In this document: positions 1 through 42,912 of the stretch, piece after piece
How the letters are laid out: the number at the start of each line of letters is the position of its first letter
Numbering within the stretch: the first letter of the stretch is position 1
NCBI GenBank assembly: GCA_903831655.1
Contig: CAIKYO010000156.1
Span: forward strand, 1-42,912
Reading direction: 5' to 3'
Origin: an uncultured Burkholderiales bacterium
GTDB taxonomy: Bacteria > Pseudomonadota > Gammaproteobacteria > Burkholderiales > Burkholderiaceae_C
DNA length: 42,912 nt
Made by a program: the position numbers and the translations under genes
Notes under the pieces: generated by a model
Told to the model about the DNA's origin: nothing
What the model saw: the letters and a program-made list of their open reading frames with translations, nothing else
Databases searched by the model: none

Positions 1-2
1 AT

Positions 3-518
3 GAAATTTATCAAGCAGCAAAAATTGCTCGTGAGATTGGTTGTGATTATTTTGAGATTAAGCCGATGTATGATGTTAATCATTTTGCAATCATTCAACC
101 AAAAGAGATAACAAAAATTATCGATGAACAAATCGAAAAAACAAAGGATCTCGAAACTAAGAGCTTTAAAATTCTGGAGGCTTCTAAGCTTTCTGCATCA
201 ATGTATGCTTAATCAAATGCAGAGCCGAAAAGCTACAAAAGATGTGCAGTTAACCAATTAAGAACCTTGATTACACCTTCAGGGGTATATACCTGTCCAT
301 ATTTTCGTGGACAAGAAAGTAAGAGAATCGGGGATATAAATTCGCAATCATTCGTTGAAATATGGCTTGGTGAGCAAAGAAAAAAAACATTAAGCCTTCT
401 GGACCCATCGCGAGATTGTACTATGCACTGTATTCGGCATGAATCTAATATGGCAATTGAAAAATGGCTTAGTGGAGGCTTTCCGTTGCCTGTTGATGAT
501 TACGATTTGTTCATTTAA
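3..518 (+). pseudogene. Radical SAM/SPASM protein, 3' part, interrupted by in-frame TAA
   Basis: Reading frame 3 is open from the window edge to a TAA at 210-212 and continues in the same frame to the TAA at 516-518; the listed 83-residue ORF is only the piece after the first stop. The upstream part (REIGCDYFEIKPMYDVNHF) resembles the end of a radical SAM barrel. The downstream part has a SPASM-type arrangement of cysteines: RCAVNQ, then GVYTCPYF, then DCTMHCIRHESN. Such proteins carry an extra iron-sulfur cluster and modify peptides or sugars. The simplest reading is one gene broken by a nonsense change; TAA is not a known selenocysteine or pyrrolysine codon. The AdoMet-cluster CxxxCxxC lies outside the window, so the family call rests on the C-terminal half. 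Confidence 0.7.
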
Positions 519-526
519 ATTTGAAT

Positions 527-1705
527 ATGGAAAAGTCAATTTTAATTTTAGGAGGTAGCCACAGTGAAATTCCACTCATAAAAGCTGCCAAAGCACTTGG
601 TCTTAGTATTTCGACCACTGGAAATAGACCTGAGCAAATTGGACATCTTTTTTCTGATAAATACTTCCACGGAGACTTCTCTAACTTTGATGAAATGTTA
701 AGTGTTGCAAAAAGAAGTAAATGCGACTTTATCTGTGCTGGGGCAAATGATTATTCCTATCTGAGTGCTTGTTATGTTGCTGAAAAATTAAATTTATCTG
801 GCTTTGATTCCTTGGAAACTGCCTTTGCAATCCACCATAAACACCTTTTCAAGCCCATAGCTTCTAATTTAGGTTTGCCAACTACAAATTTTAGAGTAGT
901 AGATATAAGCAAACATTTGGAGTTAGATAACTTGCAGTTGAACTTACCGTTAATGGTAAAACCGGTAGATCTGACTGGGGGAAAGGGAATTGTAAAGGTT
1001 AATCAACCAACAGAGTTAAAACCAGCGTTAATTGCAATCAGAGATGTTTCAAAAGAAAAATTTGCAATTGTTGAAGAATATTTTGAAGGAAGTCTTCACA
1101 GTTACTCAACCATAATAGTAGATGGTCGAGTGGTATTTCAATATGCAGACAATGAGTATTGTTACCCAAATCCATATCTTGTCAGCGCTTCTACTAGTTT
1201 GGCTTCAGTGCCTATCGATGTCTTACAAGATCTTCAATTTCAAACCGAAAAATTTGCAAAATTCTTGAAATTAAAAAATGGCGTTTTACATTGTCAATTT
1301 TTATATGGAAACGGTGATTACAAAATACTTGAGTTCACAAGACGTTGTTCAGGTGATTTATACAGTTCAGTGGTGCAAGCTGTTACAGGTTTAAACCATC
1401 CGCAACAGTTTATACGGCAGTCGATGGGTATTGAATTTAATTTAAATAGAGATCAAGTAATTTCACATTTTGTAAGTAGACACTGTATTTTTTCAGACAA
1501 TGCAGGTATTTACCACGGTTTAGAGATTGCTAAAGAATTAGAAAATAATCTTATTTTACAAATTGAGTCTTTTGCTAGTGGATATCATATAAATCAACCC
1601 CATAAGGAGAAGATGGGAGTCGTAATTTTGAAGTTTGCAAGTCATTCAGAAATGTTAGAAAAGGTAAGTTGTACTTTCAACTTCGTGAAATGTCTAGTTC
1701 AGTAA
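527..1705 (+). CDS. ATP-grasp domain protein (carboxylate-amine ligase-like)
   Basis: A 392-residue ATP-grasp protein. The N-terminus has a Rossmann-like preATP-grasp start (ILILGGSHSEIPLIKAAK), as in PurK and carbamoyl-phosphate-synthase relatives. The middle carries the ATP-binding segment PLMVKPVDLTGGKGIVKV and IVEEYFEG, and a late acidic segment, ILEFTRRCSGD, sits where the metal ligands lie. The family joins a carboxylate to an amine or thiol using ATP through an acyl-phosphate; the substrate here is unknown. I take ATG 527 rather than the TTG at 521. It follows the broken SPASM gene by 8 bases and precedes a methyltransferase, all strongly AT-rich, so it is probably part of a surface-sugar or flagellin modification cassette. 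A peptide-modifying role is an alternative. Confidence 0.75.
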   Translation: MEKSILILGGSHSEIPLIKAAKALGLSISTTGNRPEQIGHLFSDKYFHGDFSNFDEMLSVAKRSKCDFICAGANDYSYLSACYVAEKLNLSGFDSLETAFAIHHKHLFKPIASNLGLPTTNFRVVDISKHLELDNLQLNLPLMVKPVDLTGGKGIVKVNQPTELKPALIAIRDVSKEKFAIVEEYFEGSLHSYSTIIVDGRVVFQYADNEYCYPNPYLVSASTSLASVPIDVLQDLQFQTEKFAKFLKLKNGVLHCQFLYGNGDYKILEFTRRCSGDLYSSVVQAVTGLNHPQQFIRQSMGIEFNLNRDQVISHFVSRHCIFSDNAGIYHGLEIAKELENNLILQIESFASGYHINQPHKEKMGVVILKFASHSEMLEKVSCTFNFVKCLVQ

Positions 1706-1737
1706 TTGCAATTAGCGAATTTAAAAAGAGTTGAAAA

Positions 1738-2514
1738 ATGAAAATTATTGATGCAGATCTAAAGCTTATATATCAAATTCTTTCTACTATTTATAAAGAT
1801 TTTGATATTTCTCCTGTTGTGGCTGAGTTGGGAGTATTGAAGGGTGAAAATGCATTAGCAATTTATGAATTTTTAAGTCCCAAAATGATGTATTTAATCG
1901 ATTCATGGTCTTGTGATGCCACATTAGAATATGAGTCTATTAACAGTCATCGTGGTTGGGTCGATGAGCCAGATAAGTATGCTTTTTACTACGGCGGGTC
2001 TTTAAAGTCTCAACTAACTTTCGATCGACTTTATGAGGAAGCTTGTGCAAATTTTATTAACTTCAATAATGTTGAAATAATAAAAATGCAAACTTTAGAA
2101 GCAATTAGAGAATTGCAAAAAAAGAAAGTTACAAATTTTCAATTGATTTATGTAGATGCAAATCATTCCTATGAAAAAGTTTTAGATGATTTGATGTTTT
2201 ATAAACCACTTCTTGATCCAGAATACGGATGTTTTCAATTAAATGATTGTTGCCATTCGAAGGCTGGAGTTAATCAAAATTTAGGAGTTTTAGAGGCGGC
2301 TTTAAAATTCTGCAAGATTGCAGATTTTGTGCCGTTGGTTGCAGTTAATCGCGATTTTACTGACATATTATTCGCGCATAAGAGCTCATTAATGATTGAT
2401 TATGTAGATAAGATATTTAACAATAATGACCTATCATTTGTTGAGGTCCCTGATCAATTTTTGGGTAGTTTAACAGTTAGAGTTGGTGTTAGGCCAAATA
2501 TTAGCTTTATCTAG
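1738..2514 (+). CDS. Class I SAM-dependent methyltransferase
   Basis: A 258-residue protein with a class I methyltransferase fold. SAM-binding motif I is visible at about residues 27-36 (VAELGVLKGENA), followed by YLIDSW at the end of strand 2. The later segment YVDANHSYEKVLDDL is typical of the Methyltransf_24 type found in polysaccharide and flagellar-glycan clusters. The acceptor cannot be read from sequence; a sugar or small metabolite is likely from context. The ATG at 1738 lies 32 bases after the ATP-grasp gene, so the two are probably co-transcribed. Base composition is as AT-rich as the neighbours, consistent with the cassette having been acquired together. Confidence 0.75.
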   Translation: MKIIDADLKLIYQILSTIYKDFDISPVVAELGVLKGENALAIYEFLSPKMMYLIDSWSCDATLEYESINSHRGWVDEPDKYAFYYGGSLKSQLTFDRLYEEACANFINFNNVEIIKMQTLEAIRELQKKKVTNFQLIYVDANHSYEKVLDDLMFYKPLLDPEYGCFQLNDCCHSKAGVNQNLGVLEAALKFCKIADFVPLVAVNRDFTDILFAHKSSLMIDYVDKIFNNNDLSFVEVPDQFLGSLTVRVGVRPNISFI

Positions 2515-2579
2515 ACTTCAGTTGAAATGAATAAATATATATTTTCAAACCAACAATCTATAAATATTAAAAATTAAAT

Positions 2580-3890
2580 ATGTCAGAGCAATTTGTATTG
2601 GACAATCCTTCTTATCTTGACTTTTTTAACTTATGGACAGATGCGGTTAACAAAGAAAACTTTGAATTAGCTGCGAACTTAGATGCTCTTTTTTACCAGG
2701 AATTTGTCCGTAAAAATGAGAGTATGGCTATGTGGGATAAATGGCAAAAAATAACTTTTGATAGAAGAAAAAAAATTACTAATTTTTTCAAAAAAAATAT
2801 TCCTAGTGTTTCTCATTCTAAGAACTCTGAAACTAAAAATGTAGCAATTGTTTATGATCAATTTAGCGGCTTAGCTCATGAGACTCAATTTGCTCGAAGC
2901 TTGAAATTCTTGAAAAAGAATTCTGATATCAAATTTAATTTATTTATTGTTTATGCTTTCGGCCCGGAAAATCATATTGCTGCTCATCATGTTCATGATG
3001 TTGAACTTAATAATATTTTCTTTTTAAAGTCAGAATCAACAATGGATGTTGGTCGAAATTTGGCTGAAATTTCTAAATTGTATGGATTTGATGTGATCAT
3101 TTATGGATCAACATTTGAATTAGCTTTTTGGTCATCACTTACTTGTAATCATATAAATCAAAAGTATTTGATAATGAAGTATTACCCAAATATATGTGGC
3201 CGTTTTTCAAGTTTTGCTGGAGGTAGAGAGGATAACAACAATAGCATCATCAAGAATAATTTTGAATATTTGCAACTTTCTATTCTTGATCTAGATTTAA
3301 ATTTGCGAAATGATACAAGTTACCCAGAAAAGCACAGATTAGCAAAAAATTTCGGATCAATTTCAAGAATACAAAAGACAATTAGTCCCTCCTATCAGGA
3401 ATTTGTTTTGAGAATTCTTGCTTGTAACGACTCTTTGAATTACATCTATACCGGTAATGCAAATGAGTTGGAATTAATTGACTCCAGGATTCTTAACCAC
3501 AAAAGAAGCAATTTCTTGGGTTGGATCGATCCCTTATATGCAATAGATGAGTTTTCCATCTATGTTGATCCGTTCCCATGGGGTGGTGGTGAAATGACCC
3601 TTTTGGCATTAGCTAATGGCATCCCTTATTTAACTCTGTCTACTATTGAAAATAAAGCTATTGGAATCTATCGATTTTTGAAGTACTTGCTTCTAACTCA
3701 AGCGAACAATCATAATTTTGATATTTTGAATACGATTTTTTGTTCTTCTATAAGTGATTTGGAGAGTAAATTAAATAGTTTGTGTCATTCTTTTTCTGAC
3801 AGGGTAGAGCTGGGAATAAATTGGCAGGTTGTTCTAGAAAATTACAGACCTCATGATCTCAAATCTTGGCAAGAATTTTTAGTTTATTAA
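2580..3890 (+). CDS. Glycosyltransferase-like protein (GT-B type C-terminus)
   Basis: A 436-residue protein with no clear N-terminal family. Its C-terminal third carries LGWIDPLYAIDEFSIYVDPFPWGGGEM in pieces, then LLALANGIPYLTLS. This matches the donor-binding end of GT-B glycosyltransferases of the OGT/SPINDLY-like sort, where a 'D.fp.gGg' loop is followed by 'eAl..G.P.vtl'. That suggests transfer of a nucleotide-activated sugar to a cell-surface or flagellar acceptor. No signal peptide or membrane segment is evident, so it is probably cytoplasmic. It follows the methyltransferase after 65 AT-rich bases and converges with the next gene. The specific sugar and acceptor are unknown. Confidence 0.55.
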   Translation: MSEQFVLDNPSYLDFFNLWTDAVNKENFELAANLDALFYQEFVRKNESMAMWDKWQKITFDRRKKITNFFKKNIPSVSHSKNSETKNVAIVYDQFSGLAHETQFARSLKFLKKNSDIKFNLFIVYAFGPENHIAAHHVHDVELNNIFFLKSESTMDVGRNLAEISKLYGFDVIIYGSTFELAFWSSLTCNHINQKYLIMKYYPNICGRFSSFAGGREDNNNSIIKNNFEYLQLSILDLDLNLRNDTSYPEKHRLAKNFGSISRIQKTISPSYQEFVLRILACNDSLNYIYTGNANELELIDSRILNHKRSNFLGWIDPLYAIDEFSIYVDPFPWGGGEMTLLALANGIPYLTLSTIENKAIGIYRFLKYLLLTQANNHNFDILNTIFCSSISDLESKLNSLCHSFSDRVELGINWQVVLENYRPHDLKSWQEFLVY

Positions 3891-3964
3891 TTGCTTATTT
3901 GAATTTAATAATTTTTATTTTGCTATTTATATTCTATTTTCAATAAATGAAAGTTTGTTATTAT

Positions 3965-4939
3965 TTAAGTAGAGATGTCCATGATCTCAAAATCGTCGAA
4001 AGACACGTACTGTTCTAAATAGATAGAAGCAGATGATTGTCCTATTACCAAATAGTATTGAAATCCTAAAAAAGCGAGCTCGACATTGTGATCGACCTCA
4101 TCTGGAAATTCAATTTCGTGGAATTGCTTTCCCAAGTTGCTCAAAGATTGAATAAAGGATTTGAAGGATTCTGAGGCTTCTATCCAAAGCAAGTCTTGCG
4201 GATGCACTTTTATTACTAGTTTCCTTGAGCGTTGTGCGCATTTTGATTTTTGAATGAGGTGGATCAAATTGGCTTCAATTTCTTTGATATGTCCTGGGTG
4301 TGATCTCAACAGTTGAAACAAGGGTGAGAGAGCCACCAAGATGGTCTCGGGAAAGTGTATTTTTCGTTCCGTTGGGGTATCAATCTTGAACCTTTTAACA
4401 TTGGGGAAGCCCTTGAAAGCATTTGAAGACAAAGAATATGCCCCTCTGTATTTGGGGTGTTCACAATCGTAAAAGAAGTTGTTGATCTCATTCAAACTCA
4501 AAACATCTTCCTCGTGTATGCCCAGTGGGGCTAAGTGATTATCTTCTTTTAATAGTTCCAAGAGTGCATTACAGTCGATCTCTTTTTGACTTTGAAATTC
4601 AAAGGTTTTGTTGCTGGAGTACTGACCCTCTTCAACGTAAGAGTAGCAAGAAATTTTGCGGCTGATTTTGATCAACTTACCCAGCAAATAGCCTGTGTGG
4701 GGCAAGAACAAGTGAAAGAGTTGCTTCTGGAGGGGATTAATGGAGAGGAGGGTTTTTAAAAACGTAACGGTTCTCTCGATGTTCCAAACCCCATCGTCCA
4801 TGACGCTGATTGCGCCTTCCACCTTTATCCCTCTGGCTGTAATTTGTTGACTGGGTATGTTTGTATTTTGCTGCGCTATGAGTTTATTGAGCGTGTAAGT
4901 GATGGGGTTGTGAGAATAATAAATACGCAGCTCGTCCAT
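3965..4939 (-). CDS. Sialyltransferase-like glycosyltransferase (GT52-type motifs)
   Basis: A 324-residue protein. Three short motifs shared by bacterial sialyltransferases occur in the right order: an acidic-acidic-Gly motif (YVEEGQYS, about residue 101), an HP motif (IKVHPQD, about residue 247), and a paired-serine motif (VIGQSSAS, about residue 300). In those families they act in catalysis and CMP binding. This supports a GT52/polysialyltransferase-like enzyme adding a sialic-acid-type sugar to a surface glycan, but overall identity is not strong enough to name a donor. It is transcribed toward the AT-rich cassette and downstream of ispB. Its composition is intermediate between the AT-rich genes and the housekeeping genes. 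The ATG at 4937-4939 has no clear ribosome binding site. Confidence 0.5.
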   Translation of the reverse strand: MDELRIYYSHNPITYTLNKLIAQQNTNIPSQQITARGIKVEGAISVMDDGVWNIERTVTFLKTLLSINPLQKQLFHLFLPHTGYLLGKLIKISRKISCYSYVEEGQYSSNKTFEFQSQKEIDCNALLELLKEDNHLAPLGIHEEDVLSLNEINNFFYDCEHPKYRGAYSLSSNAFKGFPNVKRFKIDTPTERKIHFPETILVALSPLFQLLRSHPGHIKEIEANLIHLIQKSKCAQRSRKLVIKVHPQDLLWIEASESFKSFIQSLSNLGKQFHEIEFPDEVDHNVELAFLGFQYYLVIGQSSASIYLEQYVSFDDFEIMDIST

Positions 4940-5097
4940 GTTGAACTCAGTCGATTACAAAAGCGTAATCTTATGCATGCATTGTTAACGGCAGATAAAG
5001 TTAAGTGGCGCGGTTCGCTCATTTTTTGAACTTTACCTTTGAAAACGAAGGACGCGTCAAGATTCCCTCGTCGAGCTAAGCCCCAATTCAGATTGTT

Positions 5098-6081
5098 TTA
5101 ATTGGAGCGAATTAAAAGTTGTGAAGCCAACTCAGTTAAAGCTTCTTTGTACTGTGAATTTGGAAGGGGTTCCAAGACTTGAATGGCGAGCTTGGCTTGT
5201 TCATGGGCCACGGCCTTGGTGGCTTGCATAGCCCCCGTGTTCACAATGATGTTCAAGATGGGAGTGATGTCTGGCGCATCACCCAACTCAATGGCCGATT
5301 TGATGACTTGCTTGTCGTGTTCGTTGCACCTTTGCATGGCAAAAATGAGTGGGAGCGTTGTTTTGCCTTCTCGCAAATCATCCCCCAAATTTTTGCCCAG
5401 CAAATCACTCTCTCCCTCGTAATCCAAGGCATCGTCGATGACTTGAAAAGCGGTCCCCAAGGCCAGTCCGTATTGAGCACAGGCTTGGATCAGTTTCTCA
5501 TCGCACCCTTTCACAATGGCTGGGAGCTTGGCACTGGCTTCAAAGAGCTTGGCGGTCTTTGATTGAATGACATCTAAATAGCCTTCGATGGATAGGTCTG
5601 CATCATGCAAATTCATGAGCTGTTGCACTTCACCCTCAGCGATGACGTTGGTGGCGTTGGCCAGCACGCGCATGATTTCCATGTTGTTGCAGTCCACCAT
5701 CATTTGAAATGCGCGGGAATATAAAAAGTCTCCCACCAGCACGCTTGCAGGATTTCCAAAGGAGACATTTGCAGTGGGGCGGCCCCTTCTGAGAGTGGAG
5801 TCATCCACCACGTCATCGTGGAGCAATGTGGCGGTGTGGATGAATTCAACCACAGCCGCCAACTCAAAGCGGTCTTCGCCCGTGTGGGCAATGGCACCTG
5901 ACATCAACAGCAGCAAGGTAGGACGCACCCGTTTGCCACCGGCGGAGATGATGTATTTGGCGACTTCACCCACAAGCGGCACATCAGAGGAGAGCCGAGC
6001 AGAGATCACGCGGTCCATTTGCTCCAAATCTGAGGCCACCAAAGTGGCATAAAGGGGCTGGGAGATTTGATCGTTGGACAA
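5098..6081 (-). CDS. ispB: Octaprenyl diphosphate synthase
   Basis: A trans-prenyl diphosphate synthase of 327 residues, the usual length. It extends farnesyl diphosphate with isopentenyl diphosphate to make the side chain of ubiquinone. The first aspartate-rich motif is LLHDDVVDDSTLRRG (about residue 86) and the second is FQVIDDALDYEG (about 214), followed by GKNLGDDLREGK. GGKRVRP near residue 50 binds the pyrophosphate. The frame opens only after an upstream stop, and the first start is TTG 6081; the next Met (residue 22) would remove part of the conserved N-terminus, so TTG is preferred. It is divergent from rplU, a common proteobacterial arrangement. ubiE, ubiJ and ubiB of the same pathway lie about 18 kb away. 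Confidence 0.93.
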   Translation of the reverse strand: MSNDQISQPLYATLVASDLEQMDRVISARLSSDVPLVGEVAKYIISAGGKRVRPTLLLLMSGAIAHTGEDRFELAAVVEFIHTATLLHDDVVDDSTLRRGRPTANVSFGNPASVLVGDFLYSRAFQMMVDCNNMEIMRVLANATNVIAEGEVQQLMNLHDADLSIEGYLDVIQSKTAKLFEASAKLPAIVKGCDEKLIQACAQYGLALGTAFQVIDDALDYEGESDLLGKNLGDDLREGKTTLPLIFAMQRCNEHDKQVIKSAIELGDAPDITPILNIIVNTGAMQATKAVAHEQAKLAIQVLEPLPNSQYKEALTELASQLLIRSN

Positions 6082-6112
6082 GGCGTTTTTAGTTTAGGTG
6101 AAATTGAAAGAC

Positions 6113-6118
6113 ATTATA
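6113..6118 (-). promoter_or_regulatory. Likely -10 box for ispB
   Basis: On the minus strand a perfect TATAAT lies about 30 bases upstream of the ispB TTG start. The region 17-18 bases further upstream is A-rich and has no good -35 match. The position is right for a short-leader promoter. Confidence 0.45.
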
Positions 6119-6391
6119 AGTGCACCCCTCGAGGTCATTTTTTGAAATGAAATGGCCCCTTGCACGAGCGCAATTGAACGCAATTGAACTCAGTGAGCCC
6201 TTGGTTTCGAAAATCCCTTGCCGTCCAGGGGGGGCGAAACCCCTATCCTTGCATGGTGTCGTGAAAGGCACATTTGAGACACATTTCAAATTTGAGTACA
6301 TTTTAATAACCCTAAAGTATTCAAAATATCCCTCTAAATGCTGCATTTGTGTGTTGCTCATCGTTAAAGATGGCGGGTTTTGGCTTGAAAT

Positions 6392-6399
6392 GCTATAAT
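6392..6399 (+). promoter_or_regulatory. rplU-rpmA promoter, extended -10
   Basis: TGCTATAAT is an extended -10 (TG-N-TATAAT) about 65 bases upstream of the rplU ATG. The expected -35 position (TGGCGG) is weak, as is common when an extended -10 is present. The transcription start would be near base 6406. Confidence 0.6.
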
Positions 6400-6463
6400 T
6401 TTTGGCTCAGTGGAAATTCGTCCTCTGAGTTCAAAGATTACTATCGTATTCGAAGAGGTTCAT

Positions 6464-6775
6464 ATGTACGCGGTCATAAAAACCGGGGGCAAACAGTATC
6501 GTGTTGCTTCTGGCGAAAAAATTAAAGTAGAACAGATTGCTGCGGACGTTGGCCAAGAGATTGTGATTGACCATGTGTTGGCTGTCGGAGACGGCGCCTC
6601 ACTTAAGGTTGGTACCCCCTTGGTGTCCGGCGCAACTGTGAAAGCCACTGTCGTGGCTCACGGTAAACACGACAAAGTTCGCATTTTCAAAATGCGCCGT
6701 CGCAAGCACTATCAAAAACGCCAAGGACATCGCCAGCAATTCACAGAATTGCAAATCGGTGCCATCCAGGCTTAA
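6464..6775 (+). CDS. rplU: 50S ribosomal protein L21
   Basis: A 103-residue L21, the normal length, starting [14 protein letters not shown], which is the family's hallmark beginning. It binds 23S rRNA and L20 in the large subunit. The ORF track starts 18 residues earlier at 6410; I moved the start to ATG 6464 because a good GAAGAGG ribosome binding site lies 5 bases upstream and because the homologous N-terminus begins there. The end ([14 protein letters not shown]) is typical. It is followed after 18 bases by rpmA, with which it forms the usual two-gene operon ending in a clear hairpin. Confidence 0.97.
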
Positions 6776-6793
6776 TTTCAAGGAGCAGATGAA

Positions 6794-7051
6794 ATGGCAC
6801 AGAAAAAAGGCGGCGGCTCAACGCGAAACGGAAGAGACTCCAAGCCAAAGATGTTGGGTGTTAAAGCCTTCGGTGGCGAGCTCATCACTGCGGGTGCAAT
6901 CATTGTGCGTCAACGTGGAACCAAGTTCCACCCCGGCGTGAATGTTGGCATTGGCAAGGATCACACTTTGTTTGCTCTGGTTGACGGACACGTTAACTTC
7001 ACCACCAAAGGTGCTTTGAGCAAACACACCGTTAATGTGAGCCCTGTTTAA
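6794..7051 (+). CDS. rpmA: 50S ribosomal protein L27
   Basis: An 85-residue L27 starting [16 protein letters not shown], whose flexible N-terminus reaches into the peptidyl-transferase centre. The following [10 protein letters not shown] and [13 protein letters not shown] segments are diagnostic. A ribosome binding site, AAGGAG, lies 8 bases before the ATG. No N-terminal cleavage extension of the Firmicutes kind is present. It is co-transcribed with rplU, and a 12-bp stem hairpin follows the stop. Confidence 0.97.
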
Positions 7052-7073
7052 TCAACAGTGCTTGCTTGACTCG

Positions 7074-7102
7074 ATTAAAGCCCCGCTGGTCGGGGCTTTA
7101 AT
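7074..7102 (+). terminator. Intrinsic terminator after rpmA
   Basis: The hairpin ATTAAAGCCCCG-ctggt-CGGGGCTTTAAT is a perfect 12-bp stem with a 5-base loop, 22 bases after the rpmA stop. The stem's A/T-rich foot supplies the U-rich end, and CTTTATGG follows. Confidence 0.85.
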
Positions 7103-7199
7103 CTTTATGGCTCTGAGTGCCAGAGGTTTTTTTTCAATAAAACTTGACTGATCACTTAGAGTAACATGGCCCTTATGGGCCTACAAGGATCGCTTTTGA

Positions 7200-8318
<1,119 letters not shown>

Positions 8319-8342
8319 TTTTCTCATTTCACGCGTTCATTG

Positions 8343-9551
8343 ATGTCCTCCACCACTGTTTCATTCCCCAAGCTTTGCCTCATTCATGACGAAGCCTCCC
8401 TTGCACGTGCACACTCTGTGTTGCTTGAGGCCAGGCGCATCGTGATCAAAGTGGGTTCGAGCTTGGTGACCAACGAGGGTCGCGGTTTGGATGAGGGCGC
8501 CATAGGTGAGTGGTGCCGGCAAATGGCGATCCTCATCAAAGGTGAGGGCACGGGTCCTGCGAGAGAGCTCATCATGGTATCAAGCGGCGCCATTGCCGAG
8601 GGTATGAAAAGACTGGGTTGGAGCACTCGACCCAAAGCCATTCATGAGCTTCAAGCCGCAGCGGCAGTGGGGCAAATGGGACTTGCTCAAATTTATGAGA
8701 CCAAGCTCAAAGAGAATAATTTGGTGAGTGCTCAAGTGCTTTTGACCCATGCCGATTTAGCCGATCGCGAGCGTTACCTCAACGCCAAATCTACACTCTT
8801 GACGCTTTTAAAGCATGGCGTTTTGCCCGTCATCAATGAAAACGACACGGTTGTCAACGACGAAATCAAATTCGGCGACAACGACACCTTGGGTGCGTTG
8901 GTGGCCAATTTGGTCGAAGCTGATGCGCTCATCATCTTGACCGATCAAAAAGGACTTTTCTCAGCCGATCCCAGAAGCAACCCCCAAGCCCAGTTCATTG
9001 AGCTGGCCAGTTCCATGGATCCGACTTTGGAGAGCATGGCTGGAGGAGCGGGTTCGAGCATTGGCAAGGGCGGGATGATCACCAAAGTGCTGGCAGCCAA
9101 GAGAGCTGCGGGCTCAGGTGCCTCCACTGTGATCGCTTGGGGACGTGAGCCCAATGCGCTTTTGAGATTGGCCAAAGGGGAGTCCTTGGGCACTTTGCTT
9201 TGGGCGAGCACTTTGAAGCAACAAGCCAGAAAGCAATGGATGGCGGACCATTTGCAACTCAAAGGTGCATTGGTCCTTGATGCGGGAGCGCATGAGAAGG
9301 TGTTTGCTCAAGGCACGAGCCTCTTGCCCATTGGCATGATCTTGGTGGAAGGTGACTTCAACCGAGGTGAGGTGGTGAGCATCAAAGGTCCTGATGGACA
9401 AGAGTTTGCCCGGGGCTTGGCCAACTACTCAAGCGCTGAGGCCAGGTTGTTGTGCGGCAAACCCTCTCAGGAGTTTGAGCGCCTTTTGGGTTATACGGGT
9501 GAGCCGGAGATGGTGCACCGGGATAACTTGGTGATCACCAAAGCTCACTGA
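8343..9551 (+). CDS. proB: Glutamate 5-kinase
   Basis: This enzyme phosphorylates glutamate in the first step of proline synthesis. The amino-acid kinase domain contains [22 protein letters not shown], the glutamate-site segment VINENDTVV, and [12 protein letters not shown]. After about residue 280 there is a C-terminal PUA domain ([13 protein letters not shown], then [10 protein letters not shown]). The ORF starts with TTG 8340; ATG 8343 is one codon later and preferred. Even so the N-terminus has about 25-30 more residues than usual before RRIVIKVG, so a GTG at 8418 is a possible true start. The obgE-proB order is common in betaproteobacteria; 24 bases separate them. Confidence 0.93.
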
Positions 9552-9621
9552 AACGCCCTGAAATGCACTGAAAGACTTTGAAACGGGTATGTGCCTAGCT
9601 CAGCTGAGGCGCACCGAGTCC

Positions 9622-10287
9622 TTACTCGAACGATGCGTCAGGGGGCAATTCCAAATGCAATGGTTTTTGGTAAGGCGATCTCATCCCCTTGATCGATAAA
9701 TCGGGCGTGGATGCCTCTGATTTTGGAGCTTGGCGGACAGAGCCCGCGTAGTCTGAGCCTCCTTTGGAGACCTCTCTGGAGGGGCGGGGCTTTAACAACC
9801 TTGGGTTGAACTCCACCTTGGGCAGATATTTTTGCAACTCCGACAAAGCCAGTTCATAGACTCCTCGTTTGAATTCAACCACCACATCCAAGGGGACCCA
9901 GTAGTCGTTCCACTTCCAAGCATCAAACTCAGGATGGTTGGTCGCTCGCAAATTCAAGTGCCAGTCTTGCACGACCAATTGAAGCAAAAACCAAATTTGT
10001 TTTTGCCCTTTGTAATGGCCTCGCGCATCTTTGCGGATGTATCGGTCAGGCACCTCATAGCGCAACCAGTCCCGGGTTCTGGCGAGAATGCGGATGTGCT
10101 CTGGCAGCAGGCCCACCTCTTCGTGCAATTCTCGCAACATGGCTTGCTCGGGGTTCTCTCCCCGATCAATGCCGCCTTGGGGAAACTGCCAGCTGTGGCT
10201 GCGGATTCGTTTGCCCCAAAAAACCTGATTCTGATGGTTCACCAAGATGATGCCAACATTGGGCCTAAAGCCGTCTCTGTCCAGCAT
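9622..10287 (-). CDS. rppH: RNA pyrophosphohydrolase (Nudix)
   Basis: This Nudix hydrolase removes pyrophosphate from the 5' end of mRNA and so starts decay. The N-terminus [17 protein letters not shown] is diagnostic, and the Nudix box [23 protein letters not shown] is intact (it starts near residue 37). I use ATG 10287 rather than the upstream TTG 10293 because homologues start at MLDR. At 221 residues it is longer than the E. coli protein (176). The extra part is a proline- and serine-rich C-terminal tail after about residue 165, without recognisable domains. It is divergent from proS, a usual neighbour in betaproteobacteria. Confidence 0.93.
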
Positions 10288-10435
10288 AATCAACTCTCAA
10301 TTTTTTCAACTGAGTTCATTATGCACAGTCCTTTTGATTCATCAAGGGGATTTATGCGAATTGGTTCAATAAATTAACGATAATCTTCATTTCGCAAAGT
10401 CAATTTGTTACTCCCAACTTCGGAATCTCCCCAAT

Positions 10436-12181
10436 ATGAAAGCCTCGCAATTTTTTGTCTCTACTTTAAAAGAGGCGCCAGCTGACGCAGAAATCGAATC
10501 TCACAAGCTCATGATCCGCGCTGGAATGATCAAAAAACTAGGTGCTGGTGTCTACAACTACATGCCCATGGGGCTTAAAGTCATCAAAAAAATAGAGGCC
10601 ATCGTGCGCGAGGAGATGAACCGCTCGGGTGCAATCGAGCTCAGCATGCCGCTTGTGCAGCCCGCTGAGCTTTGGCAGGAAACGGGTCGTTTTGAAAAAA
10701 TGGGGCCTGAACTCCTTCGCATCAAAGATCGCCATGGGCGTGACTTCGTCATTCAGCCCACCAGCGAAGAGGTGGTCACCGACATTGCTCGCCAAGAGCT
10801 CAAGAGTTACAAGCAACTGCCCAAGAATTTTTACCAAATTCAAACCAAATTCAGAGACGAGAGACGCCCCCGCTTTGGCCTCATGAGGGGGCGTGAATTT
10901 GTGATGAAGGATGCCTACAGTTTTGACAAAGACATTGAGGCGGCCAAAGCCAGTTATGCCGTGATGGCGCAAACCTATCGCCGAATCTTCGATCGCTTTG
11001 GACTCCAGTACCGAGCCGTTGCAGCTGATAGTGGCGCCATCGGTGGTGATTTGAGCGAAGAGTTCCAAGTGATCGCGGCCACCGGTGAGGACGCCATCGT
11101 CTTTTGCGCTCAAAGTGAGTACGCGGCCAACATGGAGAAAGCCCACGCACTCGCCCCCTCGGCAAGCAAGGCTGCTCCCAAAGAGGACAAAGCTCAAGTG
11201 GCAACACCGGGGCTCACCACTTGTGAGGAGGTTGCGAAGTTTTTAAAGTTGGACCTCAAGCGGATGGTCAAGTCTTTGGTTTGGGTGTGTGAGCACTTTG
11301 AGGAAGGCAAACTCACCCAAACGCAGTTGGTGTTGGTGCTCATCAGGGGAGACCACGAGCTCAATGAAATCAAGTTGGCCAAATGCCCATTGTTGGGTGG
11401 CGAATTGAGGCTGGCGAGTTCAGCCGAGATTGAGCAAGCCTTTGGCTGTGTGCCAGGCTATTTGGGGCCTGTGGGCGCGCCCAAGGACACTTTGGTGTTG
11501 GTGGACTCGGAGGTGGCCATCATGAGCGACTGGGCTTGTGGTGCCAACTCAGAAGGTTATCACCTGACGGGGGTCAATTGGGAGCGTGACTTGAGCCTGG
11601 ATGTAAGCCACGTCTTTGATTTGAGAAACGTGGTGGCGGGAGACTTGTCTCCCGATGGCAAAGGCAACTTGAGCATTGAGCGTGGCATTGAGGTGGGCCA
11701 TATTTTCTACCTCGGTACCAAGTACTCCGCTGCCATGGGGGCCACTTTTTTAGACGAAAACGGCAAACCAAAGCCCTTTGAAATGGGTTGCTATGGGATC
11801 GGAATCACGCGATTGCCAGCGGCTGCCATTGAGCAAAACCACGACGAGCGAGGCATCATTTGGCCTGACTCTATTGCACCTTTTGTGTTGGTGATTTGTC
11901 CCATTGGCATGGACCGAAGCGAAGAGGTCAAACAAGAGGCCACCCGTATATACGAGGCTGCGCAAGAGATGGGTTGGGATGTCATGCTTGACGACAGGGG
12001 CGAGCGCCCTGGGGTGATGTTTGCCGACTGGGAGCTGATTGGTGTCCCGCACCGGGTTGTGATTTCAGATCGGGGGCTGAAAGCCTCTCAAGTGGAGTAC
12101 CAGCACAGACGCGACAAGGAAGCGACGAACGTGGCGGTATCCGATCTCATGGCCCATTTGAAATCAAAAATCAAAGCCTGA
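10436..12181 (+). CDS. proS: Prolyl-tRNA synthetase, bacterial type
   Basis: A class II synthetase of 581 residues. It starts [19 protein letters not shown], the usual bacterial ProRS beginning. Motif 2 is seen as [20 protein letters not shown], and motif 3 as [12 protein letters not shown]. Between them (about 220-400) lies the INS editing domain that clears Ala-tRNAPro, so this is the full-length editing form. The C-terminal anticodon-binding domain holds [21 protein letters not shown]. No upstream alternative start is needed, though no strong ribosome binding site precedes the ATG. A hairpin terminator follows, facing grxD on the opposite strand. Confidence 0.96.
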
Positions 12182-12190
12182 GCCTTTGTT

Positions 12191-12212
12191 GATGCTCCCA
12201 ACTGGGAGCATC
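12191..12212 (+). terminator. Hairpin between proS and grxD
   Basis: GATGCTCCC-aact-GGGAGCATC is a perfect 9-bp stem with a 4-base loop, 10 bases after the proS stop and 11 bases before the grxD stop on the other strand. The following GTTCTTGG is only a weak T tract. It may serve both converging genes. Confidence 0.7.
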
Positions 12213-12223
12213 GTTCTTGGCTC

Positions 12224-12547
12224 TCAGTTGGTGCCAGCAATCAACTGGGTGAGCTCACCCGACTCAAACATCTCCATCATGATGTCCGATCCGCCCACAA
12301 ACTCTCCTTTGACGTAGAGCTGAGGGATGGTGGACCAGTTGCTGTACTCTTTGATGCCCTGTCTGATCTCGGGCTCCTCAAGTACATTGATGGTTTTGAG
12401 TTTTTTCAGGTCCAGTCCAGATGCTTTGAGCACTTGAATGGCGCGGCCTGAAAAGCCACATTGAGGAAAGCTTGCGTTTCCTTTCATGAAAAGCAACACG
12501 TCATTGGTTTTAACCAACTCGTCGATTTGTTGATGAACGGCATCCAT
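12224..12547 (-). CDS. grxD: Monothiol glutaredoxin, Grx4 family
   Basis: A 107-residue monothiol glutaredoxin with the CGFS active site (PQCGFSGRAIQVL). This family binds a [2Fe-2S] cluster with glutathione and hands it to apo-proteins. GIKEYSNWSTIPQLYVKGEFVGG in pieces contains the cis-Pro and glutathione-contact segment. The ORF track starts 12 residues earlier; I start at ATG 12547, where an AGGAG lies 8 bases upstream and where homologues begin (MDAVHQQIDELV). It is the last gene of the minus-strand hemA-prfA-prmC-grxD group. Confidence 0.95.
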   Translation of the reverse strand: MDAVHQQIDELVKTNDVLLFMKGNASFPQCGFSGRAIQVLKASGLDLKKLKTINVLEEPEIRQGIKEYSNWSTIPQLYVKGEFVGGSDIMMEMFESGELTQLIAGTN

Positions 12548-12633
12548 GGGTAGAGCTCCTGAATTAAAAAAGCATTCAACCAAGGTTGAACGATGTGCAC
12601 TGGGCCAAGTTCTTCATTGGCACTTTGAGTTGA

Positions 12634-13503
12634 TTATTTCATGCTTTTGAGACGTCCACCCGTGCACCTGGGCAAGCCCGCGAGGTCAAAACGGGTTTGG
12701 ATGAGCTCAAAGCCCGCTGTTTCTAGCATTTTGGATACCCTCGGCGCTTGCTCAAAGCCGTGTTCGATGAGCAACCACCCTCTGGAGTGCAAGTGTTGAG
12801 GGCTGTTGTCAACGATGGCTTGGATGTCGGCCAAACCCTCATCCAAGCTCACCAAAGCGCTTTGGGGCTCGTGTTGCAAATGTGCTAAATGGGGGTCATT
12901 GGGTTCGATGTAGGGTGGGTTAGAGACCACAACATCGAAGAGGTCACCCTCTAAAGGTTCGAACCAAGAGCCCTGCCTGAAGTCGATTTCGAGTCCCAGT
13001 GCGCGGGCGTTGTTTTGAGCCACTTCAAGTGCATCTTGGCTTTGATCAACCGCGGTCACTCTGGCTTCTTGGAAGTTGGCTTTGATGGCCAAGGCGATGG
13101 CACCACTGCCGCAGCCCAAATCCAACACGCGTGGAGGGTGCTCTTGAGACTCACGGCTTGGGTTCAAAACATCCAGCGCCCATTCCACCAAGGTCTCCGT
13201 ATCCGCTCGGGGGTCTAGGACCCGTTGATCAACGGCCAGGGTCAAGCCAAAAAACTCTTTTTGACCCGTGATGTAGGCCAAGGGTTCGTGCGCCAAGCGC
13301 CTACCAACGAAGGTTTTGAAACTGTGGTGAGTATCTGGTGCCAAGGGGTCTGCTCCGTGCAGGTAAAGCCAAGAGCGATCGACCAAGGGTCTGGCCAAAG
13401 CGTGCAGCATCAAAAGTTGAGCTTCGAGTCGGCTCACGCCGCTGGCCTGCGCCCAAGAGAGTGCTTGCTCAATGCGGGTCTCGTTGGGTGCGTTCAGCCC
13501 CAT
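12634..13503 (-). CDS. prmC: Peptide chain release factor N5-glutamine methyltransferase
   Basis: PrmC (HemK) methylates the glutamine of the GGQ motif in release factors 1 and 2. The 289-residue protein has an N-terminal helical domain, then DPRADTETLVEWAL, SAM motif I VLDLGCGSGAIALA (about residue 126), and the catalytic NPPY motif VVSNPPYIEPND (about 190). It lies 27 bases downstream of prfA, whose product is its substrate, the standard pairing. ATG 13503 gives a normal-length protein. Confidence 0.95.
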   Translation of the reverse strand: MGLNAPNETRIEQALSWAQASGVSRLEAQLLMLHALARPLVDRSWLYLHGADPLAPDTHHSFKTFVGRRLAHEPLAYITGQKEFFGLTLAVDQRVLDPRADTETLVEWALDVLNPSRESQEHPPRVLDLGCGSGAIALAIKANFQEARVTAVDQSQDALEVAQNNARALGLEIDFRQGSWFEPLEGDLFDVVVSNPPYIEPNDPHLAHLQHEPQSALVSLDEGLADIQAIVDNSPQHLHSRGWLLIEHGFEQAPRVSKMLETAGFELIQTRFDLAGLPRCTGGRLKSMK

Positions 13504-13530
13504 TGGGTGAACCTCTTGGGAGTCGCTGCA

Positions 13531-14661
13531 TCAAGCGCCATGGGTCAAGCCTCCCACCTCAAGGGCTTCGAGTTGTTCACTTTCCTGGGCGTGTTGTAGA
13601 CCCAAGAGCACCTCTGCTAAGTCTCCCTCCATGATTTGGGACAGTTTGTAGAGCGTCAAGTTGATGCGGTGATCGGTCAGTCTGCCTTGGGGGAAGTTGT
13701 AGGTTCGAATTCGGTCTGATCGGTCCCCGCTTCCAATGAGTCCTTTGCGGGTGGCGGCCTCTTTCATGGAGCGCTCTAAGCGGTCCTTTTCTTGGATGCG
13801 GGCCACCAGCACTTGCATCGCTTTGGCTTTGTTGCGGTGTTGTGATCGGTCGTCTTGGCATTCGGCAACGATTCCTGTTGGGATGTGGGTGATGCGCACC
13901 GCAGAGTCTGTTTTGTTGATGTGTTGACCCCCTGCGCCCGAAGCTCTGTAGGTGTCGATGCGAAGATCGGCGGGGTTGATTTGCACGCTTGCATGCTCAT
14001 CGGGCTCGGGCATCACGGCGACCGTGCAAGCGCTGGTGTGGATTCTCCCCTGGGACTCGGTGGTGGGCACCCGCTGCACGCGGTGTCCACCCGACTCGAA
14101 TTTCAAGGCACCATAGACACGAGGGCCTTCAATGCGCAAGACCACCTCTTTGAAGCCACCCAACTCGCTCTCGGACTCGCTGATGAGTTCACACTTCCAA
14201 CCCACTTTTTCTGCGTAACGCATGTACATTCTGAGCAAGTCCCCTGCAAAGAGGGCTGACTCATCCCCTCCTGTACCCGCCCTGATTTCGAGAAAGGCGT
14301 TTCTCTCGTCATCGGGATCTTTGGGCAGGAGCAGGCGTTGCAATTCGGCCTCCAGTTGCTCGAGCTCTCGCTCTAGACTTTGGAGTTCCTCTTTCGCCAT
14401 CTCCGCCATTTCCGCCATTTCCGCCATCTCCGAGTCTTCTTGATTCAACTCTTCGAGCATTTTTTGAGCAGACTGCGCCTCCACTTGACAGGCTTGGTAC
14501 CGCAACCAGCGAGAGGCGATGACAGCCACATCGGCGTGCTCTCGGGACAAGACCAAAAATTGTTTCATGTCTTGCATGATGTCCTCTTTGGACAACAAAA
14601 AGTCAAGCTCCTCCAAACGCTGTGCGAAGCGCTCGAGTTGAGCGTGCATAAAGGGTTTCAT
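13531..14661 (-). CDS. prfA: Peptide chain release factor 1
   Basis: RF1 recognises UAA and UAG and triggers peptide release. The codon-reading PxT motif is seen in [17 protein letters not shown] and the GGQ motif in [19 protein letters not shown] use the second of two adjacent ATGs (14661) because homologues start MKP; 14664 is equally possible. The protein is 376 residues, longer than the E. coli RF1 (360). Part of the difference is a run [15 protein letters not shown] (about residues 78-92) in the N-terminal coiled-coil domain, encoded by an in-frame 9-bp tandem repeat. The repeat is outside the decoding and catalytic domains, so function is expected to be kept. Confidence 0.96.
14395..14430. 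repeat. 9-bp tandem repeat inside prfA
   Basis: Four 9-base units in a row on the plus strand: CGCCATCTC, CGCCATTTC, CGCCATTTC, CGCCATCTC. On the coding strand each adds Ala-Glu-Met, giving the (MAE) run in the RF1 coiled coil. Copy-number change by slippage would keep the frame. Confidence 0.9.
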
Positions 14662-14780
14662 CATAGATAGGATCAGTTCTTGGACATCAAATTAGAGGAG
14701 TGGGGTGGTGTTTGAGATACACACCAGAGGCATTGGGTGCAAAGGCACAGAGGCCAAGCACCTGGTCTTGGGTAGAGAAG

Positions 14781-16046
14781 CTAACGCGATTGGGCGTCGC
14801 GTAAAAAGAATTGTTCTACCGCTTCTTTGGCTCTTTCGCGAGCGTTGGGGTCACTGGCGTTCAATTGCGCCATGGCGCCGTGAAGCATTTTTTGGGTCAA
14901 TCCTTTGGCCAATGCCTCAAGGGCTTGATCCACCGACTCGCCTTTGGCAAGGAGTTTTTTCACACGTTGCAATTCGTTTGCACGCCAAAGCTCAGCTTGG
15001 GAGTTCAATTGTTGAATCAGAGGGACGAAATTCCTTTGGTCCATCCATTTCAAAAAGCTTTGAACCCCGGCGTCGATGATGACTTCGGCATCGGCAACTG
15101 CGGCTTGTCGAGAGGCTTGAGCGGTTTGCACAAGACCTGACAAGTCATCAACGGTGTAGAGGTAGACATCGCTCAAAGACTTGACTTCGGGTTCGATGTC
15201 TCTGGGTACTGCCAAGTCAACCATGAACATGGGGCGATTGCGACGTTTCTTCAAAGCACGCTCTACTGCGCCCAAGCCAATGAGGGGGAGGGTAGAGGCG
15301 GTACAACTCACCACGACATCGAACTCATGGAGTCGATCGGGCAAATCGGACAGTCTCATCGACTCTGCCCCGAAGTGACTTGCCAACAATTCGCCTCGCT
15401 CCAAGGTTCGGTTGGCAATGGCCATGTGAAGGGGCTTTTTGGCATTGAAGTGGGTGGCGCTGAGTTCGATCATCTCACCCGCACCCACAAAGAGAACTTT
15501 GACTTGGCTTAAATCTTCAAAAATTTGACCCGCCAGTCTCACCGCTGCTGCAGCCATGCTGATCGAGTGGGATCCGATCTCTGTGGAACTGCGCACCTCT
15601 TTTGCAACGGAAAAGGATCTTTGAAAGAGTTGATTGAGTGTGGTGCCCAGCACCCCCACCTCAGAGGCGACTCGAACCGCGTCCTTCATTTGACCCAAGA
15701 TTTGAGGCTCCCCCAAAACCATGGAATCCAAGCCACTGGCCACTCGGAAAGCGTGGCGGGCAGCGTGTTCGTCTTGAAGGCTGTAGGTGTGGGTTTTGAG
15801 GTCCTCAGCGCTCACTCCACCCGACTGAGCGAGCCACTGAAAGGTTTCTTGCATCGCCAAGTGCTCGGCTGCGCAATAAATCTCGGTGCGATTGCAAGTC
15901 GACAAAAGTGCAACCTCGCCTTGGGGTTGCATGGTCGCTTTGAGGCCAGAGAGCACGGGGGGGATGCTCTCCAAGGCGAAGGCGAACTTGCCCCTCAGAT
16001 CGAGGGGTGCGGTGTTGTGATTGAGGCCCAAAGCCCAGACTGCCAT
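14781..16046 (-). CDS. hemA: Glutamyl-tRNA reductase
   Basis: This enzyme reduces glutamyl-tRNA to glutamate-1-semialdehyde, the first step of tetrapyrrole synthesis by the C5 route. The start MAVWALGLNHNTAPLDLRGK is typical. The catalytic cysteine lies in LLSTCNRTEIY (about residue 49), and GLDSMVLGEPQILGQMK is the signature. VLFVGAGEMIELSA is the NADPH-binding loop, and the C-terminal dimer helices end at the stop. The ORF track starts at TTG 16085; I chose ATG 16046, which fits homologues and has AGGGG just upstream. It is divergent from the small membrane protein at 16073 and leads the hemA-prfA-prmC-grxD group. Confidence 0.95.
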   Translation of the reverse strand: MAVWALGLNHNTAPLDLRGKFAFALESIPPVLSGLKATMQPQGEVALLSTCNRTEIYCAAEHLAMQETFQWLAQSGGVSAEDLKTHTYSLQDEHAARHAFRVASGLDSMVLGEPQILGQMKDAVRVASEVGVLGTTLNQLFQRSFSVAKEVRSSTEIGSHSISMAAAAVRLAGQIFEDLSQVKVLFVGAGEMIELSATHFNAKKPLHMAIANRTLERGELLASHFGAESMRLSDLPDRLHEFDVVVSCTASTLPLIGLGAVERALKKRRNRPMFMVDLAVPRDIEPEVKSLSDVYLYTVDDLSGLVQTAQASRQAAVADAEVIIDAGVQSFLKWMDQRNFVPLIQQLNSQAELWRANELQRVKKLLAKGESVDQALEALAKGLTQKMLHGAMAQLNASDPNARERAKEAVEQFFLRDAQSR

Positions 16047-16055
16047 AATCCCCTG

Positions 16056-16085
16056 ATTATAAAATTCATCCCATGTCTTGGACAA
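16056..16085 (-). promoter_or_regulatory. hemA promoter, very close to the start codon
   Basis: On the minus strand a perfect TATAAT (16056-16061) has TTGTCC 18 bases upstream (16080-16085). Transcription would start only about three to four bases before the hemA ATG. The transcript would then be nearly leaderless, unless another promoter further up is used. Confidence 0.5.
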
Positions 16086-16354
16086 GCCTATTCATTCATC
16101 TCCTTAATTATTTCCTGCCCGTTGTTTTCATGACGGCTTGCATGGTGGTTTGGCGCCTGTACCGCGCACCCAGGGGCCGTTTTTGGGGTACTGGCTTGTA
16201 TGGGTTGTCTTTGCTGGTGATGGGGGCAGGACTTGATGTAGCGGTGCTTTGGTGCACGGGCCAAGAAGGCTCCTTGCTGGGCTACTCAGTGGTGTGCCTT
16301 GGGATGGCCACAGTTCATTGGCTTTGGACCCTTTCCATGGGACAAAAGCGGTAG
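16073..16354 (+). CDS. Small inner-membrane protein, unknown function
   Basis: A 93-residue hydrophobic protein with about three predicted membrane helices: LFIHLLNYFLPVVFMTACMVV, then GLYGLSLLVMGAGLDVAVLW, then a third near the C-terminus (YSVVCLGMATVHWLWTL). Basic residues (RLYRAPRGR) between helices 1 and 2 suggest a cytoplasmic loop. The gene overlaps the hemA promoter region on the opposite strand. Small membrane proteins of this kind are often found beside hemA in Burkholderiales. No function is known to me. Confidence 0.6.
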   Translation: MSWTSLFIHLLNYFLPVVFMTACMVVWRLYRAPRGRFWGTGLYGLSLLVMGAGLDVAVLWCTGQEGSLLGYSVVCLGMATVHWLWTLSMGQKR

Positions 16355-16527
16355 ATCGGCTCATGAACGGCACTCAAAGATGGGCTAAAAATGGACTTTT
16401 GACCGCCTTTTGAGCTCAACACTTCCAAAGTCCATCATTCACTTACCCCGCCCAAGGTTAGTCTCCCTAGGTTAATATAAGGGTTCTCTCTAATTTGAGT
16501 CCCCAGGGATGAGAAAGTCAATTGCCC

Positions 16528-19500
16528 ATGAATGCCCCAATAGCGCACAACTTGCTTTTAAACGCAACAGCTGAAAGCCCCAGGCTGCGTGAGATTCCTT
16601 ACAACTACACGTCCTTTTCTGATCAAGAAATCGTCACACGTGTCTTGGGTCAAGGGGCTTGGGGCTTGCTGGAGAAGTTGCGCCAAGAAAGAAGAACGGG
16701 CAGATCGGCCAAGATGCTCTACGAGGTTTTGGGTGACATTTGGGTGGTGCAGCGCAACCCCTATTTGCAAGACGATTTGCTTGACAACAGCGGCAGAAGA
16801 AAATTATTGGTTGAAGCGCTCTTTCATCGCATTCACGAAATCGAACTGAGAAGAACACCCAGCATTGACCAAGACCGCGATTTGGTGGTGGGCGAGTTGC
16901 TCCAAGCGGCGAGACGTGCCATTGATGCCTTTAGGATTCAGTTTGACACCGTTGAGGCCTTGAGACGCAAAACCCTCAAAACACTTAAAAAATACACACA
17001 AACGGACAACATCAAATTCGATGCCCTCTCGCGTGTATCCCACGTGACTGATGCCACCGACTGGAGGGTTGAGTATCCGTTTTTGGTGCTAACGCCCGAC
17101 AGCGAGCGGGAGATGGCGGGTTTGGTCAAAGCTTGTATTGAACTTGAGCTCACCATCATCCCAAGAGGCGGCGGCACGGGATACACAGGAGGCGCTATTC
17201 CACTCACCTGGAGAAGTGTGGTTATCAATACCGAAAAGCTCGAGCACTTGTCCTCCATTGAGCACTTGGTTTTACCAGGCCTCTCAGAGCCCGTGCCCAC
17301 TTTGTACAGTGAAGCTGGGGTTGTGACGCAACGCGTGACCGATGCCGCTGAGGAGGCAGGTTTTGTGTTTGCCGTGGACCCAACCTCAGCTGAGGCGTCT
17401 TGCATTGGAGGCAACATTGCCGTCAATGCGGGCGGCAAAAAGGCGGTGCTGTGGGGAACTGCACTTGATAACTTGGCCAGTTGGAGAATGGTGACGCCGG
17501 ATGCAAAGTGGCTAGAGGTGACACGCATTGGGCACAACCTTGGAAAAATCCACGACCAAGCCTTGGTGGTCTTTGAGTTGGCTTACTTTGAAGCCGATGG
17601 GGTGACCCCCATACGAGTCGAGCGTCTTGAAATTCCGGGACAAAAGTTCAGAAAAGAGGGCTTGGGCAAGGACGTGACCGACAAGTTCTTGAGTGGTTTA
17701 CCAGGCGTGCAAAAAGAGGGTTGTGATGGTTTGATCACCAGTGCCAGGTGGGTGTTGCACAAAATGCCCTCTCACACCAGAACCGTTTGCATGGAGTTCT
17801 TTGGCAACGCCAAGGACGCGGTACCCAGCATTGTGGAGATCAAAGATTTCATGTTTGCTGAGCAAAAGCGCTCTGGCGTTTTGCTAGCGGGCTTGGAGCA
17901 CTTGGATGACCGTTATTTGAGAGCCGTGGGTTATGCCACCAAGAGCAAGCGTGGTGGTTTGCCCAAGATGGTGCTCTTGGCCGATATTGCTGGCAACGAT
18001 CCCGATCAAGTTGCCCGCGTCACCTCAGAGGTGGTGCGCATTGCCAACTCACGAAGTGGCGAGGGTTTTGTGGCTGTGAGTGCAGAGGCGAGAAAGAAAT
18101 TTTGGTTGGATCGCAAAAAGACAGCCGCCATTTCGCGTCACACCAACGCTTTCAAAATCAACGAAGACGTGGTGATTCCTCTGCCCAGAATGGCTGAGTA
18201 CACCGACGGCATTGAAAAAATCAACATCAAACTCTCGCTTCAAAACAAGATTGCGTTGTGCGACGCCTTGGCTGAATTTTTTGATGGGGGCCATTTGCCC
18301 CTCGCACAATCCAAGGAACAGTCGGAGGCGGTCTCAGATGAGATGATCCACGAGCGAGCCAGTGAAGCTTTGAGCGTGATCCATGAGGTGAGGGGGCTTT
18401 GGCAAGGGTGGTTAAAGGACTTGGATGCATTGTTCCCACATCTCCAAGACCACAGTTTGAGAGCCAGCTGGAAGACCCAAATTAGGGAGCGGTTGCAAAA
18501 CATTTTTACTGGGGACGTCTTCAAGCCCGTCTTGGATGAGTGCAACGCGATCCATAAAAAAGTGCTCAAAGGCCGGGTTTGGGTGGCCCTTCACATGCAC
18601 GCTGGAGACGGCAATGTGCACACCAACATCCCTGTCAACAGTGACGATTACGACATGCTGCAAACGGCCCACAAGGCGGTGGCTGACATCATGGCTTTGG
18701 CTCGTCATTTGGACGGCGTGATCTCAGGTGAGCACGGCATCGGCATCACAAAGCTTGAGTTCTTGACCGCGGAGGAGATTAGGCCCTTTGCTGAGTACAA
18801 GAAACGGGTCGACCCCATGGGTCACTTCAACAAGGGCAAGTTGCTCCCACCCGATGCAAGTGACAAGGACTTGAGGCATGCGGATTTGACGCACGCCTAC
18901 ACCCCAAGTTTTGGTTTGATGGGTCATGAATCCTTGATCATGCAGCAATCAGACATTGGAGCCATTGCCGATAGCGTCAAGGACTGTTTGCGCTGCGGCA
19001 AATGCAAGCCCGTTTGCGCTACTCACGTGCCCAGAGCCAATTTGCTCTACAGCCCACGCAACAAAATTTTGGCCACCTCTTTGTTGGTAGAGGCCTTTCT
19101 CTATGAGGAGCAAACCAGACGGGGGATCTCCATCAAGCACTGGCAAGAATTTGAGGATGTGGCCGATCACTGCACGGTTTGTCACAAATGTTTATCCCCT
19201 TGTCCGGTGAAGATTGATTTTGGAGAAGTCTCCATGAACATGAGGAATTTGCTCAGAAAAATGGGGCAAAAGTCTTTCAGACCTGGAAACGCGATGGCCA
19301 TGTTCATGTTGAATGCCACCAATCCGGAGACCATTAAGCTTGCGCGAACGGCCATGGTGAGTGTTGGCATGAACGTGCAACGATTGGCCCATGACGTCCT
19401 CTCCAAGTGGGCTCATAAGCAAACCAAGGCGCCCCCAGCGAGCCTGGGAACACCCAAGCTCAAAGAGCAAATCATTCACTTTGTGAATAAGAAAATGCCG

Positions 19501-20400
19501 GGCAATTTGCCCAAGAAAACGGCGCGTGCTTTGCTCGATATCGAGGACTCCAATTACGTGCCCATCATCAGGAACCCCTCTGGCACGAGTGCGGACTCGG
19601 AGGCGGTGTTTTATTTTCCTGGATGCGGCTCAGAACGACTCTTCTCTCAGGTGGGTTTGGCAACACAAGCCATGCTTTGGCATGCGGGTGTTCAAACCGT
19701 TCTACCACCTGGCTATTTGTGCTGTGGATACCCCCAAAAGGGTAGTGGGCAGTTTGAAAAAGCTGAGAAGATCATCACCGATAACCGCGTGCTCTTTCAC
19801 AGAGTGGCCAACACCTTGAATTATTTAGACATCAAAACGGTGGTGGTGAGTTGCGGCACTTGTTACGATCAACTCCAGACCTATCAGTTTGACAAAATCT
19901 TTCCAGGGTGCCGCATCATCGACATCCACGAGTTTTTGTTGGAAAAGGGCATCGTCTTGAATGCCGACCAAGCTGGTGCGTATCTCTACCACGACCCATG
20001 TCATACACCCATGAAGCTTCAAGATCCGATGAAAACTGTGAAAGCCTTGGTGGGCTCTCAGGTTTTGAAATCAGATCGATGCTGTGGTGAATCTGGAACC
20101 TTGGGGGTCACGCGTCCCGATGTGTCTACACAAATCAGGTTTAGAAAAGAGGAAGAACTCCTCCAAGGCGAAAAAGACTTGAGGGCGATGTCTGGCGAGA
20201 GCAAGGGAGCCGTAAAAGTGCTCACCAGTTGTCCCAGCTGTTTGCAAGGTTTGTCACGCTTTGAAGGCGACTTGCAAAACGGCTTGCTTGAAGCCGATTA
20301 CATCGTTGTTGAAATGGCCAATCAAATTTTGGGCAAAGACTGGTTGCCCCAATACGTTGAGCAAGCCAACTCCGGAGGCATTGAGCGAGTGTTGGTTTAA
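16528..20400 (+). CDS. FAD-linked oxidoreductase with DUF3683, Fe-S and CCG domains
   Basis: A 1290-residue fused dehydrogenase. In order: an N-terminal DUF3683 region (to about 170); a PCMH-type FAD domain with [17 protein letters not shown] (about 210); an FAD-oxidase C-terminal domain with [17 protein letters not shown] (about 690) and [11 protein letters not shown]; two [4Fe-4S] motifs, [11 protein letters not shown] (about 822) and [11 protein letters not shown] (about 882); and two CCG (heterodisulfide-reductase-like) cysteine domains (FPGCGSERL to LCCGYPQKG, and HDPCHTPMK to CCGESG). This is the layout of D-2-hydroxyacid dehydrogenases such as D-lactate or glycolate oxidases with electron-transfer subunits on one chain. 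The exact substrate is unknown. ATG 16528 is preferred to TTG 16522. A DUF971 gene follows, as usual in Burkholderiales. Confidence 0.88.
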
Positions 20401-20439
20401 GCCCAAAACTCGAACACCCAATGTAGCTCTTTAAATACC

Positions 20440-20862
20440 ATGACCGAATCTAAAAAAAACCTTCCCCATCCAACCGATTTGGTGGTTCACCAAAGTACGC
20501 GGCAGTTGGAGATCACCTTCTCGGATGCCTCTACTTTTAAGATTCCCTTTGAACTGATGAGGGTCTACAGCCCCTCTGCAGAAGTCCAAGGTCATGGCCC
20601 TGGTCAAGAGGTACTCCAAACGGGTAAGCGAGAGGTGGGCGTCCTTAATTTGGAGCCAGTGGGCAACTACGGCGTGAAGCCCGTGTTCAGTGATGGGCAC
20701 GATTCTGGAATATTCACCTGGGAGTACCTCTATCACTTGGGCTCCCATGAGGATCAATTGTGGGCTGAGTATCTAGAAAAACTACTTCAAGCCGGTGTTC
20801 AAAGGGATGACCCGATGGATAGCGCTATGACAGGGGGCGCTTGTTCAACACACGTTCACTGA
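20440..20862 (+). CDS. DUF971 (gamma-butyrobetaine hydroxylase N-terminal-like) protein
   Basis: A 140-residue stand-alone DUF971 domain. Family signatures are clear: LEITFSDASTFKIPFELMRVYSPSAEVQGHGPG in pieces, then VGNYGVKPVFSDGHDSGIFTWEYLYHLG. The fold is that of the N-terminal zinc-binding domain of gamma-butyrobetaine hydroxylase; its role alone is not established, with iron-sulfur protein assembly sometimes proposed. The C-terminus ends in GGACSTHVH, with a Cys and two His that could bind metal. In many betaproteobacteria it sits directly before ubiE; here about 3.3 kb intervenes. Confidence 0.88.
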   Translation: MTESKKNLPHPTDLVVHQSTRQLEITFSDASTFKIPFELMRVYSPSAEVQGHGPGQEVLQTGKREVGVLNLEPVGNYGVKPVFSDGHDSGIFTWEYLYHLGSHEDQLWAEYLEKLLQAGVQRDDPMDSAMTGGACSTHVH

Positions 20863-20965
20863 AGCGAAATGGTTCTCGCTCAAGGGATCCATTCTTGAAT
20901 CTTTGGTGCTAGCCTTTGAGTATTTTTAGAGTTTGGCTTTCGAGAAAATTCAGATCCTTTGTTGA

Positions 20966-21499
20966 TTAAGGTTTTGCCCACCGCCTGATTCTTGCGCGCA
21001 ATCTCCTTTTGTCTTCTTCTCCAATTGGCATGATGGGTATCTTCTCAAGCGCCTCCTCCGGCAAGAGATATCCATAACTTAAAAGTGCTGAACAAAATTC
21101 ACGATCTTTTTCCCTTCCAGCGGCAGCTTTAGATAAAAAGAGGTCGAGTATGTCTAAACAGTATCCGACGCGGTCGTTGGTTCTTATATTCTGTACCCTA
21201 TGAACTCGACTCATCCAGTCCCTAGGTAAAGGGGCTGTATCGGGCCCGACCCCTTGCGCATAGTAACCATGCGTTTCATGAAACCATGAACCCTATCCGA
21301 TTGAACCATCGATTTTGTCAGCCAAATCAGGTGATTGAAGCGGGTAAATGTCCGCCTCCATCGATACTGTAAAGATTCTTTCGGGGTTGGGTACAGCCCC
21401 AAGCAAGGACTGACTTCCGATAATGACAAATTCATACTGACCTGTGACTTCAGCGCTTGCTCTGATAATATGTTCTAGTTCTTCGCGTGTCATGCGCAT
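20966..21499 (-). pseudogene. DUF6036-like nucleotidyltransferase, interrupted by in-frame TAG
   Basis: Two minus-strand ORFs (21293-21499 and 20966-21214) lie in the same frame, separated by one TAG at 21293-21295 and 26 open codons. The joined protein reads GSIG-stop-GSWFHETHGYYAQGVGP and continues to RRWAKP. The first piece has a nucleotidyltransferase core (FVIIGSQSLLGAV, then EADIYPLQ). The second contains RVGYCLDILDLFLSKAAAGREKDREF, typical of DUF6036-type proteins. TAG most likely replaces GAG (Glu). Such proteins are often paired with an HTH protein in toxin-antitoxin-like loci, and an HTH gene lies 12 bases upstream here. The ORF-track entry 21211-21435 is a shadow frame. Full length would be 177 residues. 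Confidence 0.75.
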
Positions 21500-21511
21500 G
21501 CCTCTTGAGAC

Positions 21512-22192
21512 TCAAAGAGGCTTCATGCCATTTGATTCATTGCTAAGAATTACGCCTCGTTTAAGGCTACTTACTTGACTTAATATTTCTTGACGCTTTT
21601 TGTCCGGAAGTATGGTTACCAAAGGGGAGCTTTGTCTGAGTTGTTGAGCCCTTCGGGTTTGACTCAGCACCTTTCTCCATGAATGGTCTTTCAAAATTTT
21701 GTCCCACTCAATCCATAACTTTGCGCTGCGTTCATCTCCACGTTCAAGCCAATTCCTCAATGTTTTTTGAGCTTGCAAGAGCAATGAGGGATTGCCCTTG
21801 ACCAATTCAACGGCAACTTCATGTAAAGCTAAACTTTGGAGGTCTTGGAGCTTGTGCCCTGAACTGTCAGCTAAAACCTTGATTTGTACAACGGGTATGG
21901 GTTCAAGTGACTTTGTTCTAAGGGTGCCTTTGGTGGGGGGGTGCATGATCTCACCAGCCAAAAGCGCCAGTTCAGCGCTTATGCCTAAAACTGACATGAC
22001 TCGAATGTAAGCGCCAATAGAGGGTGAAGGTTCACCAGCCTCTACTGATCTCAGTGTATTGCGGGTTAGTTTTGCTCGCCGGGCCACTTCCACCGTTCCC
22101 AATCCTTGCGCTTTGCGCAAACTCTTAAGCCTGTTACCCAGTTGTAATAACAGTTGTCGTTCTAAAAGAGGGTGGATTGAAGAATCATTCAT
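21512..22192 (-). CDS. XRE-family HTH regulator, probable antitoxin/autorepressor
   Basis: A 226-residue protein with an N-terminal Cro/C1-type helix-turn-helix at about residues 17-70 (LRKAQGLGTVEVARRAKLTRNTLRSVEAGEPSPS in pieces, then YIRVMSVLGISAELALLAG). The C-terminal half (about 85-226) is a helical domain I do not recognise. The gene is followed after 12 bases by the broken nucleotidyltransferase gene and is probably co-transcribed with it. Its start codon sits two bases from a 20-bp perfect inverted repeat, which strongly suggests that the protein binds there and represses its own operon. The ATG at 22192 has no strong ribosome binding site. The local DNA is somewhat richer in A/T than the flanking ubi genes. 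Confidence 0.75.
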   Translation of the reverse strand: MNDSSIHPLLERQLLLQLGNRLKSLRKAQGLGTVEVARRAKLTRNTLRSVEAGEPSPSIGAYIRVMSVLGISAELALLAGEIMHPPTKGTLRTKSLEPIPVVQIKVLADSSGHKLQDLQSLALHEVAVELVKGNPSLLLQAQKTLRNWLERGDERSAKLWIEWDKILKDHSWRKVLSQTRRAQQLRQSSPLVTILPDKKRQEILSQVSSLKRGVILSNESNGMKPL

Positions 22193-22193
22193 G

Positions 22194-22242
22194 TGATCAA
22201 TATTTTAACCAAAAAACAAATATTTGGTTAAAATATTGATCA
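22194..22242. promoter_or_regulatory. 20-bp perfect inverted-repeat operator upstream of the HTH gene
   Basis: The left arm TGATCAATATTTTAACCAAA (22194-22213) and right arm TTTGGTTAAAATATTGATCA (22223-22242) are exact reverse complements with a 9-base spacer (AAACAAATA). The site covers the likely promoter and start region of the HTH gene. A smaller perfect palindrome, CAAATATTTG, lies at 22217-22226. This is a strong candidate operator for the XRE protein. No poly-T tract follows, so a terminator is unlikely. Confidence 0.8.
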
Positions 22243-22257
22243 ATAATTTTGAATCAA
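22230..22257 (-). promoter_or_regulatory. Candidate promoter of the HTH-nucleotidyltransferase operon
   Basis: On the minus strand TTGATT (22252-22257) is followed after 16 bases by TATTTT (22230-22235). The -10 lies inside the promoter-distal arm of the inverted repeat, so a bound repressor would block it. Confidence 0.4.
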
Positions 22258-22538
22258 TTGTATGAATTTGGAAACTCAAATGCTTCATGACTTGCTGACA
22301 ACCACCCAGGGTAAAGAGTAGATGAGAAGCCAGTAAAGTGGCCTTAATTGCATCTCTTCAATGACTTCCCCTTCATAGACCTAAAACACATTTTGTGTTG
22401 TCGAGTCGTTGTAATTGGGCCAAATCAATTCCAATCGGAAAAGGGTAGAGTCATTGATTGAGCATTTAATTTGGATCAATTGAAAGATTCAAATTGAATG
22501 GTACCCTGTCAACTACCATCATGATGAGCGAATAAACC
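22243..22538. other. Gene-free stretch before the RNB gene
   Basis: About 300 AT-leaning bases between the divergent HTH and RNB genes. No convincing small ORF is seen. A short hairpin, AACACA-ttt-TGTGTT, lies at 22385-22399. The promoter of the RNB gene must be here, but no clear -10/-35 pair stands out. Confidence 0.4.
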
Positions 22539-24011
22539 ATGGCTTCACACAAAAAATTTACAAAAGAAGACTTGGCACTTTTGTCCACTCAAGTTTTGCT
22601 TGAAAGAGGACTCAATCCAAACATTTCCAAAGAAGCACTTGAGCAATTGGAGAGCATCGGACAAGCGGCCATGGAGACGGGCCCAGGCATTCAAGATCTC
22701 CGAGATCTGCTTTGGTGCAGCATCGACAACGACGATTCTATGGATTTGGATCAGTTAACGGTCGCCATTCCTGGACAAGATCGAAGCATGAGGCTATTGG
22801 TGGCCGTGGCCGATGTGGACGCCCTTGTGAAAAAAGGGTCGCCATTGGACATTCATGCTCAATTCAACACCACCTCTGTCTATACCTCGGCTCGCATTTT
22901 TCCCATGTTGCCGGAAAAGCTCTCCACCAACCTCACCTCTTTGAACCCAGGTGTGGATCGCATGGCCATTGTGTGCGACATGAGCTTTGGCGAAGACGGT
23001 GAACTAAGGGGCTCCGATATTTACCGCGCCTGTGTTCACAACCAATGCAAATTGGCGTACGACGCCGTCTCAGACTGGTTGATCTCAAAAGGGCCGCTCC
23101 CAAGTGCTGCCAAGCACGTGCACGGGATGGATGAGCAACTCAGGATTCAAGACCGCTTGGCGCAAAAGTTACGAGCCAAACGATATGCCAACGGCTCGTT
23201 GGAGTTTGAGAGTTTTCAGCCCATTGCACAGTTCGATCAAGAACAAATCACAGGGCTGACGCTGCAACCCCATAACCGAGCTCGTCAATTGATTGAGGAG
23301 TTCATGATCGAGGCCAACGGTTGCATGTCGCGCTTTTTAGCTGAGCACACCAGGTCTTCTCTCAGGCGTGTGGTGCGATCTCCTGAGAAATGGATGCGCA
23401 TTGTTGAGGTGGCCTCCCACTACGGTGTGACGCTGCCTATGCAAGCAGACTCCAAAGCGCTTGAGCTTTTTTTGGCACATCAGCACAAGGTCGATCCGTT
23501 GAGATTTCCCGATCTCTCCTTGGTGATCGTGAAATTGATGGGCCGAGGTGAATACGTGGTGGAGCAAAATGCAAAGCATCCCATTGGTCACTTTGGTCTC
23601 GCGGTGAGGGACTACACGCATTCAACCGCCCCCAACCGCCGCTATCCAGACATCATTACCTTAAGGCAAGTCAAGGCCATCTTGGGGGGGGAGCCTTCCC
23701 CCTACAGCCACGCTGAGCTTGAGAGCTTGGCGCTTCATTGCACCCAGCAAGAGGATGCAGCTCAAAAAGCCGAGAGACAGATGCGCAAGTCCGATGCCGC
23801 TTTGCTTTTGGGCTCCCGATTGGGTCAGTACTTTGATGCGCTCGTGACAGGTCTCAACGTCAAGGGCTCTTGGGTTCGAGTCATTGAGCCTCCCGCTGAA
23901 GGACGTTTGATTGGCGTGCTCCCAGCGCTTAGGGTGGGTCAAAAAGTAAGGGTGAAACTCACCAGCACCGATGTATTGAAGGGCTTCATTGACTTTGCGC
24001 TCACGCGCTAG
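22539..24011 (+). CDS. RNase II/R-family (RNB domain) exoribonuclease, compact form
   Basis: A 490-residue protein built around the RNB catalytic domain, which degrades RNA 3' to 5'. The metal-binding segment is CSIDNDDSMDLDQ (about residues 62-74), matching the D-x5-D-x-D part of the RNase II site. The fourth Asp of the classical site is Gln here. HFGLAVRDYTHSTAPNRRYPD (in pieces) is the conserved C-terminal RNB signature with the catalytic Arg. The N-terminal cold-shock domains of RNase R/II are missing. Only a short S1/OB-like end remains (GRLIGVLPALRVGQKVRVKL). It lies between the HTH locus and ubiE, in the block that separates DUF971 from ubiE. ATG 22539 is the only sensible start. Confidence 0.82.
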   Translation: MASHKKFTKEDLALLSTQVLLERGLNPNISKEALEQLESIGQAAMETGPGIQDLRDLLWCSIDNDDSMDLDQLTVAIPGQDRSMRLLVAVADVDALVKKGSPLDIHAQFNTTSVYTSARIFPMLPEKLSTNLTSLNPGVDRMAIVCDMSFGEDGELRGSDIYRACVHNQCKLAYDAVSDWLISKGPLPSAAKHVHGMDEQLRIQDRLAQKLRAKRYANGSLEFESFQPIAQFDQEQITGLTLQPHNRARQLIEEFMIEANGCMSRFLAEHTRSSLRRVVRSPEKWMRIVEVASHYGVTLPMQADSKALELFLAHQHKVDPLRFPDLSLVIVKLMGRGEYVVEQNAKHPIGHFGLAVRDYTHSTAPNRRYPDIITLRQVKAILGGEPSPYSHAELESLALHCTQQEDAAQKAERQMRKSDAALLLGSRLGQYFDALVTGLNVKGSWVRVIEPPAEGRLIGVLPALRVGQKVRVKLTSTDVLKGFIDFALTR

Positions 24012-24036
24012 GGTGATCCAGGTTTGTGTGAAGTTC

Positions 24037-24050
24037 AGACCCCGGGGTCT
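24037..24050 (+). terminator. Possible weak terminator after the RNB gene
   Basis: AGACCCCGGGGTCT is a perfect 14-base palindrome, 25 bases after the RNB stop, which can fold as a 5-bp stem with a CCGG loop. TTGAATTT follows. The stem is short, so this is a weak call. Confidence 0.35.
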
Positions 24051-24136
24051 TTGAATTTAGTGGAATTCCCAACGCCAAATCACCGAATTGTTGAGCCCAA
24101 CTCAAGCCCCTCTCAAAAAACCATTAACATGAAGTC

Positions 24137-24868
24137 ATGAGTAAAACACACTTTGGTTTTCAAGAGGTTGATGAGTCAGAAAAGCAAGCCCGCGTGCGGT
24201 CGGTTTTTGATTCAGTGGCCTCCAACTACGATGTCATGAACGACTTGATGTCCGTTGGCTTGCACCGCTTGTGGAAGCGCTACACGGTGCTGGTCGCTGA
24301 CCTCTCTTTGGGCATGCGGGTGCTCGATATCGCGGGTGGTACCGGGGACTTGGGGCTGGCTTTTTCTAAAAAAGTGGGCTCGACGGGCATGGTCGTTCAC
24401 ACCGACATCAACGAAGAGATGCTCAAAACCGGTAGAGACCGATTGGTTGACTTGAATGTGGTGCTCCCCACTTTGGTGTGTGACGCAGAAAAACTCCCCT
24501 TCAAAGATGCCTCTTTTGACCGAGTGAGCGTGGCCTTTGGTCTTAGAAACATGACGCACAAAGAGATTGCTTTGAAGGAGATGTGTCGGGTCTTAAAGCC
24601 GGGCGGCAAACTCCTCATTTTGGAGTTCTCCAAGGTGGCTGCACCCTTGCAAAAGGCCTACGACTGGTACTCATTTAACGTGCTCCCCAAGCTTGGAAAG
24701 TTCATTGCCAAGGACGAGGACAGTTACCGTTATTTGGCCGAGTCAATTCGCATGCATCCTGACCAAGACACGCTCAAACAAATGGTCAAGGAGGCTGGGT
24801 TTGGGCACGTCGATGTTCACAATTTAAGCGCTGGTGTTGTTGCACTTCACGTAGGGATCAAATGCTGA
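24137..24868 (+). CDS. ubiE: Demethylmenaquinone/2-polyprenyl-6-methoxy-1,4-benzoquinol C-methyltransferase
   Basis: UbiE C-methylates the quinone ring late in ubiquinone (and, where present, menaquinone) synthesis. The 243-residue protein has the family start [34 protein letters not shown] (in pieces). SAM motif I is [14 protein letters not shown] (about 63-76), and [21 protein letters not shown] and [12 protein letters not shown] follow. It overlaps the next gene by 7 bases, indicating coupled translation. It heads the ubiE-Tim44-ubiJ-ubiB set. Confidence 0.96.
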
Positions 24869-25800
24869 GAGCCTACACATCAAGAGGTTGGAGCTTCTTT
24901 TTTGCAGGATTTGGCTTGATCTCCAGCACCTGGGCCCAAGCCTTGGAAGCCCAAACGCCAGATGCATTCAACTGGTTTGCCTTTCTGATCATTTCAGGGG
25001 TCGTGATTGCCTTTTTTGCGGGCTTTTGGTTTCGTCGTCACAGAGCCAAACAACTCTCATCGGGTTACGCCAAACAAGCCATGACGGTGACTTGGAGCAA
25101 GTCTGACTCCAGCTCTTTGCCCCAATACAACCCCAAAAACGTAGGCAACGATGCATCGGCCAGGCCTTGGGAGGGCGCAAGCTTTGAGTTGCGTTCAAGC
25201 TCCCCTGAGGGCTCAGTTCCTGAGCCCAGCAATTACTCAAGATTTGACAGCCATTTGGTCAAGCCTTTGCAAGTCAAGATGCCCAATTTTGTGCCTCACC
25301 TGAGCAGCTCAGAGGGTCAAATGCCCGTTGACCCCTCAGCTCTTCACAACAAGACCTTTGCCAACACCCCGTGGGTAAGAGCTCATGGGGCGCCAAACAT
25401 TGACCGAGCTCAATTTTTGGTCATGGCGAAATCACATTTCCTCTCACTACAAGAGGCCTGGGATCACCACGATTTAAGCCGTGTCCATGAGTTTTTAAGC
25501 GAAGAGATGTTTACCCAAGTTCAGTTGCAAGTTCAAGCGTTGGGTCAAGCTCAGCCCAATGCAATGACGAGCTCAGAGGTCCTTTGGCTTGAAGCCCAGT
25601 GGATGGGCTTGGATACCCGGGAGGACGATCTCTTGGCCAATGTGGAGCTGTCTGGCATGGTGAGAGAGGGCTTGAATGCGAGTCCCACGCCATTCAGGGA
25701 GATTTGGACTTGGAAGCTCTTGAGTGCTTCCGGTGAGACCCCTCAAGACACGGGACTGGGGCGATGGGTGGTGTGTGGCTTGGAGGCCCTGCAGTCCTAG
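24862..25800 (+). CDS. Tim44-domain membrane protein
   Basis: A 312-residue protein. One N-terminal hydrophobic stretch ([18 protein letters not shown]) looks like a signal peptide. A second ([21 protein letters not shown], about 37-57) is a membrane anchor followed by RRHRAK. A long low-complexity linker leads to a C-terminal Tim44/TIM22-like domain ([29 protein letters not shown] in pieces). Tim44-like proteins of this kind regularly lie between ubiE and ubiJ in betaproteobacteria. Their role there is unproven. The start overlaps the ubiE stop. Confidence 0.82.
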
Positions 25801-25921
25801 AGGTGAGTGAACTGCGCAAATGGGTTCTTTGGTAGCCAGTTCCTTTGGGAACCCCTTGGTCTCACGTATGATGTGGGTTTAGCAACCCAAAGGGGGTTGA
25901 TCAACCAGAGGGTTCAAAACC

Positions 25922-26524
25922 ATGTTGGATTGGATTTACCAAGGACTCGTTCGCATCGAGCGCGAATTCACAAAAATCGAACCACCCAGTTGGCTCGTGC
26001 GCGAGGGCTTGTCTCGCGCGGTTTTGTTCATCAATCACGTGCTCTTGCAAGAACCCGAAGCCATGGCTCGCATCAAGCGCCAAAAGGGTAAAACCATTCA
26101 TTTGAGTTGGGCCAAGTTGGAGTGGCGTCTTGTCTTGACGCCCGCGGGCTTGGTGGAGTCCCTTTGGACTCCTCAAGATTCAGTAGCGCATTCAGAGGTT
26201 TTAACTAAAGCGGCAGACTTGCGCATCGTTTGCTTGGACGACTCCATGGTGTCCATTTTGAACACATGGAGATTGGGTGAAAAACCACCCCTTCGCATTG
26301 AAGGCGATGTTCAGTTGGCGGCCGAAGTCAATTGGCTTCTCTCCAATGTCAACTGGGACTATGAGGAAGATCTCTCCAAGGTGATTGGAGATGTCAACGC
26401 TTACCACGTGGCGCGCACGATCAAAGCGATTCAAAACGCTTTGGGTCAATTTGCGCAAAAGGCACGGGCTTGGACGGGGGGCTCAAAAGAGCGCCATCAC
26501 CCAGAGCATGGGGTGGGTGTTTGA
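25922..26524 (+). CDS. ubiJ: Ubiquinone biosynthesis accessory factor UbiJ (SCP2 type)
   Basis: A 200-residue protein of the UbiJ type, whose SCP2 lipid-binding domain helps hold quinone intermediates in the soluble Ubi complex. [32 protein letters not shown] (in pieces) and the later [34 protein letters not shown] (in pieces) match the family. A basic, low-complexity tail ends the protein. The TGA stop overlaps the ubiB ATG by one base (TGATG), so the two are translationally coupled. About 120 bases precede it; they contain only short palindromes (GGTTGATCAACC at 25895-25906). Confidence 0.88.
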
Positions 26525-28086
26525 TGAGCCGTTTTTACCGGGGTTTCTTTATTTTTTGGATCGTCTGGGAGCATGGCCTGGATGATTTGGTGCTCTCCAA
26601 CGTTCGCCAACCTTGGCTTCAATCGATTGGACGATTTTTAAGATTCAGACGCGATCTCTCTAGTCCCAGAGGCGTCAGACTCAGAGAGGCCTTGGAGAGA
26701 CTGGGTCCTATTTTTGTGAAATTTGGTCAAGTGCTCTCCACCAGGAGAGATCTCTTGCCTCAAGACATTGCACTGGAATTGGCCAAACTCCAAGACCGAG
26801 TGCCGCCCTTTGCCTCCGAGGTGGCTGTCGCCACCATAGAGCGTGCATTTGGTAAACCGGTAGGGGAGATTTTTTCTCACTTCGAGCATGAGCCCGTTGC
26901 AAGCGCATCCATTGCACAAGTTCATTTTGCAAGAATGAAAAACAAAGAGGGCCAAGATGTTGAGGTCGCCGTTAAGGTGATTCGACCCAACATGAAGCAG
27001 GTGATTGAAAAAGACCTCGCTTTGATGAGAACCATGGCCAAGTGGCTTGAGCGTTTGAGTCAAGACGGCAGACGCTTAAAGCCCATCGAGGTGGTGGCGG
27101 AGTTTGATAAATACCTCCACGATGAGCTCGACTTGGTGCGAGAGGCGGCCAATGCCGCTCAACTCAGGCGCAACATGCAAGGTCTCAATTTGGTACTGAT
27201 TCCAGAGATGTATTGGGACTATTGTCACCAAGAGGTGATTGTGATGGAGCGCATGAATGGTGTGCCCATCAGTCAGGTCGAGCAGCTCAAGAGTGCGGGC
27301 GTGGACATCAAAAAGTTGGCCCGCGACGGAGTCACACTCTTTTTTACACAGGTCTTTCGCGATGGCTTTTTTCACGCCGACATGCACCCTGGAAACATTC
27401 AAGTGAGTCTGGAGCCGGAGAGCTTTGGGCGTTATGTCTCACTTGACTTTGGCATTGTGGGCACACTCACCGAGTTTGATAAAGAGTACTTGGCTCAAAA
27501 CTTCACCGCTTTTTTTAGGCGTGATTACAAACGGGTGGCCGAACTTCATGTGGAGTCCGGCTGGGTTCCTCCCAAGACTCGCATTGACGAGTTGGAAGGT
27601 GCCATTAGAACTGTGTGTGAGCCGTATTTCGATCGCCCTTTGAAGGAGATTTCACTGGGCATGGTGCTCATGAGGCTCTTTCAAACGTCCAGAAGGTTTG
27701 ATGTTGAAATTCAGCCTCAGTTGGTCCTCCTTCAAAAAACACTCCTCAACATCGAGGGCTTGGGCCGAGAGCTCGACCCCGATTTGGATTTGTGGAGCAC
27801 GGCCAAGCCATTCCTTGAAAAATGGATGATTGATCAAATGGGTCCCAAAAAACTCTGGGAACAATTGAAGTCTGAGGCCCCACGCTACGCCAAGCTCATA
27901 CCGGAGTTGCCCCGCTTGGTGCACGACTATTTGCACGTGCCCCGCTCTGCGGGCCTAAACGAAGAGGTGCTCAAACTGCTTCAAGAAAGTCGCCAAACCC
28001 AGCGTACCCTCATGCGCATCATTTGGATTGGATTTGGTTTTGTGCTTGGTTTGGTGGTGATGCAGTGGATCACTCAAGTCGGTTGA
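26524..28086 (+). CDS. ubiB: Ubiquinone biosynthesis regulatory protein kinase-like UbiB
   Basis: A 520-residue atypical kinase/ATPase needed for ubiquinone synthesis. Family features are present: the KxGQ motif in [19 protein letters not shown], the Ala-rich replacement of the P-loop ([11 protein letters not shown]), the lysine strand [22 protein letters not shown], and the metal-binding LDFGIVG. A C-terminal membrane helix ([18 protein letters not shown]) anchors it to the inner membrane. The ORF track begins 18 residues upstream; the ATG overlapping the ubiJ stop gives the family N-terminus [14 protein letters not shown]. Confidence 0.95.
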
Positions 28087-28132
28087 TGCAACCAAGCCTT
28101 TGAGGCTTGAATTCATAAAAAAAGGAATTGAG

Positions 28133-29593
28133 ATGTTGTTGGGTTTGGTCTTTGCTTATTTGCTCGTCACCATTGCCATTGGATTGGTTGCAGCAAAAAG
28201 AGTCAAGAATTCTTCTGACTATGCCATTGCAGGGCGCAATTTGCCCATCGCCATGATCATCACCACCACCTTTGCCACTTGGTTTGGCTCCGAGACGGTG
28301 CTGGGCATCCCTGCCAAATTCGTCAATTCGGGACTCAATGGCGTGGTGGAGGATCCCTTTGGTGCAGGCATTTGTTTGATACTGGTGGGTTTGTTCTTTG
28401 CTGGCAAGCTCTACAAAATGACCCTGCTCACCATTGCCGACTATTACCGTGAGAGATTTGGTAAACACGTGGAAGTGGTTTGCACAGTGATCATCATGAT
28501 CAGTTACTTGGGCTGGGTCTCGGCCCAAGTGAGTGCTTTGGGTCTGGTCTTCAACGTGCTGAGCGATGGAGGGATTTCAATCTCCCTAGGCATGTGCATT
28601 GGCGTGGTGTCGATTTTGGCCTACACACTCTTTGGGGGGATGTGGTCAGTTGCCATCACAGACTTCATGCAAATGATCATCTTGGTGGTGGGTTTGGCGA
28701 CCCTGGCGGTGTTCTCGGCCCACCAAGCCGGCGGATTTGAGCCTGTCCTCCATTTGGCTGTCAGCAAGAATATGTTTCACTTTTGGCCAGATGCCAATGC
28801 GCACGATGTGATGTTCTTCATCGCTTCTGCGCTCACGATCATGCTGGGCTCTATACCCCAGCAAGACGTCTTCCAGCGCGTGATGTCGGCCAACAATGTG
28901 AGCTCGGCCACACGTGGCCCTGTCATTGGAGGCGTGTTCTACATGCTCTTCGCTTTTGTGCCCATGTTTTTGGTGGTGAGTGCGATGATCATCATGCCCG
29001 AGGAGGCCATCAAGCTGATCACCGAAGACCCTCAGCGCGTGTTGCCCACACTGGTGATGGACAAGATGCCATTTGCCATGCAAGTGGTGTTTTTTGGAGC
29101 GCTGCTCTCGGCCATCAAGTCCACCGCCTCTGCCACCCTTTTGGCGCCGAGTGTCACTTTTACGGAGAACATTTGGCGCCAGTTTCACCCCCACATGAGC
29201 GATCGCCAAGAGCTCAAAGCCATGCGTTTGACGGTCTTGTGCTTCAGTGCCGTGGTGCTCCTTTATGCCATTTCCATGCAGGGCACGAGCATTTATGAGA
29301 TGGTCTCTGGCGCTTACCAAGTGCCACTTGTGGGCGCTTTCGTTCCCTTGGCAGCGGGTCTTTATTGGAAAAGGGCCACCACGCAAGGGGCCGTGCTTTC
29401 GATCTCACTGGGCCTACTCACCTGGTTGGTGCTCTTGGCCACGCCCTTGGGAGAGGACTTCCCGCCTCAATTGGCGGGCCTCTTGGCCTCCATGGTGGGC
29501 ATGCTCTTGGGCTCCTTGGGCCCGCAGATCATGAAGAACACCCAAAGCTCGCACCGTTACCACCCGGGTATGGAGCCCAAAGAGGGTAGATAA
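28133..29593 (+). CDS. Sodium:solute symporter family transporter
   Basis: A 486-residue protein with about 13 membrane helices, typical of the SSS family. The N-terminus runs GLVFAYLLVTIAIGLVAA, then SSDYAIAGRNLP and FATWFGSETVLGIPAKF, the conserved SSS region. SAIKSTASATLLAPSVTFTENIW is near the site of the family's sodium-contact helix 8. The substrate cannot be told; proline, pantothenate and carboxylates are all within the family. I start at ATG 28133, with AAAGGAA 6 bases upstream, rather than the TTG at 28100. It follows ubiB by 46 bases; the pair recurs in Burkholderiales, though no functional link to quinones is known. Confidence 0.88.
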   Translation: MLLGLVFAYLLVTIAIGLVAAKRVKNSSDYAIAGRNLPIAMIITTTFATWFGSETVLGIPAKFVNSGLNGVVEDPFGAGICLILVGLFFAGKLYKMTLLTIADYYRERFGKHVEVVCTVIIMISYLGWVSAQVSALGLVFNVLSDGGISISLGMCIGVVSILAYTLFGGMWSVAITDFMQMIILVVGLATLAVFSAHQAGGFEPVLHLAVSKNMFHFWPDANAHDVMFFIASALTIMLGSIPQQDVFQRVMSANNVSSATRGPVIGGVFYMLFAFVPMFLVVSAMIIMPEEAIKLITEDPQRVLPTLVMDKMPFAMQVVFFGALLSAIKSTASATLLAPSVTFTENIWRQFHPHMSDRQELKAMRLTVLCFSAVVLLYAISMQGTSIYEMVSGAYQVPLVGAFVPLAAGLYWKRATTQGAVLSISLGLLTWLVLLATPLGEDFPPQLAGLLASMVGMLLGSLGPQIMKNTQSSHRYHPGMEPKEGR

Positions 29594-29653
29594 ATTTGCT
29601 TACGACCGCTAGGGTCATTGTGCTCCCAAACGCTTGGAGGACGGGGCTTGGAG

Positions 29654-29682
29654 TGGCCAAATAGGGGCTGTGGCACTATAAT
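29654..29682 (+). promoter_or_regulatory. Promoter upstream of the FmdB-DUF502-aspS set
   Basis: TATAAT (29677-29682) has TGGCCA (four of six to consensus) 17 bases upstream at 29654-29659. It lies 28 bases before the zinc-ribbon gene start. Confidence 0.55.
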
Positions 29683-29710
29683 TGTTGATTTTCCGTGATC
29701 AATCATTTCC

Positions 29711-30118
29711 ATGCCAATTTATGCCTATAAATGCTCATCTTGTGGTCATGCCAAGGATGTGCTCCAAAAGCTCTCTGACGCGCCTTTGAGCGTGTGTCCC
29801 GAGTGTGGTCTCGAGACGTTTAGCAAACAAGTCACCGCTGCTGGTTTTCAGCTCAAAGGTTCGGGCTGGTACGTCACCGATTTCAAAGACGGTGGCGCTA
29901 AAAAGTCTGACGGCTCTGCTGTTGCGCCCGCCAAAACCGCTCCCGATGTTCAGTCAAGCAGCCAAAGCGCTGAGAGCACGGCAACCCCAAGCGCAAGCAC
30001 GGCTTCAGATTCCGCTTCGAGTGGCACTTCAAGCACTTCGACCAGCACACCCACTTCCACAAGCGCTCCTGCGTCCACCAGCACCAGCAGTGCTCAGGGC
30101 TCGGGTAGTGCTTCTTGA
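29711..30118 (+). CDS. FmdB-family zinc ribbon protein with Ser/Thr-rich tail
   Basis: A 135-residue protein. The first 60 residues are the FmdB/CxxC_CxxC regulatory domain: MPIYAYKCSSCGHAKDVLQK, then SVCPECGLETFSKQVTAAGFQLKGSGWY (in pieces). Two CxxC pairs bind one zinc. From about residue 70 the chain is almost only Ser, Thr, Ala and Pro, a disordered tail much longer than the minimal FmdB proteins. The function of FmdB proteins is not well defined. It is followed by a DUF502 gene and aspS, a conserved betaproteobacterial order. Confidence 0.88.
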   Translation: MPIYAYKCSSCGHAKDVLQKLSDAPLSVCPECGLETFSKQVTAAGFQLKGSGWYVTDFKDGGAKKSDGSAVAPAKTAPDVQSSSQSAESTATPSASTASDSASSGTSSTSTSTPTSTSAPASTSTSSAQGSGSAS

Positions 30119-30195
30119 TGGGCTCCTTGGAGCCTTGAGCAATCGAAGACACGCCTTTTAACTTCCCCCTTAGCCCAACCCATTTAAAGCCGTCC

Positions 30196-30834
30196 ATGCA
30201 CATCAAAAAATATTTACTTGCTGGCCTGTTGGTTTGGTTGCCTTTGGTGATCACCCTTTGGGTCTTGTGGTGGTTGGTGGGTTTGTTCGATGGCGTGTTT
30301 GCCTCCGTTCTCTCGGGGCTCGGGAGTTTGATGACCGATCAACAAGAAAGCGATGTGCAATTCCTGCGCGAGGTGCATGGTCTGGGCGTCGTGTTGGTCT
30401 TTAGTGTGTTGCTCTTGACGGGTGCTTTGGCCTCCAATGTGGTGGGGCGTTGGTGGGTGTGGCAATTTGATGCGTTGTTCACCCGCATTCCGTTTTTCAA
30501 ATCGATTTACAACAGCGTTAAAAAGGTGTCCAACACCTTGTTCTCCAGCAACGGAAACGCATTTCGAAAAGTCGTCTTGGTCCAGTATCCCTTGGCTGGC
30601 ACGTGGACCATCGGGTTTCAAACTGGAACTCCCTCCGGAGAGGTGGAGAGCTTGCTTGGCAGTGACTTGATCAATGTCTACATTCCAACCACACCCAACC
30701 CCACGAGTGGTTTTTTCTTGATGGTCCCCAAAAGCGAGACCAAAGAGATCGACATGAGCGTGGACCAAGCGCTCACCTATGTGCTCTCCATGGGTGCTGT
30801 GGCGCCAGAGAACGAGACAACACCTGGCGTTTAA
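30196..30834 (+). CDS. DUF502 membrane protein
   Basis: A 212-residue protein with two N-terminal membrane helices (YLLAGLLVWLPLVITLWVLWWLVGLF and LGVVLVFSVLLLTGALASNVVG). The DUF502 core then follows: FTRIPFFKSIYNSVKKVSNTLF, and later VNVYIPTTPNPTSGFFLMVP-like sequence (INVYIPTTPNPTSGFFL). Homologues include plant LIKE-COV proteins; the bacterial role is unknown. A clear start, ATG 30196, gives MHIKKYLLAG. It lies 60 bases upstream of aspS and is probably co-transcribed with it. Confidence 0.9.
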   Translation: MHIKKYLLAGLLVWLPLVITLWVLWWLVGLFDGVFASVLSGLGSLMTDQQESDVQFLREVHGLGVVLVFSVLLLTGALASNVVGRWWVWQFDALFTRIPFFKSIYNSVKKVSNTLFSSNGNAFRKVVLVQYPLAGTWTIGFQTGTPSGEVESLLGSDLINVYIPTTPNPTSGFFLMVPKSETKEIDMSVDQALTYVLSMGAVAPENETTPGV

Positions 30835-30893
30835 ACCCTCCACTCAGCCCTTAAAATCATTTCAATTACATATCAGCTAGAAAGAATTTCACA

Positions 30894-32693
30894 ATGACGA
30901 TGCGAACACATTACTGTGGTTTGGTGACCGAGGCCTTGGTGGGTCAAACGGTTTCTTTGTGTGGATGGGTCAACCGACGTCGCGATCACGGAGGTGTGAT
31001 TTTTGTGGACTTGAGAGACCGTGCGGGCAACGTTCAAGTGGTGTGTCACCCCGATAATGCAGCGCTTTTTAAAATTGCTGAAGATTTGAGAAATGAGTTT
31101 TGCATTCAAATCAAAGGTGTTGTGTTGGCCAGACCTGAGGGCTCAGCCAATGAGAACTTAAAGAGTGGTCAAGTCGAGGTTCATGCAAGCGAGCTCATCG
31201 TCTTGAACCCCTCTGTGACACCTCCCTTCTTGTTGGACGATGACCATCTCTCTGAGACCACTCGGTTGACACACAGGGTTCTCGATCTCAGACGCCCCTA
31301 CATGCAAAACAACCTCATGCTTCGCTACAAGGTGGCCATGGCAGTGAGAAAGTTCTTGGACGAACACGGTTTCATTGACATTGAAACCCCCATGCTCACC
31401 AAGAGCACACCCGAAGGGGCTCGCGACTATTTGGTTCCCAGCCGCGTGCACGACGGTCAGTTCTTCGCACTCCCTCAGTCCCCACAGCTCTTTAAGCAGT
31501 TGTTGATGGTGGCTGGATTTGATCGCTACTACCAAATCACCAAATGTTTCAGAGATGAAGATTTGAGAGCCGATCGTCAACCTGAATTCACTCAAATTGA
31601 TATTGAAACGTCCTTCTTGGGCGAACAAGACATCAGGGACATGTTCCAAGAGATGATTGTTCACGTGTTCAAAGAAACGCTCAACATTGAATTGGGACAA
31701 TTCCCTGTGATGGCCTATTCAGAGGCCATGCATCGCTACGGCTCAGACAAGCCAGATTTGCGAATCAAACTTGAATTCACCGAGCTCACCGATGTCATGC
31801 ACGATGTTGATTTCAAGGTCTTCTCACAACCTGCGACCACACAGGGTGGACGCGTGGTGGCGTTGTGTATTCCTCAAGGCGGCTCCATGAGCCGCGGGGA
31901 CATTGATGGTTACACCGAGTTTGTGAAGATCTACGGCGCCAAGGGTTTGGCTTGGATCAAGGTCAATGATGTGACCTTGGGACGCGAGGGGCTTCAGTCT
32001 CCGATCGTGAAAAACCTTCACGATGCAAGCATCGCTGAAATCTTAAAGCGCACCCAAGCCAAAAACGGCGATTTGATTTTCTTTGGAGCCGACAAAGCCA
32101 AGGTGGTCAACGACTCGATCGGTGCTTTGCGCCTCAAAATTGGTCTGTCCGCATTTGCCAAAGAGCATGGACTCTTTGAAAACCGCTGGGCTCCGATGTG
32201 GGTGGTTGACTTCCCCATGTTTGAGTTTGACGAAGAGGCCGATCGCTGGAATGCCGTGCACCACCCCTTCACGGCCCCCAAAGACGGACACGAAGACTGG
32301 ATGGCCACCGATCCCGGTCGATGCATTGCCAAGGGTTACGACATGGTGTTGAACGGTTGGGAAATCGGCGGTGGCTCGGTCAGGATCCACCGCGCCGATG
32401 TGCAACAAAAGGTCTTTGATGCGTTGAAGATCACCCCCGAAGAGGCTCAATTGAAGTTTGGCTTCCTCTTGGATGCGCTCCAATATGGTGCCCCTCCACA
32501 TGGTGGTTTGGCTTTCGGTCTGGACCGAATTGTGACCCTCATGACGGGCGCTGATTCGATCCGAGACGTGATCGCTTTCCCTAAGACACAGCGCGCTCAA
32601 TGTTTGCTCACCCAAGCGCCCTCCGGTGTGGACGAAAAGCAATTGCGCGAACTCCATATCAGATTGAGAACGCCAGCAGCAACTGTTGCTTAA
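30894..32693 (+). CDS. aspS: Aspartyl-tRNA synthetase
   Basis: A class II synthetase of 599 residues in the bacterial (AspRS type 1) form. The N-terminal OB anticodon-binding domain includes [24 protein letters not shown]. Motif 2 is [20 protein letters not shown] and motif 3 [11 protein letters not shown]. Between them (about 280-420) is the bacterial GAD insertion. The His in RRDHGG, rather than the Leu of E. coli, is what non-discriminating AspRSs such as that of Pseudomonas aeruginosa carry. This suggests it also charges tRNAAsn, with GatCAB finishing the job; that is inference. ATG 30894 is used; ATG 30900 is an alternative. Confidence 0.97.
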
Positions 32694-32696
32694 TCA

Positions 32697-32724
32697 ATGA
32701 GATAGTGAGTACTCACTATCTCAT
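32697..32724. repeat. 28-bp perfect palindrome after aspS
   Basis: ATGAGATAGTGAGT followed directly by ACTCACTATCTCAT: 14 bases and their exact reverse complement with no spacer, starting 3 bases after the aspS stop. It is separate from the terminator hairpin nearby and lacks a T tract. It could be a protein-binding site, a transcript-end stabilising hairpin, or a trace of an inserted element. Confidence 0.9.
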
Positions 32725-32732
32725 GAAATACT

Positions 32733-32765
32733 GCCTGGTTGAAGAAATTCATCCAGGCCTTTTTT
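32733..32765 (+). terminator. Intrinsic terminator of aspS
   Basis: GCCTGGTTGAA-gaaa-TTCATCCAGGC is an 11-bp stem with one mismatch and a GAAA tetraloop, followed by CTTTTTT. This is a strong Rho-independent terminator ending one base before the stop codon of the convergent DUF3237 gene. Confidence 0.9.
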
Positions 32766-32766
32766 C

Positions 32767-33222
32767 TTACAGCACCTCAAAGACTTGGTAGGTGGGACCA
32801 ATGGGGTCTCGGTGACCTGTGGCAACGGCCAACATTTTGTTGAGGAAAGCGTACTGAGGCGCTGCGGTTTCAAATTTAGGGGCCATGCGGAAGTAGTAGC
32901 TCCCAGGCTCAACGCTCTCGCCCTTGGCCAGTTTGTCCATGACTTCTGGTGGGCCGTGGCGCATGCCCTCATAGGACATGTAAATCAGTGAGTGGTCATC
33001 GCACTCCAAGGTGAGGCGCACGTTGAGGGTGAGCACGCCATCGTTTCGTACCAAAAGCCAGTCGCCAGCGGGGGAGGCTTGTACGTGTCCCCTCATGCGA
33101 TCACCCTGAAAGCTTCCGCCTTTGATGGGAGAGATCCGCCTTTGACCATAGGGGGTGTGACCGATTTCGATGATGGGTTCCACAAAGAGTTTGAGCTCAA
33201 AGAGGTGTTTCAATTCAATCAT
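32767..33222 (-). CDS. DUF3237 domain protein
   Basis: A 151-residue protein matching DUF3237, a beta-barrel family of unknown function found in catabolic and secondary-metabolism loci. Recognisable parts are GGSFQGDRMRGHVQASPAGDWLLVRNDG (in pieces), then LIYMSYEGMRHGPPEV and YYFRMAPKFETAAPQYAFLNKMLAVATG (in pieces). The ORF track adds 35 residues upstream. I start at ATG 33222 because AAAGG lies 6 bases upstream and family members begin near here. It is divergent from the VOC/TIM-barrel pair, so it may belong to the same aromatic-acid context. That link is inferred from position only. Confidence 0.82.
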   Translation of the reverse strand: MIELKHLFELKLFVEPIIEIGHTPYGQRRISPIKGGSFQGDRMRGHVQASPAGDWLLVRNDGVLTLNVRLTLECDDHSLIYMSYEGMRHGPPEVMDKLAKGESVEPGSYYFRMAPKFETAAPQYAFLNKMLAVATGHRDPIGPTYQVFEVL

Positions 33223-33292
33223 GTTGGACCTTTCTAAAAGGGGGGGGCAGTTGACATCACAAAGTTCGATTGTGCTCCATTTGGAGTTAAGA

Positions 33293-33364
33293 TTTGACCC
33301 ATGTAGTGCTTGGAGTTGGTGGGCCACCTGTGGTCTGGAATTTCAAGTATCCAGTTTGACCCAT
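33293..33364. repeat. Direct repeat TTTGACCCAT in a divergent promoter region
   Basis: TTTGACCCAT occurs at 33293-33302 and again at 33355-33364, 62 bases apart, between the divergent DUF3237 and VOC genes. They may be operator half-sites, but two copies of a 10-mer are weak evidence. Confidence 0.35.
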
Positions 33365-33395
33365 TGGGTTATCCATTTGTTTTCTCTTTTCAAAT

Positions 33396-34307
33396 ATGAA
33401 CCACACGACATCCACCGTGGGCTTGACAGACGAGTCCAACCGAGAAGCCATTCCATTGAGTGCAAACCCACTGGGCTTAGAGGGCATTGAATTCATTGAA
33501 TACGCAACCTCAAAACCCCAGGCATTGGGACAGGTCTTGGAGTTGATGGGTTTTAGACCGATCGCAAGACATCGTTCAAGAGAGGTCATGCTGTACCGCC
33601 AAGGGAGCATGAACATCATTGTCAATGCGCATGACTCGGGTCTGGCGCACAGCGTGGCGCCCACTGAAAAACCCGTGATCGCTGCGGTCGCGTTGAGGGT
33701 CAGAGATGCCCAGCAGGCTTATAAGCGCACCTTGTCCTTGGGCGCGTGGGCGGTTCCCACACATGTCGAAGTCATGGAGCTCAACATCCCAGCCATTCAC
33801 GGTGTGGGCACGAGCCGCATCTATTTTGTGGACCGTGTTCACGATTTCTCCATCTACGATGTGGACTTTGTACCCATCCCAACCGTGGACTCTAAGCCTG
33901 AGGCATTGGCAGGTTTCCATTTCTTTGGCATTGTGCAGTACATCGGCAACGACCGAATGGAGGACTGGATTGAGTTCTACAGCGAACTGTTTGGCTTCAA
34001 GGCCTTGGAGAGTTCGGAGCACTTTGGCATATTGACCAAGGGTCGCATTTTAAAGAGCGCTTGCAACACCTTTGGGCTTCAGTTGATTGAGCCAGAGCCT
34101 GGCGTCTTGGCCGTTGATGAGGACGAGAGGCTGCAGCGCATCGCGTTTGGCACAAGCGATGTGCTGGCCGCCATGAAGTTACTGCAAGGCAGAGGCGTTG
34201 AATTTGTGACCCACGCGGGTCAGGCCCCTAGCGAGAAGGGCGCATTGACGCGCTCTTGGTTGGGAGGTTTGAATTTTGAGTTGGTCTTGGATGGGCGCGC
34301 ATCATGA
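33396..34307 (+). CDS. 4-hydroxyphenylpyruvate-dioxygenase-like VOC protein
   Basis: A 303-residue two-module VOC protein close to HPPD: NPLGLEGIEFIEYA, MGFRPIARHRSREVMLYRQG, and the second module from about residue 168 (GFHFFGIVQYIGNDRMEDWIEFY in pieces). Aligned by eye to HPPD, iron ligand 1 (His in GFHFFG) and ligand 3 (Glu in LNFELVL) are present. Ligand 2, the His of the family's QHIA motif, is Arg here (LQRIAFGTSDV). True HPPD activity is therefore doubtful. HPPD-like modules also form the C-terminal half of QuiC-type dehydroshikimate dehydratases, and the next gene, overlapping by 4 bases, is the other half of such an enzyme. It could be a partner subunit. Confidence 0.75.
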   Translation: MNHTTSTVGLTDESNREAIPLSANPLGLEGIEFIEYATSKPQALGQVLELMGFRPIARHRSREVMLYRQGSMNIIVNAHDSGLAHSVAPTEKPVIAAVALRVRDAQQAYKRTLSLGAWAVPTHVEVMELNIPAIHGVGTSRIYFVDRVHDFSIYDVDFVPIPTVDSKPEALAGFHFFGIVQYIGNDRMEDWIEFYSELFGFKALESSEHFGILTKGRILKSACNTFGLQLIEPEPGVLAVDEDERLQRIAFGTSDVLAAMKLLQGRGVEFVTHAGQAPSEKGALTRSWLGGLNFELVLDGRAS

Positions 34308-35212
34308 TGCAAACCTCCGGAACATTGAACGACTTTGGCATGGATACCATCTCCATGGCGGGGTCTTTGGATTCAAAACTAGAGGCCATCAAAGGCGCTG
34401 GATTTGGCCAAGTGATGCTCTCAGCTCGAGATGTTGTGGGTCATCCAGGTGGGGTCGAGGCGGCGGTCGAGTTGGTGCGCAGCAGTGGCCTTAGAGTGAC
34501 CGGCTTTCAAGTGCTCAGGGACTTTGAGGGTCTATCTGGACATTTGCACGACTACAAAATTGACATTGCCAAGGCCATGCTCGAGATGTGCCACGCACTG
34601 GGCTCCAAAGTGCTCCTCGTGTGTTCCTCGACCTCTGTGCACGCCTCTCAAGATCCCCAGCATTTGGCGCGAGACTTGAGGAAATTGGCCATGTTGGCCG
34701 TTCCTTTGGGCATCAAAGTGGCCTACGAGGGATTGTCTTGGGGGCGCACGATCAATGAGTACAACACGGCTTGGGAGATTGTCCAACTGGCCGATACCCC
34801 GAACTTGGGGGTTGGCTTGGATTCATTTCACATGTTCGCAGCCAAGACCAGCCTTGAGGATTTGGAGCTCATCGACCCAGAGAAAATTTTCTTGGTTCAA
34901 TTGGCCGACTTCATGTGGCAAGAGATTCGCTCCATTGAGGAGCGCATCACTACGGCCAGGCATTTTCGAGTCTTCCCTGGGGAGGGGGTGCACAGCCAAG
35001 ATTTGGCAGACTTGGTGAGGCGCCTTTATCAAATGGGTTACCGAGGTGATTACAGCTTTGAGGTTTTTAACGATGACTACCAACAGTTGCCCTTGCCCAT
35101 GGTGGCGGCGCGCGCTTGGAAGTCCGCTCAGTGGTTGGGTGAGGATGTGATGCGTCGCTCGGTGCCGCTTCGCAACCAGATTCGTCTCAAAAGAGCTCAA
35201 GGTTTTATTTGA
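34304..35212 (+). CDS. Sugar phosphate isomerase/epimerase-type TIM barrel, dehydroshikimate dehydratase-like
   Basis: A 302-residue xylose-isomerase-like TIM barrel related to the N-terminal domain of QuiC-type 3-dehydroshikimate dehydratases, which make protocatechuate from quinate or shikimate. Putative metal ligands in order are Glu in VAYEGLSWG, Asp in VGLDSFHMF, Gln in FLVQLADFM, and Glu in YSFEVFND. SMAGSLDSKLEAIKGAGF at the start fits. ATGA overlap with the upstream VOC gene and TTGA overlap with nudB make a tightly coupled trio. In known QuiC fusions the barrel comes first; here it is second and separate. The substrate is inferred, and a hydroxypyruvate-isomerase-like activity is possible. 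Confidence 0.72.
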   Translation: MMQTSGTLNDFGMDTISMAGSLDSKLEAIKGAGFGQVMLSARDVVGHPGGVEAAVELVRSSGLRVTGFQVLRDFEGLSGHLHDYKIDIAKAMLEMCHALGSKVLLVCSSTSVHASQDPQHLARDLRKLAMLAVPLGIKVAYEGLSWGRTINEYNTAWEIVQLADTPNLGVGLDSFHMFAAKTSLEDLELIDPEKIFLVQLADFMWQEIRSIEERITTARHFRVFPGEGVHSQDLADLVRRLYQMGYRGDYSFEVFNDDYQQLPLPMVAARAWKSAQWLGEDVMRRSVPLRNQIRLKRAQGFI

Positions 35213-35694
35213 ATTCAGGCGCATCGCATTCCAACACCACGCCAAGGGGTGTGAGGCCTTGGAAAATCCCTCTGTCCGTTTTGGTGGTGATCCACACCAG
35301 TGATCTTCGTGTGCTGCTCATCAAAAGAAGTGACATGCTGACTTGGCAAAGCGTCACAGGCTCCAAAGACCATTTGGATGAGAGTTGGGCGCAAACCGCT
35401 CAACGCGAGGTGCTCGAGGAGACGGGTATTGATGCGCTGTCCCTAGGCCTTCAGTTGGTGGACCGGGGTGTGGAGAGCACCTACCCCATTCACACGGCCT
35501 ACCGAGCGCGCTACGCCCCCGAGGTGACCCACAACACGGAGCGGCTCTTCACCTTGGAGATTCCTCCCGAGACCCCCATAGAGCTCAATCCCACAGAGCA
35601 CCTTGAATTTCAATGGGTGACGCAAGACCGTGCCAGTCAAATGGTTTTTTCAGCCACCAACGCCCAAGCGATCAGGGATTTGGGCACATTTTGA
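35209..35694 (+). CDS. nudB: Dihydroneopterin triphosphate diphosphatase (Nudix)
   Basis: A 161-residue Nudix hydrolase of the NudB type, removing pyrophosphate from dihydroneopterin triphosphate in folate synthesis. KIPLSVLVVIHTSDLRVLLIKR and TWQSVTGSKDHLDESWAQTAQREVLEETGID (in pieces) are characteristic; the box has Asp-Glu where other Nudix enzymes have Glu. The TTG start at 35209 overlaps the upstream stop (TTGA) and has AAGG 6 bases upstream. A GTG at 35251 is a possible later start but has its purine tract too close. folE, the preceding enzyme of the pathway, lies 94 bases downstream. Confidence 0.88.
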   Translation: MNSGASHSNTTPRGVRPWKIPLSVLVVIHTSDLRVLLIKRSDMLTWQSVTGSKDHLDESWAQTAQREVLEETGIDALSLGLQLVDRGVESTYPIHTAYRARYAPEVTHNTERLFTLEIPPETPIELNPTEHLEFQWVTQDRASQMVFSATNAQAIRDLGTF

Positions 35695-35788
35695 ATCGAA
35701 AAAGCGCGTTCGTGCACGATTATGGTTCAACTGTTAACATTGGTGCCCGAAACGCCCTTTGGCGCACATTCCTTTATAAGGCTCACCC

Positions 35789-36496
35789 ATGACAGCCCAA
35801 ACCACTTCTGAGCACGAAGGTGCTCCCTTATCGACAGTGATTCGTTCGCGCATCAAAGCTGCAAAAAAACGTTTTCATGCCAACGACAACATTGCCGACT
35901 TCATCCACGAAGGTGAGATGGAGAAACTGCTCCTCGAGGTGAGCGAGAAGATGCAAGGCGTGCTCGATAGTTTGATCATTGACACCGCTAGCGATCACAA
36001 CACCGCGGAGACAGCCAAGCGTGTGGCCAAGATGTATTTGCAAGAGGTCTTCAAAGGCCGCTACGTTCAGGCGCCACCTATCACCGAGTTCCCCAACGCA
36101 GAGCATTTGAACGAGCTGATGATCGTGGGCCCCATCACGGTTAGGAGCGCTTGTAGCCATCACTTTTGTCCCATCATGGGTCAAGTTTGGATTGGCGTTT
36201 TGCCCAATGAGCACACCAACGTGATTGGTTTGTCCAAGTACGCCAGACTGGCCGAGTGGGTCATGGGTCGCCCCCAGATTCAAGAAGAGGCGGTGGTGCA
36301 GTTGGCAGACTTGATTCAAACCAAAACACAGCCCGATGGATTGGCTTTGGTGATGGAGGCCTCTCACTTTTGCATGGGCTGGAGAGGGGTCAAAGACTCG
36401 GAGAGTCGAATGATCAATTCAGTCATGAGGGGTGCCTTTTTGAAGGACCCCAATTTGCGCAGAGAGTTTTTGTCGCTTCTACCTAAGAAAGATTGA
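35789..36496 (+). CDS. folE: GTP cyclohydrolase I (type IA)
   Basis: This enzyme converts GTP to dihydroneopterin triphosphate, the entry to folate and pterins. The zinc ligands are seen in RSACSHHFCPIMG (Cys and His) and ASHFCMGWRGVKD (second Cys). AETAKRVAKMYLQEVFKGRY and IGLSKYARLAEWVMGRPQIQEE (in pieces) are family signatures. At 235 residues it is slightly longer than the E. coli enzyme, with a variable N-terminal arm. An AAGG lies 7 bases before the ATG. It follows nudB (next pathway step) and precedes a BLUF photosensor by 5 bases. Confidence 0.95.
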   Translation: MTAQTTSEHEGAPLSTVIRSRIKAAKKRFHANDNIADFIHEGEMEKLLLEVSEKMQGVLDSLIIDTASDHNTAETAKRVAKMYLQEVFKGRYVQAPPITEFPNAEHLNELMIVGPITVRSACSHHFCPIMGQVWIGVLPNEHTNVIGLSKYARLAEWVMGRPQIQEEAVVQLADLIQTKTQPDGLALVMEASHFCMGWRGVKDSESRMINSVMRGAFLKDPNLRREFLSLLPKKD

Positions 36497-36501
36497 TCAC
36501 C

Positions 36502-36927
36502 ATGTTAGTTCGTCTCTTGTATGTCAGTAAAGCCGTCAACGATGACGCCAACTCCCACACCGAGGCCATTTTGGCCTCCTCTCGCTCACACAATGTCTCC
36601 AACGGCATCACAGGGATTCTTTGCTACGGTGGTGGCATCTTTTTGCAAGTCATTGAAGGCGGTCGAGCCCAAGTCAATGAACTCTACAACTCCTTGGTTC
36701 AAGACAAGCGTCACAAAGAAGTGGTGCTCTTGCACTACGAAGAAATCACGCAAAGACGGTTCAGCGGTTGGACCATGGGTCAAGTCAATTTGGCCAAGCT
36801 CAATGCGTCCATTGTGTTGAAGTATTCTGAGAAGCCCGAACTCGATCCTTACGGTGTCTCAGGCGCCATGTCCTTGGCTCTTCTTGAAGAGTTGATGGCC
36901 ACGGCCTCCATCATGGGTCGCACCTAA
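36502..36927 (+). CDS. BLUF-domain blue-light sensor (short type)
   Basis: A 141-residue stand-alone BLUF protein that binds FAD and senses blue light. The key residues are in register with AppA: Tyr7 (RLLYVSKA), Asn31 (SHNVSNGITG), Gln49 (FLQVIEGG), Trp90 and Met92 (FSGWTMGQ). Spacings Tyr-Asn 24, Asn-Gln 18 and Tyr-Trp 83 equal those of AppA. After the domain only about 45 residues remain, so there is no attached output domain. It must signal through partners. I start at ATG 36502 rather than TTG 36493. It lies 5 bases after folE, so a shared transcript is very likely. Confidence 0.92.
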   Translation: MLVRLLYVSKAVNDDANSHTEAILASSRSHNVSNGITGILCYGGGIFLQVIEGGRAQVNELYNSLVQDKRHKEVVLLHYEEITQRRFSGWTMGQVNLAKLNASIVLKYSEKPELDPYGVSGAMSLALLEELMATASIMGRT

Positions 36928-36988
36928 AGCTTGAAACACTTTGTTGCGTCTTTGAAGCATTGAGCCCCTTTTGTCAAAGGCCAATTCC

Positions 36989-37828
36989 ATGACGGCGCTC
37001 CAAGAGACAACCCGACTGTTGGGGTGTGACTTCACGAGTCGACCCACCCGCAAAAAACCCATTGTGCTCGCTCTCGGGTGCTTGGTGGGTGATGTGGTGA
37101 GTTTGCAAAGCTTGGAGCGCTTTGAGACGGACAACAGTTTCCTCATAGCCCTTGACGCCATCCCCTCTTGGGTGGGCGGCTTTGATCTCCCCTTTGGACT
37201 CCCTAGAGAGTTGGTGCACACACTGGGCTGGCCTGAAGATTGGCTCTCTTGCATGCTGCATTTTTGCGCGCTCTCCAGAGAGGATATTCGCCTTCAATTC
37301 AAAGCCTTTTGCGATGCGAGGCCTGCGGGTCAAAAGTTTGCTCACCGCCAAACCGATGTGCCCGCTCAATCGAGCCCCTCGATGAAGTGGGTCAATCCGC
37401 CTGTTGCCTACATGATGCATGCTGGGGTCTCACTCCTCTTGAAGGCTCGCGTGACATTGGCAGGACTCCACCCAGGAGACCCCTCTCGCGTGGCACTGGA
37501 GGCTTACCCAGGTTTTTTCGCCAAAAGTATTTTGGGTGGCAAGAGCTACAAAAGCGATGATGTCAAGAAACAAACCCCTGAGCGACTCATTGCCAGAAAA
37601 GACATCCTGCATGCTTTGGAGTTGGGCAACAATCCTTTGAATTTGCGCCTCAAGCTCAGCCATGCTCTCAGAGAGGCTTTGATTGAGGACGGTAGCGGAG
37701 ATGCTTTGGATGCGGTCATCTGTTGTGTTCAAGCAGGCTGGGCCCAAAAGCAGCACTTGAATGGACACGCGCTGTACGGCTTGCCCAAGGGGTTCGATCC
37801 CTTGGAGGGATGGATTGTGAGCGTTTGA
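36989..37828 (+). CDS. DUF429 protein (RNase H-like fold)
   Basis: A 279-residue protein resembling DUF429, predicted from other work to have an RNase H-like fold; its function is unknown. Visible family features are LLGCDFTSRPTRKKPIV at the start, ALDAIPSWVGGFDLPFGLPREL with the typical 'D.PfGlp' segment, ALEAYPGFFAKSILG, and a C-terminal DALDAVICCVQAGWA. The acidic residues in these segments are candidates for metal binding. The ORF track begins at TTG 36971; I use ATG 36989, 8 bases after AAAGG. It lies 61 bases after the BLUF gene, probably in its own unit. Confidence 0.72.
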   Translation: MTALQETTRLLGCDFTSRPTRKKPIVLALGCLVGDVVSLQSLERFETDNSFLIALDAIPSWVGGFDLPFGLPRELVHTLGWPEDWLSCMLHFCALSREDIRLQFKAFCDARPAGQKFAHRQTDVPAQSSPSMKWVNPPVAYMMHAGVSLLLKARVTLAGLHPGDPSRVALEAYPGFFAKSILGGKSYKSDDVKKQTPERLIARKDILHALELGNNPLNLRLKLSHALREALIEDGSGDALDAVICCVQAGWAQKQHLNGHALYGLPKGFDPLEGWIVSV

Positions 37829-37886
37829 GCCCAAAGAAAAAAAAGACTTGCGAGGGTGAGAGAAGAAAAAGAGAGACGTGAAGGGC

Positions 37887-37913
37887 GAAAGGGAAGAAAG
37901 GGAAGAAAGGGAC
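37887..37913. repeat. 9-bp purine repeat in a homopurine stretch
   Basis: GAAAGGGAA, GAAAGGGAA, GAAAGGGAC: three tandem 9-base units inside a longer purine-rich run (about 37833-37912) between the DUF429 stop and the TPR gene. The run has the composition of DNA that can form triplex structures and is prone to slippage. It could lie in the leader or promoter of the TPR gene. Confidence 0.8.
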
Positions 37914-37997
37914 AAGCTATGATGCAAACTCAGCCCCAAGGTCTTTGAGGCACAGCAAATACAAGTCACTTCACGTCACGTGAAAGTAGGGAGTCGG

Positions 37998-39842
37998 GTG
38001 AGCACTTCAACGCAAGGCGCTTGGTTCAACCAAAGCATATCTAAGAAACTTGAACAAGGCATCAAGGCGCACACGTCTGGGCAATGGAGCCAGGCTGAAA
38101 TCATTTACAGCAAGATCTTGTGCTTCAATCCCGCGCACTTCAATGCCTTGCAGTTGTTGGGAGCCTTGGCTGCGCAGCGGCAAGATTTTCCACTGGCCCA
38201 GTGCTTTTTGGAGCGGGCCGTGATGGTCTACGCGAAAGATGCGACAACGCATTACAACTTGGGCACTGTCCTCCAAAGTTTGGGGCGAGTGGAGGATGCC
38301 ATTTGCAGTTTCGATCAGGCCATTCATTTGTCTCCCAAGATGCAACTCGCTCACAGCAACCGTGCCGCTTGTTTGCAGGACCTAAAAAGGTGGTCAGAGT
38401 CTCTCTACAGCTACAACCAAGCCATTGAGTGCGACCCCACCTTGTTGAGTGCCTATTCCAATCGTGGTTTGGTGCTCATGGAGTTGGGTGCACACGAGGA
38501 CGCACTGCAGAGCTTGAATCAAGCGCTTGGGCTCGCACCTGCGGATGCTGAGGTTGAGAACAATTTGGGACTGCTCTACAAGCGGCAGCATCAATTGGAT
38601 CAGGCTTTGATTCATTACCACAATGCCATTTCGAAAAACCAAGCGTACGTGCAAGCACACAGCAACTTGGGCAACGTGTATCAAAAGTTAAATCGATTGG
38701 ATCAGGCTGTGGCTTGTCACGAGCGTGCGATTGTCCTTGATCCTCAGTACTTTCAAGCGCATTGCAACTTGGGCACCGTGCATCAACAGCGCTCGGATTT
38801 GGAGCAAGCCTTGTTGAGCTACGAGCGCGCCATTGAGTTGAACCCCTTACATGGGGAGGCTCACGCCAACAAGTCGCTCTTGCTCTTGCTCATGGGGCGT
38901 TTGCAAGAGGGTTTTAAGGAGTATGAGTGGAGATGGCTCAGTGAGGAAAACATCAGAACCCAAGCTCAAAGGACCTTTGACAAGCCGCTTTGGTTGGGTC
39001 AAGCCTCGCTTGAGGGGCAGTGCGTGTTGATTCACTCAGAGCAAGGTTTGGGTGACACCTTGCAGTTTTGTAGATACGTGGAGTGGGTTGCACAGATGGG
39101 TGCGAAGGTGGTTTTTGAGGTTCAAAAACCGCTTCTTGCACTGATGAAGTCATTAAGAGGGGTGCACCACCTCGTGGCCTTGGGGGATCCTTTGCCGCCT
39201 TTTGACTGGCATTGCCCGCTGCTCAGTTTGCCCCATGCACTTGGAACTGAGTTGCAATCCATCCCCTGGAACGGTCCTTATTTACAAGCAGATGCAAAAA
39301 AGACTGCACTTTGGCAAAATCGTTTGGGATCTCGCCAAAGACCACGCGTGGGCTTGGTTTGGTCGGGAGGCTTTAGGCCCAATCAGCCTGAGACCTGGGC
39401 TGTGAACGCGAGGCGAAACATGAGCTTGCAAGAGATGCTGGTCATTGTGCAGCCCAAGTTAGAGTTTTATTCTTTACAAAAGGGTGAGCCTGCACAGTCA
39501 GAATTGAAGAAGGCGAGTGCCCAGGGCAGCTTGTCTAAAAGCATCATCGATTGTGTGGATGAGCTCCAAGATTTCTCAGACACGGCTGCTTTGATCTCGC
39601 AACTCGATTTGATCATCTCTGTGGACACCTCCACAGCGCACTTGGCAGCTGCCATGGGCAAAGAGGTTTGGCTCTTGAACCGCTTTGACACGTGTTGGCG
39701 CTGGTTGCTCGACAGAGATGATAGCCCTTGGTACCCGAGCTTGAGGTTGTTTCGACAAAGCGAAGCGGGGGATTGGAGCCGTGTGATGGACCAAGTGAGG
39801 CTCAACTTGGAGCACAAGTGGTCCATGGAACAAAAAAATTAG
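37998..39842 (+). CDS. TPR-repeat protein with GT9/GT41-like glycosyltransferase domain
   Basis: A 614-residue fusion. The first half (to about residue 300) holds about eight tetratricopeptide repeats, with the usual pattern, for instance AHYNLG-like ATTHYNLGTVLQSLGRVEDAI and AHSNLGNVYQKLNRLDQAV. The second half is a GT-B fold: CVLIHSEQGLGDTLQFCRYV (compare ADP-heptose transferases), RVGLVWSGG, then LISQLDLIISVDTSTAHLAAAMGK. Such proteins are often soluble glycosyltransferases acting on flagellin or other surface proteins, with the TPR part binding the acceptor. GTG 37998 has AGGGAG just upstream; GTG 37980 is an alternative. The M13 peptidase gene follows after 15 bases. Confidence 0.8.
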   Translation: MSTSTQGAWFNQSISKKLEQGIKAHTSGQWSQAEIIYSKILCFNPAHFNALQLLGALAAQRQDFPLAQCFLERAVMVYAKDATTHYNLGTVLQSLGRVEDAICSFDQAIHLSPKMQLAHSNRAACLQDLKRWSESLYSYNQAIECDPTLLSAYSNRGLVLMELGAHEDALQSLNQALGLAPADAEVENNLGLLYKRQHQLDQALIHYHNAISKNQAYVQAHSNLGNVYQKLNRLDQAVACHERAIVLDPQYFQAHCNLGTVHQQRSDLEQALLSYERAIELNPLHGEAHANKSLLLLLMGRLQEGFKEYEWRWLSEENIRTQAQRTFDKPLWLGQASLEGQCVLIHSEQGLGDTLQFCRYVEWVAQMGAKVVFEVQKPLLALMKSLRGVHHLVALGDPLPPFDWHCPLLSLPHALGTELQSIPWNGPYLQADAKKTALWQNRLGSRQRPRVGLVWSGGFRPNQPETWAVNARRNMSLQEMLVIVQPKLEFYSLQKGEPAQSELKKASAQGSLSKSIIDCVDELQDFSDTAALISQLDLIISVDTSTAHLAAAMGKEVWLLNRFDTCWRWLLDRDDSPWYPSLRLFRQSEAGDWSRVMDQVRLNLEHKWSMEQKN

Positions 39843-39857
39843 CAAAGGGTTTTAGCG

Positions 39858-41915
39858 ATGAATTTCAAGTTTGGATTGGTGCACGCTTTGAGCGCGCTGT
39901 GCTTAGGTTTTTTGATGGCACCGCTTGCCCACTCTCAAGCTCTCCAAGCCTATGACCATTTGTCGGGTCTGGATTTAAAGGGACGGGACTCCCAAGTTCG
40001 CGCCCAAGATGATTTGTTCATGTTCATGAACGGTCAGTGGATCCAAGACACGGTCATTCCCAAGGATAAATCCAGTTACGGGGCTTTTGTAGAACTCGCA
40101 GATTTGACCGATCAACGCCTCAAGGGTTTGATTCAAGGACTCAACGACTCCCGTCGGGTCTTGAGTGCAGATGAAAAAAAGGTTGCCTTTTTTTATGAGG
40201 CCTTCATCAATACCGACAAAATCGATGCCTTGGGTTTGACGCCCATTCAAGGTCTGTTGAATCAGATTGATGCGATCAAAGATCGCCATGAATTGGCGCA
40301 TTTCTTGGGGTCTTATCAACACCACTTTAATGTACCCATTCGCATGTGGGTGGGGCCTGATGACAAGGAGCCCACGGTGAACCGAGTTCAGATGACCCAA
40401 GGCGGATTGGGTTTGCCGGACCGAGACTATTACTTAAATCTGGATGAGCCCCGATTTCAAAAGGCACGCGAGAGTTATCTGATTTATCTCACGCAATTGG
40501 CTCGCTTGAGTCATGTCAGTGGGTTGCAAGAGCCCTCGGTGACGGTGGCACAGGTGATGGATCTAGAGACTCGATTGGCCAACGTGCATTGGAGTCAAGT
40601 CGAGATGCGAGATGCACAAAAGAGCTACAACCCGATGACCCTCAAGGCTTTAGAGGCGCTTGCCACAGACTTTGATTGGCAAGCCTACATGAGGGGTGCT
40701 CAACTCTCGCGAGTCGATCGTCTGATTGTGGGTCAACCCAGCAGTGTGCGTGAGACCGCCAAACTCTTGGCGCGTGAGCCCCTTGAAGTGTGGAGGGCCT
40801 ATCTGGTGCTTCACGCCCTCTCGGACTCCGCTCAGCTCCTGCCCCAAGCCTTCAGGGATGCGCATTTTGCCCTCTACGGTCAAGCCTTGAGTGGCGCTCA
40901 GGTGCCCAAACCCAGGTGGCAATTGGGCATCGCCCAAGTCAATGAGGCGTTGGGCGAGGCGGTGGGCAAGTTGTATGTGAAACAGTATTTCCCACCAGAG
41001 TACAAGACTGAAATGACCGATTTGGTCAATCACCTCTTGCTTGCCTACCAAGACTCCATCAAGACATTGCCATGGATGGGAGAGGTGACGAAGAAAAAAG
41101 CCCTTGAAAAGCTCTCCAAATACAGCGTCAAAATTGGCTACCCCAGTCGATTTAGAGATTACAAAGCGCTCTCGGTCGGGCCCAATCGGGCGTGGCTCAA
41201 TACCTTTTATGCAGAAGACTTTGAGTGGTCTCGCTTGGTCAAGCGCGAGGGCAAACCGGTTGACCGAAGTGAGTGGGGCATGACACCTCAAACGGTGAAC
41301 GCCTATTACAACCCCAGTCAAAATGAAATTGTATTTCCTGCGGCCATTTTGCAGCCTCCTTTTTTCAACCCCAAGGCCGATGCCGCTGTCAATTACGGTG
41401 CCATTGGGTCTGTCATTGGACACGAGATCAGCCATGGCTTTGATGACCAGGGTAGTCAATTCGATGGAGATGGAAAACTTGTGAATTGGTGGACAGAAGC
41501 GGACCGGGCATCCTTTGACTCGACCACTCAACAATTGATTCAACAGTTTGATGCCTATGAGCCCTTGCCCGGTGTCCACGTCCAAGGGGCTTTGACGCTG
41601 GGGGAGAACATTGCAGATTTATCTGGACTTCAAATTGCATTCAAAGCCTATGTGAAATCTTTGAATGGCAATACGGCACCTGAGATCGATGGGTTCACGG
41701 GTGAGCAAAGATTTTTCTTGGGGTTTGCTCAAGTGTGGCGAGAGAAGGTGAGAGAGGAGTCCACCATGAGGCGCCTGACGGCCGATCCCCACTCACCCGA
41801 TATGTTCAGGGCCAATGGAACAGTGGTCAATGCAGATGCATTTCACAAAGCCTTTAACACCCAACCCGGTGACAAGATGTACAAAGCACCCGAGGCGCGC
41901 ATCCGACTTTGGTAA
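39858..41915 (+). CDS. pepO: M13 (neprilysin-like) metalloendopeptidase
   Basis: A 685-residue zinc peptidase. The N-terminus FKFGLVHALSALCLGFLMAPLAHSQA is a signal peptide ending near residue 27, so it is exported to the periplasm or beyond. The zinc motif is IGHEISHGFDDQGSQFD (HExxH near residue 522), with the third ligand in GENIADLSGLQIAF (ExxxD, near 582). NAYYNPSQNEIVFPAAILQ is the substrate-binding segment (the neprilysin NAYY). It ends RIRLW; the family's last residues are usually CxVW. Peptide substrates are typical; the specific target is unknown. It is close behind the TPR gene and may share its transcript. Confidence 0.93.
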   Translation: MNFKFGLVHALSALCLGFLMAPLAHSQALQAYDHLSGLDLKGRDSQVRAQDDLFMFMNGQWIQDTVIPKDKSSYGAFVELADLTDQRLKGLIQGLNDSRRVLSADEKKVAFFYEAFINTDKIDALGLTPIQGLLNQIDAIKDRHELAHFLGSYQHHFNVPIRMWVGPDDKEPTVNRVQMTQGGLGLPDRDYYLNLDEPRFQKARESYLIYLTQLARLSHVSGLQEPSVTVAQVMDLETRLANVHWSQVEMRDAQKSYNPMTLKALEALATDFDWQAYMRGAQLSRVDRLIVGQPSSVRETAKLLAREPLEVWRAYLVLHALSDSAQLLPQAFRDAHFALYGQALSGAQVPKPRWQLGIAQVNEALGEAVGKLYVKQYFPPEYKTEMTDLVNHLLLAYQDSIKTLPWMGEVTKKKALEKLSKYSVKIGYPSRFRDYKALSVGPNRAWLNTFYAEDFEWSRLVKREGKPVDRSEWGMTPQTVNAYYNPSQNEIVFPAAILQPPFFNPKADAAVNYGAIGSVIGHEISHGFDDQGSQFDGDGKLVNWWTEADRASFDSTTQQLIQQFDAYEPLPGVHVQGALTLGENIADLSGLQIAFKAYVKSLNGNTAPEIDGFTGEQRFFLGFAQVWREKVREESTMRRLTADPHSPDMFRANGTVVNADAFHKAFNTQPGDKMYKAPEARIRLW

Positions 41916-41941
41916 AACGCTTGGCAGTCTTTGTGTCTACG

Positions 41942-42910
41942 CTAAGCGGAGTTGCGTCTTGAGCTGGCCCAGATGTTGAGCAAAAGACCCAGCAAGATGA
42001 GGCCAGCGGAAGCGACCTTCCAAGTGGGCATACTCTCGCTTAAAAGGATTGCCGAGGCACTCATCCCAAACACGGGGACCAGCAGTGTCACGGGAGCAAT
42101 GCGACTGAGTGGGTGCTTAGACAAGAGCCAAGCCCAGGCTGCATAACCAAAGAGCGTGTTACCCCAAGCTTGCCACAAGAGAGAGGCCCAAACGCTCCAA
42201 TCCGCTTGGGTGAGCTCTTGCATGATTTGCGGTAACCCCTCAAAGTAGAGTGACAACGCAAACAGCAAGGGTGAGGAGAGTGCACTCGACCAAACCACAT
42301 ACTGCAAAAAGTCATTGGCCCCCGATCGCTTGCTGGCCATGTTGCCCATGGCCCAACACATTGCTGCGGTGAGCACCAACCCCAAGCCAAAGAGAGTGGT
42401 CTCGGCGTCCACATTGAAGGCAATGCCGCCCAGGCCCGATGCGCAAATCAAGAGCGCAAGAATTTGAACTCGGTTGAGTCTTTCTTTCTCAAGCAAGATC
42501 GACAAAGCGATGCTAAAGAACACTTGGGTTTGAATGACCAAGGAGGCCATGCCAGGAGATATGGCATGTTCAATGGCGTAGTACAAGAGGCCAAATTGTC
42601 CAACTCCAATGCACAGTCCATAGGTCAGCAAATTGAGAAAGGAGACCTTGGGTCTGGGGATGAAAAAAGCAGCAGGCACAAACGCCAAGCCAAATCTCAG
42701 TGAGCCCAGGAGCATGGGAGAGATGGTGTTCAGTGCGTACTTGATCACCACAAAATTCGTTCCCCAAACAAAGACCACAGCAAATGCGATCAATGCGTGT
42801 GTCAGCGGTATGGGCGGTGTGAGGGTGTTGGTTTTCAACAAAAGATGGATTTTTTGAACGACCTGAGATGGTGTTTCAGATTTAAAGAGTTTTGCTCGGT
42901 GACGCATCAC
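41942..42910 (-). CDS. EamA/DMT-family transporter, start near the window edge
   Basis: A drug/metabolite transporter of about 320 residues with ten membrane helices in two EamA repeats. The first helix holds FAVVFVWGTNFVVIKYAL, and LLEKERLNRVQILALLICASGLGGIAF-like sequence ends the first repeat. The second repeat ends AILLSESMPTWKVASAGLILLG. Such proteins export amino acids or metabolites; the substrate is not evident. The first visible start is GTG 42910, with ATG 42907 next to it. The reading frame is still open at the window end, so the true start may lie outside. The first 35 residues before LTHALIAFAVV look longer than usual, so an internal start is also possible. Confidence 0.85.
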   Translation of the reverse strand: MMRHRAKLFKSETPSQVVQKIHLLLKTNTLTPPIPLTHALIAFAVVFVWGTNFVVIKYALNTISPMLLGSLRFGLAFVPAAFFIPRPKVSFLNLLTYGLCIGVGQFGLLYYAIEHAISPGMASLVIQTQVFFSIALSILLEKERLNRVQILALLICASGLGGIAFNVDAETTLFGLGLVLTAAMCWAMGNMASKRSGANDFLQYVVWSSALSSPLLFALSLYFEGLPQIMQELTQADWSVWASLLWQAWGNTLFGYAAWAWLLSKHPLSRIAPVTLLVPVFGMSASAILLSESMPTWKVASAGLILLGLLLNIWASSRRNSA

Positions 42911-42912
42911 AG

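Follow-up and report, generated by a model that had tools for sequence, protein, structure and literature searches.

Two overlapping genes of an uncultured Burkholderiales bacterium (Burkholderiaceae_C), located in a contig of 42,912 nucleotides that is referred to below as the window, probably encode a 3-dehydroshikimate dehydratase of two separate proteins. One would be a catalytic TIM barrel and the other a metal-free, remodelled VOC protein related to 4-hydroxyphenylpyruvate dioxygenase (HPPD); we hold this reading with moderate confidence. The pathway is an ordinary one and the architecture is unusual.

The features of the locus are listed in Table 1. As the sequence-only reading had reported, the VOC gene and the TIM-barrel gene are separate, they overlap by ATGA and their order is reversed relative to QuiC. 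The overlap is likely to couple the translation of the two proteins. Across 107 relatives, the spacing between the VOC stop and the TIM start was mostly −4 to 22 nt. A frameshift or an assembly artefact was ruled out by a sibling sequence with 94–96% identity (L033) and about 110 other loci of the same layout; this layout and the residues described below are conserved across these loci and the arrangement is not due to chance. No match to a sigma-70-like promoter was found within the 173-nt divergent intergenic region.

Table 1. Positions of the gene pair, its neighbouring features and the degenerate TIM genes of relatives (window coordinates unless a locus is named)
Feature	Position	Strand	Remarks
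DUF3237 gene	32767..33222	-	Divergent neighbour, kept beside the pair in the window's lineage
Divergent intergenic region	33223..33395	.	173 nt, presumed promoter of the pair
VOC gene	33396..34307	+	HPPD-like, 303 aa, iron site lost, without C-terminal helix
Gly178 codon	33927..33929	+	Position of HPPD iron ligand H161; Gly in 98/98 of clade, 43/43 of wider set
Arg248 codon	34137..34139	+	Position of HPPD iron ligand H240; Arg invariant (98/98; 43/43)
Glu295 codon	34278..34280	+	Position of HPPD iron ligand E322, kept; invariant in 98-sequence clade
ATGA overlap	34304..34307	+	VOC stop/TIM start; ATGA in 10/107 relatives
TIM-barrel gene	34304..35212	+	QuiC N-domain-like, 302 aa, probable 3-dehydroshikimate dehydratase by sequence
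Glu142 codon	34727..34729	+	QuiC1 Glu134, metal ligand (QuiC1 alignment)
Asp173 codon	34820..34822	+	QuiC1 Asp165, metal ligand (QuiC1 alignment)
Gln199 codon	34898..34900	+	QuiC1 Gln191, metal ligand (QuiC1 alignment)
Glu253 codon	35060..35062	+	QuiC1 Glu239, metal ligand (QuiC1 alignment)
Degenerate TIM genes	L061:6907-7779, L067:6894-7775, L073:6887-7759, L077:6906-7796		
Degenerate TIM genes, continued	L078:6897-7778, L082:4797-5696, L101:6912-7805		

The VOC protein was attributed to PF14696 (Glyoxalase_5, HPPD N-terminal; 158.7 bits, E = 1.2e-46, cut-off 27) and PF00903 (Glyoxalase), and the TIM protein to PF01261 (AP_endonuc_2, E = 1.5e-27). The best match of the TIM protein was the N-terminal domain of P. 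putida QuiC1 (5HMQ; E = 1.6e-46, about 35% identity), and the next solved relatives, IolI among them, scored far lower. The VOC protein matched bacterial HPPD best (E = 2e-41, 145 bits) and the QuiC C-domain with 87 bits, and therefore it cannot be regarded simply as a QuiC domain that was split off. AlphaFold modeling led to mean pLDDT values of 81.5 (VOC) and 80.6 (TIM), with P. fluorescens HPPD and 5HMQ, respectively, as the closest PDB structures; the VOC protein shares the HPPD fold (1CJX, 7X8E; TM-score 0.71–0.76 by query length) and its N-terminal domain is that conserved in HPPD. Both proteins scored below the 1200-bit cut-off of NF042435, the family of two-domain QuiC (TIM 180 bits, VOC 101 bits), which describes a single chain with the TIM domain first, while the window has two genes with VOC ahead. 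This cut-off is narrow, since fused QuiC proteins of Burkholderiales miss it as well. The score of the VOC protein with the HPPD family TIGR01263 was 105 bits, compared to a cut-off of 277.

In order to evaluate the iron site, an alignment of the split VOC proteins, 21 HPPDs and 11 fused QuiC domains was made using MAFFT. The position of the first ligand is occupied by His in all 21 HPPDs and all 11 fused QuiC domains and by Gly in the split VOC proteins, and the second is His in both HPPD and fused QuiC and Arg in the split form. The nine fused QuiC domains that cover the other two ligand positions have His and Glu there. Thus, the 2-His-1-Glu triad of HPPD is replaced by G178/R248/E295. The clade was defined by a score of 315 bits or more, and the wider set of 43 split VOC proteins was taken without L146, one very divergent relative. 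It had been proposed from the window's letters that the first His and the last Glu of the site are kept and that the middle His is Arg. The latter two statements proved correct, with Arg248 invariant in both sets (L146 left out of the wider one) and Glu295 invariant in the clade. The first did not hold: the His in question, H175, lies three residues upstream of G178, which is where H161 of P. fluorescens HPPD aligns, and two of the three ligands are therefore lost, not one. H175 was rejected as an iron ligand by the alignment register and by strand parity, which places it on the opposite face of the strand, and it varies within the clade (H 89, R 3, K 3 and N 2 of 98). No other His was found at a metal position in the alignment. 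The possibility that H79 and H135 form a new metal site within the N-terminal domain was also considered and rejected, as these residues are not universal in the wider family. The loss is clade-wide and not peculiar to this genome; it is larger and older than had been proposed.

Further changes relative to HPPD occur in lock-step in the cavity of the clade, namely D177F, T180V, H181Q, S216G and P229Q (window numbering), and the cavity Asn of HPPD aligns with I231. As the cavity is strictly conserved, its pocket would have been rebuilt and not abandoned, probably around the conserved G178, Q181, Q229, E232, R248 and E295. In addition, the chain stops eight residues after E295, so that the C-terminal (gating) helix of HPPD is missing, and it is also absent from the model. 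The proposal that the VOC protein became a non-catalytic partner is well supported as far as iron and dioxygenase chemistry are concerned, given the clade-wide loss of two ligands.

The TIM protein retained nine of the ten active-site residues of QuiC1 as listed in PMC7442255, namely R64, L97, E134, L136, D165, H168, Q191, R210 and E239. The ten positions correspond to R72, L105, E142, L144, D173, H176, Q199, A218, R222 and E253 of the TIM protein. The exception is S206 of QuiC1, which is Ala (A218) here, as in 2 of the 11 fused QuiC proteins. All seven key positions that were checked are kept in 94 of 108 relatives. No other QuiC-type barrel of its own genome reaches a comparable score.

The VOC clade was found in 98 of 301 genomes of the family. 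The next matches below it reached 186 bits or less with about 43% identity and look like ordinary HPPD. A second collection comprised 80 named loci, mostly from Comamonadaceae and their relatives. The VOC gene lies upstream of the TIM gene on the same strand in all loci except those cut by a contig end. In a sample of 399 genomes from the phylum, five had matches above 241 bits, all of them Burkholderiales, and none was found above this value outside the order; the weaker matches in this sample are longer frames that resemble ordinary HPPD. In quick trees, in which QuiC was marked as one group, the TIM and VOC proteins of the split pair each branch apart from fused QuiC; the deeper branching order is unsure because of long branches. 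The pair is thus common and apparently undescribed in Burkholderiales: no published description or characterisation of the split form was found in the openly licensed literature, and an earlier account may exist elsewhere.

The pair of the relatives is surrounded by genes of Liv-type, TRAP or TctA transporters, IclR regulators, a catabolic shikimate dehydrogenase, the 3-dehydroquinate dehydratase AroQ and a PcaB-like protein. Several of these names were read from cluster-representative sequences; shikimate dehydrogenase, AroQ and DctP were profile-checked on the Vitreoscilla locus. The plasmid pVF1 of Vitreoscilla filiformis has the order TRAP, shikimate dehydrogenase, VOC, TIM, aroQ, and in four genomes of other families shikimate dehydrogenase sits between the VOC and TIM genes. 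Of the order-level loci, 14 of 17 had a shikimate dehydrogenase gene within the flank, as did 19 of 63 other loci; this is far above the roughly 1–2% estimated by chance for three or four copies per genome. The sequence-only reading allowed for a route not yet described. This is mostly unsupported: in the relatives the pair belongs to operons of shikimate/quinate catabolism, and the route is therefore probably the known one from shikimate to protocatechuate.

A plasmid of Massilia putida carries AroE, AroQ, shikimate dehydrogenase and fused QuiC, followed by a porin, VOC and TIM. Fused QuiC and the split pair occur there in one cluster (L145:4221-13739), and they also share one contig in L146, whose split pair is very divergent. 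This co-occurrence suggests that the two forms are not redundant.

In the window's lineage, the pair adjoins aspS, a NUDIX gene and folE. The window's own pair has no pathway gene beside it, and the divergent DUF3237 gene is its only conserved neighbour that may be relevant. That gene was present in all six checked loci of the lineage and is a possible pathway member. A gene for a BLUF blue-light sensor lies directly after folE (window positions 36,493–36,927). The same genome encodes LigA, LigB and LigK of protocatechuate 4,5-cleavage and four shikimate dehydrogenase homologues, and no HPPD above the family cut-off was found in it. Another of its contigs (C361; L232:5213-11438) carries a second aromatic cluster with a shikimate dehydrogenase homologue, flavoprotein-like and IclR-like genes, LigA/LigB-like proteins and a distant TIM barrel of 277 aa that has no match in NCBIfam.

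In a Rhodoferax-like lineage (the seven loci with degenerate TIM genes in Table 1) and in three genomes of another genus (L028–L030), the metal ligands of the TIM protein are replaced, with E142 changed to Q or K, E253 to A or S, and others, while the frames are open. In the Rhodoferax-like lineage omega was about 0.15–0.25 for TIM and about 0.07–0.13 for VOC, compared to TIM values mostly of 0.03–0.13 (one pair 0.25) for intact pairs. No second QuiC-type barrel above 36 bits was found in the seven Rhodoferax-like genomes, which is weak evidence because many of them are metagenome bins; L028–L030 have one near 150 bits. As one lineage lost the TIM metal ligands and both genes are under purifying selection, the VOC protein may have a role of its own, and these lineages may keep a non-standard role for the pair open. 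The PcaB-like gene downstream of TIM in L034–L101 loses its catalytic loop progressively: the GSS-x-x-PHKRNP motif is present in L081 and L075 and absent from L079, L077 and L038. The Rhodoferax-like lineage is among those without this loop. Its sequence points to a decaying or repurposed cycloisomerase.

All these characteristics allow us to assume that the TIM protein is a metal-dependent 3-dehydroshikimate dehydratase, which would convert 3-dehydroshikimate to protocatechuate. The VOC protein would be an HPPD-derived double-VOC protein without two of the three iron ligands, further cavity residues and the C-terminal helix. Both proteins are probably produced from one overlapping transcript and probably assemble into a complex, in which VOC would stabilise or tune the dehydratase; a role of this kind has been proposed for the HPPD-like domain at the C-terminus of QsuB. 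The pair of the window, located outside a pathway cluster, would serve the shikimate route too. The pairing is supported by the co-occurrence of the two genes in all loci with enough flank and by fused QuiC, which joins the same two modules.

QuiC1 and QsuB of Corynebacterium glutamicum share these modules and nine of ten TIM active-site residues with the split pair, and the shikimate/quinate catabolic context with its relatives. The split pair differs from them in the two genes and their reverse order. In its VOC protein, two of three iron ligands and the C-terminal helix are absent, and this protein resembles free HPPD more closely than the QuiC C-domain. Compared to HPPD itself, the triad of the VOC protein is dismantled, the cavity Ser and Asn are replaced and the helix is absent. 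The single-domain dehydratases AsbF, Qa-4 and Listeria QuiC2 have a TIM barrel without a covalent HPPD-like domain, like the split TIM protein, and PMC9324987 does not mention a conserved VOC gene beside them; AsbF was absent among the TIM sequence matches. A 2022 paper lists four classes of dehydroshikimate dehydratases, and in none of them is an HPPD-like partner encoded by a gene of its own (PMC9324987). For two-domain enzymes, the role of this domain was called unknown; that of QsuB showed no degradation of protocatechuate, and a function in oligomerisation was put forward for it (PMC7442255).

Public annotation names relatives of the VOC protein 4-hydroxyphenylpyruvate dioxygenase, but a working enzyme of this kind, or another Fe(II) dioxygenase, is hardly credible given the clade-wide loss of two iron ligands and the helix and the low TIGR01263 score. 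A role as a metal-independent enzyme or ligand-binding sensor in shikimate or protocatechuate catabolism, with a remodelled cavity and a cooperating, separable TIM protein, has a rather low but real probability. The residues by which the clade departs from HPPD (F177, G178, V180, Q181, G216, Q229, R248) are invariant and cluster in what was the active-site cavity. The VOC protein is tightly conserved where the TIM metal ligands are gone, which the main reading, with VOC as a pure helper of TIM catalysis, would not explain, and no other QuiC-type barrel was seen in those seven genomes. However, VOC always travels with TIM, degenerate or intact, and this branch of the VOC fold offers no known metal-free enzyme from which a specific reaction could be suggested. 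It is unlikely that the VOC protein is the centre of a remodelled-enzyme module, with a new pocket sensing or converting a shikimate- or protocatechuate-type acid and kept despite the decayed TIM and PcaB-like neighbours.

The coexistence of fused QuiC and the split pair in Massilia putida and on one other contig means that the split pair might act otherwise. TIM could be a different isomerase, epimerase or dehydratase that has a related cyclic acid as its substrate and VOC as its partner; the identity to QuiC1 leaves room for this, and the Ala at S206 in the split clade agrees with it. This is doubtful, as the QuiC1-type Arg64 (RDFEG motif), H168 and all four metal ligands are retained, IolI and other solved relatives score far lower and the shikimate dehydrogenase neighbours fit a dehydratase.

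For many Burkholderiales proteins that carry the annotation 4-hydroxyphenylpyruvate dioxygenase, this function is hardly tenable. The split pair is of interest because it makes the question of the partner domain testable: as a separate iron-less protein, the HPPD-like module can be removed, mixed or mutated without touching the catalytic barrel. Read as a two-gene dehydratase, the pair would extend the range of dehydroshikimate dehydratases employed for protocatechuate production by a class encoded in two genes.
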